From assembly GCF_000799165.1 (NCBI RefSeq), contig NZ_JUGF01000002.1, positions 992,001-1,056,000 of the forward strand: a DNA stretch of 64,000 nucleotides, given 5' to 3'. This document shows, piece after piece, positions 1 through 64,000 of this stretch (positions are counted from its first letter, which is position 1; every line of letters begins with the position of its first letter). The position numbers and the translations under genes are program-made. The stretch is from Methylotenera versatilis 7. GTDB taxonomy: Bacteria > Pseudomonadota > Gammaproteobacteria > Burkholderiales > Methylophilaceae. The notes under the pieces are model-generated. The model searched no databases. It was not told where the DNA came from and saw nothing but the letters and a program-made list of their open reading frames with translations.

Positions 1-533
1 CGTCCAGCTTGGTGCAATCGAAGATTATGGGCAGTATCGTATTTGTATTGTTGACGCCGCTCAGTTATTTGCAATTCTTTATCGCTTTTCTGGCGGCTGC
101 AATCATTCGTGGTTTTTTGGTGGGAATCAGCATTTATTTGGTCGCTATTTGGTTCGTTGATTTGACCATTGTTCACCCTTTATGGATATTTACATTTGCA
201 TTATTGGGCAGCGCATTACTAGGCACTTTTGGCATTATTGCGGGCATTTGGTCAGACAAGTTCGACCAAATGGCAGCGTTTCAAAATTTTGTCATCATGC
301 CGCTGACGTTTTTATCTGGCGTGTTTTATTCGATTCATTCATTACCGCCATTTTGGCAAACCGTGTCAAAATTTAATCCCTTCTTCTACATGATAGATGG
401 GTTCCGTTATGGTTTTTTTGGACAAAGCGATATTTCGCCGTGGCTGAGTTTAGTCGTCGTGTTCAGCTTCCTATTAGCGTTAGCATGGGCAGCTTTAAAA
501 ATGTTAAAATCTGGCTATAAGCTCAGAGGCTAA
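1..533 (+). CDS. ABC-2 type transporter permease, C-terminal part (5' truncated)
   Basis: This is the C-terminal part of an ABC-2 family inner-membrane permease of the YadH type. The reading frame is open to the window edge, so the true start lies upstream and the TTG at 9 is not the start. At least five hydrophobic segments are visible over about 175 residues, with the LSGVFYSIHSLP and NPFFYMIDGFRYGFFG motifs typical of this family. The ATPase partner (YadG type) would be expected upstream, outside the window. In betaproteobacteria this pair often precedes ibaG and murA, as here. Substrate is unknown. Confidence 0.85.
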   Translation, partial: SSLVQSKIMGSIVFVLLTPLSYLQFFIAFLAAAIIRGFLVGISIYLVAIWFVDLTIVHPLWIFTFALLGSALLGTFGIIAGIWSDKFDQMAAFQNFVIMPLTFLSGVFYSIHSLPPFWQTVSKFNPFFYMIDGFRYGFFGQSDISPWLSLVVVFSFLLALAWAALKMLKSGYKLRG

Positions 534-613
534 ACTTTTTAGAGTGTTAGTTAAAAGTTTGCAATATACAAAGATAAAGTCACGGATTAGTAAAGTATGT
601 GGATTAATAAAAC

Positions 614-859
614 ATGTTAAGTGCAGCGCAGTTACAAAATTACATCACCCAAGGATTACCTTGTGATTATATTCAAGTGCTGGGTGATGACGGTACGCAT
701 TTTGAAGCGGTGATTGTAAGCCCCGCTTTCGTTGGTAAAAATATGGTGCAACAGCATCAATTGGTTTACGCCGCACTGGGAGATCGTATGCGTGCAGAAA
801 TTCATGCATTGGGCATGAAAACCTATACCCCAGAAAAGTGGCACGCGATCAACCAATAG
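614..859 (+). CDS. ibaG: BolA family protein, IbaG/YrbA type
   Basis: An 81-residue protein with the BolA fold signature: an FEAVIVSPAF strand, then a VQQHQLVYAALG segment and a C-terminal IHALGMKTYTPEKW. The length and the murA neighbourhood fit IbaG rather than BolA itself. BolA proteins bind a [2Fe-2S] cluster together with monothiol CGFS glutaredoxins and help in iron-sulfur trafficking. A CGFS glutaredoxin is encoded directly downstream, so the partner is probably the next gene. The start ATG at 614 is the only one that gives the full domain. Confidence 0.9.
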   Translation: MLSAAQLQNYITQGLPCDYIQVLGDDGTHFEAVIVSPAFVGKNMVQQHQLVYAALGDRMRAEIHALGMKTYTPEKWHAINQ

Positions 860-907
860 AAACGTACATTTTAGATAAAGATTTTAGATTCAGTTTAGGA
901 GTAAGTA

Positions 908-1219
908 ATGGACGCACAAGCGCAAATCAAAGAGACGGTCACTAGTAATAAAGTGGTTCTATATATGAAAGGTAGCCCGAAATTTCCACAATGTGGTTTT
1001 TCTAACTTGGCGACACAAATTCTGGCGGCATGTAATGTGCAGTATGTAGCGGTTGATGTATTACAAGATCAAGCGATTCGCGAAGGCATCAAGCAGTATG
1101 CCAATTGGCCAACCATCCCGCAGTTGTATGTGAATGGCGAGTTTTTAGGCGGCTCAGACATTATGCGTGCCATGTATGAAAGCGGCGAATTGCAAGCGTT
1201 ATTGGCTGAGGCCGCTTAG
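908..1219 (+). CDS. grxD: Monothiol glutaredoxin, Grx4/GrxD type
   Basis: A 103-residue single-domain monothiol glutaredoxin. The active-site CGFS motif starts at Cys29, within KGSPKFPQCGFS, and the WPTIPQLYVNGEFLGGSDI segment carries the cis-Pro and glutathione-binding part. Such proteins carry and transfer [2Fe-2S] clusters with glutathione as a ligand, often as heterodimers with BolA proteins. It is preceded by ibaG, and its stop codon abuts the TTG start of murA, so the three genes are probably cotranscribed. AGGAG lies 5 bases upstream of the ATG. Confidence 0.95.
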   Translation: MDAQAQIKETVTSNKVVLYMKGSPKFPQCGFSNLATQILAACNVQYVAVDVLQDQAIREGIKQYANWPTIPQLYVNGEFLGGSDIMRAMYESGELQALLAEAA

Positions 1220-2491
<1,272 letters not shown>

Positions 2492-2542
2492 GTAACGCAA
2501 TAAATTAAATAGACTTAAACCCTGAAAATATAAGCAAAAACC

Positions 2543-3178
2543 ATGATTACGATAGCACTATCAAAAGGCAGAATTTTTGAAGAAACCACGCCGTTATTGG
2601 CTGCAGCAGGTATTCATGCGTTGGAAGATCCTGAATCTTCGCGCAAGCTCATTCTGCCAACCAATCGCGATGATGTGCGCTTGATTATTGTGCGTGCAAC
2701 GGATGTGCCTACTTATGTGCAATACGGCGCAGCTGACTTGGGCATTGCAGGTAAAGATGTGCTGGATGAGCATGGTGGAGAGGGCTTATATCAACCGTTA
2801 GATTTGCAGATTGCCAAATGCAAGATGATGGTGGCGGTGCGTGAAGGTTTCGATTATGAAGCCAGTATCCGTCAGGGTGCGCGCCTTAAAGTGGTAACAA
2901 AGTATGTTAAAACTGCACGTGAACACTTTGCGGCTAAGGGCATGCATGTTGATTTAATTAAGTTGTACGGATCAATGGAACTCGGTCCTTTGGTAGGTTT
3001 GGCAGATGTGATTGTTGATTTGGTCAGCACGGGCGGCACTTTGCGCGCCAACAATCTGAAGGCGGTGGAAACGGTTGGCGATATCAGTTCACGTTTAGTC
3101 GTGAATCAGGCTTCGTTAAAGCTCAACCGTGCGCAATTACAGCCGATTATTGATAGTTTTGCTACAGCCATTAAATAA
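2543..3178 (+). CDS. hisG: ATP phosphoribosyltransferase, short form
   Basis: HisG joins ATP and PRPP, the first step of histidine synthesis. At 211 residues it is the short form that lacks the C-terminal regulatory ACT-like domain. [13 protein letters not shown] and the PRPP-binding [14 protein letters not shown] (around residues 162-175) are visible. Short HisG needs the HisRS-like subunit HisZ for activity and feedback inhibition; no hisZ is in this window, so it must lie elsewhere. First gene of the his cluster, 51 bases after murA. Confidence 0.96.
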
Positions 3179-3198
3179 GATTTCGAAAGTATTCAGTA

Positions 3199-4494
3199 AT
3201 GAAGATTAGACGTTTATCCACACAAGAGGCGACATTTGACGTTGATTTAAAAGCCTTGCTGGCATTTGAAACTGCTCAAGATGACAGCGTTGATATCGTG
3301 GTCGCCAATATTTTAAAAGACGTAAAAGTGCGTGGCGATGCCGCAGTGCTGGAATATACCAACCGGTTTGATAAAACCAGCGCAAACAGTTTGGCTGAGC
3401 TGGAAATCAGTCAGGCGGAGTTACAAGCGGCATTACATAGCTTGCCTGACGATCAGCGCCAAGCTCTACAGGCGGCGGCTGACAGGGTGAAAAGTTACCA
3501 CGAAAAGCAAGTGACGCAATCATGGAGCTACACTGAGGCTGATGGTACTTTGCTTGGCCAGCAAGTCACTGCTTTAGATCGTGTCGGTTTGTACGTGCCA
3601 GGTGGAAAAGCTGCTTATCCGTCTTCAGTATTAATGAATGCGATTCCGGCAAAAGTGGCCGGTGTTCAAGAGTTAATCATGGTGGTGCCTACGCCGAATG
3701 GCGAAAAAAATGCATTAGTCTTGGCAGCGGCGGCGATTGCGGGTGTTGATCGCGTATTCTGTATCGGTGGCGCACAGGCTGTAGGGGCAATGGCTTATGG
3801 CACGCAAACTGTTCCGCAAGTGGATAAAATAGTTGGGCCTGGCAATGCTTACGTAGCGGCTGCCAAGCGCCGTGTGTTTGGCGTGGTGGGTATTGATATG
3901 GTCGCTGGACCATCTGAAATTTTGGTAATTTGCGACGGAAAAACTAATCCCGACTGGATTGCAATGGATTTGTTCAGCCAGGCAGAACATGATGAATTAG
4001 CGCAATCCATATTACTTAGTCAGGATGCGGAGTTTCTAGACGCGGTTGCTGCCAGCATGCAAAGATTGGTAGAAACTATGCCGCGCAAAGATATTATCAA
4101 TACTTCGATTTCAGATCGTGGTGCGTTGATTCTTACAAAAGACCTGGACGAAGCGATTGCCATTAGTAATTACATTGCGCCAGAGCATTTGGAATTGTCT
4201 GTGGAAAACCCGCTTGAAATTAGCAAAAAGATTAAACACGCGGGTGCTATTTTTATGGGACGAGATACCTGTGAAGCGCTCGGAGACTATTGCGCAGGAC
4301 CAAATCACGTGTTGCCGACCTCACGCACCGCCCGTTTTTCAAGCCCGCTGGGTGTGTATGATTTTCAAAAGCGTTCCAGCCTGATTCTGGTTTCTCCAGA
4401 AGGTGCGCAGAAGTTGGGCAAAATTGCTTCTACGCTGGCGCATGGTGAAGGTCTGACCGCACATGCAAGATCAGCTGAATATCGCCTGAAATAA
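3199..4494 (+). CDS. hisD: Histidinol dehydrogenase
   Basis: HisD oxidises L-histidinol to L-histidine in two NAD-dependent steps, the last of the pathway. The 431-residue length is standard. Visible motifs include [12 protein letters not shown] (NAD region), [10 protein letters not shown], the catalytic-base region YIAPEHLEL, and GPNHVLPT near the zinc site. It follows hisG by 20 bases and precedes hisC by 12 bases, which suggests a single transcript hisGDC. Confidence 0.97.
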
Positions 4495-4506
4495 TGGGAC
4501 TGTTTC

Positions 4507-5589
4507 ATGAGTAAATTCTGGAGTGATGTTGTCCATAAATTGACGCCTTACGTTCCGGGTGAGCAGCCAAAGCTGGATAATCTGGTTAAACTGAACACTA
4601 ATGAGAACCCCTATGGGCCAAGCCCTAAGGTGATTGAGGCGCTAAAATTAGAAGCTGCTGATAGTTTAAGACTTTACCCAGACCCAAACTCTGACAAGCT
4701 CAAAACGGCGATTGCACAAAGCTTCAATTTGCAAGGGATTGATATAAAGCCTGGTCAGGTGTTTGTGGGAAATGGTTCGGATGAAGTGTTGGCGCATGTT
4801 TTCCATGCTTTATTAAAACATGACAAGCCGCTGCTATTCCCTGATATTACCTATAGTTTTTACCCGGTTTATTGTGGATTGTATGGTATTCAATATGAAA
4901 CCATTGCATTGGATAAGCAATTTAATATTGATATCCACGACTATGCGCGACCTAATGGCGGTATTATTTTTCCTAATCCCAATGCGCCAACAGGGATTCC
5001 ATTGGCGCTTGCAGATATAGAACAACTGCTGCGTCAAAATACGCACTCAGTTGTGGTCATTGATGAAGCGTATGTGGATTTTGGTACGGAGTCTGCGGTT
5101 AAGTTAATCAATACTTACCCAAATTTATTGGTGACGCATACCTTATCAAAGGCACGCTCGTTAGCTGGTTTAAGAGTTGGTTATGCGCTGGGGAATAAGG
5201 ACTTAATCGAAGCGCTGGTTCGCGTCAAAGACAGTTTTAATTCCTATCCGATTGATCGATTTGCCGAGGCGGGCGCTGTTGCTGCCATGCAAGACGGCGC
5301 CTATTTTGAAGAAACTTGTGCAAAAGTAGTCGCAACAAGGAGTCGATTGATTGATGACTTGCAAGCACTTAATTTCGAAAGTTTGCCATCAGGTGCCAAT
5401 TTCGTATTTGCAAAACATAAAGCAGTGGATGGTGCAGAGTTGGCAGCAAAGTTACGAGAGCACAATATTATTGTGCGGCACTTTAAAAAACCATCAAGAA
5501 TAGCACCCTATATCCGCATCACTATTGGCACAGATGCACAATCGAATAGTCTTATACAGGCACTTACAACGATTTTACAATCAGGTTAA
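4507..5589 (+). CDS. hisC: Histidinol-phosphate aminotransferase
   Basis: A PLP-dependent fold-type I aminotransferase that converts imidazole acetol phosphate and glutamate to histidinol phosphate. Of 360 residues; the N-terminal [13 protein letters not shown], the PNPNAPTG loop (157-164), Asp186 in [11 protein letters not shown] and the PLP Schiff-base Lys215 in [16 protein letters not shown] are all present. Last gene of the upstream his block; a 239-base gap and hps separate it from hisB. Confidence 0.95.
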
Positions 5590-5601
5590 CTGATTCAACT
5601 G

Positions 5602-5615
5602 GCGCATAAGTGCGC
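5602..5615 (+). other. Small hairpin downstream of hisC
   Basis: GCGCA, loop TAAG, TGCGC forms a 5-bp stem 12 bases after the hisC stop, followed by a T-rich stretch (TTGTTTTAT). It could be a weak terminator that ends the hisGDC transcript, but the stem is short and the T-run is not adjacent. Confidence 0.3.
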
Positions 5616-5653
5616 TAAGGTACTTGTTTTATAATCAAATTATGACCAAATTG

Positions 5654-5683
5654 TTGAAATATTGAATCAATTGCGGTTATGAT
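5654..5683 (+). promoter_or_regulatory. Candidate sigma-70 promoter for hps
   Basis: TTGAAA (5654-5659), an 18-base spacer and TATGAT (5678-5683) match the sigma-70 consensus at 5 of 6 positions in each box. A start near 5690 would leave an untranslated leader of about 140 AT-rich bases before hps. The call rests on sequence match only. Confidence 0.5.
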
Positions 5684-5813
5684 GTCGAAATGTACAGAAT
5701 GTGCAAATAGTATTTTGTAAAATTACTTTGAATTAAAACAAAATAACTACAGAATATTAATTTTTTTAATCAAATAATTTTATCGAACCCTTTATTAAAT
5801 TATTAGCGAGCTC

Positions 5814-5822
5814 GGAGGAATA
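5814..5822 (+). promoter_or_regulatory. Strong Shine-Dalgarno of hps
   Basis: GGAGGAATA lies 7-13 bases before the hps ATG at 5829. It is the strongest ribosome binding site in the his region, consistent with very high expression of HPS in a methylotroph. Confidence 0.7.
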
Positions 5823-5828
5823 GGCACC

Positions 5829-6710
5829 ATGGCACAAACCCAAATGGCATTAGATTCATTAGATTTTGACGCAACAGTTGCATTGGCAACTAAAGTAGCA
5901 CCACATGTAGATATTTTAGAAATCGGTACACCTTGCATCAAACACAATGGTATTGAATTGCTTAAAACATTGCGTGCAAAATTTCCAAACAACAAAATCT
6001 TAGTTGACTTGAAAACAATGGATGCTGGTTTCTACGAAGCTGAGCCATTCTACAAAGCAGGTGCAGATATCGTTACTGTTCTTGGTACCGCTGATCTTGG
6101 TACTATCAAAGGTGTAATCGATGTTGCTAACAAATATGGTAAACAAGCACAAGTTGACTTGATCAACGTTGCTGACAAAGTGGCACGTACTAAAGAAGTA
6201 GCGAAATTAGGCGCACACATCATTGGCGTTCACACTGGTTTGGACCAACAAGCTGCTGGCCAAACACCTTTTGCTGACTTGGCTTTGATTACTGGTTTAA
6301 ATACTGGCGCCAAAGTTTCTGTTGCTGGTGGTGTTAAAGCGGCAACAGTTCGTCAAGTAGTTGATGCAGGTGCAGATATTGTGGTTGCAGGTGCAGCGAT
6401 TTACGGTGCAGCAGATCCAGCAGCGTCAGCAGCTGAAATCACAGGTTTAGCACGTGGTAATTCAGCAGCAGCTGGTGGTCTTGGTAAATACCTGCCATGG
6501 GCATTAATCGCAGGTGCTGTATTACTGGGTTTGTATCTATTGACTGGTAATAAGCCAGCTCAAGAAGCTCCTGTTGATGCACCAGTTGTTGAAGAAGTGG
6601 CTCCAGCGACTGAAGCGCCTGCTGCAGTTGAAGAAGCTGCGCCAATTGAAGCGGCTCCAGCTGAACCAGCTGCTGAAGCTACTCCAGCACCGGAAGCTGC
6701 TGCCGAGTAA
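5829..6710 (+). CDS. hps: 3-hexulose-6-phosphate synthase with C-terminal membrane anchor and acidic tail
   Basis: HPS condenses formaldehyde with ribulose 5-phosphate to hexulose 6-phosphate, the entry step of the RuMP cycle. Residues 1-210 are a complete OMP-decarboxylase-superfamily barrel: EIGTP (31-35), the metal/catalytic DLKTMD (60-65), GVHTGLDQQ (133-141), VAGGV (165-169) and VAGAAIYGA (187-194). Known HPS enzymes are about 210 residues and soluble; this one has 293. Residues 221-239 form a hydrophobic helix (YLPWALIAGAVLLGLYLLT), and 241-293 are a tail in which 41 of 53 residues are Ala, Pro or Glu, with one Lys and no Arg. The extension is in frame and ends in the gene's own stop, so it is not a frameshift artefact. 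I infer an inner-membrane anchored enzyme with cytoplasmic barrel and external tail. The isomerase (HPI) is not in this window. The gene sits alone inside the his cluster. Confidence 0.95.
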   Translation: MAQTQMALDSLDFDATVALATKVAPHVDILEIGTPCIKHNGIELLKTLRAKFPNNKILVDLKTMDAGFYEAEPFYKAGADIVTVLGTADLGTIKGVIDVANKYGKQAQVDLINVADKVARTKEVAKLGAHIIGVHTGLDQQAAGQTPFADLALITGLNTGAKVSVAGGVKAATVRQVVDAGADIVVAGAAIYGAADPAASAAEITGLARGNSAAAGGLGKYLPWALIAGAVLLGLYLLTGNKPAQEAPVDAPVVEEVAPATEAPAAVEEAAPIEAAPAEPAAEATPAPEAAAE

Positions 6711-6743
6711 TAGCTTTTCAAGCTAAGATATATTTAGCATGGT

Positions 6744-6772
6744 AAAAAGCCGACTATTTAGTCGGCTTTTTT
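6744..6772 (+). terminator. Rho-independent terminator of hps
   Basis: A perfect 12-bp stem, AAAAAGCCGACT / AGTCGGCTTTTT, with loop ATTT and a trailing T-run, 33 bases after the hps stop. It separates hps from hisB. Confidence 0.93.
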
Positions 6773-6790
6773 ATTTGCTGTGTTTATTTA

Positions 6791-6806
6791 AGGCGCCTTT
6801 GCGCCT
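6791..6806 (+). other. Short hairpin in the hisB leader
   Basis: AGGCGC, loop CTTT, GCGCCT, 64 bases before hisB. No T-run follows. Role unknown; it lies where a promoter for the second his block would be expected. Confidence 0.3.
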
Positions 6807-6869
6807 AAGGCTTAGTTTGAGTTAAAATACGGGTAAATTATTGATTGTTTTCATTTAAGTAGCTCATTC

Positions 6870-7457
6870 ATGCGCAAAGCCGACATCACACGCAACACCC
6901 TAGAAACCCAAATTACTGTTTCCATTAACATTGATGGTAATGGTGCTTCGCAATTTAATACAGGGCTTGGTTTCCTAGACCATATGCTAGATCAGATAGC
7001 ACGTCATGGCATGATGGATATTAACGTTCAGGCAAAGGGTGATTTGCATATTGATGCACATCATACCGTTGAAGATATTGGTATTACTTTAGGCCAGGCA
7101 TTTGCGAAAGCCGTGGGCGATAAAAAAGGCATTAATCGTTATGGCCACGCTTATGTGCCGCTTGATGAGGCTTTAAGCCGCGTGGTGCTTGATTTATCAG
7201 GCCGTCCGGGTTTGGAGTTTAATTGCCAATTCACGCGTGCCACGATTGGTGAGTTTGATGTCGATTTAGTGCACGAGTTTTTTCAGGGTTTCGTGAATCA
7301 CGCCAATGTAACTTTACATATTGATAATTTAAAAGGCCACAATTCACACCATCAGGCTGAAACTATATTTAAAGCATTCGGGCGAGCCTTGCGTATGGCG
7401 GTTACTGCTGATGCACGTATGGCAGGCATTATGCCATCTACCAAAGGCAGCTTATAA
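6870..7457 (+). CDS. hisB: Imidazoleglycerol-phosphate dehydratase
   Basis: HisB dehydrates imidazole glycerol phosphate to imidazole acetol phosphate using a di-manganese centre. The 195-residue length is the dehydratase alone, without the phosphatase domain fused in enterobacteria; histidinol phosphatase must be a separate gene. The metal-binding His clusters [11 protein letters not shown] (about 63-73) and [19 protein letters not shown] (about 152-170) are present. It opens the second his block after the hps terminator. Confidence 0.96.
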
Positions 7458-7491
7458 GCGCTGCGATACCAATAATTGATTAAATTAGCAC

Positions 7492-8145
7492 ATGACTAAA
7501 ATAGATATTGCAGTCGTTGATTACGGTATGGGCAATTTGCGATCTGTTTCGAAAGCGGTTGAGCATGTTGCACACGGTAAATCGGTTGTAGTCACCAGCG
7601 ATGCTTCAGTCATTGATAAAGCAGAGCGAGTAGTTTTCCCTGGTCAAGGCGCGATGCCAGATTGCATGCGCGAATTGGACAGTAGAAGCTTGCGCGGCGC
7701 TGTTTTGCATGCTGCAGCCAACAAGCCATTTTTAGGCATTTGTATTGGTATGCAGTTGCTGTTCGACCATTCAGAAGAAGGTGATACAGCTGGATTGGGT
7801 ATATTTAGAGGCGATGTAAAGCGCTTTGCTGCTCATCAGGTGGTGAATGATGAAAAATTGAAAATTCCACACATGGGCTGGAATGAAGTCTATCAATTAA
7901 CAAATGGCCAAGCTAAACCACATGCACTGTGGCAGGATATTGCAGATGCCACGCGGTTTTATCATGTACATAGTTATTATGCCGCTCCTTTGGATGCTGC
8001 TATAACTGTAGGCGAAACCGAATACCCGGAGCGTTTTTGCAGTGTCGTTGCACACAACAATATATTTGCAACACAATTCCACGTCGAAAAAAGTGCGCAA
8101 GCTGGTTTGCAATTGCTGCGTAATTTTGTATATTGGAAACCTTAA
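7492..8145 (+). CDS. hisH: Imidazole glycerol phosphate synthase, glutaminase subunit
   Basis: HisH is the class I glutamine amidotransferase that feeds ammonia to HisF. The 217-residue protein has the triad: nucleophile Cys84 in LGICIGMQLLF and His197/Glu199 in QFHVEKSAQAG. The N-terminal VVDYGMGNLRSV is typical. It lies upstream of hisA and hisF, its partner. Confidence 0.96.
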   Translation: MTKIDIAVVDYGMGNLRSVSKAVEHVAHGKSVVVTSDASVIDKAERVVFPGQGAMPDCMRELDSRSLRGAVLHAAANKPFLGICIGMQLLFDHSEEGDTAGLGIFRGDVKRFAAHQVVNDEKLKIPHMGWNEVYQLTNGQAKPHALWQDIADATRFYHVHSYYAAPLDAAITVGETEYPERFCSVVAHNNIFATQFHVEKSAQAGLQLLRNFVYWKP

Positions 8146-8209
8146 TAGATTAACGCTTGTAAGCCAAAATCTTCAATTAACTTTTTTGTAATTTTAATCA
8201 ATAACAATC

Positions 8210-8947
8210 ATGCTCATTATTCCTGCAATTGATCTCAAAGATGGCCACTGCGTACGTTTAAAACAAGGCCTTATGGAAGAATCCACCGTGTTTTCAGAAG
8301 ATCCAGGCGCGATGGCGCGACATTGGGTTGACCAAGGTGGCAAACGTTTACATTTAGTCGATCTAAACGGCGCATTTGCAGGAAAGCCCGTTAATGAAGG
8401 CGCGATTAAATCTATAGTAAGCGCAGTTAAAGGCGAGATTCCTATTCAGTTAGGCGGTGGTATTCGTGATCTGGAAACCATAGAGCGCTATCTGGATGAT
8501 GGTATTGATTACGTCATTATTGGCACCGCAGCCGTTAAAACACCTGGGTTCTTACATGAAGCTTGCTATGCTTTTCCTGGCCAAATCATGGTCGGTTTAG
8601 ATGCAAAAGATGGCAAAGTAGCGATTGATGGCTGGTCAAAACTCACTGGGCATGATGTGATTGATTTGGCTAAAAAATTTGAAGATTATGGCGTAAATGC
8701 GATTGTTTATACGGATATTGGCCGCGATGGCATGTTAACCGGCGTGAATATTGAGGCGACAGTTGCCTTGGCGCAAGCGCTCACTATTCCCGTTATTGCT
8801 TCTGGCGGTGTAACCAATTTAGATGATGTACGCAAGCTGTGCGCGGTGGCAAGCGAGGGCATTATTGGTACGATTACAGGTCGTGCAATCTATGAAGGCA
8901 CATTAGATTTTGCTGCTGCACAAAGTCTTGCAGATTCACTAAGCTAA
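8210..8947 (+). CDS. hisA: ProFAR isomerase (phosphoribosylformimino-5-aminoimidazole carboxamide ribotide isomerase)
   Basis: HisA performs the Amadori rearrangement of ProFAR to PRFAR on a TIM barrel. The two catalytic acids are seen as Asp8 in [10 protein letters not shown] and the Asp of [15 protein letters not shown]; phosphate-binding loops LGGGIRD and ASGGV are present. Of 245 residues, normal length. The stop overlaps the hisF start by one base (TAATG), which suggests translational coupling. Confidence 0.96.
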
Positions 8948-9714
8948 TGGCATTAGCAAAACGCATCATTCCTTGCTTGGATGTGACCGATGGTCGCGTG
9001 GTAAAAGGCATCAACTTTTTAGAGCTGCGCGATGCAGGCGATCCAGTTGAAATTGCCAAGCGCTATGATGATCAGGGCGCGGACGAACTCACATTTTTAG
9101 ATATTACCGCCAGCTCTGACAACCGTGGATTGATTTTACATATTATTGAGCAAGTCGCCAGTCAAGTATTTATTCCGCTGACTGTAGGCGGTGGTGTGCG
9201 TGAGGTAGAAGATGTACGCCGTCTTTTAAATGCAGGTGCCGATAAAGTTAGTATTAATACTACTGCCGTGTTGAATCCACAGGTAGTGCAAGATGCCGCT
9301 GCGCGATTCGGTTCGCAATGTATTGTAGTAGCCATTGACGCTAAAAAAGTAGACAATCAGCCGTTCGAATGGGAAGTGTTCACACATGGCGGTCGCAAAG
9401 CCACTGGGTTGGATGCGGTCAAATGGGCACAGCACATGGTAAATCTTGGTGCAGGCGAGTTGCTGGTCACGAGTATGGATAGAGACGGCACAAAAATTGG
9501 CTTTAATAACCCTCTCAACAGAGCCATTAGCGATGCCGTAGATGTGCCATTAATCGCTTCAGGCGGTGTGGGTAATTTGCAGCATTTGGTAGATGGCGTC
9601 ACAATTGGCGGTGCGGATGCAGTGCTCGCTGCCAGTATTTTTCACTATGGTGAATACACAGTGCAACAGGCTAAAGAGTATATGCGCGACCACAAAATAG
9701 AGGTTAGACTTTGA
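8947..9714 (+). CDS. hisF: Imidazole glycerol phosphate synthase, cyclase subunit
   Basis: HisF uses ammonia from HisH to convert PRFAR to imidazole glycerol phosphate and AICAR. A 255-residue TIM barrel with catalytic Asp12 ([14 protein letters not shown]) and Asp131 (VVAIDAKK), and phosphate loops VGGGVRE and ASGGVGN. The start overlaps hisA and the stop overlaps the TTG start of hisI, so hisA-hisF-hisI are tightly coupled. Confidence 0.97.
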
Positions 9715-10109
9715 GCTGGCTAGATGAAATTAATTGGGATGCCAACGGCTTGGTGCCTGTGATTGCACAAGAGGTTGATACGGGACGCGTGTTAATGTTC
9801 GCATGGATGAATCGCGAGGCTTTACAGTTAACCAATGAATCTAAACAGGCCGTATATTGGTCACGTTCGCGCAATAAATTATGGCGCAAAGGTGAAGAGT
9901 CTGGCCATACGCAAAAAGTGCACGAAATTCGCCTGGATTGTGACGAAGACGTTATCTTGATTAAAGTGGAACAAATCGGGGGCATCGCTTGCCATACTGG
10001 TCGGCACAATTGCTTTTTTAAAAAATTAGAGCAAGATAAAGACTCGCAAGCCAAATGGTTAATTGATCAGCCGGTGATTAAAGATCCCCAAACCATTTAT
10101 CACGATTGA
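9711..10109 (+). CDS. hisI: Phosphoribosyl-AMP cyclohydrolase
   Basis: HisI opens the purine ring of PR-AMP. The zinc/magnesium site motifs [14 protein letters not shown] and [13 protein letters not shown] are intact in this 132-residue protein. The start is TTG within TTGA, overlapping the hisF stop by four bases; it gives the family-typical N-terminus SWLDEINWD. HisI and HisE are separate genes here rather than a HisIE fusion. Confidence 0.94.
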
Positions 10110-10130
10110 TTACTTTTAAGATTAAAGCAC

Positions 10131-10448
10131 ATGAACGATGTATTAAACCGATTAGCAGAATTGCTGGAACAGCGTAAAACCGCAGATCCAGCATCGTCTT
10201 ATGTGGCGAAACTGTATGCTAAGGGCATGGATAGCATACTTAAAAAGATTGGTGAAGAAGCGACCGAAACGGTGATTGCAGCCAAGGGCGGCAATAAAGA
10301 AGAGATTGTTTATGAAACGGCCGATTTGTGGTTTCATACTTTGATTATGTTGAGCCATGCGGGTTTGAAACCGCAAGATATATTAGATGAACTGGCGCGC
10401 CGCGAAGGTTTGTCTGGCATCACGGAGAAAGAAAGTCGCGTTAAATAG
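10131..10448 (+). CDS. hisE: Phosphoribosyl-ATP pyrophosphatase
   Basis: HisE hydrolyses PR-ATP to PR-AMP, the second step of the pathway. The 105-residue all-alpha MazG-like protein shows [15 protein letters not shown] and the [10 protein letters not shown] helix with the conserved acidic metal ligands. It lies 21 bases after hisI and one base before the HIT gene. Confidence 0.94.
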
Positions 10449-10449
10449 C

Positions 10450-10770
10450 ATGAGTACAGACTGCATTTTTTGTAAGATTATTAATGGCGATATTCCAGCC
10501 AAAAAAATCTATGAAGATCATGATTTTATTGCTTTTCATGACATTAAACCAATGGCAAAGATACATTTTTTAATTGTGCCAAAACTGCATGTTGAAACGC
10601 TGAAAGACTGCAAAGACGTGCATGAGCCGTTATTAGGTAAAGCTTTGTTGTTGGCGCCTAAGCTGGCAGAAAGCCAAGGTTTGGTTGGTTTTAAAACGCT
10701 TATTAATACGGGGCGTGAAGGCGGTCAGGAAGTATTTCATATCCACATTCACGTATTTGGCGGCAATTAA
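10450..10770 (+). CDS. HIT family nucleotide hydrolase (HINT type)
   Basis: A 106-residue HINT-like protein, a purine nucleoside phosphoramidase family. The histidine triad HIHIHV is at 97-102 and an N-terminal Cys5-x2-Cys8 could bind zinc. I chose ATG 10450, directly after the hisE stop, because it begins with the family-typical MSTDCIFCKIINGDIPA; an upstream in-frame start at 10387 would only add residues read out of frame through hisE. Often found after hisE in betaproteobacteria; its link to histidine synthesis is not established. Confidence 0.93.
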   Translation: MSTDCIFCKIINGDIPAKKIYEDHDFIAFHDIKPMAKIHFLIVPKLHVETLKDCKDVHEPLLGKALLLAPKLAESQGLVGFKTLINTGREGGQEVFHIHIHVFGGN

Positions 10771-10819
10771 TTCGCTATAAAAATGCAGTTAACTCAATAG
10801 TTAAGTTCAGGAGAGCATC

Positions 10820-11047
10820 ATGGGTTCATTCAGTTTGTGGCATTGGTTAATCGTTCTATTGATTGTCGTATTGATATTTGGCACAAAAAAATTACGCAAC
10901 ATGGGTAGTGATGTAGGTGGCGCAGTCAATGAGTTTAAAAAAGCCATGCAAGACGAGCAAGGCAAAGGCGAGCAGGATAAAGTTGCCAAGAACGCAGAAA
11001 ATGGCACAACCGTCGAAGGTGAAGTGACCAGTAAGACTAAGCAATAA
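10820..11047 (+). CDS. tatA: Sec-independent protein translocase subunit TatA
   Basis: TatA forms the pore-like assembly of the twin-arginine export system. It has an N-terminal membrane helix ([19 protein letters not shown]), the [24 protein letters not shown] amphipathic region in order, and a charged C-terminal tail; 75 residues. GGAGAG lies 6 bases before the start. First of tatABC. Confidence 0.94.
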
Positions 11048-11069
11048 ATTTGCGGACTGAAACTTAACC

Positions 11070-11555
11070 GTGTTTGGTATCTCTTTTTCAGAATTATTCG
11101 TCATTGCCATTGTTGCTTTATTAGTGATTGGTCCAGAAAAACTACCTAAAGTGGCGCGTACGATTGGCGCACTGACGGGACGTATGCAACGTTATGCGGC
11201 TCAGGTGAAAGAAGAAGTGAATCGTGAGTTTCGCTTTGAGGAATTGCAAAAATTACAGGAAGAAATTAAGCAGGCAGTAATCAGTACAGAACAAAATGTA
11301 CAGCAAGAAGCGGCTAAGATTGAAAATTCAATTGCTAATGTGAATGAAACAAGACTTGCGCCAGTTGAGGAGGCAACTCAACAACCAGCAACTGTCCGTA
11401 AGTCACGTACAAAACCAGTTAAAACGGCAGCTAAGGATTTTGATAAGAAACCAGCGCTAGTTGAAGCAGCATTAACTGGATTAGAAAAGGAATCCGTTAA
11501 AAAACATAAAAAAATTAGTGAGCCTAAAAACCTTGCTGAGAAAGTTGGACGTTAA
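11070..11555 (+). CDS. tatB: Sec-independent protein translocase subunit TatB
   Basis: TatB, with TatC, recognises twin-arginine signal peptides. The GTG start at 11070 gives the canonical MFGISFSELFVIAIVALL helix followed by GPEKLPKVARTIG and an amphipathic helix; the C-terminal 90 residues are polar, Lys-rich and variable. 161 residues. It lies 22 bases after tatA and 5 bases before tatC. Confidence 0.94.
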   Translation: MFGISFSELFVIAIVALLVIGPEKLPKVARTIGALTGRMQRYAAQVKEEVNREFRFEELQKLQEEIKQAVISTEQNVQQEAAKIENSIANVNETRLAPVEEATQQPATVRKSRTKPVKTAAKDFDKKPALVEAALTGLEKESVKKHKKISEPKNLAEKVGR

Positions 11556-11560
11556 AGCGT

Positions 11561-12298
11561 ATGGCAACTCCAACCGAATCATTTATTTCGCACTTAATTG
11601 AGTTGCGCAATCGATTACTCAGAATCGTCTTGGGTTTTGTTGTTGTGTTTATTGGGTTGTTTCCTTTCGCCAATAAAATCTATGCTTTGCTGGCGGAGCC
11701 TATGTTGGCCAAGTTGCCAGCAGGCGGTCAGATGATTGCTACTGCGGTGACCACGCCTTTTTTTGTGCCAATGAAAGTGGCAATGATGGCGGCTTTTGTC
11801 ATTTCATTGCCGCATACGCTGTATCAAATTTGGGCGTTTATATCGCCAGGCCTATACAGTCACGAAAAAAAACTGATGGTGCCGGTGATTGTGGCAGGCA
11901 GCTTGTTATTTGTGATTGGGATGGCATTTGCGTATTTCGCCGTTTTCCCAACGGTGTTCGGATTTATTGTACACAGCGCGCCCGCTGGAGTTGCCGTGAT
12001 GACGGATATTGCCGAGTATTTAGATTTTGTTTTAACGCTTTTTATGGCGTTCGGTTTGGCGTTTGAAGTGCCAATTGCAGTGGTGTTGATCGCACGCTTT
12101 GGTTGGGTGAGTATTGCACAGCTTCAAGAGGTACGTAGTTATGTGATTGTCGGGGCTTTTATCTTAGGTGCTATTTTTACACCGCCGGATATTATTTCGC
12201 AATTTATGTTGGCAGTGCCATTATGGCTTTTGTATGAGATGGGTATCGTAGTGGCAAAATATACAGTACCGAAATCTAACTCCATAAAATCTACCTGA
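11561..12298 (+). CDS. tatC: Sec-independent protein translocase subunit TatC
   Basis: TatC is the six-helix membrane receptor for twin-arginine substrates. The cytoplasmic N-terminal SFISHLIELRNRLLR, the PLFVPMK-like loop (TPFFVPMKVAMM) and the YQIWAFISPGLYSHEKK segment are characteristic; 245 residues. A likely substrate, the Rieske protein, is encoded 2.2 kb downstream. Confidence 0.97.
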   Translation: MATPTESFISHLIELRNRLLRIVLGFVVVFIGLFPFANKIYALLAEPMLAKLPAGGQMIATAVTTPFFVPMKVAMMAAFVISLPHTLYQIWAFISPGLYSHEKKLMVPVIVAGSLLFVIGMAFAYFAVFPTVFGFIVHSAPAGVAVMTDIAEYLDFVLTLFMAFGLAFEVPIAVVLIARFGWVSIAQLQEVRSYVIVGAFILGAIFTPPDIISQFMLAVPLWLLYEMGIVVAKYTVPKSNSIKST

Positions 12299-12319
12299 AT
12301 CTTAAAGTCTAACTAATGT

Positions 12320-13501
12320 TTAGTTTTGCCTTCTCATCGCAATTGGTTTTGGTCGTTTGCCAATCACTACCTCGACTTTAATGTTTTTTTGATTCCTGGC
12401 CAGTGTTAATACCGCTTTCTCATTCGGTTTTAGCACGGCAATGATGTTTAGCATGCTGTTGCTATCAGTCACTTCTCGATTATTAATAGCCAGTAGCACA
12501 TCACCAGATCTGATGCCGGCAAGGTCAGCTGGACTATCGCGCAACACGCCTGCAATTAATGAGCCTTGTACTTTGTCCAGCTTGAATGACTCGGCTAATT
12601 CCGGTGTAATATCTTGCGCCTCAATCCCAATCCAGCCGCGTGTTACGCTGCCACTTAAGGCAATTTGTTCCATCACTTGTTTAGCCAGGCTTGCGGGAAT
12701 GGCGAAACCGATACCCATTGATCCGCCACTACGTGAGTAAATGGCGCTATTAATGCCGACTAAATTGCCTTCAGTGTCAATCAGTGCGCCGCCAGAGTTG
12801 CCAGGATTGATGGATGCGTCAGTTTGGATAAAATTCTCAAAAGTGTTAATGCCCAAGTGGTTGCGTCCAAGCGCGCTCACAATGCCTTGCGTTACTGTCT
12901 GGCCAACTCCAAACGGGTTGCCAATGGCTAAAACCACGTCACCCACGTCTAATTTATCGGTTGCAGCAAAAGTAATGGAAGGTAGTTTGTCTGCCTCTAC
13001 TTTAATGACGGCCAAATCGGTTTCAGGATCAGTGCCGACAACTTTTGCCGGTAATTTTCTGCCATCCGATAATAAAATTTCAATTTCATCTGCACTGGCC
13101 ACAACGTGGTCATTGGTTAAGATTAAACCTTGTTCGCTGACGATAACGCCACTGCCAAGACTGCTATCCGGTTGCTCATCTTCATTGTCTAATTGATCAC
13201 CAAAAAAATGCCTGAATAAAGGGTCATCCTTATACTGCTGTTGAGGATTAACAGCAGTTTTTTGACTGGATGTGAAAATATTCACCACCGCTGGCATGGC
13301 TTTTTTTGCGGCATCACTATAACTGCCTTTGGATGAGGTTTGGGGGCTGACAGTGCTAGCTTTTAGGTTGGACCCAACCTGTTTAATGGTGATAGGTTCC
13401 TGCGTCGTTATTAACAGTTGCGGATAGAATAATCGCAATACAAACAATATGCCTAGGCAGGCAGTGACCGATTGCGCAAAAATAAGCCAGATTCTTTGCA
13501 T
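12320..13501 (-). CDS. Membrane-anchored serine protease, DegS/AlgW type (trypsin-like plus one PDZ)
   Basis: A 393-residue HtrA-family protease. An N-terminal membrane helix lies at about 6-25 without a clear cleavage site, followed by a trypsin-like domain with His132 (LTNDHVVA), Asp162 (ETDLAVIKV) and Ser236 (NPGNSGGAL). A single PDZ domain spans about 285-380. The anchor plus single PDZ fits DegS/AlgW, the periplasmic sensors that cut anti-sigma-E factors, better than the two-PDZ DegP/DegQ. It is convergent with tatC, 21 bases apart. Assignment to the sigma-E pathway is inference. Confidence 0.88.
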   Translation of the reverse strand: MQRIWLIFAQSVTACLGILFVLRLFYPQLLITTQEPITIKQVGSNLKASTVSPQTSSKGSYSDAAKKAMPAVVNIFTSSQKTAVNPQQQYKDDPLFRHFFGDQLDNEDEQPDSSLGSGVIVSEQGLILTNDHVVASADEIEILLSDGRKLPAKVVGTDPETDLAVIKVEADKLPSITFAATDKLDVGDVVLAIGNPFGVGQTVTQGIVSALGRNHLGINTFENFIQTDASINPGNSGGALIDTEGNLVGINSAIYSRSGGSMGIGFAIPASLAKQVMEQIALSGSVTRGWIGIEAQDITPELAESFKLDKVQGSLIAGVLRDSPADLAGIRSGDVLLAINNREVTDSNSMLNIIAVLKPNEKAVLTLARNQKNIKVEVVIGKRPKPIAMRRQN

Positions 13502-13559
13502 GTTTTAAGCTGCTAAAATGTTATGGATATAAGTATAGGTGAAATAACGGTGAATACAC

Positions 13560-14321
13560 ATGAAATTAGACGACTTGAACAACTATTTAAATCAATTGCT
13601 GCAACCCGAGCGCTTCAGTGATTATTGTCCAAATGGTTTGCAGGTAGAAGGTCGGCCGGAAGTGCAGCATATTGTGACTGGTGTGACAGCTAGTTATGAT
13701 TTGCTGGAAGCGGCTTTGCAAGCCAGTGCTGATGCCATATTAGTGCATCATGGTTATTTTTGGCGTGGTGAATCGCTGCCAATAATCGGCATTAAGAAAC
13801 GCCGTATTCAATTCTTATTGCAACACGATATCAGTCTGATGGCCTACCATTTGCCGTTGGATGCTCATCTGGAGTTTGGCAATAATGTCATGCTGGCTAA
13901 AAAACTGGGTTTAACGGTGAGTCGCTGGGCAGGACAGAAAAGCAAAAACGAACCTAATTTGATTGCTTTGGCGGAATTAAGTCAGCCGCAGCCGCTTAAA
14001 GATTTTGTTGCAACGCTGAATCAAGCGCTTAACCGTACTGCATTGGTGATTGGCGATTTAAATCAGCCAATTCAAAAAATTGCATTATGCACAGGTGCGG
14101 CGCAAGGGTATATAGAGCAAGCTGTTGAGGCTGGCGCAGATGTTTATATTAGCGGCGAAATTTCTGAACCTACGGTACACATCGCGCGTGAAGCGGGAAT
14201 TTCTTATATATCTGCAGGCCATCACGCAACAGAACGTTACGGCATACAAGCATTGGGCGAGCATTTGGCCGAAAAGTTTGGCTTAAAGCACACCTTTATT
14301 GATTGCGATAATCCAGTGTAG
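13560..14321 (+). CDS. NIF3-family dinuclear metal centre protein
   Basis: A 253-residue protein of the NIF3/YbgI family. Metal-ligand motifs are visible: ILVHHGYFWRG near 62-72, MAYHLPLDAHLEFGNN near 96-111, and SAGHHATERYG near 219-229. The family forms toroidal hexamers with a dinuclear site; its function is not firmly known. It is divergent from the DegS-like gene and often lies next to petABC in betaproteobacteria. Confidence 0.9.
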   Translation: MKLDDLNNYLNQLLQPERFSDYCPNGLQVEGRPEVQHIVTGVTASYDLLEAALQASADAILVHHGYFWRGESLPIIGIKKRRIQFLLQHDISLMAYHLPLDAHLEFGNNVMLAKKLGLTVSRWAGQKSKNEPNLIALAELSQPQPLKDFVATLNQALNRTALVIGDLNQPIQKIALCTGAAQGYIEQAVEAGADVYISGEISEPTVHIAREAGISYISAGHHATERYGIQALGEHLAEKFGLKHTFIDCDNPV

Positions 14322-14379
14322 CTTGTCATTGTGTTGCGTTATATTAGTCTTTATATTTCAATAGCTTATAAAAATAAGT

Positions 14380-14408
14380 TTGGTTTATTTTGCAAAGAAT
14401 TGTATAAT
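14380..14408 (+). promoter_or_regulatory. Candidate promoter of petABC
   Basis: TTGGTT (14380-14385), 17 bases, then TATAAT (14403-14408). The -10 box is perfect and the -35 weak. It lies about 100 bases before petA. Confidence 0.5.
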
Positions 14409-14511
14409 CACGTGCTTTGCAGTTAAGGCCATTAGTTAACGTGAATTAGTCAAGTTAGTTAAGCGCCATCATTAATAGCGTTGCCCCAAAAAGGCAAGTT
14501 AAAGGAAAACA

Positions 14512-15177
14512 ATGTCAGACAACAAGATTGACAAAGACCAAGTCAGTAAAGATCCTGTCAGCAACGAGCAAGTTCTATCATTTTCAAGTCCATCTAAAGT
14601 TAATCAAGAGAAACGCAACTTTCTAATTGCAGCGACTGCAGGTGTTGGTGCCTTGGGTGCAGCGGCAGTGGCGGTTCCATTTGTGGGTAGCATGTTGCCA
14701 AGCGAGCGTGCAAAAGCTGCAGGTGCACCTGTTGAGGTGGATGTGAGTAAAATTCAGCCGGGTTCCATGATTACGGCCGAGTGGCGCGGTAAGCCGGTGT
14801 GGATTATTAATCGTACCGATGAAATGACGGCGGATCTGGCTAAACACAATGATCAACTGTCTGACCCGAATTCTGAAGTGCCGCAACAACCTGCCTATTG
14901 TAAAAATGCTAGTCGTTCTATTAAGCCTAACTTGGCTGTGGTAGTGGGTATTTGTACACATCTGGGCTGTTCGCCAACCGAAAAATTACAAGCAGGTGGC
15001 GATATGGGTGAAAACTGGACAGGTGGCTTTTTCTGCCCTTGTCACGGCTCAAGGTTCGATTTGGCAGGGCGCGTATTTAAAGGTTCGCCTGCGCCAATTA
15101 ATCTAGTAATACCGCCTTATCAATATTTAACCGAAACAACTCTACTCATTGGTGATGATACGAAAGTGGAGGGATAA
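14512..15177 (+). CDS. petA: Ubiquinol-cytochrome c reductase, Rieske iron-sulfur subunit
   Basis: The Rieske subunit of cytochrome bc1 carries electrons from quinol to cytochrome c1. Of 221 residues; [2Fe-2S] ligands are Cys148/His150 (CTHLGC) and Cys175/His178 (CPCHGS), with disulfide Cys153-Cys177. The N-terminal anchor (about 37-58) follows EKRNFLI, a Lys-Arg variant of the twin-arginine motif, fitting the known Tat export of Rieske proteins. The Ala-rich hinge AKAAGAP precedes the soluble domain. First gene of petABC. Confidence 0.96.
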
Positions 15178-15179
15178 TC

Positions 15180-16472
15180 ATGGCTAAAGATAAAACAGGC
15201 GTAAGCGAAACTAAAGGTTTAATGGGTTGGGTAGATGCAAGATTGCCGGTAACCAGCACTATTAAAGCGCACTTAACAGAATACTACGCGCCAAAAAACT
15301 TTAATTTCTGGTATTTTTTTGGTTCGCTGGCTTTATTGATTCTGGTGATGCAAATTGTCACCGGTATTTTCTTAACCATGCATTACAAGCCGGATGCGCA
15401 ACTGGCATTTGCCTCAGTTGAATATATCATGCGCGATGTGTTCGGCGGTAATATCATCCGCTATATGCACTCTACTGGCGCATCCATGTTCTTTGTGGTG
15501 ATTTATTTGCATATGTTCCGTGGGTTGATTTATGGCTCATATCGCAATCCGCGTGAGTTGATTTGGTTATTTGGTGTCGGCATTTTCCTGGTGTTAATGG
15601 GTGAGGCGTTTTTTGGCTACCTGTTGCCTTGGGGACAAATGTCTTACTGGGGCGCGCAAGTGATTGTGAACTTGTTTGCGACGGTTCCATTTATTGGCCC
15701 AGATTTATCAGAATGGCTACGCGGTGATTATTTAATATCCGATGCTACTTTAAACCGCTTTTTTGCCTTTCATGTGATTGCACTGCCATTTGTATTGGCT
15801 GGTTTGGTTGTTGTGCATTTGGTTGCTCTGCATGAAGTGGGTTCGAATAATCCTGATGGTGTAGAAATTAAGGCTCACAAGGATAAGAAAACGGGTATTC
15901 CATTGGATGGTATTCCATTCCATCCTTATTACACGGTTAAGGATCTAGTCGGTGTAGTGGTGTTTTTAATGGTGTTTGCCAGCATCTTGTTCTTTGCGCC
16001 TGAAATGGGTGGTTATTTCCTTGAGGCAAATAATTTTGTCCCGGCAGATCCCCTTAAAACGCCTGCACACATCGCGCCAGTGTGGTACTTCACGCCGTAC
16101 TATTCAATATTAAGAGCTGTTCCGCCAATTTTTAACTCACAGTTTCCGGGTGTGGCGGCAATGGGCTTATCGGTAATGATATTTGCGTTATTGCCTTGGC
16201 TGGACAAAGGTAAGGTGAAATCGATTCGCTATCGTGGTGCTTTGTATAAAAAATGGCTCGCAGCTTTTGTGATCAGCTTTTTAATATTGGGCTATTTGGG
16301 CACTGTACCCTCTAACGTCTGGGGACAGTTCGGTAGCTGGTTGGGTGGTGCAGATCGTGCGACAGTGGTTGCGCGTATCTTTACTGTTGTCTACTTCGCG
16401 TTCTTTGTCTTAATGCCTTGGTACACTGCAAAAGATAAAACCAAGCCTGTGCCAGAGAGAGTGACTAAATAA
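15180..16472 (+). CDS. petB: Ubiquinol-cytochrome c reductase, cytochrome b subunit
   Basis: A 430-residue eight-helix cytochrome b that holds hemes bL and bH and both quinone sites. Axial His candidates are in RYMHSTGAS, YLHMFRG, FAFHVIALP and VVHLVALHEVG. The Qo-site PEWY motif reads PVWY (in HIAPVWYFTPYYSILRA), as I recall for other beta- and gammaproteobacteria. Two bases after petA and one base before petC. Confidence 0.97.
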   Translation: MAKDKTGVSETKGLMGWVDARLPVTSTIKAHLTEYYAPKNFNFWYFFGSLALLILVMQIVTGIFLTMHYKPDAQLAFASVEYIMRDVFGGNIIRYMHSTGASMFFVVIYLHMFRGLIYGSYRNPRELIWLFGVGIFLVLMGEAFFGYLLPWGQMSYWGAQVIVNLFATVPFIGPDLSEWLRGDYLISDATLNRFFAFHVIALPFVLAGLVVVHLVALHEVGSNNPDGVEIKAHKDKKTGIPLDGIPFHPYYTVKDLVGVVVFLMVFASILFFAPEMGGYFLEANNFVPADPLKTPAHIAPVWYFTPYYSILRAVPPIFNSQFPGVAAMGLSVMIFALLPWLDKGKVKSIRYRGALYKKWLAAFVISFLILGYLGTVPSNVWGQFGSWLGGADRATVVARIFTVVYFAFFVLMPWYTAKDKTKPVPERVTK

Positions 16473-16473
16473 T

Positions 16474-17166
16474 ATGAAAAAACTATTAACTTTATTGGCT
16501 TTCTTGCCACTCGTCGCCTTGGCAAGCGAATCAGCGATTACTGAGAAAGCACCGATTGATCCGAGCGATCAGGCCTCATTGCAGCGTGGCGCGCATACTT
16601 TTGTGAATTATTGCCTTAATTGCCATAGTGCTAAATACATGCGGTATAACCGCTTGATGGACATTGGGTTAACCGAAAAGCAAATCAAAGACAATTTATT
16701 ATTTGCCGGTGAAAAAGTAGGTGACACTATGCAAGTGACTATGGATCCAGCGGAAGCGAAAAAATGGTTTGGTGTAACGCCGCCAGATTTATCAGTCGAA
16801 GTGCGCGCACGCGGAGCGGATTGGGTTTATGCCTATATGCGCGGATTTTATCGCGATGACACAACGCCAACTGGTTGGAATAACGTTGTGTATGCAAAGG
16901 TAGCAATGCCGCATGTGTTATATGAGTTGCAGGGTGAGCAAGTGCTTAATCATGAAACGCATCAGTTGGAGTTGGTTAAATCTGGTAAATTAAATCCAGC
17001 TGAATATAGCGCATTTGTTGCTGACTTAACGAATTACTTGGCTTTTATGTCTGAACCTGGCAAGCAAAGTCGCAAGCATATGGGCTGGTGGGTATTGCTG
17101 TTTTTAGGGGTGCTTTTAGTTTTGGCTAAAAAACTCAAAACTGAATACTGGAAGGATATTAAGTAA
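16474..17166 (+). CDS. petC: Ubiquinol-cytochrome c reductase, cytochrome c1 subunit
   Basis: A 230-residue cytochrome c1. A signal peptide covers about residues 1-17 (MKKLLTLLAFLPLVALA), the heme site is CLNCH at 47-51, and the candidate sixth-ligand Met lies in KVAMPHVLYELQGEQ. A C-terminal anchor helix (WWVLLFLGVLLVLA) follows near 205-219. It completes the three-subunit bc1 complex. Confidence 0.96.
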   Translation: MKKLLTLLAFLPLVALASESAITEKAPIDPSDQASLQRGAHTFVNYCLNCHSAKYMRYNRLMDIGLTEKQIKDNLLFAGEKVGDTMQVTMDPAEAKKWFGVTPPDLSVEVRARGADWVYAYMRGFYRDDTTPTGWNNVVYAKVAMPHVLYELQGEQVLNHETHQLELVKSGKLNPAEYSAFVADLTNYLAFMSEPGKQSRKHMGWWVLLFLGVLLVLAKKLKTEYWKDIK

Positions 17167-17291
17167 TAATATTTTCAGTGAATAAATATTTTAGCATCGG
17201 CGGTAAGCATTGAATCGAAATGCACCGATACTGATGATTAACGGAATTAGCGGCTAAAACGCATTTCCAATTTAAGAAAGAAACAAAGATT

Positions 17292-17891
17292 ATGATGAAA
17301 TTATACTCAGGCACTGTTGATCCATTTAGCCATCGCTGTCGTATTGTGCTGTTTGAAAAAGGCATGGATTTTGAAGTGATTGATGTGGATTTGGCTAATA
17401 AACCGGAAGATTTGGCTGTATTAAATCCGTATAACGCAGTGCCGGTTTTGGTTGAACGTGATTTGGTATTAAGTGAAGCGAACATTATTAATGAGTACAT
17501 TGATGAGCGTTTTCCTCATCCACAATTAATGCCAGCGGATCCGGTGATGCGTGCGCGTGCCAGATTGTTTTTGTATAACTTTGAAAAAGATTTGTTTGCT
17601 CATATCAAGGATGTTGAATCTGACAACCAGGAAATTGCAGATAAGGCGCGCAAAACGATTCGTGATAATTTAACGCAAATTGTGCCGATTTTCAGCAAGC
17701 AAAGTTATTTGTTGGGCGATGATTACTCCATGTTGGACGTTGCTGTAACGCCGTTGTTATGGCGCTTAGGCCACTATGGTATTGAATTGCCGAATCAGGC
17801 TGCGCCATTGCTTAAATATGCGGAACGTTTATTTTCGCGCCCCTTGTATGCTGAGGCGATGACGCCATCAGAAAAAGCGATGCGCAAATAG
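17292..17891 (+). CDS. sspA: Stringent starvation protein A (glutathione S-transferase fold)
   Basis: SspA is an RNA polymerase-associated regulator with a GST fold. The 199-residue protein shows the N-terminal thioredoxin-like LYSGTVDPFSHRCRIVLFEKG, NPYNAVPVL and SEANIINEYIDERFPHP segments. Its place between petABC and sspB is conserved in beta- and gammaproteobacteria. Two ATG codons are tandem at 17292 and 17295; either could start. Confidence 0.93.
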   Translation: MMKLYSGTVDPFSHRCRIVLFEKGMDFEVIDVDLANKPEDLAVLNPYNAVPVLVERDLVLSEANIINEYIDERFPHPQLMPADPVMRARARLFLYNFEKDLFAHIKDVESDNQEIADKARKTIRDNLTQIVPIFSKQSYLLGDDYSMLDVAVTPLLWRLGHYGIELPNQAAPLLKYAERLFSRPLYAEAMTPSEKAMRK

Positions 17892-17949
17892 ATTGAAATG
17901 TCGCTGCGTTGCTTCGACCCTTTAACTTATTCACTAAAGTTTAAAAGAC

Positions 17950-18369
17950 ATGAGTGATTTAATATCCACTAAACCTTATATGATTCGCGCCATTCACGAA
18001 TGGTGCGTTGATAACAATCTGACCCCGCATTTATTGGTGGCTGTTAACACGCAAACGCGAGTGCCGATTGCTTTTGTAAAGGACGGGGAGATTGTGCTTA
18101 ATCTTAACTACTCTGCTACAAAAGATTTGCATATGGATAATGAGGCGATTGTGTTTTCTGCGCGCTTCGGCGGGGTGTCGCAAAATTTGTATGTGCCGAT
18201 GAATGCAGTTAAAGGTATCTTTGCGCGAGAAAACGGGCAGGGTATGTTTTTTGAGATAGATACCAAGATGAATGCGGAGAATGTTTCAGGCAATGTTGAT
18301 TCTGATGTGGCGTCTAAATCAACAACTGCGACAGAAAAGAAAAAGCCAACCTTAACCATTGTTAAGTAG
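17950..18369 (+). CDS. sspB: ClpXP protease specificity-enhancing factor
   Basis: SspB is the adaptor that brings ssrA-tagged proteins to ClpXP. The 139-residue protein has the folded peptide-binding domain (RFGGVSQNLYVPMNAVKGIFARE), a flexible linker, and the C-terminal ClpX-docking tail PTLTIVK. It follows sspA by 58 bases. Confidence 0.93.
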   Translation: MSDLISTKPYMIRAIHEWCVDNNLTPHLLVAVNTQTRVPIAFVKDGEIVLNLNYSATKDLHMDNEAIVFSARFGGVSQNLYVPMNAVKGIFARENGQGMFFEIDTKMNAENVSGNVDSDVASKSTTATEKKKPTLTIVK

Positions 18370-18442
18370 GTGCTGAAAATAGCAATAAGTAATACTTAAA
18401 GAAAAATAAATGATAAAAGTCATTTATTTTTAAAAAAGGGGC

Positions 18443-18471
18443 TTGGCGATAATAAATAATATTGTTATAGT
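18443..18471 (+). promoter_or_regulatory. Candidate promoter of the tRNA-tuf cluster
   Basis: TTGGCG (18443-18448), 17-base spacer, TATAGT (18466-18471). It ends 17 bases before tRNA-Thr. Confidence 0.55.
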
Positions 18472-18488
18472 CACGCCTTCAAGAAAAA

Positions 18489-18564
18489 GCCGGATTAGCT
18501 CAGTTGGTAGAGCAGCGCACTTGTAATGCGAAGGTCGTCAGTTCGATTCCGACATCCGGCACCA
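18489..18564 (+). tRNA. tRNA-Thr (anticodon TGT)
   Basis: A 76-base cloverleaf with acceptor GCCGGAT/ATCCGGC, loop CTTGTAA giving anticodon TGT, T-loop GTTCGATTCC and encoded CCA. First of Thr-Tyr-Gly-Thr-tuf, the same order as upstream of tufB in E. coli. Confidence 0.97.
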
Positions 18565-18663
18565 AATTCTCACTCAAAATCCACAAGCGATTAAAGTTTT
18601 TGGTATGCTGGTTTTAATGTATGGCGCACCAGATTTTAATCGTTAAATATATGCTCAATTTAT

Positions 18664-18692
18664 TTGACACTATGTCAAAAAATCAGCATAAT
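18664..18692 (+). promoter_or_regulatory. Candidate promoter of tRNA-Tyr, -35 within a palindrome
   Basis: TTGACA (18664-18669, perfect), 17 bases, CATAAT (18687-18692). The -35 box is the left arm of TTTGACA-CTA-TGTCAAA (18663-18679). This would make the tRNA-Tyr-Gly-Thr-tuf segment partly independent of the first promoter. Confidence 0.65.
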
Positions 18693-18706
18693 CGCGGGTT
18701 CGGTTA

Positions 18707-18793
<87 letters not shown>

Positions 18794-18867
18794 ATTTAGT
18801 TGTTAGTAATTTAGTATGTGCGGTAAGCGGTTGCTGTTAAGCCTGTTGACGTTGATTTGATGGCTAT

Positions 18868-18943
18868 GCGGGTGTAGCTCAGTTGGTAGAGCTTCAGTTT
18901 TCCAAACTGAATGTCGCGAGTTCGAGCCTCGTCGCCCGCTCCA
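18868..18943 (+). tRNA. tRNA-Gly (anticodon TCC)
   Basis: A 76-base cloverleaf with acceptor GCGGGTG/CGCCCGC, anticodon loop TTTCCAA, T-loop GTTCGAGCC and encoded CCA. Confidence 0.96.
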
Positions 18944-19037
18944 GATAACTGGGTTTCCTGAATAACTTGGCTTGCTAGGTTGGTATTTGGTAAGCGTGGG
19001 TTAAAGGGCTGCGGTAAGTTGTGGTCAAAAGACAAGC

Positions 19038-19112
<75 letters not shown>

Positions 19113-19156
19113 TGAATGCAGGCGGTAATTAAGTGGTTTTAATGGCAGGTGGTGTT

Positions 19157-19184
19157 AAAGTTTTATTAAGTTAAATAAAACTTT
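19157..19184 (+). other. Hairpin between tRNA-Thr(GGT) and tuf
   Basis: An 11-bp perfect inverted repeat, AAAGTTTTATT / AATAAAACTTT, loop AAGTTA, in the AT-rich tuf leader. It may be an RNA-processing or weak termination structure separating the tRNAs from the mRNA. Confidence 0.4.
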
Positions 19185-19251
19185 TGAAATTAAGTTAATA
19201 AAATTTTATTAAAATTATATCGATAAAAAGATTACGCAAAGGATTATAGAA

Positions 19252-20442
19252 ATGGCAAAAGGCAAATTTGAACGGACCAAGCCACACGTCAACGTAGGTA
19301 CGATTGGCCACGTGGATCACGGTAAAACAACATTAACGGCAGCGATCACGACAGTGCTGACAAAGAAATTTGGCGGCGAAGCGAAAGACTACGCACAAAT
19401 TGACAGTGCGCCAGAAGAAAAAGCACGTGGTATTACCATTAACACCTCTCACGTCGAGTACGAGACGGAAACACGTCACTACGCACACGTAGACTGTCCT
19501 GGTCACGCTGACTATGTTAAAAACATGATTACCGGCGCAGCCCAAATGGACGGTGCGATCCTTGTTTGTTCAGCAGCTGACGGCCCAATGCCGCAAACAC
19601 GTGAGCACATCTTGTTGGCACGTCAAGTTGGCGTACCTTACATCGTTGTGTTCTTAAACAAAGCAGACATGGTTGATGACCCTGAGTTGTTAGAGCTGGT
19701 TGAAATGGAAGTGCGTGAATTGCTCAGCAAATACGACTTCCCGGGCGACGACACCCCAATCATCCATGGCTCAGCTAAATTAGCCTTGGAAGGTGACCAA
19801 TCACCAATCGGCGAACCAGCGATCTTCAAATTAGCAGAAGCATTAGATACTTACATCCCAATGCCTGAGCGTGCGATTGACGGCACATTCCTGATGCCAG
19901 TAGAAGACGTATTTTCAATCTCTGGTCGTGGTACTGTGGTAACAGGCCGTATCGAACGCGGTATTGTAAAAGTCGGTGACGAGATTGAAATCGTTGGTCT
20001 TAAAGACACGGTAAAAACAACTTGTACTGGTGTTGAAATGTTCCGTAAATTGCTAGACCAAGGTCAAGCAGGCGATAACGTTGGTGTATTGCTACGCGGT
20101 ACTAAACGTGAAGATATCGAACGTGGTCAAGTATTGTCTAAATCAGGCTCTATCAAACCACACACCAAATTCACAGCAGAAATCTACGTGCTAGGTAAAG
20201 ATGAAGGCGGTCGTCACACACCATTCTTCAACGGCTACCGTCCACAATTCTACTTCCGTACGACAGACGTAACAGGCGCGGTTGAATTGCCAGCAGGTAC
20301 AGAAATGGTAATGCCAGGTGATAACGTATCAATCACTGTGCAACTGATTGCACCAATCGCGATGGAAGATGGATTACGCTTCGCGATTCGTGAAGGTGGC
20401 CGTACTGTTGGTGCAGGTGTGGTTGCTAAGATTATTGAATAG
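19252..20442 (+). CDS. tuf: Elongation factor Tu, copy 1
   Basis: EF-Tu is the GTPase that delivers aminoacyl-tRNA to the ribosome. The 396-residue protein has the P-loop GHVDHGKT (19-26), [13 protein letters not shown] and the three domains in full. The protein is identical to copy 2 at 36104. I see only three nucleotide differences between the two genes, all synonymous and all in the last 140 bases (positions 20310, 20376, 20379). It corresponds to tufB by context: tRNA genes upstream, tRNA-Trp and secE downstream. Confidence 0.99.
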
Positions 20443-20455
20443 TTAGGTTTTAAAG

Positions 20456-20488
20456 AAAAAACTACGCTAACAACTCAGCGTAGTTTTT
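20456..20488 (+). terminator. Rho-independent terminator of tuf copy 1
   Basis: An A-run, then stem ACTACGCT (20461-20468), an 8-base loop, AGCGTAGT (20477-20484) and TTTT. It lies between tuf and tRNA-Trp. Confidence 0.88.
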
Positions 20489-20517
20489 GTGGTTTTAGTA
20501 AGAGTAAAAAGTTAAAT

Positions 20518-20593
20518 AGGCCAATAGCTCAATTGGTAGAGTATCGGTCTCCAAAACCGAGGGTTGGGGGTTCGAGGCCCTCTTGGCCTGCCA
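20518..20593 (+). tRNA. tRNA-Trp (anticodon CCA)
   Basis: A 76-base cloverleaf with acceptor AGGCCAA/TTGGCCT, anticodon loop CTCCAAA, T-loop GGTTCGAGGCC and encoded CCA. It precedes secE, the usual proteobacterial place. Confidence 0.96.
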
Positions 20594-20662
20594 TATTTAA
20601 TGTAGCATCATTTATGTAAAAGCTTAGTAAGTTAAGCGAATTAAAAGTTAAGACTATAAAAC

Positions 20663-21010
20663 ATGATAGACAAAATTAAGCTGGTGTTATCTGCATTGCT
20701 GTTGGCGGCTGGTATCGCCGGCTTTTACCTGCTTGCAGATAAGGCGCTTGTGCTGCGGATTCTTGCTGTTTTAGCAGGTTTTGCTGCGGCTGTTACTGTT
20801 TTATGGACGACGGCTCAAGGTCAAACTTCGCTGGGATTTATTGGTGAGTCGATTGCAGAGGCTAAAAAAGTAGTCTGGCCTACCAGAAAAGAAACTATAC
20901 AAACTACCGTTGCGGTATTTCTGTTGGTGCTGGTGATGGCGGCTTTCTTGGCTGTGGTAGATATTGGGTTTGCTTATATGGTGCAATGGTTAATGGGACG
21001 GAGTGCTTAA
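20663..21010 (+). CDS. secE: Preprotein translocase subunit SecE
   Basis: SecE clamps SecY in the inner-membrane translocon. The 115-residue protein is the three-helix proteobacterial form, with the conserved amphipathic [18 protein letters not shown] before the essential third helix. Its stop overlaps the nusG start (TAATG), so they are coupled. Confidence 0.94.
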
Positions 21011-21546
21011 TGAGTATGCGTTGGTATGCAGTCCAAGCTTTTTCCGGTATGGAAAAATCAGTAAAAGCGGGTATTGAGGAGCGTATTGCACGTTCTGGCC
21101 TGCAAGATCAATTTGGTGATATTTTGGTACCAGTTGAAGAAGTGATTGAAATGAAGTCGGGTCAAAAATCTATTACAGAGCGTCGTTTGTATCCGGGCTA
21201 TGTATTGGTGCAAATGAATATGTCTGATGAAAGTTGGCACCTGGTTAAAAGTACGCCACGTGTGACGGCATTTATTGGAGGCAGCGCGCAAAAGCCTACG
21301 CCAATCAAAGACAAAGAAGTTGAAATTATTTTACAGCGTATGGATGACAGTAAGTCTAATCCAACACAAAAACTGACCTTTGAAAAAGGTGAGGTTGTGC
21401 GTGTGATTGATGGACCGTTTAAAGATTTCTCAGGTGCTGTTGAAGACATTAACTATGAGAAAAGTAAACTACGTGTTTCTGTGGTGATTTTCGGCCGCGC
21501 AACACCAGTTGAATTGGATTTCAGTCAAATCGAAAAAGAAGTTTAG
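21010..21546 (+). CDS. nusG: Transcription termination/antitermination protein NusG
   Basis: NusG binds RNA polymerase and links it to Rho or the ribosome. The 178-residue protein has the NGN domain ([20 protein letters not shown]) and the C-terminal KOW domain ([24 protein letters not shown]). I chose ATG 21010, overlapping the secE stop, since an upstream in-frame start at 20986 would lie within secE; an ATG at 21016 is also possible. Confidence 0.96.
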
Positions 21547-21596
21547 TCGGATAGAAGTAAAGTTTAAGTAGTAAATTATAAGAAGTATTTATCAAC

Positions 21597-21627
21597 GGGG
21601 AGCTTTGATTTTAAAGCGTTTGTACCC
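21597..21627 (+). promoter_or_regulatory. Candidate L1-binding leader hairpin of rplK-rplA
   Basis: GGGGAG, stem CTTT/AAAG with loop GATTTT, then CGTTTGTACCC with GGG pairing CCC. The asymmetric internal loop resembles the L1 target in L11 operon leaders as I remember it. It lies 18 bases before the rplK start. Confidence 0.5.
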
Positions 21628-21644
21628 ACATTAGGAGTTATACC

Positions 21645-22076
21645 ATGGCAAAAAAAGTCATTGGCTACATTAAGCTGCAGATTCCTGCAGGTAAAGCCAA
21701 CCCAAGTCCTCCAGTTGGCCCAGCATTGGGTCAGCGCGGTTTGAATATTATGGAATTCTGTAAAGCGTTTAACGCTGCAACACAAGGTGTAGAGCCTGGT
21801 TTGCCAATTCCTGTCGTGATTACAGCGTTTGCGGATAAGAGCTTCACGTTTGTGATGAAAACACCGCCAGCAACGATTTTAATCAAAAAAGCGGCGAATA
21901 TCACTAAAGGTTCACCAAAACCACACACAGACAAAGTTGGCAAAATTACTCGCAAACAAGCAGAAGAAATTGCAACAACTAAAATGCCTGACTTAACAGC
22001 GGCTGACATGGATGCTGCAGTGCGCACTATTGCTGGCAGCGCACGTAGTATGGGTATTGAAGTGGAGGGTGCATAA
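21645..22076 (+). CDS. rplK: 50S ribosomal protein L11
   Basis: L11 binds the GTPase-associated region of 23S rRNA. Normal length of 143; the N-terminal [19 protein letters not shown] and the RNA-binding C-terminal [12 protein letters not shown] are present. It is followed after one base by rplA, forming the L11 operon. Confidence 0.98.
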
Positions 22077-22077
22077 C

Positions 22078-22761
22078 ATGGCAAAACGTATTAATGCGCT
22101 TCGCGCAAAGATTGATCGCAATAAACTGTACCCAGCAACGGAAGCGTTGACTTTGGTAAAAGAAAATGCGACTGCAAAATTCAATGAGTCAATCGACACT
22201 GTTGTGAATCTAGGTATTGATGCACGTAAGTCAGACCAATTGGTTCGTGGCGCTTTAGTGTTGCCAAATGGTACAGGTAAAGTAACGCGCGTAGCTGTGT
22301 TTGCACAGGGTGCGCAAGCTGAAGCGGCTAAGGCAGCTGGTGCTGATTTCGTTGGTTTTGAAGATTTAGCCGAAAAAGTAAAAGCGGGTTTCTTGGACTT
22401 TGACGTGGCAATCGCTACGCCAGATGCAATGCGTATCGTTGGTACTTTGGGTCAAGTTTTAGGTCCTCGCGGCTTAATGCCAAACCCAAAAGTAGGTACG
22501 GTAACGCCTGATGCAGCGACTGCGGTTAAAAACGCAAAAGCTGGTCAAGTGCAGTATCGTACAGACAAGGGTGGCATCATTCATTGCACAATTGGTCGTG
22601 CGTCATTCACGGTTGATCAGTTACAAGGTAACTTAGCTGCTTTATTAGACGCATTAGCCAAGGCTAAACCTGCTGCAAGTAAGGGCGTGTTTTTAAAGAA
22701 AGTTTCTGTATCTAGCACAATGGGTGCTGGTGTGCGTGTTGATCAAACAACTATTGCATAG
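22078..22761 (+). CDS. rplA: 50S ribosomal protein L1
   Basis: L1 forms the L1 stalk and represses its own mRNA. 227 residues from ATG 22078, chosen because it directly follows rplK and gives the canonical [13 protein letters not shown]; an upstream in-frame ATG at 22012 falls inside rplK. The conserved [17 protein letters not shown] loop is present. Confidence 0.97.
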
Positions 22762-23092
22762 CAATAATTGAGTGGCGAAAGCTACTCATTGAAAGAACTT
22801 TGGGCTTGCTATTTAACTGCATGATTGAGTTGGTAGCAAGAACATCAAAGACCGTTGGTATCCGAATCGGATTTAATTGCAGTAAACAAAAATGGGTGAT
22901 TTTAAGCGTGTTAAATTCTTAAAGTCCTCTGTTTTTAGTTTGTTAATACCAACGCAGATGGCGTAACCCGAGACAGGATATTAAGTAATAACCCTGATTA
23001 AGGCCGCCGTAAAATGGTTTCTAGATCATTGTTTAGAAACTCATTCTGGTTCAGAAATGAAACGGAGATTTTAACGGGAAGGAGAAAAGACT
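22762..23092 (+). promoter_or_regulatory. rplJ leader: gap of 331 bases with L10-leader-like structure
   Basis: No gene is seen here. The stretch holds a long-range stem, CGTTGGTAT (22853-22861) with ATACCAACG (22946-22954), followed by CAGATGGCGTAACCCGA, an arrangement like the L10 leader that L10-(L7/L12) binds to repress translation of rplJ-rplL and rpoBC. Smaller stems surround it, for example TCCG-AA-CGGA at 22861-22870. A Shine-Dalgarno GGAAGGAG sits just before rplJ. Confidence 0.6.
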
Positions 23093-23581
23093 TTGAGTCT
23101 GAATCTTACAGAGAAAAAAGCAGTTGTAGCTGAAGTAAGCGAACAAGTAGCTAATGCTCAAGTGATTGTGATCGCAGAATACCGCGGTACAGGCGTGGCT
23201 GATATGACTACGCTACGCGCAAATGCAAGAAAATCTGATGTTTATCTGCGTGTGCTAAAAAATACTTTAGTGCGCCGTGCAGTTGAAAACACAGCGTTTT
23301 CTGGTCTTGCTAATGGCATGGTTGGTCCGCTGATTTTTGGTATTAGCCAAGATCCGGTTGCTGCCGCTAAAGTGTTAAACGACTTCGCTAAAACAAACGA
23401 TAAGTTTGTGATTAAAGCAGGTGCAGTGCCAAATCAGTTGCTAGATGTTGCAGGCGTTCAAGCCTTGGCATCAATGCTTAGTCGTGAAGAGTTGCTTGCT
23501 AAATTGGCACGCACGCTTAACGAAGTACCAACTAAATTTGCACGCGCAATCGCAGCGGTTCGTGACGCTAAAGCAGCCTAA
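23093..23581 (+). CDS. rplJ: 50S ribosomal protein L10
   Basis: L10 anchors L7/L12 dimers to the stalk base. 162 residues. The start is TTG at 23093, giving [19 protein letters not shown], with GGAAGGAG a few bases upstream; no ATG fits. The long structured leader suggests autoregulation. Confidence 0.96.
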
Positions 23582-23651
23582 AGTAACTAGGTCTGCTTCA
23601 AATAGCTTAACTTAATCAGATACATAATTTAATTTTTAGGAAATAAATAAA

Positions 23652-24026
23652 ATGGCAACTTCAAATGCAGATATTTTAGATGCAGTAAGTAAAATGACAG
23701 TTTTAGAGCTAACAGCTTTAATCTCAGAAATCGAAGAAAAATTTGGTGTTTCAGCAGCAGCTGTTGCTGTTGCAGCTTCAGCAGGCGGCGCAGCTCCAGC
23801 TGCAGCGGCTGAGCAAACTGAATTCAGCGTAATCTTGGTATCAGCTGGCGACCAAAAAGTTAGCGTTATTAAAGCCGTGCGTGAATTAACAGCGCTTGGT
23901 TTGAAAGAAGCTAAAGACTTAGTTGACGGCGCACCAAAAGCAATTAAAGAAGGTGTAAGCAAAGCTGATGCTGATGCTGCATTGAAAAAATTGATTGAAG
24001 CTGGCGCGACTGGCGAAATCAAGTAA
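23652..24026 (+). CDS. rplL: 50S ribosomal protein L7/L12
   Basis: L7/L12 recruits translation factors. 124 residues: N-terminal dimerisation part, an Ala-rich hinge (about 35-52) and the C-terminal factor-binding domain with [20 protein letters not shown]. It lies 70 bases after rplJ. Confidence 0.98.
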
Positions 24027-24048
24027 TAGCAAGATTTGAACGTACTTG

Positions 24049-24082
24049 GGCTGACGGGAAACCGTCAGCCTTAGCCGTTTTT
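24049..24082 (+). terminator. Hairpin between rplL and rpoB (attenuator or RNase III site)
   Basis: A perfect 9-bp stem GGCTGACGG / CCGTCAGCC closed by a GAAA tetraloop, then TTAGCCGTTTTT. The T-run is set back by 7 bases, so partial termination before rpoBC is plausible, as in the E. coli rplL-rpoB gap. Confidence 0.6.
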
Positions 24083-24093
24083 AAGCAGTGATA

Positions 24094-24114
24094 GTTGTAA
24101 CAAAGTATTACAAC
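24094..24114 (+). other. Second hairpin in the rplL-rpoB gap
   Basis: GTTGTAA, loop CAAAGTA, TTACAAC. The loop is followed by further GTAAC/TTGTAAC words up to 24144. Role unknown. Confidence 0.35.
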
Positions 24115-24269
24115 TCAAAAAAGTAACGCGTAACAAATTGTAACGATTTTTTGCCTCAATTTAATCGTTAACTAAAAATCTAATCATTGAAAATAATGAT
24201 GTTAGAAATCAAAACATTGAAATGGATGAAAGTGTTTTGTCTTCTACCCTCAAAATATCAGGAGACGCT

Positions 24270-27200
24270 ATGAGCTATTCCTTTACCGAAAAAAAACGCA
24301 TTCGCAAAAGCTTTGCCAAACGTGAAAGTGTGCAAGAGATTCCTTACTTGCTCGCGATGCAGTTAGAGTCTTACAAAGCATTTTTACAAGCTGAAATTCC
24401 AGCAGACAAACGCGCCAATAATGGATTGGAGTCTACTTTTAGCTCTGTATTCCCTATTGTCAGCCATTCTGGCAATGCACGTTTGGATTATGTTAGCTAT
24501 CAACTAGGCGCTGAGCCATTTGACGTGAAAGAATGTCAACAACGTGGTTTAACCTACGCTGCGCCATTGCGCGTTAAAGTGCGCTTAACCATCATGGATA
24601 AAGAGGCTTCTAAGCCGACTGTGAAGGAAGTGAAAGAGCAAGAAGTCTACATGGGCGAATTGCCTTTGATGACTGAAAATGGCTCATTCGTGATTAACGG
24701 TACTGAGCGTGTGATTGTTTCGCAATTACATCGTAGTCCAGGCGTGTTCTTTGAGCATGACCGTGGTAAAACGCATTCATCCGGTAAATTGCTGTTTTCA
24801 GCACGTATTATTCCTTACCGTGGTTCATGGTTAGACTTTGAGTTCGACCCTAAAGATTACCTATATTTCCGCGTTGACCGTCGCCGTAAAATGCCTGTAA
24901 CCATTTTACTTAAAGCATTGGGTTACACGCCAGAACAGATTCTACAAACATTTAACGATACAGATACCTTCCATGTTGGCCCTAAAGGTGTGGAATTTAC
25001 TTTGGTTGCTGATCGTTTACGTGGCGAAGTGGCTAAATTTGATATTGCCGATAAAACAGGTGAAATTTTAGTTGCTAAAGATAAGCGTATTACCGTTAAG
25101 CATATCCGTGATATTGAAAAAGCGGGTGTAACAAAAATTGCAGTGCCGACTGACTTTATTTTGGGTCGCGCGATTGCCAATAACATCATTGATACAGAAA
25201 CAGGCGAAGTAGTAGCCAATGCCAATGATGAAGTCACTGAAGCTTTAATCGAAAAATTGATTGAAGCAAAAGTAACTGAAATTAAGACTTTATATACCAA
25301 TGATTTAGATCATGGTGATTTTATTTCGCAAACTTTGCGTATCGATGAAATCCCTGACCAATACAGTGCAAAAGTGGCGATTTATCGCATGATGCGCCCA
25401 GGTGAGCCACCCACAGAGGATGCAGTTGAGGCTTTATTTAAAGGTTTGTTCTTTAATGAAGATCGCTACGATCTGTCAGTGGTCGGCCGCATGAAATTTA
25501 ACCGTCGCGCTTATCCAAACAAACAGGAAGAGCGTAGTGCAAACTGGATGCGCGCCTTTTACGAGAGTGTTGGTGCGCAAGGAGATGAAGGCGCCAATAT
25601 CTTATCGAATGAAGATATTTTAGCGGTTGTCGGCGTGTTGTTAGAGTTGCGCAATGGTCGTGGTGAGATCGATGATATCGATCATTTAGGTAATCGTCGT
25701 ATCCGTTCAGTAGGTGAGTTGGCAGAAAACCAATTCCGTGCTGGCTTGGTGCGTGTTGAGCGTGCTGTTAAAGAGCGTTTAAGCCAGGCTGAGTCTGATA
25801 ACTTGATGCCGCATGATTTAATCAATGCAAAACCAGTTTCAAGTGCGATCCGTGAATTCTTTGGCTCAAGCCAATTGTCACAGTTTATGGATCAAACCAA
25901 TCCATTGTCAGAAATTACGTATAAACGCCGTATTTCTGCATTAGGCCCAGGCGGTTTGACACGTGAGCGCGCAGGTTTTGAAGTACGTGACGTTCACTCA
26001 ACGCATTATGGTCGTGTATGTCCGATTGAAACACCGGAGGGTCCAAACATTGGTTTGATCAACTCGCTGGCTTTGTATGCGCGTACTAACCAATATGGTT
26101 TCCTGGAAACGCCTTATCGCCGTGTGGAAGGCAATAAAGTATCTGACACGATTGATTATTTATCAGCGATTGAAGAAAGCCAGTTCATGATTGCGCAAGC
26201 AAACACTGAAATGGACGCCAAAAATGTATTTACTGATGACTTGATTTCTTCACGTTATCACAACGAATTTACCATGACGCAGCCAGATCGCGTGCAATAT
26301 ATGGACGTTGCGCCAGGTCAAATTGTATCTGTAGCAGCTTCATTGATTCCATTCCTGGAACACGATGACGCGAACCGTGCATTGATGGGTGCCAACATGC
26401 AACGTCAAGCTGTGCCTTGTTTACGTGCTGAAAAAGCCGTGGTAGGTACTGGTATTGAGCGTACGGTAGCGATTGACTCTGGCACAACTGTGCAAGCGCG
26501 TCGCGGCGGTGTTGTCGATTACGTCGATTCTGGCCGTGTTGTGATTCGTGTTAACGATGATGAAGCAAAAGCGGGTGAAGTTGGTGTAGATATTTACAAC
26601 TTAACTAAATATACGCGGTCAAACCAAAACACGAATATTAACCAACGTCCGTTGGTGAATATTGGCGATAAATTATCACGCGGCGATATTATTGCTGATG
26701 GCGCATCAACTGACATGGGTGAATTGGCTTTAGGTCAAAACATGCTAGTCGGCTTTATGCCATGGAATGGTTATAACTACGAAGACTCGATTTTGATTTC
26801 TGAGCGTGTAGTTGCTGATGACCGTTACACTTCAATTCATATTGAAGAGCTATCGGTTGTTGCGCGTGATACCAAGTTAGGTGCAGAAGAAATTACGCAA
26901 GATATTTCTAATTTAAGCGAGCGCATGTTGGGCCGTTTGGATGAATCTGGCATTATCTATATCGGTGCTGAAGTGGAAGCAGGCGATGTATTGGTTGGTA
27001 AAGTGACACCAAAAGGCGAAACGCAACTGACACCAGAAGAGAAATTGTTACGTGCGATTTTCGGTGAAAAAGCGTCTGATGTTAAAGACACTTCATTGCG
27101 CGTGCCATCTGGCATGAGCGGCACGGTAATTGATGTGCAAGTGTTTACACGTGAAGGTATTGATCGCGATTCACGTGCGCAACAAATTATTGATGACCAA

Positions 27201-28442
27201 TTGAATCACTACAAAACTGATTTGGCTGACCAGATGCGTATTGTGGAAGATGATGCGTTCGGTCGTATTCGTCGTTTGATTGAAGGTAAGGTTGCAACTG
27301 GTGGCCCTAACAAGCTGAAAAAAGGCGAAACACTCTCTGCTGAATATTTAGAGTCTGTGGGTCGTTATGACTGGTTTGATATTCGTTTAAGTGATGAAGA
27401 AGCGGCGCGTCAATTAGAGCAGTTGAAAGACAGCTTGAGTCAAGCGCGTGTTGAGTTTGATAATCGCTTTAATGAGAAAAAACGTAAATTGACACAAGGT
27501 GACGAATTGCCACCTGGCGTGCAAAAAATGGTTAAGGTTTATTTAGCTGTTAAACGTCGTATTCAACCAGGCGACAAAATGGCGGGTCGTCACGGTAACA
27601 AGGGTGTTATTTCAAAAATCGTACCAGTTGAAGATATGCCGCATATGGCAGACGGTACGCCATGTGACATTGTGTTGAACCCGCTTGGCGTTCCATCACG
27701 GATGAACATTGGTCAGATTTTAGAGGTACATTTGGGCTGGGCTGCTAAAGGTTTAGGTTTACGTATTCAAGAAATGCTAGAGTCAGAAGTTAAAGTGGCT
27801 GAAATTCGCAAATTCTTAGAACAAATCTACAACGACAGCACTGGCAAAAAAGAAGACATCAAATCTTACACAGATGTTGAGATTTTAGAGCTCGCACGTA
27901 ACTTAAAATCAGGAGTTCCATTTGCAACGCCAGTATTCGATGGCGCAGCAGAATCTGATATTAAGGCAATGCTAGATCTAGCATTCCCGGATGATGATGC
28001 GCGTACTAAACAATTGCAGTTCTCTGCGGGTAAAACACAGGTGAAATTGTTTGATGGTCGTACGGGCGATGCGTTTGAGCGTCCTGTGACGGTTGGTTAT
28101 ATGCACGTGTTGAAATTGCATCACTTGGTGGATGACAAAATGCATGCGCGTTCTACAGGTCCATATTCATTGGTGACACAACAACCATTAGGCGGTAAAG
28201 CACAGTTCGGTGGTCAGCGTTTTGGTGAGATGGAGGTTTGGGCACTAGAGGCTTATGGCGCTTCATACACACTGCAAGAAATGTTGACAGTGAAATCGGA
28301 TGACGTGAATGGTCGTACCAAAGTGTATGAAAATATTGTTAAAGGCGAACACAAAATTGATGCGGGTATGCCGGAATCATTTAACGTGTTAGTGAAAGAA
28401 ATTCGTTCACTTGCTATCGACATTGACCTAGACAGAAACTAA
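24270..28442 (+). CDS. rpoB: DNA-directed RNA polymerase, beta subunit
   Basis: The beta subunit forms half of the polymerase active cleft. 1390 residues from ATG 24270, chosen because it starts with the canonical [18 protein letters not shown] and has AGGAGA just upstream; an in-frame ATG at 24222 would add 16 unrelated residues. The rifampicin pocket reads [16 protein letters not shown] with no classical resistance change apparent. PFVIN-like, GRHGNKGV and [16 protein letters not shown] motifs are present. Confidence 0.98.
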
Positions 28443-28453
28443 GGAGAACAGAC

Positions 28454-31400
28454 TTGAAAGCTCTATTAGACTTATTTAAACAGGTAACCAAAGAAGAAGA
28501 GTTCGACGCGATTAAAATCGCGTTGGCTTCACCTGAAAAAATCCGTTCATGGTCATATGGCGAAGTAAAAAAACCAGAAACCATTAACTATCGTACTTTT
28601 AAACCAGAACGTGACGGCTTATTCTGCTCAAAAATCTTTGGCCCTATCAAAGATTACGAGTGCTTATGCGGTAAATACAAGCGCTTAAAACACCGCGGTG
28701 TGATTTGCGAGAAGTGTGGCGTAGAGGTAACTCTATCTAAAGTACGTCGCGAACGTATGGGCCATATTGAATTGGCTTCGCCAGTTGCGCATATCTGGTT
28801 CTTAAAATCATTACCAAGCCGTTTAGGCATGGTGCTGGATATCGCTTTGCGTGATATTGAGCGCGTATTGTACTTTGAAGCATTTATCGTCGTTGATCCA
28901 GGCATGACGCCACTTACACGCGGTCAATTGCTGACAGAAGATGACTACATTGCCAAAGTGGAAGAATATGGCGATGAGTTTAATGCGGTAATGGGTGCTG
29001 AAGCTGTGCGTGAATTATTACGTACGATGAACATCCATAGCGAAATCGAGACATTGCGTGCTGACTTAGGCGCGACAGGCTCAGAAGCGAAAATCAAGAA
29101 AATCGCTAAACGCTTAAAAGTATTAGAAGCATTCCAAAAATCTGGTATCAAACCAGAATGGATGATTCTTGAAATCTTGCCAGTATTGCCGCCAGAACTA
29201 CGTCCATTAGTACCATTGGATGGCGGCCGTTTTGCAACGTCTGACTTGAACGATCTGTATCGTCGAGTGATTAACCGTAACAACCGCTTGAAAAGACTGT
29301 TGGAGCTAAAAGCACCTGAAATCATCGTACGTAACGAAAAACGTATGCTGCAAGAAGCGGTGGATTCACTGTTAGACAACGGTCGTCGCGGTAAAGTGAT
29401 GACTGGCGCCAACAAGCGCCCATTGAAATCATTGGCTGACATGATTAAAGGTAAAGGCGGTCGTTTCCGTCAAAACTTGCTTGGTAAGCGTGTGGATTAT
29501 TCTGGCCGTTCAGTGATTGTGGTTGGCCCGACTTTGAAACTGCATCAGTGCGGTTTGCCGAAAAAGATGGCTTTGGAATTGTTCAAACCATTCATTTTCC
29601 ATAAATTGGAAGTATTAGGTTTAGCAACAACGATTAAAGCGGCGAAGAAAAAAGTTGAAGAAGAAGGACCAGAGGTTTGGGATATCCTGGAAGACGTGAT
29701 TCGTGAGCATCCGGTACTATTGAACCGTGCACCTACATTGCACCGCTTGGGTATTCAAGCGTTTGAACCTATCTTGATCGAAGGTAAAGCGATTCAGTTG
29801 CATCCGTTAGTTTGTGCGGCATTCAACGCCGACTTTGACGGTGACCAAATGGCTGTACACGTTCCATTGAGCTTGGAAGCGCAAATGGAAGCACGCACTT
29901 TAATGCTGGCTTCAAATAACGTGCTATCACCAGCAAACGGTGAGCCGATTATTGTGCCTTCACAAGATATCGTGTTGGGTCTTTACTACATGACGCGCGA
30001 CAAAATTGCTGCACGTGGTGAAGGCATGCGTTTTAGCGACGTGAAAGAAGTGCAGCGCGTATTCGACCAAAACTTAATTGATTTGCACGCTAAAATTACC
30101 GTGCGTATTAAAGAGTTTGATGTTGATTTAGACGGCGTTAAAACTGAAAAAATAACTCGTTACGAAACAACTGTAGGTCGTGCTTTGTTGTCAGAAATTC
30201 TGCCAGCAGGTTTGCCATTCAGCTTTATTGATAAAGCATTGAAAAAGAAAGAAATTTCAAAATTAATCAATGCATCTTTCCGTAAAGTGGGTATTCGCGA
30301 TACGGTGATTTTTGCGGATAAATTGATGTACACAGGTTATACCTACGCAACTAAAGCGGGTATTTCTATTTCAATCAATGACATGCTTGTTCCGCCAGAA
30401 AAGACACAGCTAATTGCGGCTGCTGAGAGCGAAGTAAAAGAGATCGAAGACCAATACGTTTCAGGTTTGGTGACTCAAGGTGAGCGCTACAATAAAGTAG
30501 TGGATATCTGGGGTCGTGCAGGTGACAAAGTGGCTGATGCCATGATGAAACAATTGCGTGAAGAAGCTGTGTTAGACGCTAACGGTAAACAAGCTAAAGA
30601 TAAAGACGGCAAAGCGCTTAAGCAAGAGTCATTCAATGCGATTTACATGATGGCCGACTCTGGCGCGCGTGGTTCTGCGGCACAGGTTCGTCAGCTAGCT
30701 GGTATGCGCGGTTTGATGGCGAAACCGGATGGTTCTATTATTGAAACGCCGATTAAGGCCAACTTCCGTGATGGGCTTAACGTGTTGCAATACTTTATTT
30801 CTACGCATGGTGCACGTAAAGGCTTGGCTGATACGGCATTGAAAACAGCTAACTCTGGTTACTTAACACGTCGTTTAGTGGATGTAACGCAAGATTTGGT
30901 GGTCACAGAGCACGATTGCGGCACAACTGAAGGTTTGGTAACTAAGGCGTTAGTTAAAGGCGGTGAAGTGGTTGAGCCATTGCATGATCGTATTTTGGGT
31001 CGTACAACCGTGTTTGATATTCTGCATCCTGAAACACAGGCTGTGGTTTACGCGGCTGGTACCTTGTTGGGTGAGGATGAGGTTGAGAAAATCGACGCAT
31101 TAGGTATCGATGAAGTGAAAGTGCGTACAGCATTAACTTGCGATACACGCTATGGTATTTGTGCAAAATGTTACGGTCGTGACTTAGGTCGCGGTAAGTT
31201 AATCAGCATGGGTGAGGCAGTCGGTGTGATTGCAGCGCAATCAATCGGTGAGCCTGGTACACAGTTAACGATGCGTACTTTCCACATCGGTGGTGCGGTA
31301 TCGCGTGCAGCATCTGTATCGTCAGTTGAGAGTAAATCAAACGGCGTATTGAGCTTTACTTCTACCATGCGTTACGTAACAAATAACCGCAATGAGCAAA

Positions 31401-32713
31401 TCGTTATTTCACGTAATGGTGAAGTGATTATTGCTGATGAAAATGGTCGTGAGCGTGAGCGTCATAAAGTGCCGTACGGTGCAACATTAACTGTTACCGA
31501 TGGTAAAACAGTTAAAGCTGGTCAAGTGTTGGCAACATGGGATCCACATACCCGTCCAATTATTACGGAATATGCAGGTTTCATTAAGTTTGAGAACGTT
31601 GAAGAGGGTATCACTGTAGCTAAACAAATTGATGACGTAACAGGTCTGTCATCATTGGTGGTTATCGATCCTAAACAACGTGCGGGTCAAACCAAAGGTT
31701 TGCGTCCACAAGTTAAATTACTCGATGCTAATGGCATAGAAGTGAAAATTGCCGGTAGCGATTTGCCTGTAAACGTGACATTCCAATTGAGTTGCATTAT
31801 TACGGTTAAAGATGGTCAGGAAGTGGGTGTGGGTGAAGTAATTGCACGTATTCCACAAGAATCATCTAAAACACGTGATATTACCGGTGGTTTACCACGC
31901 GTAGCAGAATTGTTTGAAGCACGTTCACCAAAAGATGCTGGTATGTTGGCTGAAGTGACCGGTACTGTTTCATTCGGTAAGGATACAAAGGGTAAACAAC
32001 GTTTGGTGATTACCGATTTAGACGGTATCGCACATGAGTTCTTGATTCTCAAGGATAAGCACGTCACCACGCATGACGGTCAAGTAGTGACTAAAGGTGA
32101 AAGTATTGTTGACGGCCCAGCTGATCCGCAAGATATTTTACGTTTACAAGGCCGTGAAGCTTTGGCGCGTTATGTTATTGATGAAGTGCAAGATGTTTAT
32201 CGCTTGCAAGGCGTTAAGATCAATGACAAACACATTGAAGTGATTGTGCGTCAAATGTTACGTCGTGTTCGTATTTCAGATGCGGGTGATACAAGCTTTA
32301 TCTTGGGTGAACAAGTTGAGCGTGCTGATTTGTTAGCTGAGAATGAAAGAGTGATTGCGTTAGATAAACGTCCGGCAACATTTGAATACGTGCTATTAGG
32401 TATTACTAAAGCATCGCTTTCAACGGATTCGTTTATTTCTGCGGCATCGTTCCAAGAAACAACTCGTGTATTAACAGAAGCGGCAATTTTAGGTAAACGT
32501 GATGAATTGCGTGGCCTGAAGGAAAACGTGATTGTTGGTCGACTGATTCCAGCAGGTACTGGTCTGGCTTATCATGAGGCACGTAAGCGTGCGGCAGTTG
32601 CAGCTTTAACGCCAGCAACTCCTTCCGCCCAAATTGCAGCTGCAGAAGCATTGTTTGCTGATTCGACCGAAGCAGACGCTGAAACAACAATAGTAGAAAC
32701 ACCAGCTGAGTAA
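28454..32713 (+). CDS. rpoC: DNA-directed RNA polymerase, beta' subunit
   Basis: The beta' subunit carries the catalytic magnesium. 1419 residues. Zinc-ribbon Cys70, 72, 85 and 88 ([20 protein letters not shown]) and the catalytic NADFDGDQM with Asp460, 462 and 464 are intact. The start is TTG at 28454, with AAGGAG 8 bases upstream; it gives the family-typical [10 protein letters not shown]. It follows rpoB by 11 bases. A Thr/Glu-rich C-terminal tail ends the protein. Confidence 0.98.
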
Positions 32714-32742
32714 ACTAAGCGTTTTAAATTAAGTGCAGTAAA

Positions 32743-32775
32743 AATGTGTCAAGATAAATTTTATCTTGACACATT
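32743..32775. repeat. 33-base perfect palindrome in the rpoC-rpsL gap
   Basis: AATGTGTCAAGATAAA, one central T, TTTATCTTGACACATT: 16-bp arms without a mismatch. No T-run follows, so it is not a classical intrinsic terminator for rpoC. The right arm contains TTGACA, the -35 box of the candidate rpsL promoter. It could be an RNA hairpin, an operator, or both. Confidence 0.85.
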
Positions 32776-32794
32776 CACTCGTGCTAAATAGAAT
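32766..32794 (+). promoter_or_regulatory. Candidate str operon promoter (rpsL)
   Basis: TTGACA (32766-32771, perfect), 17 bases, TAGAAT (32789-32794). The predicted start is about 120 bases before rpsL. The -35 box is embedded in the palindrome 32743-32775. Confidence 0.7.
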
Positions 32795-32922
32795 ACTCGG
32801 TTTTCTAGATTAGCCATGCTGTAACTGACTTATGGTCAAAGTTATAGTTAGTTTGTTGGCTAAATTTTATGAACAAGCATTTTTGGATGCAGATAAGAAA
32901 TTTTTTATAGAGGTTATAGGCA

Positions 32923-33312
32923 ATGCCAACCATCAATCAGTTAATACGTAAGCCACGCGCTAAAGTGGTTACAAAAAGTAAAGTGCCTGCACTTGAATCT
33001 TGCCCACAAAAACGCGGTGTATGTACACGTGTTTACACCACAACGCCTAAAAAGCCTAACTCTGCATTACGTAAAGTTGCCAAGGTGCGCTTAACCAATG
33101 GCTACGAAGTAATTAGCTACATTGGTGGTGAAGGCCATAACTTGCAAGAGCATAGCGTGGTATTGCTGCGCGGCGGTCGTGTAAAAGACTTGCCAGGTGT
33201 GCGTTACCATATGGTGCGTGGTAGTTTGGATACGGCTGGTGTTAAAGACCGTAAACAATCACGTTCTAAATACGGTGCTAAACGTCCTAAAGAAGGTAAA
33301 GCAGCTAAATAA
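32923..33312 (+). CDS. rpsL: 30S ribosomal protein S12
   Basis: S12 is at the decoding centre. 129 residues, about five more than E. coli because of a Lys-rich end. [13 protein letters not shown] keeps Lys43 and GRVKDLPGV keeps Lys88, the positions whose change gives streptomycin resistance, so it looks streptomycin-sensitive. First gene of rpsL-rpsG-fusA-tuf. Confidence 0.98.
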
Positions 33313-33395
33313 TTAGCGGTTAATTAAGGCGGCTTGAAATAGCCTTGTCAGCGCTGTTGCCGACTAAAATATATACAAAGAGAATTGAGAATAGT

Positions 33396-33866
33396 ATGCC
33401 AAGACGTAGAGAAGTTCCCAAGCGCCACATTTTGCCAGATCCTAAATTTGGTAGCACTGAAGTGTCTAAATTTGTAAATGTACTGATGACAGGCGGTAAA
33501 AAATCTGTTGCTGAGCGTATTTTATACGGCGCGTTTGATCAGGTAACTGGTAAGACTAGCAAAGATGCTTTAGAAGTATTTACTTTGGCGTTAACAAACC
33601 TGCGTCCGCTGGTTGAGGTTAAGAGTCGCCGTGTTGGTGGTGCCAACTATCAAGTGCCAGTAGAGGTTCGTCCGAGCCGCCGTAGTGCTTTGGCGATGCG
33701 TTGGTTGCGTGATGCTGCGCGTAAGCGTGGTGAAAAATCAATGGGCTTGCGTTTGGCGGCTGAGTTGATTGAGGCTTCTGAAGGTCGTGGCTCTGCGATG
33801 AAGAAGCGTGAAGAGGTTCATCGTATGGCAGAGGCTAATAAAGCGTTCTCGCATTTTAGATTTTAA
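33396..33866 (+). CDS. rpsG: 30S ribosomal protein S7
   Basis: S7 nucleates the 30S head and is the usual translational repressor of the str operon. 156 residues from ATG 33396, giving [20 protein letters not shown]; an upstream in-frame start at 33345 lies in the untranslated gap and adds unrelated residues. Confidence 0.97.
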
Positions 33867-33872
33867 TTAATA

Positions 33873-33909
33873 AATGTATCTTTTTTCATAAAAGGTACAT
33901 TCGTTTTTT
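33873..33909 (+). terminator. Terminator-like hairpin between rpsG and fusA
   Basis: AATGTATCTTTT, loop TTCAT, AAAAGGTACATT forms a 12-bp stem with one G-T pair, then CG and six T (33904-33909). It sits in the middle of the str operon, so it may attenuate fusA-tuf. Confidence 0.6.
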
Positions 33910-33963
33910 ATAAGCTCTTCATTAAGAATTTTAAGTGATAATATTTAAGCAAAGGTAATAACC

Positions 33964-36057
33964 GTGGCTCGTAAAACCCCCATTCAACGCTACCGTAATA
34001 TCGGTATTAGTGCACATATTGATGCTGGTAAAACTACAACATCTGAACGTATCCTTTTTTATACGGGCGTTACTCACAAAATTGGTGAGGTTCATAATGG
34101 TGCAGCTACAACGGACTGGATGGAGCAAGAACAAGAGCGTGGCATTACGATTACTTCATCAGCTGTTACCTGTTTCTGGAAGGGTATGGACTTCTCTCGC
34201 CCGGATCATCGAATTAATATTATTGATACTCCGGGTCACGTTGACTTTACGATTGAAGTAGAGCGCTCAATGCGCGTGCTGGATGGCGCGGTTATGGTTT
34301 ACTGTGCAGTGGGTGGCGTTCAGCCGCAATCTGAAACTGTTTGGCGTCAAGCTACTAAACATAAAGTTCCACGTTTGGCTTTTGTGAATAAGATGGACCG
34401 TACTGGTGCAAATTTTTTCAAAGTGGTTGATCAGATGAGAGCACGTCTGAAAGCGAATCCTGTGCCTATTGTTGTGCCTATTGGCGCTGAAGATACTTTC
34501 ACGGGCGTTGTTGATTTGATTAAGATGAAGGCTATTATCTGGGACGAAGCGTCTCAGGGTATGAAGTTTGAATACAAAGATGTTCCTGCTGATTTGGTTG
34601 AAGTTGCTAACAAGTGGCGTGAGAACATGGTTGAGGCTGCGGCTGAGTCTTCAGAAGAGATGATGAATAAATATTTGGAATCTGGCGAATTGTCAGAAGA
34701 TGAAATTATTCAAGGTTTGCGTGCACGTACAATCGCAAGCGAAATCCAACCGATGTTGTGTGGGTCGGCTTTTAAAAACAAAGGTGTTCAGCGCATGCTG
34801 GATGCCGTGTTAGATTTCTTGCCTTCTCCAGTGGATATTCCTGACGTTAGTGGTGAGACTGAATCTGGAGAGCCGATTACACGTAAGGCTGATGATGCGG
34901 AAAGCTTCTCTGCTTTGGCATTTAAAATGATGACTGACCCGTTTGTGGGCCAGCTTACTTTTGTGCGTGTGTATTCTGGTGTATTAACAAAAGGTGATAC
35001 AGTTTACAACGCGAACAGCGGACGCAAAGAGCGTATTGGTCGTATCGTTCAAATGAGTGCAAATGAGCGTATGGAGATTGATGAAATCCGCGCTGGCGAC
35101 ATTGCCGCTTGTATCGGTCTGAAGGATATTACAACTGGTGAAACTTTATGTGCGGTAGATAATCCGATTATCCTTGAGCGTATGGTATTCCCTGAGCCGG
35201 TTATTCACGTTGCTGTTGAGCCTAAAACTAAAGCTGACCAAGAGAAAATGGGTATTGCTTTGGGACGTTTGGCGCAAGAAGATCCTTCATTCCGCGTGCG
35301 TTCTGATGAAGAGTCAGGTCAAACGATTATTTCTGGAATGGGTGAGTTGCACTTAGATATTATCGTTGATCGTATGAAGCGTGAATTCAACGTTGAGGCC
35401 AGTGTTGGTGCGCCGCAAGTTGCTTACCGTGAAGCGATTAAGAAGAAAGTTGAAGTGGAAGGCAAGTTTGTTAAGCAGTCTGGGGGTAAGGGTCAGTATG
35501 GACATGTATGGCTGATTCTTGAACCAAACGAGCAAGGCAAAGGTTTTGAGTTCGTTGATCAAATCAAGGGTGGTACTGTGCCACGCGAATTCATTCCTGC
35601 AGTTGAGAAGGGTTTGCGCGAAACTATCCCTAGCGGCATTCTTGCCGGCTTCCCGGTGGTTGATGTTAAGGTGACCTTGTTTGATGGTTCATACCATGAT
35701 GTTGACTCGAATGAGAACGCATTTAAGATGGCGGCTTCTATCGGTTTCAAAGATGGTATGCGTAAAGCTGATCCAGTGTTGCTTGAGCCTATCATGGCCG
35801 TTGAAGTTGAAACACCAGAAGATTATATGGGTGATGTGATGGGTGATTTGTCATCTCGTCGAGGCATGATTCAAGGTATGGAAGACACTGCCAGTGGTGG
35901 TAAAGCGATTCGTGCTGAAGTGCCATTGTCGGAAATGTTCGGCTATGCAACAACTGTGCGTTCATTGTCACAAGGTCGTGCGAGTTACAGTATGGAATTC
36001 AAGCATTATGCTGAAGCTCCGCGAAACGTGGCTGAAGCCATTATGAACAAGAAATAG
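33964..36057 (+). CDS. fusA: Elongation factor G
   Basis: EF-G is the translocase GTPase. 697 residues with the P-loop AHIDAGKT (17-24), [16 protein letters not shown], and the five-domain order. The start is GTG at 33964, giving [15 protein letters not shown]. It lies 97 bases after rpsG, beyond a terminator-like hairpin, and 46 bases before tuf. Confidence 0.98.
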
Positions 36058-36103
36058 TCCATTACTAAATTAAATTTTAAAATTGAAATAAAAGGAAATA
36101 ATC

Positions 36104-37294
36104 ATGGCAAAAGGCAAATTTGAACGGACCAAGCCACACGTCAACGTAGGTACGATTGGCCACGTGGATCACGGTAAAACAACATTAACGGCAGCGATCA
36201 CGACAGTGCTGACAAAGAAATTTGGCGGCGAAGCGAAAGACTACGCACAAATTGACAGTGCGCCAGAAGAAAAAGCACGTGGTATTACCATTAACACCTC
36301 TCACGTCGAGTACGAGACGGAAACACGTCACTACGCACACGTAGACTGTCCTGGTCACGCTGACTATGTTAAAAACATGATTACCGGCGCAGCCCAAATG
36401 GACGGTGCGATCCTTGTTTGTTCAGCAGCTGACGGCCCAATGCCGCAAACACGTGAGCACATCTTGTTGGCACGTCAAGTTGGCGTACCTTACATCGTTG
36501 TGTTCTTAAACAAAGCAGACATGGTTGATGACCCTGAGTTGTTAGAGCTGGTTGAAATGGAAGTGCGTGAATTGCTCAGCAAATACGACTTCCCGGGCGA
36601 CGACACCCCAATCATCCATGGCTCAGCTAAATTAGCCTTGGAAGGTGACCAATCACCAATCGGCGAACCAGCGATCTTCAAATTAGCAGAAGCATTAGAT
36701 ACTTACATCCCAATGCCTGAGCGTGCGATTGACGGCACATTCCTGATGCCAGTAGAAGACGTATTTTCAATCTCTGGTCGTGGTACTGTGGTAACAGGCC
36801 GTATCGAACGCGGTATTGTAAAAGTCGGTGACGAGATTGAAATCGTTGGTCTTAAAGACACGGTAAAAACAACTTGTACTGGTGTTGAAATGTTCCGTAA
36901 ATTGCTAGACCAAGGTCAAGCAGGCGATAACGTTGGTGTATTGCTACGCGGTACTAAACGTGAAGATATCGAACGTGGTCAAGTATTGTCTAAATCAGGC
37001 TCTATCAAACCACACACCAAATTCACAGCAGAAATCTACGTGCTAGGTAAAGATGAAGGCGGTCGTCACACACCATTCTTCAACGGCTACCGTCCACAAT
37101 TCTACTTCCGTACGACAGACGTAACAGGCGCGGTTGAATTGCCAGCAGGTACAGAAATGGTCATGCCAGGTGATAACGTATCAATCACTGTGCAACTGAT
37201 TGCACCAATCGCGATGGAAGATGGATTGCGTTTCGCGATTCGTGAAGGTGGCCGTACTGTTGGTGCAGGTGTGGTTGCTAAGATTATTGAATAG
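36104..37294 (+). CDS. tuf: Elongation factor Tu, copy 2
   Basis: It encodes the same 396-residue protein as copy 1, with the tufA context after fusA. AAGGAAATAATC before the start is unlike the copy 1 leader, so near-identity begins at the ATG and runs about 10 bases past the stop (TTAGGTTTTA). Differences from copy 1 are at 37162, 37228 and 37231 only, all silent. This pattern is expected from gene conversion between tuf copies. Confidence 0.99.
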
Positions 37295-37316
37295 TTAGGT
37301 TTTAATTTTAATTAAG

Positions 37317-37347
37317 CGGCAGGCTTTAGCCTGCCGTTTCGCTCTTT
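37317..37347 (+). terminator. Hairpin between tuf copy 2 and rpsJ
   Basis: CGGCAGGC, loop TTTA, GCCTGCCG, then TTTCGCTCTTT. A GC-rich 8-bp stem with an interrupted T-run; a partial terminator or attenuator just before rpsJ. Confidence 0.6.
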
Positions 37348-37361
37348 AAAGGAAAAGTAAA

Positions 37362-37670
37362 ATGGCAGCTCAAAAAATTCGTATTCGCTTGAAAGCATTT
37401 GATTATCGTTTGATTGATCAATCTGCTCAGGAAATCGTAGAAACAGCTAAACGTACAGGCGCAGTAGTTAAAGGCCCGGTGCCGTTGCCAACACGTATTG
37501 AACGTTTTGATATTTTACGTTCACCACACGTGAATAAAACATCGCGTGATCAGTTCGAAATTCGTACACACCAACGTTTAATGGACATTGTTGACCCGAC
37601 TGATAAAACAGTTGATGCATTGATGAAGTTAGATTTGCCGGCTGGTGTGGATGTAGAGATTAAATTGTAA
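37362..37670 (+). CDS. rpsJ: 30S ribosomal protein S10
   Basis: S10 (NusE) is a 30S head protein and an antitermination partner of NusB and NusG. 102 residues with the conserved [14 protein letters not shown] start and [19 protein letters not shown] loop. Start has AAAGGAAAAG upstream. It is separated from rplC by 138 bases that hold a promoter and a hairpin, unlike the tight spacing of E. coli. Confidence 0.98.
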
Positions 37671-37713
37671 GTAATTTAAGCTTTAAATTAGTATTAAGTG
37701 TTGTAAAAAGTTA

Positions 37714-37742
37714 TTGTAATAAAATCATGGGTTCGGTATAAT
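37714..37742 (+). promoter_or_regulatory. Candidate promoter between rpsJ and rplC
   Basis: TTGTAA (37714-37719), 17 bases, TATAAT (37737-37742, perfect) followed by CCGCGC. It would drive rplC to rpsQ separately from rpsJ. Confidence 0.65.
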
Positions 37743-37755
37743 CCGCGCTCTTTCA

Positions 37756-37783
37756 CAGAAGTCGGTCAATTGTAATCGGCTTC
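37756..37783 (+). promoter_or_regulatory. Leader hairpin before rplC
   Basis: AGAAGTCG pairs with CGGCTTCT (one G-T pair), loop of 12 bases, then TTTAACT. It lies directly downstream of the candidate promoter and may be the target of an autoregulator such as L4; that is inference. Confidence 0.45.
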
Positions 37784-37808
37784 TTTAACTAAAAATAAGG
37801 ATACGATC

Positions 37809-38474
37809 ATGAGCTTAGGGCTTATTGGTCGCAAGGTGGGCATGACCCGCGTGTTTACTGATGATGGCGCAAGCATCCCGGTAACCGTGTTGGAAGTTGT
37901 TCCTAACCGTGTGACACAGATCAAGACAATCGCGAGCGATGGCTATACAGGCCTTCAAATTGCTCACGGCGAGCGTCGTGCTAGCCGCATCAACAAAGCG
38001 CTTACTGGCCATTATGCCAAAGCGGGTGTTGCTGCTGGTTCTGGCATCAAGGAATTCAATGTTTCTGCTGATGTTTTAAGTGGCTATCAAGTTGGTGGCA
38101 GCATCACAGTGGAAATTTTCTCAGCAGGTCAAATCGTTGATGTGACTGGTACCTCGATCGGTAAAGGCTTTGCTGGCGCAATTAAACGCCATCATTTTAG
38201 CTCTAACCGCGCGTCGCACGGTAACTCTAAATCACATAACGTTCCTGGTTCAATCGGTATGGCGCAGGATCCGGGTCGAGTATTCCCTGGTAAGCGCATG
38301 CCTGGCCATTTAGGTGACGTGACAGTTACAACACAGAATCTAGAAATAGTGCGTGTTGACGTAGAGCGTAACCTATTGTTGATTAAAGGTGCGATTCCTG
38401 GCTCTAAAGGTGGCGACGTTGTTGTGCGTCCGGCCGTTAAAGTTAAGCTCCATAAATCTAAGGGAGCTAAATAA
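37809..38474 (+). CDS. rplC: 50S ribosomal protein L3
   Basis: L3 reaches the peptidyl-transferase centre. 221 residues; [12 protein letters not shown] and [20 protein letters not shown] (with the Gln that is methylated in E. coli) are present. Stop overlaps the rplD start by one base. Confidence 0.98.
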
Positions 38475-39100
38475 TGGAACTCAAATTAATCGATAAAAAC
38501 GGTAAAGCCGCTAAAAAAGGCGTTGACGTTTCTGAAGTGACATTTGGTCGCGAGTTTAACGAAGCTCTAGTGCATCAAGTTGTAGTTGCGTATATGGCAA
38601 ATGCCCGTACTGCGACTCGCGCACAAAAAGGTCGTGATAACGTGGCACATACCACACACAAGCCATATGCTCAAAAAGGTACTGGTAACGCACGTGCAGG
38701 TATGAGCTCAAGTCCTATCTGGCGTGGAGGTGGACGTGCATTCCCTAATTCACCAAACGAGAATTTTAGTCACAAAGTAAACCGTAAAGCTTACCGTGCT
38801 GGTATGCAAACGATTTTGTCTGAATTAGTGCGTCAAGAGCGCATTACCGTTGTTGAAGAATTCAAAATCGACACACCGAAAACAAAACAATTTGTAGAAA
38901 AAATTAAAGGTCTAGGTTATGCCGACGGCGTTTTATTGTTAACAGACGGTTTTGATGAGAACTTGTATTTGTCATCACGTAACTTAACCAATGTTATGGT
39001 AGTTGAAGCGCAATTCGCTGACCCAGTTAGCTTAGTTCGTTTCCCTAAAGTACTGGCAACCGCAGGTGCAGTTAAAAAACTTGAGGAGTTGCTAGCATGA
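38474..39100 (+). CDS. rplD: 50S ribosomal protein L4
   Basis: L4 lines the exit tunnel and autoregulates the S10 operon in E. coli. 208 residues with the tunnel loop segment [20 protein letters not shown]. It overlaps rplC (one base) and rplW (four bases). Confidence 0.98.
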
Positions 39101-39411
39101 TGACCGCGATTACAAAATCTCAAGATCGCTTATTGCAAGTGATTTTAGCGCCACAAATCACAGAGAAAGCAACATACATTGCCGATAAACATCAGCAAAT
39201 TGCTTTTAAAGTACGCACTGATGCGACTAAGTTTGAAATTAAAGCTGCAGTTGAGCTTGTTTTTAAAGTTGAAGTTGATAAGGTCGCTACGATTAATGTG
39301 GGTGGCAAAATTAAACGCGCTGGCAAACGTATCGGCAAGCGTAACGACTGGAAAAAGGCTTATGTGAGCTTAAAACCAGGTCAAGAAATTAACTTCGCAG
39401 CGGGCGAATAA
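39097..39411 (+). CDS. rplW: 50S ribosomal protein L23
   Basis: L23 sits at the tunnel exit and docks trigger factor and SRP. 104 residues. Two ATG codons at 39097 and 39100 overlap the rplD stop; either could start. [11 protein letters not shown] and [18 protein letters not shown] are typical. Confidence 0.97.
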
Positions 39412-39422
39412 GGAGAGAAGAT

Positions 39423-40256
39423 ATGGCATTAGTTAAAGTCAAACCAACTTCCCCCGGTCGTCGTGGTGTAGTAAAGGTCGTAACACCAGATCTTTATAAA
39501 GGTAAGCCACACGCGCCGCTGTTGGAAAGTCAAAGTAAACACGCGGGTCGTAATAATAACGGCCGTATTACAACACGCCATCAAGGTGGTGGACATAAGC
39601 AACATTATCGCTTAATCGATTTCCGTCGTAACAAAGACGGTATTCCTGCGAAAGTGGAGCATATTGAGTACGATCCAAATCGTACGGCACATATTGCATT
39701 GCTTTGTTATGCTGATGGTGAGCGTCGTTACATTATTGCGCCACGTGGTATTGCTGCTGGTGCGCAATTGATTAGCGGTGCAGAAGCGCCTATCAAGGTA
39801 GGTAATGCATTGCCATTGCGTAATATTCCAGTGGGTAGCACGATTCATTGTATTGAATTGCAGCCAGGTAAAGGTGCGCAAATTGCGCGCTCTGCGGGTA
39901 CTTCAGTGCAGTTGTTAGCACGTGAAGGTGCATATGCTCAGTTACGTTTACGTTCTGGAGAGGTTCGCCGCGTTCACGTAGATTGCAAAGCAACTTTAGG
40001 TGAGGTGGGTAACGAGGAGCATTCATTGCGTTCAATCGGTAAGGCTGGTGCAATGCGCTGGCGTGGTGTTCGCCCAACCGTTCGCGGTGTGGTGATGAAC
40101 CCGGTTGATCACCCGCACGGTGGTGGTGAAGGTCGTACTGCTGCTGGTATGAATCCAGTCAGTCCATGGGGTATTAAAACGAAGGGTTATCGTACACGTA
40201 GCAATAAGCGTACTGATAACATGCGTATCAGTCGTCGTCCGAGAGGCGTAAGGTAA
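39423..40256 (+). CDS. rplB: 50S ribosomal protein L2
   Basis: L2 helps form the peptidyl-transferase centre. 277 residues; the [14 protein letters not shown] loop with the functionally important His lies at about 225-238. The N-terminal [16 protein letters not shown] is typical. Confidence 0.98.
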
Positions 40257-40260
40257 TCAT

Positions 40261-40536
40261 ATGGCACGTTCAATTAAAAAAGGTCCATTTATTGATGGTC
40301 ATTTGGCAAAAAAAGTAGAAGTCGCAGCCGCTGCGCGCGATCGTAAACCAATTAAAACTTGGTCACGTCGTTCTACTATTTTGCCGGATTTTATTGGTTT
40401 AACCATTGCGATTCACAATGGTAAGCAACACATTCCCGTGTTGATTTCTGAAAACATGGTTGGTCATAAGCTCGGTGAGTTTGCGTTAACACGCACATTC
40501 AAGGGTCATGCGGCTGATAGAAAAGCGAAGAAATAG
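40261..40536 (+). CDS. rpsS: 30S ribosomal protein S19
   Basis: S19 is a 30S head protein that forms a dimer-like pair with S13. 91 residues with [11 protein letters not shown] and [15 protein letters not shown]. Four bases after rplB. Confidence 0.98.
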
Positions 40537-40542
40537 AGGCCT

Positions 40543-40875
40543 ATGATGCAAGTAACTGCAATATTAAGAGGCGTTCACCTTTCTCCGCAAAAAGCGCGTT
40601 TGGTGGCTGACCTTGTTCGTGGCAAAAAAGTAGATCATGCATTAAATATTTTAAATTTCACGCCAAAAAAAGGTGCTGAACTAATTAAAAAAGTGGTCGA
40701 GTCTGCAATTGCTAATGCTGAACATAACAATGGGGCTGATATTGATGAGTTGAAGGTTACTTCAATTTATGTTGATAAAGGCATTGTGCTTAAACGTATT
40801 CGCCCACGTGCAAAAGGTCGTGCGGGTCGTATTACTAAACCAACCTGTCACATTCATGTGACTGTCGGTAACTAA
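40543..40875 (+). CDS. rplV: 50S ribosomal protein L22
   Basis: L22 lines the exit tunnel; its hairpin tip ([12 protein letters not shown], about 86-97) is the site of macrolide-resistance changes and looks intact. 110 residues. Tandem ATG codons at 40543 and 40546. Confidence 0.98.
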
Positions 40876-40884
40876 AGGATAATC

Positions 40885-41619
40885 ATGGGTCAAAAAATTC
40901 ATCCAATTGGTTTCCGTCTGAGTGTCCAAAAAAATTGGGCTTCACGTTGGTATGCCAATAGCAAAAACTTTCCTGCCATGTTGCAAAGCGACATTAAAGT
41001 ACGTGAGTTTTTAAATAAAAAATTAGCAAGTGCAGCAGTAAGCAGAATCGTTATTGAGCGCCCTGCAAAAAATGCAAAAATCACCATTCACAGTGCCCGT
41101 CCAGGGGTGGTGATCGGTAAAAAAGGTGAGGATATCGAGTCTTTACGCGCTAGCTTGCAAGGTTTGATGGGCGTTCCTGTTCATCTGAACATTGAAGAAG
41201 TGCGTAAACCTGAGATCGATGCAACATTGATTGCACAGTCTATCGCTCAACAACTTGAAAAGCGTGTGATGTTCCGTCGTGCCATGAAACGTGCTATGCA
41301 AAATGCAATGCGCCTAGGTGCTCAAGGTATCAAGATCATGAGTTCAGGTCGTTTGAATGGTATCGAGATTGCGCGTACTGAGTGGTATCGCGAAGGCCGT
41401 GTGCCACTCCATACATTGCGTGCTGATATTGATTACGGTGTTGCTGAGGCTTCAACGACATACGGTATTATCGGTATTAAAGTGTGGGTATTCAAAGGCG
41501 AGATTTTTGCTGATAACGTACCAACACCAATTGGTGCTACAGCGCCAGCTGCTACTCCAGCTGCTGAACCAGAGAAAAAAGTAAGAAAGCCGAGGGCTAA
41601 AGATGCTGCAACCGTCTAG
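40885..41619 (+). CDS. rpsC: 30S ribosomal protein S3
   Basis: S3 belongs to the mRNA entry channel. 244 residues with the KH-domain [14 protein letters not shown] near 74-87 and a C-terminal Ala/Pro- and Lys/Arg-rich tail. It overlaps rplP by 17 bases in another frame. Confidence 0.97.
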
Positions 41620-42019
41620 ACAAAAATACCGCAAGATGCAAAAAGGCCGTAATAAAGGCATTGCAACGACTGGTAATAAAGTAAGTTTTGGTGATTTTGG
41701 ATTAAAAGCAATTGGTCGCGGCCGTTTGACTGCACGTCAAATTGAAGCGGCACGTCGCGTCATGACACGTCACATTAAACGTGGTGGTCGTGTGTGGATC
41801 CGCATTTTCCCAGATCAACCAATTTCTAAAAAACCTGCTGAAGTACGTATGGGTAACGGTAAAGGTAGTACAGAGTACTACGTAGCACAAATCCAGCCAG
41901 GTAAAATGTTGTACGAAATGGACGGCGTTAGCGAAGAGCTTGCGCGTGAAGCGTTCCGTTTGGCGGCTGCTAAGCTACCAATCGAAACTACTTTCATGAC
42001 ACGTCAAATCGGCAGTTAA
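41603..42019 (+). CDS. rplP: 50S ribosomal protein L16
   Basis: L16 helps place tRNA in the A site. 138 residues, start [19 protein letters not shown], with [23 protein letters not shown] split over about 60-82. It starts inside the 3' end of rpsC, which suggests coupled translation. Confidence 0.97.
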
Positions 42020-42035
42020 GAAAAGGCGAGCTAAA

Positions 42036-42230
42036 ATGAAAGCTTTAGATTTAAGAGCAAAAAGTGTTGATGAGTTGAATGCTGAATTGATTGAATTGCG
42101 CCGTGCGCAATTTTCACTTCGTATGCAAGTTGCAACACAACAATTAACCAAAGTAGATCAGCTAGGTAAAGTACGCAAGGATGTTGCGCGTGTAAAGCTT
42201 GTTTTGGCTGAGAAAGCGAAACAGGCATAA
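42036..42230 (+). CDS. rpmC: 50S ribosomal protein L29
   Basis: A 64-residue two-helix protein near the tunnel exit. [20 protein letters not shown] and [11 protein letters not shown] are typical. Two bases before rpsQ. Confidence 0.96.
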
Positions 42231-42232
42231 TC

Positions 42233-42505
42233 ATGACAGACGTTAAATTAGCGGAATCTACTAAAGTAGTACGTAGCCTTAATGGCCGTGTAGTGAGCGA
42301 TAAGATGGATAAAACTGTAACGGTTTTAGTTGAGCGCAAAGTGAAACACCCATTAATCGGTAAAGTGGTTGTGAAATCGAATAAATTCCATGCGCATGAT
42401 GAAGAAAACGTATGTAAAGAAGGCGATTTAGTGACGATTACTGAATCACGCCCATTGTCAAAAACAAAGACATGGGTTGTTAGCAAGGTTAATACAAAAG
42501 CGTAG
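42233..42505 (+). CDS. rpsQ: 30S ribosomal protein S17
   Basis: A 90-residue OB-fold primary binding protein of 16S r[23 protein letters not shown] and [13 protein letters not shown] are characteristic. Last gene of the S10 block; a 211-base gap with a hairpin and promoter follows. Confidence 0.97.
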
Positions 42506-42508
42506 TAA

Positions 42509-42549
42509 TTATTGCGTAGCAAAGCGATTTTGGCCTTGCTACGCAATAA
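42509..42549 (+). terminator. Hairpin at the S10/spc boundary
   Basis: A perfect 14-bp stem, TTATTGCGTAGCAA / TTGCTACGCAATAA, with a 13-base loop, 4 bases after the rpsQ stop. There is no clean T-run, so it may be a weak terminator or an mRNA-stability element. Confidence 0.5.
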
Positions 42550-42565
42550 GTTTGTAAGTTATAAT
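42536..42565 (+). promoter_or_regulatory. Candidate spc promoter (rplN)
   Basis: TTGCTA (42536-42541), 18 bases, TATAAT (42560-42565). The -35 box lies in the right arm of the preceding hairpin. About 150 bases of structured leader follow, including GGTACT (42578) and AGTACC (42625), which can pair. Confidence 0.5.
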
Positions 42566-42716
42566 GTTGGACTTTTCGGTACTCGTGAATTCTTGGTTAG
42601 TAGTTTCTAAGATTCATAAAAGCTAGTACCCCAATACTGACCGTGGTCTACTGGCCGTTTTGATTAAATTCATGCGGCTGGTGTTGGTTTAACGGATTAA
42701 GTTGGAGATTATTCTC

Positions 42717-43085
42717 ATGATTCAAATGCAATCTCGGCTAGAAGTTGCCGATAACACAGGTGCGCGTTCAGTTCAGTGCATTAAAGTGTTGGGTGGCTCA
42801 AAACGTCGTTACGCTGGTATAGGCGACATCATCAAGGTTAGCATCAAAGATGCTGCTCCGCGTGGTCGCGTAAAAAAAGGCGAAGTTTATAGTGCTGTTG
42901 TGGTGCGTACTGCCAAAGGCGTACGTCGTCCAGATGGTTCTTTAGTTAAATTCGATGCTAACGCAGCCGTTTTACTTAATAGTAAATTAGAGCCGATTGG
43001 TACGCGTATTTTTGGCCCGGTAACTCGTGAATTACGTACTGAAAAATTCATGAAAATTGTTTCTCTTGCACCTGAAGTGCTGTAA
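42717..43085 (+). CDS. rplN: 50S ribosomal protein L14
   Basis: L14 forms an intersubunit bridge. 122 residues from ATG 42717, giving the canonical [16 protein letters not shown]; an in-frame TTG at 42702 overlaps the Shine-Dalgarno TTGGAGA and was rejected. First gene of the spc block. Confidence 0.98.
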
Positions 43086-43101
43086 GGGATAAGGACAATA
43101 T

Positions 43102-43419
43102 ATGAGCAAAATTCATAAAGGCGACCAGGTCGTTTTAAATACAGGTAAAGATAAAGGTAAGCGTGGCGTTGTGCTTAACGTGCTTGAGTCTGGACATGTG
43201 GTTGTTGAAGGTCTTAACGTTGCTAAAAAGCACGCTAAACCGAATCCGGCAAAAGGTGTTACTGGCGGAATTATCGCTAAAGAAATGCCGATCGATATTT
43301 CTAACGTTGCATTATTTAATAACGCAACACAAAAAGCTGACCGTGTAGGTTACAAGATTTTGAAAGACGGCAAAAAAGTGCGCGTATTCAAATCTAACGG
43401 CGAAGCAGTGGACGCATAG
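43102..43419 (+). CDS. rplX: 50S ribosomal protein L24
   Basis: An assembly-initiator protein of 105 residues with the N-terminal KOW motif [17 protein letters not shown] and [13 protein letters not shown]. 16 bases after rplN. Confidence 0.97.
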
Positions 43420-43427
43420 GATAAATC

Positions 43428-43967
43428 ATGGCGCGCTTAAAACAATTTTACAAAGACTCTGTTGTTAAAAGTATGACGGAGCAATTTGGGTACACTTCTG
43501 TCATGCAGGTGCCTCGCATCGAAAAGATCACTCTAAATATGGGTGTGGGCGAAGCGGTTGCTGATAAAAAAGTGATGGAAAATGCAGTTGGCGATATGGA
43601 GAAAATTGCTGGTCAAAAAGTAATTGTGACCAAGGCAAAGAAATCTGTTGCAGCATTTAAAATTCGTGATGACTATCCTGTTGGCTGCAAAGTTACCTTA
43701 CGTCGCGAGCGTATGTATGAATTTTTAGATCGTCTCGTTACAGTTGCAATTCCTCGCATCCGGGATTTCCGTGGTATTTCTGCGAAATCATTTGATGGTC
43801 GCGGTAATTACAATATGGGTGTTAAAGAGCAGATCATATTCCCGGAAATTGAATATGACAAAATTGACGTGATTCGCGGTATGAATATTACGATTACTAC
43901 AACGGCAAAAACAGACGAAGAGGCCAAGGCATTGTTGGCTGCGTTTAGTTTTCCTTTTAGGGGTTAA
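43428..43967 (+). CDS. rplE: 50S ribosomal protein L5
   Basis: L5 binds 5S rRNA and contacts S13. 179 residues, with [32 protein letters not shown] and the C-terminal [18 protein letters not shown]. Confidence 0.98.
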
Positions 43968-43970
43968 GAC

Positions 43971-44276
43971 ATGGCAAAAACATGTATGACAGAACGCGAA
44001 TCTAAACGTCGCGCAACAGTTGCAAAATTCGCTGATAAGCGTGATGCGTTAAATGTAATTATCAACGATCAAAATGCAACATTAGAGGATCGTCGTGAAG
44101 CGCGTTTAAAATTACAAGCTTTACCACGCAATTCTAGCCCAGTGCGCTTGCGTAACCGCTGCGCATTAACAGGTCGCCCACGTGGTGTTTTCAGTAAATT
44201 TGGTATCGGTCGTAGCAAATTGCGCGATTTGATGATGAGTGGCCAAGTGCCAGGCGTCACCAAAGCTAGCTGGTAA
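43971..44276 (+). CDS. rpsN: 30S ribosomal protein S14 (long, zinc-free form)
   Basis: S14 belongs to the 30S head. 101 residues, the long form without the CxxC pair of the zinc type; [17 protein letters not shown] and a C-terminal [11 protein letters not shown] are canonical. Three bases after rplE. Confidence 0.97.
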
Positions 44277-44290
44277 CGGAGGAATAAATT

Positions 44291-44686
44291 ATGAGTATGA
44301 GTGATCCGATTGCCGATATGCTAACGCGTATTCGTAACGCACAAAGTGTTAACAAGTTGTCAGTTGCTATGCCTGCTTCAAAGCTGAAAAGTGCAATTGC
44401 TGCTGTATTAAAAGATGAAGGTTATATTGATGATTTTGCGGTAAGTGCAAATGATGGTAAGCCATTGTTAAGCATCAGCCTGAAATATTATGCTGGCCGC
44501 CCAGTAATTGAGAAGATTGACCGCGTAAGTAAGCCAGGTCTTCGCATTTACAAAGGCTCAGACAATATACCTAAAGTAATGAATGGTCTTGGTGTGACAA
44601 TTATGTCTACATCCAAGGGTGTAATGACAGATCGTAAAGCACAAGCAGCCGGTATCGGTGGCGAAGTGTTGTGCGTAGTGGCTTAA
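44291..44686 (+). CDS. rpsH: 30S ribosomal protein S8
   Basis: S8 binds helix 21 of 16S rRNA and represses the spc operon in E. coli by binding near rplE. 131 residues; [14 protein letters not shown] and [20 protein letters not shown] are present. ATG at 44291 or 44297. Confidence 0.98.
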
Positions 44687-44696
44687 GGAGAAGCAA

Positions 44697-45230
44697 ATGT
44701 CACGTGTTGCTAAAAATCCGGTCGCTATCCCAGAAAAAGTAGAAGTAGTATTAAGTGCCAATAGTATTACAGTCAGTGGGCCTTTGGGTAAATTAACTCA
44801 GCCATTAACTGGCGCTGTTGATTTAAAGCGTGAAGGTGAAACAATTACATTCACTGCTGCGAATGATACTAAGCACTCTAGTGCAATGTCTGGTACGTTG
44901 CGTGCGCTTGTTGCTAATATGGTTCAAGGTGTTTCAGTTGGTTTTACTCGTAAACTTACGTTGGTAGGTGTGGGTTATAAAGCCAATGCGCAAGGCGCAG
45001 TATTAAATTTAGAGCTTGGTTATTCACATCCGCTAAATCACAAAATGCCAGTTGGCGTAACGGTGGCAACACCAACACCAACCGAAGTGATCTTAACTGG
45101 TTACGACAAACAAGTGGTTGGTCAAGTTGCTGCACAAATTCGTTCTTATCGTGCTCCTGAGCCTTATAAAGGCAAAGGTGTTCGTTATGCAGATGAAGTG
45201 GTTGCAATTAAAGAAACCAAGAAAAAATAA
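44697..45230 (+). CDS. rplF: 50S ribosomal protein L6
   Basis: L6 lies near the sarcin-ricin loop. 177 residues in two repeated domains; SRVAKNPVAIP and the C-terminal YRAPEPYKGKGVRYADE are typical. Confidence 0.98.
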   Translation: MSRVAKNPVAIPEKVEVVLSANSITVSGPLGKLTQPLTGAVDLKREGETITFTAANDTKHSSAMSGTLRALVANMVQGVSVGFTRKLTLVGVGYKANAQGAVLNLELGYSHPLNHKMPVGVTVATPTPTEVILTGYDKQVVGQVAAQIRSYRAPEPYKGKGVRYADEVVAIKETKKK

Positions 45231-45247
45231 GTAGATAAGGTCAAACT

Positions 45248-45601
45248 ATGAACAACGTAGATAATCGCTTACGCCGTGCACGTAAAACCCGTGCCAAAAT
45301 TGCTGAGCTAAAAGTGACACGTTTAAGCGTGCATCGTACTAATACGCACATTTATGCGCAAATTATTGCTGAAACCGGCGATAAAGTATTGGCGAGCGCT
45401 TCAACAGTTGAAGCGGATGTACGCAAAAAAGTTAAGAATGGTGGCAACGTAGAAGCAGCTGCCGCTATTGGTAAATTAATTGCTGAAAAGGCGAAAAAAG
45501 CGGGTATTACTACTGTGGCTTTTGATCGTTCAGGCTACAAATACCATGGTCGTATCAAGGCGTTAGCAGATGCTGCGCGTGAAAACGGCCTGTCATTCTA
45601 A
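45248..45601 (+). CDS. rplR: 50S ribosomal protein L18
   Basis: L18 binds 5S rRNA. 117 residues; an Arg/Lys-rich N-terminus ([12 protein letters not shown]) and the C-terminal [20 protein letters not shown] are characteristic. Confidence 0.97.
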
Positions 45602-45616
45602 GAAGCGAGACAGATA

Positions 45617-46126
45617 ATGGCTAGAGAAATCGAACAACAACAGCAAACCGATGGTTTGCGTGAAAAAATGATCACTGTAAACCGCGTCAGTAAAACGGTT
45701 AAAGGTGGTCGTATTATGAGTTTCGCAGCATTGACTGTTGTCGGTGATGGCGATGGCGCTGTTGGCATGGGTAAAGGCAAAGCGCGTGAAGTGCCGGTTG
45801 CTGTACAAAAAGCCATGGATGAAGCGCGTCGCGGCATGCTTAAAGTCAATTTGAATAACGGTACTTTGCATCATGCAGTTACCGGTGTTCATGGCGCGGC
45901 TAAGGTGTTTATTCAGCCAGCTTCTGAAGGTACTGGTATTATTGCCGGTGGTGCGATGCGCGCTATTTTTGAAGTGATGGGTGTAACAAACGTTGTTGCA
46001 AAATGTATTGGCTCAACGAATCCTTACAATTTAGTGCGCGCAACATTGAACGGTTTAGAATCAATGAATACGCCATCAGAAATCGCCGCTAAACGTGGTA
46101 AATCAGTAGAAGAAATTAGAGGCTAA
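45617..46126 (+). CDS. rpsE: 30S ribosomal protein S5
   Basis: S5 works in decoding fidelity and the mRNA channel. 169 residues, with the S5 double-stranded RNA-binding fold [14 protein letters not shown]-like segment ([18 protein letters not shown]) and [16 protein letters not shown]. Confidence 0.98.
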
Positions 46127-46128
46127 TC

Positions 46129-46326
46129 ATGGCTAAAGCAAAAGTAGAAGCGTCAACCATTAAAGTGACGTTGGTTAAAAGTGTGATTGGTCGTATTGAG
46201 TCACATAGAGCGACAGTAAAAGGCTTAGGTCTACGTCGCATACGCCACACTGTGGAGTTGCAAGATACACCAGCAATTCGCGGCATGATTAACACAGTTG
46301 GTTATCTATTAAAGGTAGAAGGATAA
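46129..46326 (+). CDS. rpmD: 50S ribosomal protein L30
   Basis: A 65-residue protein; [20 protein letters not shown] and the [14 protein letters not shown] end identify it. Its stop overlaps the rplO start by one base. Confidence 0.96.
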
Positions 46327-46766
46327 TGCAATTAAATACAATTAAGCCTGCAGAAGGCGCTAAAAAAGCTGCTCGCCGTGTGGGTCGTGGTATTGGTTCT
46401 GGCTTGGGTAAAACAGCTGGACGTGGTCACAAAGGCCAAAAGTCACGTACTGGCGGTTTTCATAAAGTGGGCTTCGAGGGCGGTCAAATGCCTTTGCAAC
46501 GCCGTTTGCCAAAACGTGGTTTTAGGTCGCTGACTAAAGCGGATACTGCTCACGTACGTACGTCAGAATTAAATAACTTACCAGTTGATGTGATTGACTT
46601 GTTGGTGTTGAAGCAAGCTAACGTCGTATCCGGTAATGTTTTGGCTGCTAAAGTGTTTTTGTCTGGCGAAATTACTAAAAAACTTAACTTAACTGGTTTG
46701 TTGCTGACTAAAGGCGCACGCGCCGCAGTTGAAGCAGCTGGCGGTAAAGTTGTAGACGCTGAATAA
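46326..46766 (+). CDS. rplO: 50S ribosomal protein L15
   Basis: A late-assembly 50S protein of 146 residues; the basic, Gly-rich N-terminus ([20 protein letters not shown]) and [17 protein letters not shown] are typical. Confidence 0.98.
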
Positions 46767-46788
46767 ATTATTAGATTAGAGAATCGTA

Positions 46789-48108
46789 TTGGCTCAAGAT
46801 AGTCTTTTAGGTGCGGTAGGTAAAATGAGTGAGCTGAAAAGCCGCTTATGGTTTGTGTTGGGCGCTTTGGTTGTGTACCGCTTAGGTGCACATATTCCAG
46901 TTCCTGGCATTGATCCTACCGTATTGAAGCAATTATTTGATTCGCAAAGCGGTGGCATCTTGGGCATGTTCAACATGTTCTCCGGTGGCGCGTTATCTCG
47001 CTTTACGGTGTTTGCGTTAGGAATTATGCCGTACATTTCTGCATCTATTATTATGCAGTTAATGTCAGTTGTTTCTCCGAAAATGGAGCAACTTAAAAAA
47101 GAAGGCGAAGCTGGTAGACGTACCATTACTAAATATACGCGCTATGGCACAGTCGTCTTGGCAACATTTCAAGCTCTTGGCATTGCTATTGCACTTGAGG
47201 GGCAGGCTGGTCTAGTTTTAGAGCCTGGTATGGCTTTTAGATTGACAGCAGTAGTGACGCTAGTCAGTGGAACAATGTTTTTAATGTGGTTGGGCGAACA
47301 AATCACTGAGCGCGGTATTGGTAATGGTATTTCTATTATTATCTTTGCTGGTATTGTTGCTGGCTTGCCACACGCAGTAGGATCAACATTGGAATTGGCT
47401 AGAACGGGTGCGTTCTCAATACCATTGGTGATGTTCTTGTTTGTTGCAATATTACTGGTGACAGCGTTGGTTGTTTTTGTTGAACGTGGTCAACGTAAAA
47501 TTACAGTGAACTATGCTAAGCGCCAAGTCGGTAATAAAGTGTATGGTGGCCAAACAACGCATCTACCATTGAAGCTGAATATGGCTGGTGTGATCCCACC
47601 AATTTTTGCTTCAAGCATTATTTTGTTCCCAGCGACTTTGGCTGGTTGGTTCGGCAGTAGTGAAAGATTGTATTGGTTGAAAGACATCAGTAACGTATTA
47701 TCGCCAGGGCAACCAATCTACATTTTGTTTTTTGCAGCAGCGATTATATTTTTCTGTTTCTTTTATACGGCATTGGTATTTAACCCAAAAGAAACAGCTG
47801 ATAACTTGAAGAAAAGCGGTGCGTTTGTACCAGGTATTCGTCCAGGTGATCAAACCGCAAAGTACATCGATAGAATCATGGGGCGACTCACATTAATTGG
47901 TGCTTTTTATATTACTTTAGTTTGTTTGCTACCAGAGTTCTTGATTTTGAAGTTTAATACACCGTTCTATTTTGGCGGTACGTCATTGTTAATTATCGTT
48001 GTCGTCACAATGGATTTCATGACGCAAGTGCAATCACATTTAATGTCTCATCAATATGAGGGATTGCTTAAAAAAGCTAATTTTAAAGGTAGCGCCGGGG
48101 CGCGATAG
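46789..48108 (+). CDS. secY: Preprotein translocase subunit SecY
   Basis: SecY is the ten-helix channel of the Sec translocon, partner of SecE at 20663. 439 residues. The start is TTG at 46789, giving [19 protein letters not shown] as family members begin; the next ATG at 46825 would drop the conserved amphipathic N-terminus. [14 protein letters not shown] and the cytoplasmic [14 protein letters not shown] loop are present. Confidence 0.97.
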
Positions 48109-48117
48109 CTTTGAGGT

Positions 48118-48336
48118 ATGGCAAAGGAAGGCTGCATTGAATTGCAAGGAGAGGTTCTAGAAAACCTCCCGAATGCGACTTTTAAAGTGAAGCTGGAAAA
48201 TGGTCATACAGTATTAGGTTATATCTCTGGAAAAATGCGAATGCACTATATTCGGATATTGCCAGGTGATAAGGTGACAGTTGAAATGACACCTTATGAT
48301 TTAACAAGAGCGCGGATTACTTTCCGGGTTAAGTAA
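48118..48336 (+). CDS. infA: Translation initiation factor IF-1
   Basis: A 72-residue OB-fold factor that blocks the A site at initiation. [20 protein letters not shown] and [16 protein letters not shown] are canonical. In betaproteobacteria infA commonly lies between secY and rpmJ, as here. Confidence 0.97.
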
Positions 48337-48382
48337 GTTTAAAAGTAAGTTATTTGAAAATTAAGTAGTGTAGGGGTTGATT

Positions 48383-48496
48383 ATGAGAGTTCGTGCATCA
48401 GTAAAAGCATTGTGCCGCAATTGTAAAGTTGTTCGTCGTCGTGGTGTGGTACGTATCATTTGTACGGATCCACGTCATAAACAACGTCAAGGTTAA
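48383..48496 (+). CDS. rpmJ: 50S ribosomal protein L36 (zinc-binding form)
   Basis: A 37-residue protein beginning [17 protein letters not shown]. Cys11, Cys14, Cys27 and His32 form the zinc site, so this is the C+ form. GTAGGGG 9-15 bases upstream is the nearest purine-rich site. It lies between infA and rpsM. Confidence 0.96.
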
Positions 48497-48537
48497 ATTG
48501 TTTAGAACAGTTTGGTATTTGGTTGATTTTTTAGAGA

Positions 48538-48566
48538 TTGAAAAAACAAGTACAAGCTGTTAAAAT
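48538..48566 (+). promoter_or_regulatory. Candidate alpha operon promoter (rpsM)
   Basis: TTGAAA (48538-48543), 17 bases, TAAAAT (48561-48566), each box matching consensus at 5 of 6. It lies in the 125-base rpmJ-rpsM gap. Confidence 0.65.
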
Positions 48567-48621
48567 TTAAGGCTTTTTATTTTTGGTCGCTACAAGTTGC
48601 GATTTGTTTTGGAGTTAAAGT

Positions 48622-48984
48622 ATGGCTCGTATTGCTGGGGTTAATATCCCGAATAATAAACATGCAGAAATCGCATTAACAGCGATTTTTGGTATTGGTC
48701 GAAATACAGCACAAAAGATTTGTTCAGCTGCTGGTATTGCAGTGAGTACTAAAATCAAAGATCTGAACGATGCTGATGTAGAAAAGTTGCGTGATGAAGT
48801 TGCGAAAGTAAAAGTAGAAGGCGATTTACGTCGTGAAGTATCTATGAATATTAAGCGCTTGATGGACTTAGGCTGCTATCGTGGTGTGCGTCATCGCCGT
48901 GGCTTACCGGTTCGCGGTCAACGCACCAAAACCAATGCGCGTACGCGTAAAGGCCCAGTTAAAGCAATTAAACAAGCTAAATAA
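48622..48984 (+). CDS. rpsM: 30S ribosomal protein S13
   Basis: S13 forms head-to-50S bridges. 120 residues; [13 protein letters not shown], the [11 protein letters not shown] helix and [20 protein letters not shown] are typical. First gene of rpsM-rpsK-rpsD-rpoA-rplQ. Confidence 0.98.
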
Positions 48985-49046
48985 TTAGTTGTTTGATTTT
49001 ATTAAGATTCGTTTTAAGTAAGACTTATAGGTAAGGACTGTACAAC

Positions 49047-49436
49047 ATGGCAAAAGCTAATGTACGCGTAAGAAAAAAAGTTAAAAAGAATATTGCTGAG
49101 GGCATTGCCCACGTGCACGCTTCATTTAACAACACAATTATTACAATTACTGATCGTCAAGGTAATGCACTTTCATGGGCTACTTCAGGCGGTCAAGGTT
49201 TTAAAGGCTCACGTAAGAGTACGCCATTTGCTGCACAAGTTGCTGCAGAGGTTGCTGGTAAATCAGCACAAGAGTCTGGTGTGAAGAATTTAGAAGTGCG
49301 CATTAAAGGTCCTGGCCCTGGTCGTGAATCTGCCGTACGTGCACTTAATGCTGCTGGTTTTAAAATCACGAGCATTACCGATGTGACGCCAGTGCCGCAC
49401 AACGGTTGCCGTCCGCCTAAAAAACGTAGAATTTAA
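49047..49436 (+). CDS. rpsK: 30S ribosomal protein S11
   Basis: S11 lies on the 30S platform. 129 residues; [19 protein letters not shown] and the C-terminal [15 protein letters not shown], with the Asn that forms isoaspartate in E. coli, are present. Confidence 0.98.
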
Positions 49437-49495
49437 ATTAAGCAGAATATAAATTTCGTCGTATTTAAGCGAAAAAAGATTACAGGAGAATTACT

Positions 49496-50125
49496 TTGGC
49501 TAGAAACTTAGACCCTAAATGCCGTCAGTGTCGCCGTGAAGGTGAGAAATTATTTTTAAAAGCTGAAAAATGCTTTACTGATAAGTGCGCAATTGAAAAG
49601 CGCAATTTCCCACCAGGACAACATGGTCAACGTCGTAACTCACGTCTATCTGACTACGGTGTACAGTTACGTGAAAAACAAAAAGTACGTCGTATTTATG
49701 GCGTATTGGAAGGTCAATTCCGTAGCTATTATGCAGAAGCTGATCGCCAAAAAGGTATTACTGGTGAGAACTTATTGCAATTACTGGAGTGTCGTTTAGA
49801 TAACGTTGCGTTCCGTATGGGTTTGGGTGGTTCACGTACTGAGTCACGCCAGATTGTGCGTCACAACAGTATTCTGGTGAATGGTAAACGTGTGAATATT
49901 CCGTCATACCAAGTAAAAGCGGGTGACGTGGTTTCTGTAGCTGAAGCCTCAAAAACACAATTACGTATTAAAGGTGCCTTAGACGCTGCAGCACAACGCG
50001 GTTTTCCAGCATGGCTGGAAGTGGATGTGAAAGCTTTCACAGGTACATTTAAATCTAAACCACAGCGTGATGATTTGCCTTCAACCATTAACGAATCATT
50101 GGTCGTTGAGTTGTATTCTAAGTAA
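49496..50125 (+). CDS. rpsD: 30S ribosomal protein S4, zinc-binding form
   Basis: S4 is a primary 16S rRNA binder and represses the alpha operon in E. coli. 209 residues. It carries Cys9, Cys12, Cys26 and Cys31, a complete zinc-site set as in the Thermus protein, which E. coli S4 lacks; [11 protein letters not shown] follows. The start is TTG at 49496 with CAGGAGA upstream and no ATG alternative. The S4 domain ([18 protein letters not shown]) is intact. Confidence 0.97.
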
Positions 50126-50185
50126 TTAGTAGTTAACTAATTATCTTAGCAAAAACCTACTCACCCAATTACGTCAAGGAATTTT

Positions 50186-51172
50186 ATGCAAAACAACCCA
50201 ACTGAATATTTAAAGCCACGTGTAGTCGACGTAGAGGTGATTACACCTCTACGCGCTCGCGTAACGCTTGAGCCAATGGAGCGCGGTTTTGGTTATACGC
50301 TAGGTAACGCATTGCGCCGTGTTTTATTGTCATCTATTCCTGGCTTTGCTATCACTGAAGTTAAGATTGATGGCGTCGTACATGAGTATTCAACTATTGA
50401 TGGCGTACAAGAAGATGTAGTGGATATTCTACTTAATCTTAAAGGTGTCGCCCTAAAGTTAAACAATAAATCAGAAACAATTTTAACGCTAAATAAAACT
50501 ACTGAAGGTGTAGTGACGGCCGGCGATTTTGATTCTGGCCATGATGCTGAAATCGTTAATCCAAATCATGTAATTGCACACTTAACAAAAGGTGGCAAAC
50601 TGAATTTGGAAGTAAAAGTGGAAATGGGTCGTGGTTATCAACCTGTTCCTGCGCGTCAAAAAAATGATGAAGAAGATCGTGTTCTTGGCTTCATTATGGT
50701 GGATGCATCATTCAGTCCAATCAATAAAGTGAGCTATCAAGTGGAAAGTGCGCGTGTTGAACAACGTACTGACTTAGATAAGCTAATTATGGATGTTGAG
50801 ACAAATGGTGTGATTGAGCCAGAACAAGCGATTCGTGATGCTGCGCGCATCCTGATCGGTCAATTGTCGGTATTTGCCAACTTAGAAGGTTCGCCTAATG
50901 AAGTTGAAGTGAAATCTGCACCACAAGTTGATCCGATTTTATTGCGCCCAGTGGATGATTTAGAGTTAACAGTACGTTCAGCTAACTGCTTAAAAGCTGA
51001 AAATATTTTCTACATTGGTGATTTAATTCAACGTAGTGAAAATGAACTATTAAAAGCCCCTAATCTAGGTCGCAAATCTTTAAATGAAATTAAAGATGTA
51101 TTGGCAACTAAAGGCTTAACATTAGGCATGAAGTTAGAAAACTGGCCGCCAGTTGGCCTAGAAAAAGCTTAG
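50186..51172 (+). CDS. rpoA: DNA-directed RNA polymerase, alpha subunit
   Basis: Alpha nucleates polymerase assembly and contacts UP elements. 328 residues: N-terminal domain to about 230 ([20 protein letters not shown]), a linker, and the C-terminal domain (about 245-325) with [16 protein letters not shown] and [14 protein letters not shown]. It precedes rplQ, the standard order. Confidence 0.98.
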
Positions 51173-51226
51173 TCAAAAGCGTAATCAAGCATACGCTTAA
51201 TATTAAAAGAAACTTAAGGAATTACT

Positions 51227-51616
51227 ATGCGTCACGGTAATAGCAATCGTAAATTAAATCGTACCAGCAGCCATCGTGCGGCGATGTTTCGCAACATGTC
51301 AGTGTCTTTGTTACGTCACGAAATCATTAGAACGACTTTGCCAAAAGCAAAAGAGTTGCGCAAGTTCGCAGAGCCATTGATTACATTGGGTAAAGATGCA
51401 ACTTTAGCAAATCGTCGTTTGGCTTTTAGCCGTTTACGCGATCGTGATATCGTAGGTAAATTATTTGGTGAACTTGGCCCACGTTACCTTGCGCGTAATG
51501 GCGGTTATTTACGTATCCTGAAATGTGGTTTCCGTAATGGCGACAACGCGCCAATGGCTTTGGTTGAATTGGTCGATCGTCCAGATCCAAGTGCTGAAGC
51601 AGTTTCTGCGGAGTAA
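51227..51616 (+). CDS. rplQ: 50S ribosomal protein L17
   Basis: Last gene of the ribosomal superoperon. 129 residues, beginning [37 protein letters not shown] is typical. A strong terminator follows. Confidence 0.98.
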
Positions 51617-51630
51617 TTAAACTAAGCATC

Positions 51631-51661
51631 AAAAAAGCCAGCAATATGCTGGCTTTTTTGT
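51631..51661. terminator. Terminator after rplQ (bidirectional)
   Basis: AAAAAAGCCAGCA, loop ATA, TGCTGGCTTTTTT: a 13-bp perfect stem with A- and T-runs on both sides, suited to end rplQ and the convergent minus-strand gene at 51680. Confidence 0.95.
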
Positions 51662-51679
51662 TATCTACCCTAACTTTAT

Positions 51680-51922
51680 CTAGTCGCGTAGGAATAGCGC
51701 GATATCGTTTAGATTAAAAGGCCAGCCAAGTTCGGCATTCGTATCTAAACGTTTTAATACTGGTATGCGTAAACCATATTGCAATAAGAGTTGGTCATCC
51801 TCTGTAATCTCGATTATTCTCACTGGTTTGATTGCTGATTCAATCAATAATGCTTCGGCTAACTCACATAGATGGCAGTACGAAGTGCTGTATAAATAAA
51901 GTTCTTTAGGCAAGATAATCAT
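51680..51922 (-). CDS. Glutaredoxin family (DUF836-like) protein
   Basis: An 80-residue thioredoxin-fold protein. The N-terminal LYLYSTSYCHLCELAEALL holds a CHLC dithiol motif (Cys16 and Cys19), and GLRIPVLKR supplies the cis-Pro loop. Such small proteins are common in proteobacteria, and their substrates are not known to me. It is convergent with rplQ and divergent from mgtE. Confidence 0.8.
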   Translation of the reverse strand: MIILPKELYLYSTSYCHLCELAEALLIESAIKPVRIIEITEDDQLLLQYGLRIPVLKRLDTNAELGWPFNLNDIALFLRD

Positions 51923-52052
51923 TTTCGATAATGGGCATAATTCAAACTTATTATAAATGTTTAATTTGTATTAAATACACGATTAACAGACTATCACTGC
52001 GCAAAATAAATCATAATAACGCCTAATGTTGTAATCAGTTGCAGGACTTTGC

Positions 52053-53501
52053 ATGACAAATAAACACGAAATAAAAGAAACATCCAAAGAAAGCTTGGGC
52101 GAAAGTCTACAGCAAGTCATTGCGCTGCTTGAAAAACACAAGCTGTTGGAGAGCCTTGTGCATAAACAGGATATGCCAAAGCATGATCTCGTTGAACAGT
52201 TGGTACATAAACAAAATGTCAGTGAGTTACAGCAAAAGTTAGATGTATTACACCCTGCTGACGTCGCTTATATTCTAGAAGCATTGCCGCTAGATGAACG
52301 TCTTAAAGTCTGGGAACTCGTCAAAGCAGATCGCGATGGCGAAATTCTATTGGAAGTGTCTGACTCGGTAAGGCAGAGCCTGATCGCAGACATGGATTCA
52401 GATGAGTTGTTGGCTGCAGCTGAGCTGTTAGATACGGATGAGTTGGCCGACCTGGCGCCAGACTTGCCAAAAGATGTATTGCAAGATTTGATGGACAGCC
52501 TGGACTCGCAAAACCGAGAACGTTTGCAGTCTGCGCTTTCTTATCCTGATGATGCTGTTGGCGCATTAATGGACTTTGATATTGTGACGATTCGAGAGGA
52601 TATTACTTTAGAAGTCGCATTACGTTATTTACGGCGCTTAGGTAGCTTGCCAGATCATACCGATAAAATATTTGTGGTCGATAGGCAAGATATCTTGCTG
52701 GGTGTGCTGCCACTTAAAACCATGGTGGTTAACGATTTGGATGACATTGTTACCAATGTGATGATTGCAGATGCGGTGGTATTTCATCCGGAAGATGTTG
52801 CAGATGAAGCGGCCAGCGCATTTGAGCGCTATGATTTGGTTACGGCTCCCGTCGTTGATCAGAATAAAAAGCTGGTTGGCCGGATTACGGTGGATGCCAT
52901 CATGGATTATATTCGTGAAGAGTCTGATTCGGATATGTTATCAATGGCTGGTTTGCGCGAAGAGGAAGACTTTTTCGCATCAGTTTGGAAATCGGTACAA
53001 AACCGCTGGGCTTGGTTGGCCATTAATTTAATTACCGCATTAATTGCTTCACGCGTGATTGGTTTATTTGAAAACTCCATTGAAAAAATAGTCGCACTTG
53101 CTGCCTTGATGCCTATCGTAGCAGGGATTGGCGGTAACTCAGGTAATCAAACGACGACGATGATCGTACGCGGTTTGGCATTAGGTCAAATTGCTTCGCA
53201 TAATATGCAATCACTGATTAAAAAGGAGCTGGGCGTTGCTCTGCTGAATGGTTTGTTCTGGGGTGGTGTGCTAGGTCTTATTGCCTTTGTATTGTACGGA
53301 AATTATCATTTAGGATTAGTAATGATGTCAGCGATGACGCTCAATTTGTTATTGGCAGCAATAATGGGTGTGACGATTCCGTTGGTGATGAACCGGTTTG
53401 GGCGTGATCCGGCAGTGGGATCTAGCGTATTAATTACAGCAATGACCGATAGTGGTGGATTTTTTATCTTTTTGGGACTGGCCACAATATTCTTGTTATA
53501 G
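52053..53501 (+). CDS. mgtE: Magnesium transporter MgtE
   Basis: A 482-residue MgtE-family channel. A cytoplasmic N domain (about 65-165, with LHPADVAYILEALPLDERLKVW), two CBS domains (about 165-295), a connecting helix and five membrane helices in the last 175 residues can be traced. VAGIGGNSGNQTTTMIVRGLALG is the family hallmark of the pore region. Magnesium is the expected ion. Confidence 0.93.
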   Translation: MTNKHEIKETSKESLGESLQQVIALLEKHKLLESLVHKQDMPKHDLVEQLVHKQNVSELQQKLDVLHPADVAYILEALPLDERLKVWELVKADRDGEILLEVSDSVRQSLIADMDSDELLAAAELLDTDELADLAPDLPKDVLQDLMDSLDSQNRERLQSALSYPDDAVGALMDFDIVTIREDITLEVALRYLRRLGSLPDHTDKIFVVDRQDILLGVLPLKTMVVNDLDDIVTNVMIADAVVFHPEDVADEAASAFERYDLVTAPVVDQNKKLVGRITVDAIMDYIREESDSDMLSMAGLREEEDFFASVWKSVQNRWAWLAINLITALIASRVIGLFENSIEKIVALAALMPIVAGIGGNSGNQTTTMIVRGLALGQIASHNMQSLIKKELGVALLNGLFWGGVLGLIAFVLYGNYHLGLVMMSAMTLNLLLAAIMGVTIPLVMNRFGRDPAVGSSVLITAMTDSGGFFIFLGLATIFLL

Positions 53502-53546
53502 CATGCGACTTAACTCAATATGAATAGCGAATATTAGCAATCAATT

Positions 53547-54806
53547 ATGAATAACGAAATTTTTCTTATCTGGCAAGAAATTCAGACTGATTTGTCCACT
53601 TCGGTTGTGTTATGGCAGTTGACAGTTATTGCTGCTGCCGTAGCCGCTGCATGGGTGTTTAATGGTGCTTTACGCCAGTATGTGATGGATAATGCCCCGT
53701 ATCACTGGAAGATAGCGATAGGCAGTATTAATCGAGTGCTTTTCCCACTGACAAGCTTGGTCATTATTGTGACTGGACGAGGAATATTAGCGAACTGGCA
53801 ACATGTTGGTTTGCTGCAACTGGCCAGTCGATTATTTTTGGCGATGGCTGCTATCCGATTAATTGTGTACTTAATCCGTTACTTGTTTACACCAAGCGGT
53901 TGGCTTAAAACGGTAGAAAACGTCGCTGCTTGGGCTATTTGGGGTTTGTTGGCACTACATTTAACTGGTGTATTACCGCAAATCCTAGAAGGCCTTGCTG
54001 ATATCAAATTTAGTATAGGCAAAAATCCAGTTAATTTGCTGTTGGTCATTCAGGCATTATTCACAATTGTTGTGACCATTTTTATTGCATTGTGGATTAG
54101 TCGCCTGTTTGAAAATAAATTAATGCGCACAGAGCAGATGAATGTGAATATGCGCGTGGTATTGACCAAACTGATCCGCATCGTATTGCTATTTGTTGCC
54201 ATACTGATTGCATTGTCAGCTGTGGGGTTGGATATTACCTTGCTGTCTGTTTTCGGCGGTGCACTGGGTGTTGGCCTTGGTTTTGGTTTACAGCGTATTG
54301 CTAGTAATTACGTCAGTGGATTTATTATCTTGCTGGATAAATCCATGCAAATTGGCGATGTGATTGCCGTGGATAAGCATTATGGTGTCGTGCGTGATTT
54401 GCGTTCACGTTACATGATATTGAACAAGCTGGATGGCACAAATGTCATTATTCCCAATGAGACATTAATCACTACTGCGGTGGTGAATCATTCATTGATG
54501 GAGCACAAAGGGCGTGTACAGATTAACTTTACCATTAGCTATGATTCTCCCATTGAGTTGGCTGTTGAGTTAACACGTGAGATTGCGTTAAAACACCCAC
54601 GTGTGTTAGAAGTGCCGGCACCTGCTGCATATATAAGAGGGTTTGGTGAGCAAGGCGCAGAGCTTGTATTAACTGTTTGGATAGCCGACCCTGAAAAAGG
54701 CGCTAGCAGCTTGCAATCTGCTTTGTATTTGGATGTTTGGAAAGCCTCTAAGATTCACGCAATTCGCTTTGTAAAACCGGCAGATATTAAAGTTGATCAG
54801 AGCTAA
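53547..54806 (+). CDS. Mechanosensitive ion channel, MscS family
   Basis: A 419-residue membrane protein with about five hydrophobic segments, then the MscS pore helix and beta domain: LSVFGGALGVGLGFGLQRIASNYVSG, DKSMQIGDVIAV, and a second-domain IPNETLITTAVVNHS. It is longer than E. coli MscS (286) because of extra N-terminal helices. It lies 45 bases after mgtE and may be cotranscribed. Confidence 0.92.
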   Translation: MNNEIFLIWQEIQTDLSTSVVLWQLTVIAAAVAAAWVFNGALRQYVMDNAPYHWKIAIGSINRVLFPLTSLVIIVTGRGILANWQHVGLLQLASRLFLAMAAIRLIVYLIRYLFTPSGWLKTVENVAAWAIWGLLALHLTGVLPQILEGLADIKFSIGKNPVNLLLVIQALFTIVVTIFIALWISRLFENKLMRTEQMNVNMRVVLTKLIRIVLLFVAILIALSAVGLDITLLSVFGGALGVGLGFGLQRIASNYVSGFIILLDKSMQIGDVIAVDKHYGVVRDLRSRYMILNKLDGTNVIIPNETLITTAVVNHSLMEHKGRVQINFTISYDSPIELAVELTREIALKHPRVLEVPAPAAYIRGFGEQGAELVLTVWIADPEKGASSLQSALYLDVWKASKIHAIRFVKPADIKVDQS

Positions 54807-54827
54807 TGCTATTAAATGAAAGGCAAT

Positions 54828-54856
54828 AAAAAACCCGCATTTGCGGGTTTTTTATT
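54828..54856. terminator. Terminator between the MscS gene and rpmG (bidirectional)
   Basis: AAAAAACCCGCA, loop TT, TGCGGGTTTTTT. It ends the plus-strand MscS gene and can serve the convergent rpmB-rpmG on the minus strand. Confidence 0.93.
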
Positions 54857-54878
54857 AACTAAATAATACCAATTAGTA

Positions 54879-55034
54879 TTATTTAAGTTTTGTTTCTTTA
54901 TAGATTACATGTTTACGTACTACTGGATCAAATTTTTTGATTTCCATTTTTTCTGGCATTGTACGTTTGTTTTTTGTGGTGGTATAGAAATGACCTGTAC
55001 CAGCACTTGATTCTAATTTAATTTTTTCGCGCAT
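54879..55034 (-). CDS. rpmG: 50S ribosomal protein L33 (zinc-free form)
   Basis: A 51-residue protein that I translated directly; it begins [20 protein letters not shown] and ends [11 protein letters not shown]. It has no cysteine, so it is the zinc-independent C- form. It lies 13 bases downstream of rpmB on the same strand, the usual pair. Confidence 0.96.
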
Positions 55035-55047
55035 TTTGTTCTACCTT

Positions 55048-55284
55048 TTAGATTTTTTCGCCGTTAGCGCGTAATTTGGCTAACACAGAATCAATACCGT
55101 TTTTGTCAATTGTACGCAGTGCAGCGTTAGTAATACGCATGCTTACCCAGCGGTTTTCTGATTCAACCCAAAATTTACGATTTTGTAAATTTGGTAAAAA
55201 ACGACGTTTTGTTTTGTTTTGTGCGTGAGAAACATTGTTGCCCACCATTGGCTTTTTGCCAGTTACCATACATACACGTGCCAT
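55048..55284 (-). CDS. rpmB: 50S ribosomal protein L28
   Basis: 78 residues from ATG at 55284, giving the canonical [20 protein letters not shown]; an in-frame ATG at 55374 would add 30 residues that do not belong to the family. Paired with rpmG downstream. Confidence 0.96.
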
Positions 55285-55458
55285 AATAAACCCTTTAAAC
55301 AAGGCATTAAGCCTTAAATTCTGTGCTTTTTTAGAAAGACCGCAATTATAGTACGAAAGCTTGAATTTATTCAAGCTAAATGTCTGTTTTTTATCTACTT
55401 AGCGACTTATATTTAAAAACTGAAATTTTAATGCTTGGACATTTTGAATTTCCGCACG

Positions 55459-55911
55459 TTAGTGCTTGCCAGTACTGCCAAAGCCGCCTTCGCCGCGGTC
55501 ACTTTCTGTAAACTCATCGACTACATGAAATTCTGCCTGTACGACTGGCACAATAACTAATTGCGCGATACGTTCCATCGGGTTCAAAATAAACGCGTCT
55601 TTACTGCGATTCCAGCATGACACTAATAATTGCCCCTGATAATCTGAATCGATTAAACCGACTAGGTTGCCCAAGACAATGCCATGTTTATGACCAAGAC
55701 CGGAGCGTGGCAGAATCAAAGCAGCGTAATAAGTGTTATCGATATGAATTGCCATGCCGGTAGGAATCATCACTGTTTCATTAGGTTGAATGATTTGGGT
55801 ATGCTCAATGCATGCACGCAAATCTAACCCTGCAGAGCCCTGTGTAGCGTAGCTAGGCATCATGTGATGCAGGCGGTTATCTAGAATTTTTAAATCAACT
55901 GAAATAGACAT
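55459..55911 (-). CDS. dut: Deoxyuridine 5'-triphosphate nucleotidohydrolase
   Basis: Trimeric dUTPase hydrolyses dUTP to dUMP, keeping uracil out of DNA. 150 residues, with the conserved motifs GSAGLDLRA (motif 1), [11 protein letters not shown] (2), [11 protein letters not shown] (3), [10 protein letters not shown] (4) and the C-terminal GEGGFGSTG (5). In E. coli dut is next to coaBC (dfp); here a TonB receptor lies between them. Confidence 0.96.
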
Positions 55912-56116
55912 GGCAATGTGGAGTGGTGATTGAAGGTCATATTAAACACTAAATGGTGATTAAAATCACTAAGTGAGCAGTTTTGCACTTGTGCTATTTT
56001 TAAGTAAAGCTTAAACAGAGTTATAAATTAGGATGTCAAATGCAATAAGCCAGCTTTTGAACAAGCTGACTTATATCGGGCATCTAATATCGGGCATCTA
56101 ATTTAAATTGGTTGAA

Positions 56117-58225
56117 TTAGAATTTGTAGCTGGCGCTTAAGCCTAACAAGTAGTTTCTATCAGCCGCAGGTTCAAAAAAGCGTAAATTGGCATCATTGAC
56201 GCGAACTGAGCCGATGTATTCTTTATCAAATACATTTTCTACTCGTAAATACTGTTTAAAATTCCAAGCGGCTAAATTCTGCTCAAAACCTGCGCGTATA
56301 TTAAATATGGTGTAAGAAGGTGCGGTATCAGAGTTGATGTCATTCACGTATGACTTACTGTTGTGGCGACCCTCAAATGCAGTACTGAAACCAAGCGGTT
56401 CATATTTCCATGATACCTCACCATAAATCTGGCTACGGTAAGTGCCAGCGATACGATTACCAGAAGCGATGGGGCCGTTAAGTGAATTAAAAGAAGAGTC
56501 AAATTTTGCATTTAAAAGAGAATAAGAAAAATAAGTAGATATATTATTTTCAAATTGCGTATCAACTGAAAGTTCAGCACCTGTACGCTTAGTTTTATTG
56601 GCGTTGGTGTAAACCGTTCTGCCATTAGCATTGGCACTAATGACAAGCTCATCATCCGTTGTTATTTGGAATAAAGCGAGATTTGCTTGTGTGTTATTGC
56701 CCCAAAAGGTTTTTGCACCTAACTCAAAGTTTTTGCTTTCACTGGGTCTTAAAGTCAGGTTGGGTACTGCATTGCCTGTTACTCTGTCAAAAGCAGCCTC
56801 AATAAATGTTGGTGTTTCAAAGCCTGTGCCGTAATTGGCATACAGATTCAAAGATGGAGTTACTTTCCAAAGAGCGCCCACTACAGGAGTGGTTTTTTTG
56901 TACTCTACTGAACCACTATTATTAAGGTTTACACCTGAAATGAAATAATCTTTAACTTCCAAGTTTACTTTAGTGTGGCGTATTCCCGCATGAATATCTA
57001 CATTGTCCAAAACAGACAATTTGCCTTGAATATATTGATCGAAATTATCAACGGTATTATCTTCATCACGATTCAAAGCGACTGTTGGCGTAATGTTTGT
57101 ATCAAGTCTCGCATCTTTTGATTTACCATAATTGATGCCAAAACTGATAGTGTAAGGTTTGCTGAAAATGTCGCCTTTATTATCCCAACGTAGATCAGTG
57201 CCGTAAAAATCTCTTGAAATGGCGCTGACGCGTGAACTGGTACCATTTGGATTTACAGGTAGCACTTGTTCATTCTCGCGGGTGCCGATATAAGTAATCA
57301 GGTTAAGCGCGTTAAATTCATTTAATTTATGTTCAAGGTTAAAGCCTGCTTGTGTATGGCTACGACTGACACGCGTGTTGGCATTGTCAACAGCTGCAAC
57401 AACACCTTGGGGATCACTGAAAGCCGTTTCTCTTGTTAAGCCACTCGGGTCTTGTGCATCTTGATCAAACCAGTTAACTAAAGTCGTTAGTTTAGTATCT
57501 TCGCTAATATGAAATTTGAATTTCGCGGTTGCTTGTTGTTTGTCTGCAGCGCTGTGATCACGATAACCGTTTGTCTCAAAATTAGAAACATTCAGCAAAT
57601 ACTCTACGCCATCCGCATTGCCTGCGGCCTCTAATATTTGGCGTTTTGTATCGTAGCTGCCAAACATCACAGATGCGCCGATTTCTGGTGTTTTAGGTGC
57701 GTCTTCTGTAAATAATTGAATGACGCCGCCAGATGAGTTGCCGTAAAGCGCGGAGAATGGGCCGCGCATGACTTCTATACTTTTGATTGCAGATAAATCT
57801 ACAACGCCAGGTTGCCCTTGTCCATCTGGCATGGTCAGCGGGATTCCGTCTACATAAACGCGCACACCGCGCACACCAAAGCTGGAGCGTGAACCAAAAC
57901 CACGGCTTGAGATTTGTGGGTCTTGTGCGGATTGTGTGCGGTTTTGCGCAGTAATGCCTGGAATGCGAATTAAGCTTTCGGACAGTGTCATTTGCAATTG
58001 GCCTGCCTGAATATCTTCTTTATCGACAACATCAATCGCAATTGGCAAATCAAAGCTATTTTGTTCGATACGTGTGCCGGTGACTACAACAGGGGAAAGA
58101 TAGATCGCTTTTTCTTCATCATCAGCCGCAAAACTGATTGGAGAATAGCTAAATGTAGACAGTATTGCTAAGGGAATCAGTTTAAATTTGAGCGGTGTTT
58201 TAAGTTGGGTATCACGATCGAACAT
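56117..58225 (-). CDS. TonB-dependent outer-membrane receptor, PqqU/YncD-like
   Basis: A 702-residue TonB-dependent transporter. Signal peptide to about residue 33 (ending PISFAA), a TonB-box-like SPVVVTGTR, the plug domain (about 50-170) with ISSRGFGSRSSFGVRGVRVY and EVMRGPFSALYGNSSGG, then a barrel ending in the aromatic LGLSASYKF. From memory, the plug stretch YVDGIPLTMPDGQGQ and the end segment FDKEYIGSVRVND closely resemble E. coli YncD, reported as the PQQ importer PqqU. A PQQ role would suit a methylotroph but is inference; siderophore or metal uptake are alternatives. It separates dut from coaBC and looks like an insertion in a conserved cluster. No inner-membrane transporter is adjacent. 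Confidence 0.88.
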   Translation of the reverse strand: MFDRDTQLKTPLKFKLIPLAILSTFSYSPISFAADDEEKAIYLSPVVVTGTRIEQNSFDLPIAIDVVDKEDIQAGQLQMTLSESLIRIPGITAQNRTQSAQDPQISSRGFGSRSSFGVRGVRVYVDGIPLTMPDGQGQPGVVDLSAIKSIEVMRGPFSALYGNSSGGVIQLFTEDAPKTPEIGASVMFGSYDTKRQILEAAGNADGVEYLLNVSNFETNGYRDHSAADKQQATAKFKFHISEDTKLTTLVNWFDQDAQDPSGLTRETAFSDPQGVVAAVDNANTRVSRSHTQAGFNLEHKLNEFNALNLITYIGTRENEQVLPVNPNGTSSRVSAISRDFYGTDLRWDNKGDIFSKPYTISFGINYGKSKDARLDTNITPTVALNRDEDNTVDNFDQYIQGKLSVLDNVDIHAGIRHTKVNLEVKDYFISGVNLNNSGSVEYKKTTPVVGALWKVTPSLNLYANYGTGFETPTFIEAAFDRVTGNAVPNLTLRPSESKNFELGAKTFWGNNTQANLALFQITTDDELVISANANGRTVYTNANKTKRTGAELSVDTQFENNISTYFSYSLLNAKFDSSFNSLNGPIASGNRIAGTYRSQIYGEVSWKYEPLGFSTAFEGRHNSKSYVNDINSDTAPSYTIFNIRAGFEQNLAAWNFKQYLRVENVFDKEYIGSVRVNDANLRFFEPAADRNYLLGLSASYKF

Positions 58226-58322
58226 AATTGTTTCTTAATGTGGATGAAGTAAAGCGGCATCATAAGTACAAAAGCCAATGCATGCATCAGCATTTTCATG
58301 ATTTTTAGGTGAGTTTACTTGC

Positions 58323-59510
58323 TTATAGCAAAGTTGCTATATGTCTTAAGATCAGCCTTGCGACCTCAGTTTTATGGGCGCGCGGAAAGTTATGAGTGCC
58401 ATTATCGTCAATTAATGTGACTTGATTATCATTGTTGCCCAATGCGCTGATGGCTTCGTTGGCGACAATTAACGGTAGTTTTTTAGCAATACGTTTTTGG
58501 CTGGCGTATTCAATGACATTTTCGCTTTCTGCCGCAAAACCTACGCAAAACGGCGCGTTAGGTAGGCTGGCTACATCCGCCAAAATATCTTTAGTTTTCT
58601 TTAGATTCAAGCTAAATGGTTTGTCTGCTGAATAATCAGTTTTCTTGATTTTTTGCGTAAGTGAGTCTACCGGGGTGTAGTCGGCGACGGCAGCAACACT
58701 AATGAATATATGCTGCGCCGCAACATTTTTCATCACACTTTGGTACATCGCATCGGCACTGGTTGCACTAATATTAGTAACGTTTGAAAGTGGACTGATT
58801 GCGGTTGCGCCGCTAATCAAAGTCACCGTTGCACCCATGTCTACCGCAATTTTTGCCAAGGCATAGCCCATTTTTCCGCTACTTAGATTAGTAATGGCGC
58901 GTACAGGGTCTATCATTTCAAGCGTAGCGCCTGCCGTGATTAATATACGTTTACCAGTGAGTGATTTTGGTGTGAAATGCGAGATTAGTCCGTCTAATAA
59001 ATCCTCGGCTTCCAGCATGCGACCTAAGCCCACTTCACCACAGGCTTGTTCGCCTGAGTCAGGCCCTAAAATAGTAACGCCATCGGCGGTTAGTTGTGTG
59101 ATATTGCGTTGTGTTGCGGGGTTTTCCCACATTTGTTTGTTCATGGCTGGTGCCACTAAAAGTGGGCAGTCTCTTGCCAAGCATAAAGTAGACAGTAAAT
59201 CATCCGCCCGCCCATGTGTCAGTTTGGCCAAAAAGTCTGCGCTGGCAGGCGCGATTAAAATCGCATCTGCTTCGCGGCTTAATTCAATATGCGGCATGCC
59301 GTTACCAACTTTGGTATCCCACATGCCAATGAACACCGGCTTTCCAGATAGCGCTTGCATGGTGATAGGAGTAATGAATTGACAGGCTGCTTCTGTCATT
59401 ACAACCTGTACGTCAACATTGGATTTAATTAACAGGCGCACCAGTTCAGCAGCTTTGTAAGCAGCAATGCCGCCCGTTATGCCTAATACAAGTTTTTTAT
59501 TCGCTATCAT
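58323..59510 (-). CDS. coaBC: Bifunctional phosphopantothenoylcysteine decarboxylase / phosphopantothenate-cysteine ligase
   Basis: CoaBC makes 4'-phosphopantetheine on the way to coenzyme A. 395 residues: the FMN-dependent CoaC domain (1-about 185) has LGITGGIAAYKA, catalytic His74, PAMN (121-124) and Cys157 in GEQACGEVGLGRM; the CoaB domain has ITAGATLEMIDPVRAITN. Minus strand, divergent from the HExxH gene at 59609. Confidence 0.96.
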   Translation of the reverse strand: MIANKKLVLGITGGIAAYKAAELVRLLIKSNVDVQVVMTEAACQFITPITMQALSGKPVFIGMWDTKVGNGMPHIELSREADAILIAPASADFLAKLTHGRADDLLSTLCLARDCPLLVAPAMNKQMWENPATQRNITQLTADGVTILGPDSGEQACGEVGLGRMLEAEDLLDGLISHFTPKSLTGKRILITAGATLEMIDPVRAITNLSSGKMGYALAKIAVDMGATVTLISGATAISPLSNVTNISATSADAMYQSVMKNVAAQHIFISVAAVADYTPVDSLTQKIKKTDYSADKPFSLNLKKTKDILADVASLPNAPFCVGFAAESENVIEYASQKRIAKKLPLIVANEAISALGNNDNQVTLIDDNGTHNFPRAHKTEVARLILRHIATLL

Positions 59511-59608
59511 GCTGTGATTTTATATCAAAGCCTAAGCAATTGCGATGTGCGCACTGTTTGCTAGATTAATGCTGATAAACTATTAAAAAACTAATAACGA
59601 GAAGCGCC

Positions 59609-60403
59609 ATGTGGAAAAGTCTCAGGATATTTATTTTGCTGATTATTTTAGGCACTGTTGTCCAGCAAACATTTTTAGATAAAGCGGACTTGGATTGGAA
59701 AGACAATTTTTATGTTGCTGTATATCCAATCAATGTGGATGCCGGTAATCCAGAGGCAGCCACGGAAGTAAACGCTTACATTAATACTTTAACGCGGAAT
59801 GATTTTGAGCCAGTAGCCGCTTATTTTGCAGAAGAAGCCGCGCGTTACGATCTCGGCATGCGTCGCCCAGTTGAAGTGCTATTGGGTGATGAAGTACATG
59901 AAATTCCAGCCGCGCCGCCTAAAAATAACAGCTTGCTGGATACCATTGTCTGGAGTTTAAAATTCAGATTGTTTGCTTGGCAGAATAGTCCTAAAGTGAG
60001 TGTTAAACCTGATATTAAACTTTATCTGCTCTACCATCATCCAAAAATCAATCCAGTTTTAAGTCATTCTACCGCGCTGAATAAAGGCCGTATTGGCCGT
60101 GTTAACCTGTTTGGTGAGGCAAAATATGCCAAGCAGAATTTAGTGATTTTGGCGCACGAGTTATTGCACACTTTGACTGCAACCGATAAGTACGATTTAA
60201 ATAGCACGCACCCAATTTTCCCTGATGGATTTGCGGAGCCGGATAAACAGCCGCTTTACCCACAAGATTTTGCTGAGTTAATGGGTGGGCGGGTGCCAAT
60301 CAATGCATCACACGCTGAAATACCTAAAAGCCTTGCACAAACGATAATCGGGCATAAAACCGCGCAAGAAATCGGCTGGTTAAAATCGGTACAAACAAAG
60401 TAA
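59609..60403 (+). CDS. Unrecognised membrane-anchored protein with a zinc-protease HExxH motif
   Basis: I do not recognise this 264-residue protein. An N-terminal hydrophobic helix (about 5-22) suggests a signal anchor and a periplasmic body. Residues 180-193 contain HELLHTLTATD: His183, Glu184 and His187 of an HExxH motif, with Asp193 six residues after the second His. That spacing matches the third ligand of metzincins such as HExxHxxGxxD, with Thr in place of the usual Gly. A Met lies downstream at 225 (FAELMGGRV), where a Met-turn might be. Tyr- and Asp-rich KYDL follows the motif. It sits between coaBC and radC. A function as a peptidase is inference from the motif. Confidence 0.75.
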   Translation: MWKSLRIFILLIILGTVVQQTFLDKADLDWKDNFYVAVYPINVDAGNPEAATEVNAYINTLTRNDFEPVAAYFAEEAARYDLGMRRPVEVLLGDEVHEIPAAPPKNNSLLDTIVWSLKFRLFAWQNSPKVSVKPDIKLYLLYHHPKINPVLSHSTALNKGRIGRVNLFGEAKYAKQNLVILAHELLHTLTATDKYDLNSTHPIFPDGFAEPDKQPLYPQDFAELMGGRVPINASHAEIPKSLAQTIIGHKTAQEIGWLKSVQTK

Positions 60404-60433
60404 ATGTGAGCTAAATAATAGGGCGGGCTTATT

Positions 60434-61108
60434 ATGGGAATAAGGGATTGGCCAGCGGCAGAGCGGCCACGCGAAAAACTGATTGAACTGGGTGCCGAGG
60501 CATTGTCGGATGCAGAGTTGCTGGCAATATTTTTGCGGGTAGGGGTTGTGGGTAAGAGTGCAGTCGATTTAGCACGCGACTTACTCACGAAATTTGGCAG
60601 CTTAAACGCTATCTTTAGTGCAACGGAACAAGAGTTAAGCCAGGTGCATGGCATCGGTTCCAGTAAATACGTGCAGTTGCAAGCTATATTTGAAATGAGT
60701 CGCCGCGCATTAAGTGAGAAATTGCAACAAAAAGATATATTCGAATCGCCGCAACAAGTGCACGATTATCTAGTCTTAAAGCTGGGCAACTTGAATAAAG
60801 AGGTATTTTTGGTATTATTTTTAGATGCACAGAATCGCCTGCAGGCTAGTGAGCAAATGTTTAGCGGCACGCTCACCGAAACCAGTGTTTATCCGCGTGA
60901 AGTAGTAAAACGTGCGATGCATCATAATGCGGCGAGTGTTATTTTTGCGCATAATCATCCTTCTGGCGTAGCAAAACAAAGTCAGGCGGATGAATTAATC
61001 ACTAGGCAACTCAAGCAGGCATTAGCTTTGGTGGATGTGAAAGTGCTGGATCATTTTATTGTAGCGGGAAATCACACCATGTCTTTTGTCGAGCATGGGC
61101 TACTTTAG
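60434..61108 (+). CDS. radC: RadC family protein (JAB1/MPN+ domain)
   Basis: A 224-residue RadC. The N-terminal helix-hairpin-helix part ([14 protein letters not shown] and [15 protein letters not shown]) is followed by the MPN+ domain with the metal motif [17 protein letters not shown]. Despite its name, a repair role is not established for the family. In E. coli it also adjoins coaBC. Confidence 0.93.
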
Positions 61109-61346
61109 CTTGGGTCGTTTGATAATAAGTTGTAAAAGTCGAATGGAGTTTTCATAAAAGCTTCATCAAAGTATTGCATCTTTAAATTTGTCCGACGCAT
61201 TTTTTGATAAGTAAAACTTATTGAATAAATAAATACAATTAAATTTAATGTTAGCTGTATATTGTGTATGATGTTACTCAAGGTCGAAAGCAATAACATT
61301 TTAATGTTTTGACAACCTGTTTTTAATCACTGAAAAGGAAATAATC
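61109..61346 (+). other. AT-rich gap before the peroxiredoxin gene
   Basis: A 238-base stretch without a supported gene. It holds GATAAGT-AAA-ACTTATT (a small inverted repeat near 61206-61222) and a TATGAT box near 61267, but I could not pair that box with a convincing -35. AAGGAAATAATC directly precedes the downstream ATG. Confidence 0.5.
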
Positions 61347-61865
61347 ATGGCAAGAGTACCAAACGTAACTTTTAAAACCCGCGTGCGTGATGAGAGCATC
61401 GGCGGTGAAAATCCATTCCGTTGGCAAGATGTCACAACAGATGACATCTTTAAGGGCAAAAAAGTAGTGATTGTGGCACTTCCAGGTGCATTCACACCAA
61501 CTTGTTCAAGCACGCATTTACCGGGCTATGAAGCTAAATATGCGGAATTCAAAGCAGCAGGCGTAGATGAAATCTACTGCGTCAGTGTAAACGATGCATT
61601 TGTGATGTTCCAATGGGGTAAGAACCTAGGCGTTAAGAATGTAAAAATGTTACCAGACGGTAATGGTGACTTCACACGTGGCATGAATATGTTAGTGAAA
61701 AAGAATAACCTTGGTTTCGGTGATCGTTCATGGCGCTATTCAGCATTAGTAGAAGACGGCGAAGTGAAACAACTTTTTGCTGAAGCTGGTAAATCTGACG
61801 ACTTCGGTGATGACCCATTTGAAGTGTCTGATGCTGACACAATGTTAAATTATTTGAAAAAATAA
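61347..61865 (+). CDS. Peroxiredoxin, Prx5 type
   Basis: A 172-residue Prx5-like thiol peroxidase. The peroxidatic Cys53 lies in PGAFTPTCSSTHLPGY, and VNDAFVMFQWGK is characteristic. Members reduce peroxides with glutathione/glutaredoxin, and some are fused to glutaredoxin; this one is not. Glutathione reductase is encoded next, in the same direction, though a terminator lies between them. Confidence 0.93.
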   Translation: MARVPNVTFKTRVRDESIGGENPFRWQDVTTDDIFKGKKVVIVALPGAFTPTCSSTHLPGYEAKYAEFKAAGVDEIYCVSVNDAFVMFQWGKNLGVKNVKMLPDGNGDFTRGMNMLVKKNNLGFGDRSWRYSALVEDGEVKQLFAEAGKSDDFGDDPFEVSDADTMLNYLKK

Positions 61866-61893
61866 GCCCGCTTAACATTAAAACTTAGGCATT

Positions 61894-61930
61894 AAAAAGG
61901 GCGATGTGATTTGCATCGCCCTTTTTATTT
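61894..61930 (+). terminator. Terminator after the peroxiredoxin gene
   Basis: AAAAAGGGCGATG, loop TGATTTG, CATCGCCCTTTTT: a 13-bp perfect stem 28 bases after the stop. Confidence 0.94.
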
Positions 61931-62031
61931 AAAGTGCTTTTGCTTAACACTAAAGTAATAACTAATCTTGAAATTAACCAAGCAACTAATTTGCCCCGAC
62001 TATATTAATTAGCATATTAAAGAGAAATAAA

Positions 62032-63411
62032 TTGTCTATATACACTCCTACAACTCAATACGATTATGATTTATTTGTAATAGGCGCAGGCTCTGGCGGC
62101 GTACGTGCAGCGCGTATGGCAGCAGGGCATGGTGCAAAAGTCGCGATTGCAGAAGACCATTATTTTGGCGGTACTTGCGTCAATGTGGGTTGCGTACCTA
62201 AAAAGCTGTACGTGTATGCATCACAATTTTCTGAAAGTTTTGCGGCTGCAGCTGGTTTTGGCTGGAAAGTGGGTGATTCTGCTTTTACCTGGGAAAATTT
62301 AGTCACTAATAAAGATAGAGAGATCAATCGTTTACAAAGTGTATACGATAAATTGCTACGCGATAGTCAGGTGTTCGTGATAAATGGTCGTGCGACTTTG
62401 CTTGATGCACATACCGTGAAAGTAGGCGATAAAAGTTATACGGCAGAACGTATTTTAGTGGCAACAGGCGGTTGGCCGTTCGTACCAGAAGTTGAAGGCA
62501 AAGAACATATCGTGACTTCAAATGAGATTTTTAATTTACCTGTGTTACCTAAACAAATGGTGATTGTCGGCGGCGGTTATATTGCTGTTGAATTTGCAGG
62601 TATTTTGCATGGCTTGGGTGTTGATGTAACGATTTTTGAGCGTGGCGCTAAAGTTTTGCGTGGTTTCGATGAAGATATTCGCGACTTCTTGATTGCAGAA
62701 ATGACCAAAAAAGGCATCAAGTTTATGTTTAATACCAGCGTAGACAAGATTAATTTGGATTGCGAAGGTTTAACCGTGCATACCACAAATGGTGAAACCG
62801 TCGCTGCTGAGTTAGTCATGTACGCCACTGGACGTGTGCCTAATACCAAAAATCTGGGGCTTGAGGCATTGGGTGTGACACTGGACGAAGTGGGTGCGAT
62901 TAAAGTGAATGATGATTATCAAACCAATGTGCCATCCATTTATGCGCTGGGTGATGTGACCAATCGCGTGAATTTAACGCCAGTGGCAACCTCTGAAGGA
63001 ATGGCTTTGGTGAATAAACTATATGCCGCACACAACAAAAAAGTGGATTACGATAATATTCCGACCGCTGTGTTTAGTCAGCCTAGCATTGGTACTGTGG
63101 GTTTAAGTGAGGCGCAGGCGCTGGAAAAATATCCAGCGGATATTGATATTTATAAAACTGATTTCAAGCCCATGAAAAATACATTATCAGGCAGTAGCGA
63201 GCGCACATTCATGAAAATGGTCGTGGTGCGCAGTACTGATAAAGTCGTTGGCATGCATATGGTAGGACCAGATGCGGGTGAGATTATCCAGGGATTTGCG
63301 GTGGCGATTCGTGCAGGTGCTACTAAAGCTGTATTCGATAGCACGATTGGTATACATCCGACTGCGGCTGAAGAGTTCGTGACTATGCGTAAACCTGCGG
63401 TATCACACTAA
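62032..63411 (+). CDS. gor: Glutathione-disulfide reductase
   Basis: An FAD-dependent NADPH:glutathione reductase. 459 residues: FAD-binding FVIGAGSGGVRAARMA, redox-active GGTCVNVGCVPKK, NADPH-binding VIVGGGYIAVEFAGILHG, and the C-terminal catalytic IGIHPTAAEEFVTMR. The SGGVRAAR and missing HGHA-type signature fit GR rather than lipoamide dehydrogenase. The start is TTG at 62032, with AAGAGAA upstream; no in-frame ATG precedes the FAD motif. Confidence 0.94.
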   Translation: MSIYTPTTQYDYDLFVIGAGSGGVRAARMAAGHGAKVAIAEDHYFGGTCVNVGCVPKKLYVYASQFSESFAAAAGFGWKVGDSAFTWENLVTNKDREINRLQSVYDKLLRDSQVFVINGRATLLDAHTVKVGDKSYTAERILVATGGWPFVPEVEGKEHIVTSNEIFNLPVLPKQMVIVGGGYIAVEFAGILHGLGVDVTIFERGAKVLRGFDEDIRDFLIAEMTKKGIKFMFNTSVDKINLDCEGLTVHTTNGETVAAELVMYATGRVPNTKNLGLEALGVTLDEVGAIKVNDDYQTNVPSIYALGDVTNRVNLTPVATSEGMALVNKLYAAHNKKVDYDNIPTAVFSQPSIGTVGLSEAQALEKYPADIDIYKTDFKPMKNTLSGSSERTFMKMVVVRSTDKVVGMHMVGPDAGEIIQGFAVAIRAGATKAVFDSTIGIHPTAAEEFVTMRKPAVSH

Positions 63412-63435
63412 ATTGTTTTAGAGTCAATTAACGTG

Positions 63436-63471
63436 CATGGCATTAAGCTCTTTAAAGCGCTTAATGCCATG
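63436..63471. terminator. Hairpin between the convergent gor and nasA
   Basis: CATGGCATTAAGC, loop TCTTTAAAGC, GCTTAATGCCATG: a 13-bp perfect stem in the gap between convergent genes, with a short T-run only. A likely bidirectional terminator. Confidence 0.65.
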
Positions 63472-63518
63472 TGTTTAAAACAAAATTAAGTTTTAAAAAT
63501 TGCTATGCATTTGCGCTT

Positions 63519-64000
63519 TTAGAACTTACCGTGCATTTGCACTAATTTTTTCAATTCAGGCACGCAAGACCCACACTCTGTACCGCATTTGAGTTTATTT
63601 TGTAAAGTGATTAAGTCTGCACCTAGCTCAATATTATCGATAATTTCATTTTGCGAAACATCTAGGCAGTTACACACGATTTTGCCACGACCTTTTTGCC
63701 CGGTTGGCGGTGCAACGACAGGCGCTAACGCCCAGCGACGCAATTCATCGGTAAAGCTACCGCTGGACATCACGTCTTTTAACCAATCGGCTGCCAGTGT
63801 TTCACCCATCAAACGCACGCCTGTTACTTGGTCATTCTCCACCAAAATACGTTTGCTGATACCGCGTTTAGCGTCATTGTAGTTAAGCAGCGGCATTTCG
63901 TCTGTCATACCTAAAATCGTATCTATTTGGGTAATCAAATCTATTTCTGGATTGTCAGATATTGGCGTGCCTGTGTGTGCTGCGCGTAAAATCAGCATGC
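63519..64000 (-). CDS. nasA: Assimilatory nitrate reductase catalytic subunit, C-terminal part (truncated by window)
   Basis: The last roughly 160 residues of a molybdopterin nitrate reductase of the NasA type. The frame is open to the window edge, so the ATG at 63998 is not the start. The C-terminal 50 residues are a BFD-like [2Fe-2S] domain with CNCLDVSQNEI and CGTECGSCVPELKKL. The preceding KRGISKRILVENDQVTGVRL is the linker region seen in NasA proteins of this type. Nitrite reductase itself is a less likely alternative. Confidence 0.8.
   Translation of the reverse strand, partial: MLILRAAHTGTPISDNPEIDLITQIDTILGMTDEMPLLNYNDAKRGISKRILVENDQVTGVRLMGETLAADWLKDVMSSGSFTDELRRWALAPVVAPPTGQKGRGKIVCNCLDVSQNEIIDNIELGADLITLQNKLKCGTECGSCVPELKKLVQMHGKF

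Follow-up and report, generated by a model that had tools for sequence, protein, structure and literature searches.

A C-terminally extended HPS isozyme in the histidine cluster of Methylophilaceae, predicted to be tethered to the inner membrane

Particulate HPS activity has reportedly been described in Methylococcus capsulatus, and to our knowledge the entry and safe fixation of periplasmic formaldehyde in RuMP methylotrophs are poorly resolved. The solved HPS structures (HxlA, TIGR03128) have chains of 207-221 residues among the 60 matches listed, except for the 426-residue HPS-isomerase fusion 9LJ9. In gammaproteobacterial methanotrophs HPS also occurs with a C-terminal extension, which is the partner enzyme itself (HPS-hexuloisomerase fusions, NF041755). 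A previous study described two genes in Methylophilaceae, hps1 and hps2, one in the histidine cluster and the other with hexuloisomerase and transaldolase (PMC4109929). In the main text of that report the words 'C-terminal' and 'anchor' do not occur, 'membrane' occurs in three places, all of them about nitrate reductases, and no mention of HPS tails was found. The two-gene arrangement is already known, and the HPS tails are the new part as far as the open-access literature shows, in which we recognised no report of a membrane-tethered HPS (subscription papers mostly fall outside that scope).

The window is the whole 64-kb stretch of Methylotenera versatilis 7 DNA that was analysed, and the features of the tailed hps gene and its surroundings are given in Table 1. 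The gene is placed between hisC and hisB of a cluster in which hisG, D, C, B, H, A and F were checked (NCBIfam), has no adjacent isomerase gene and lies apart from the RuMP cluster. Two terminator-like sites were found in the stretch scanned, against a shuffle mean of 1.5. The window also holds two elongation factor Tu genes (19252-20442 and 36104-37294, 396 aa each), the translations of which look identical by eye; duplication of EF-Tu genes is common.

Table 1. Features of the tailed hps gene and its neighbours in the window
Feature	Positions	Strand	Evidence
hps, predicted membrane-tethered HPS isozyme (293 aa)	5829..6710	+	ORF, Shine-Dalgarno, TIGR03128 250.7 bits
Catalytic HPS barrel, residues 1-209	5829..6455	+	TIGR03128, AlphaFold2, solved-structure comparison, active-site-type positions
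Ser/Ala/Gly linker with Lys, residues 210-220	6456..6488	+	Sequence; pLDDT <50 at 214-216
Hydrophobic helix YLPWALIAGAVLLGLYLLT, residues 221-239, predicted TM anchor	6489..6545	+	AlphaFold2, KD-19 hydropathy; borderline on other scale
Acidic Ala/Pro/Glu tail, residues 241-293, predicted disordered and periplasmic	6549..6707	+	Sequence, AlphaFold2, composition
Shine-Dalgarno GGAGGA, 9 bases 5' of hps ATG	5814..5819	+	Sequence
Terminator-like hairpin between hps and hisB, 12-pair stem then T run	6744..6771	+	Hairpin scan
hisC, neighbour upstream of hps	4507..5589	+	TIGR01141
hisB, neighbour downstream of hps	6870..7457	+	NCBIfam

In a profile search residues 5-205 exceeded the TIGR03128 cut-off of 200 bits, which places the protein among HPS, and the HUMPS/OMPDC barrel was found with its conserved Asp, Glu, Lys and His active-site positions. 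Residues E31, D60, K62, D65, D110, H135, G167, G168 and G188 are identical across all 149 HPS proteins compared and D9 is invariant in a 39-row HPS alignment; the active-site roles of these positions are presumably those known from KGPDC and HPS structures. In the AlphaFold2 model the barrel runs until residue 208, with its first strand at residues 3-7, and is followed by a separate helix at 221-239 (pLDDT about 85-88), and residues 243-289 and 291-293 have pLDDT <50. The whole barrel is like that of solved HPS (closest chain by sequence 3AJX, 1.3e-47; target-normalised TM-score 0.90 for 3AJX and 0.91 for 3F4W), but the window protein has 83 extra residues after position 210, including the TM helix, and among the 60 solved-chain matches listed none aligns past its residue 205. 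A complete barrel continued in frame by a helix at 221-239 and a 53-residue tail with 41 Ala, Pro or Glu residues, as read in the earlier note, is thus borne out by the ORF, TIGR03128 and AlphaFold2. Judged from its sequence, the window HPS is catalytically intact, and it is predicted to condense formaldehyde with ribulose-5-phosphate.

The Ala/Pro/Glu content of the last 53 residues is exceptional within the window, where the runner-up 53-residue stretch has 26 such residues and the median is 16 (47 ORFs of at least 150 aa). Two trivial explanations of the tail were rejected: a frameshift or assembly artefact, by the in-frame tail in 63 of 63 closed TM-type proteins (including the same-genus G022, L085), and a fusion with another known domain, by the lack of any Pfam or NCBIfam match to the tail at E up to 1. 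The sole other match covering the tail in its own genome, in a search at E up to 1, was a 74-aa ORF resembling a lipoprotein, its body rich in Ala, Pro and Glu (L003:1489-1713, G000:C1 about 293072-293278; E 0.009), which we took as low-complexity likeness; a similar match is present in G133.

A single hydrophobic segment, about 19 residues long, lies towards the C-terminus of the window protein, the best segment of the tail beginning at residue 221. In 63 closed TM-type proteins, the window protein among them, the helix was defined as the 19-residue stretch with the highest mean hydropathy (KD), which was 1.67-2.66; 29-110 residues (median 52) follow it, with 35-91% A+P+E and a net charge that is negative in all 63 (-3 to -21). 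The biological-scale hydrophobicity sum, which is position-independent, is borderline for the window helix (+1.46) and ranges from -1.79 to +3.27 in the 63 proteins, against a minimum of +2.82 within 148 soluble barrels. A tail-anchored protein in the strict sense has its TM segment within about 30 residues of the C-terminus, and the window HPS, with 54 residues beyond residue 239, falls outside that class. Six of the 63 tails (L089, L090, L026, L096, L044 and L057) end in a common motif, [LV]VGAAK[DE]ATGxA. The 15 residues before the helix hold one to three Lys or Arg in 61 of the 63 proteins and no acidic residue in 62, and the 15 residues after it hold two to four acidic residues in all 63, with Lys or Arg also present in 52. 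The earlier note was mistaken in seeing no flanking positive charges, as K220 precedes and K242 follows the helix of the window protein. The periplasmic orientation that it had proposed for the tail is favoured by two other arguments: positive residues stand before the helix and acidic ones after it, and so the positive-inside rule would put the tail outside; and the catalytic domain needs ribulose-5-phosphate, the HPS substrate, which is cytoplasmic. The C-terminus of TM-type HPS thus probably faces the periplasm, the topology itself being a prediction.

A short second HPS was found in the same genome, as the earlier note had asked: it has 211 aa, is 85% identical to the window HPS over residues 1-209, and its gene sits between transaldolase and hexuloisomerase. 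The other question of that note, how far the extension spreads in Methylophilaceae, was answered with two sets. Among 149 distinct HPS proteins, obtained by a protein search (best 80 of 166 relatives) and a genome search, 64 were TM-type, 45 carried an amphipathic tail and 40 were untailed; all 64 TM-type and 44 of the 45 amphipathic-type proteins are encoded in the his cluster (the remaining one has no his neighbour), and all 40 untailed proteins beside tal or hpi. Among the matches listed, 150 genomes of the family were surveyed and HPS genes read in 135 (8 of the 15 unread genomes had no match), of which 106 had a tailed HPS, 50 with TM type and 57 with amphipathic type, G021 having both. 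On the same matches, the tailed copy was in his context in 101 of these 106 genomes, and an untailed HPS was read in 47 genomes, always beside tal or hpi; no untailed HPS in his context was found in the 101 genomes with a his-cluster HPS read, and no tailed HPS beside hexuloisomerase in the 135. The comparison establishes, at the level of sequence, a fusion with intact active-site positions, in two tail types, closely associated with one paralogue and mostly with one locus. The sole mixed context was seen in G058 (L165:2690-5311), with transaldolase upstream of a tailed HPS and hisB, H, A and F downstream, reflecting either a genuine rearrangement or a join made within hps during assembly; the rule used counted it as his context.

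A functional meaning of the his-locus linkage is weakened by five genomes (G018, G031, G041, G008 and G024) in which the sequence read next to the tailed HPS holds no his gene; for G008 and G024 that sequence was its downstream side of 3.5-4 kb. The untailed copy alone was read in 29 genomes among the matches listed, namely 25 streamlined genomes of genera g14 and g16 (1.0-1.4 Mb) and G011, G028, G064 and G129, of which G011 (third copy unread) and G028 and G064 (fragments) are incomplete cases; G129 has no hisB match at all, and its assembly therefore lacks the his locus. hisB comes straight after hisC, with no hps between, in all 11 streamlined genomes tested and likewise in G018 and G011; in G031 hisB starts a contig. 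Tandem pairs of untailed HPS occur in the RuMP cluster of some genera (L189, L229-L232 and L234, from G011, G018, G031, G005, G039 and G026) and fall into two lineages, whose identity to the window protein is about 66% and 83-86%.

Beyond the family, no membrane tail on HPS was found in 29 loci of the methanotroph family, which comprised 17 fusions and 12 loci (13 proteins) ending at most 7 residues past the aligned barrel, and the idea that the tail is widespread among HPS was rejected for the gammaproteobacterial loci read. Of 150 genomes from the order to which the window's family belongs, 4 gave a match, all 4 in that family, and the plasmid records searched gave none. Further HPS matches were judged by open-frame length alone, bases before the start included: unfused frames were mostly 216-237, with two at 244 and 288, partial ones 167 and 202, and fusions 392-418. 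G398 has three hps copies (L209, L215 and L217) about 5.2 kb apart; a tandem RuMP repeat in Methylococcus has been described (PMC517821, PMC8527097).

The tail of the sister lineages has 14-17 residues and ends in an amphipathic helix of the GG[LV]FGWLKKLFS type (GG[LV]FGW[LIV]K). A DNA pattern for it, searched in 10 genomes at zero mismatches, matched 8 times, always at the 3' end of an HPS gene by coordinates; the genomes without a match were G000 (TM type) and G006 (F for W in the tail). AlphaFold2 places a helix at 218-225 of amphipathic-type HPS with a mean pLDDT of just 48-54 in that part, and the hydrophobic moment of each tail was reached by 31-62 of 2000 shuffles, a modest amphipathicity; the conserved tail pattern is a stronger argument for this type than amphipathicity alone. 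The ends of L176 (GGLFGWLKKLFGG) and L248 (GGLFGWVKKLFGG) are like that of E. coli MinD (EEEKKGFLKRLFGG), the membrane-targeting sequence of that protein, in having a short C-terminal helix G-[F/W]-[L/V]-K-[K/R]-L-F-G-G, but MinD is an unrelated protein and the motif very short, and the resemblance is taken as convergent; it concerns the sister amphipathic tail, not the TM tail of the window protein. E. coli MinD was used after 5 genomes, searched for a MinD of the family itself, had yielded nothing to TIGR01968 at E up to 1e-60. The membrane anchoring proposed in the earlier note has a borderline insertion sum in the window protein itself, and it is strongly supported by comparison, because every his-cluster HPS read, in 101 genomes, carries at its end either a TM helix or an amphipathic helix like that of MinD.

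The two tails appear to have replaced one another. Tail type needs 5 changes on the best tree built from hisC+hisB of 108 loci, a quick tree with three amphipathic rows on long branches, and strongly supported branches alone force one or two; the TM type is surrounded by the amphipathic type, which reappears inside it. One genome, seen twice as L062 (public; 5001-6780) and L104 (G021), has both in tandem between hisC and hisB, the HPS with TM helix and acidic tail first and the one with the amphipathic tail second, possibly an intermediate of tether exchange. Five genomes of genera g6, g12 and g19 have a tailed HPS whose domain is of a different lineage (64-69% to the window HPS) and which keeps the amphipathic tail and is 87-93% identical to the untailed tandem paralogue in the same genome. 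In a quick HPS-domain tree (94 of 191 rows after thinning at 95.5% identity within class; strong support for 13 of 91 inner branches) copies with and without a tail are intermixed; among its labels, G010, G017 and G030 of the window's family are wrongly prefixed gamma and the tailed L246 is wrongly called short. The barrel thus appears to have been exchanged or homogenised with the tail staying with its copy, and this points to selection acting on the tail. Comparing the window gene with nine loci of relatives, three being repeats of the same gene, gave six distinct pairs, in which tail dN was 0.14-0.32 and dS 0.4-1.5 (one dS not computable), with dN/dS <1 in 5 of the 6, those computable, some dS being high. 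Barrel dN was 0.006-0.037 in the same comparisons, the tail evolving much faster, and we therefore regard the tail as loosely and the barrel as tightly constrained.

We propose, at a probability of roughly two in three, that the tailed protein is a catalytically intact HPS isozyme held by its C-terminus at the cytoplasmic face of the inner membrane, where it would fix formaldehyde on entry. Membrane insertion and topology are predictions. In the window lineage the tether would be a single TM helix plus a disordered acidic tail that probably extends into the periplasm; in the sister lineages it would be a short amphipathic helix in the inner leaflet, and since this form has no periplasmic part, what the two share is tethering rather than the acidic tail. 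The soluble second HPS beside its isomerase partner would serve the bulk RuMP cycle, and the tethered one would join formaldehyde, delivered by periplasmic methanol (or methylamine) dehydrogenases, to ribulose-5-phosphate directly at its site of entry to the cytoplasm. A position next to periplasmic methanol dehydrogenase, suggested in the earlier note, would fit the four PQQ-dehydrogenase genes above the family cut-off in this genome, the products of such genes being periplasmic; it sits less well with the streamlined G013 and G015, which have at least one PQQ-dehydrogenase gene each and no tailed HPS among the matches listed. By general diffusion arguments, proximity alone would gain little for a fast-diffusing small molecule in a cell this small, and the fast diffusion of formaldehyde, together with these two genomes, makes a specific partner or a protective role possible.

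A partner could be what the tail serves, docking HPS to a particular membrane protein or to a partner in the periplasm, as in a metabolon that includes a dehydrogenase, a formaldehyde carrier or the respiratory chain, with membrane proximity secondary. Such docking would agree with the uniformly negative charge of the tails and the end motif shared by six of them, but letters and length of the tail vary widely, the amphipathic form occupies the same locus without an acidic tail, and beyond his genes no common neighbour was noticed at the loci, the neighbours in G018 and G031 being different; we hold it unlikely. A shade more doubtful is a trans-membrane formaldehyde-capture station, in which the acidic tail would dock periplasmic methanol dehydrogenase or an entry protein and the amphipathic helix would act alone in sister lineages; if true, the first assimilation step would lie at the entry point, with little free formaldehyde in the cytoplasm.

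With about as little likelihood as partner docking, the tethered isozyme might detoxify formaldehyde at the membrane, or be sequestered and released with membrane state, and not feed assimilation. The window copy, without an adjacent isomerase and outside the RuMP cluster, could be so explained, and MinD-type tails can bind membrane reversibly, but a TM anchor would not release, and the protein matches HPS-like barrel families only, so that no regulatory domain is evident. That the tail is merely tolerated, on a protein that is soluble, oligomerised or processed, seems to us the least probable of these readings. The borderline insertion score of the window protein and the low-complexity, fast-changing tail would be expected of it; against it stand the existence of two dissimilar tails that both seek the membrane, the absence, among the copies read, of untailed ones from his context and of tailed ones from beside hexuloisomerase, a hydropathy kept at 1.67 or above throughout the TM type, a tail retained while its domain diverges or is exchanged, and the dN/dS values below 1, some of which have a high dS.

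Membrane tethering of a working HPS, our preferred reading, suggests the trapping of some formaldehyde right at the membrane through which it comes in. Such trapping on the inner side of the inner membrane, and any benefit from it, would give a reason for the two similar HPS genes per genome. A tethered isozyme in most of the family, with two interchangeable tethers, would offer one gene with a removable tail by which formaldehyde entry can be tested, and may serve as a natural design for placing HPS in synthetic methylotrophy.
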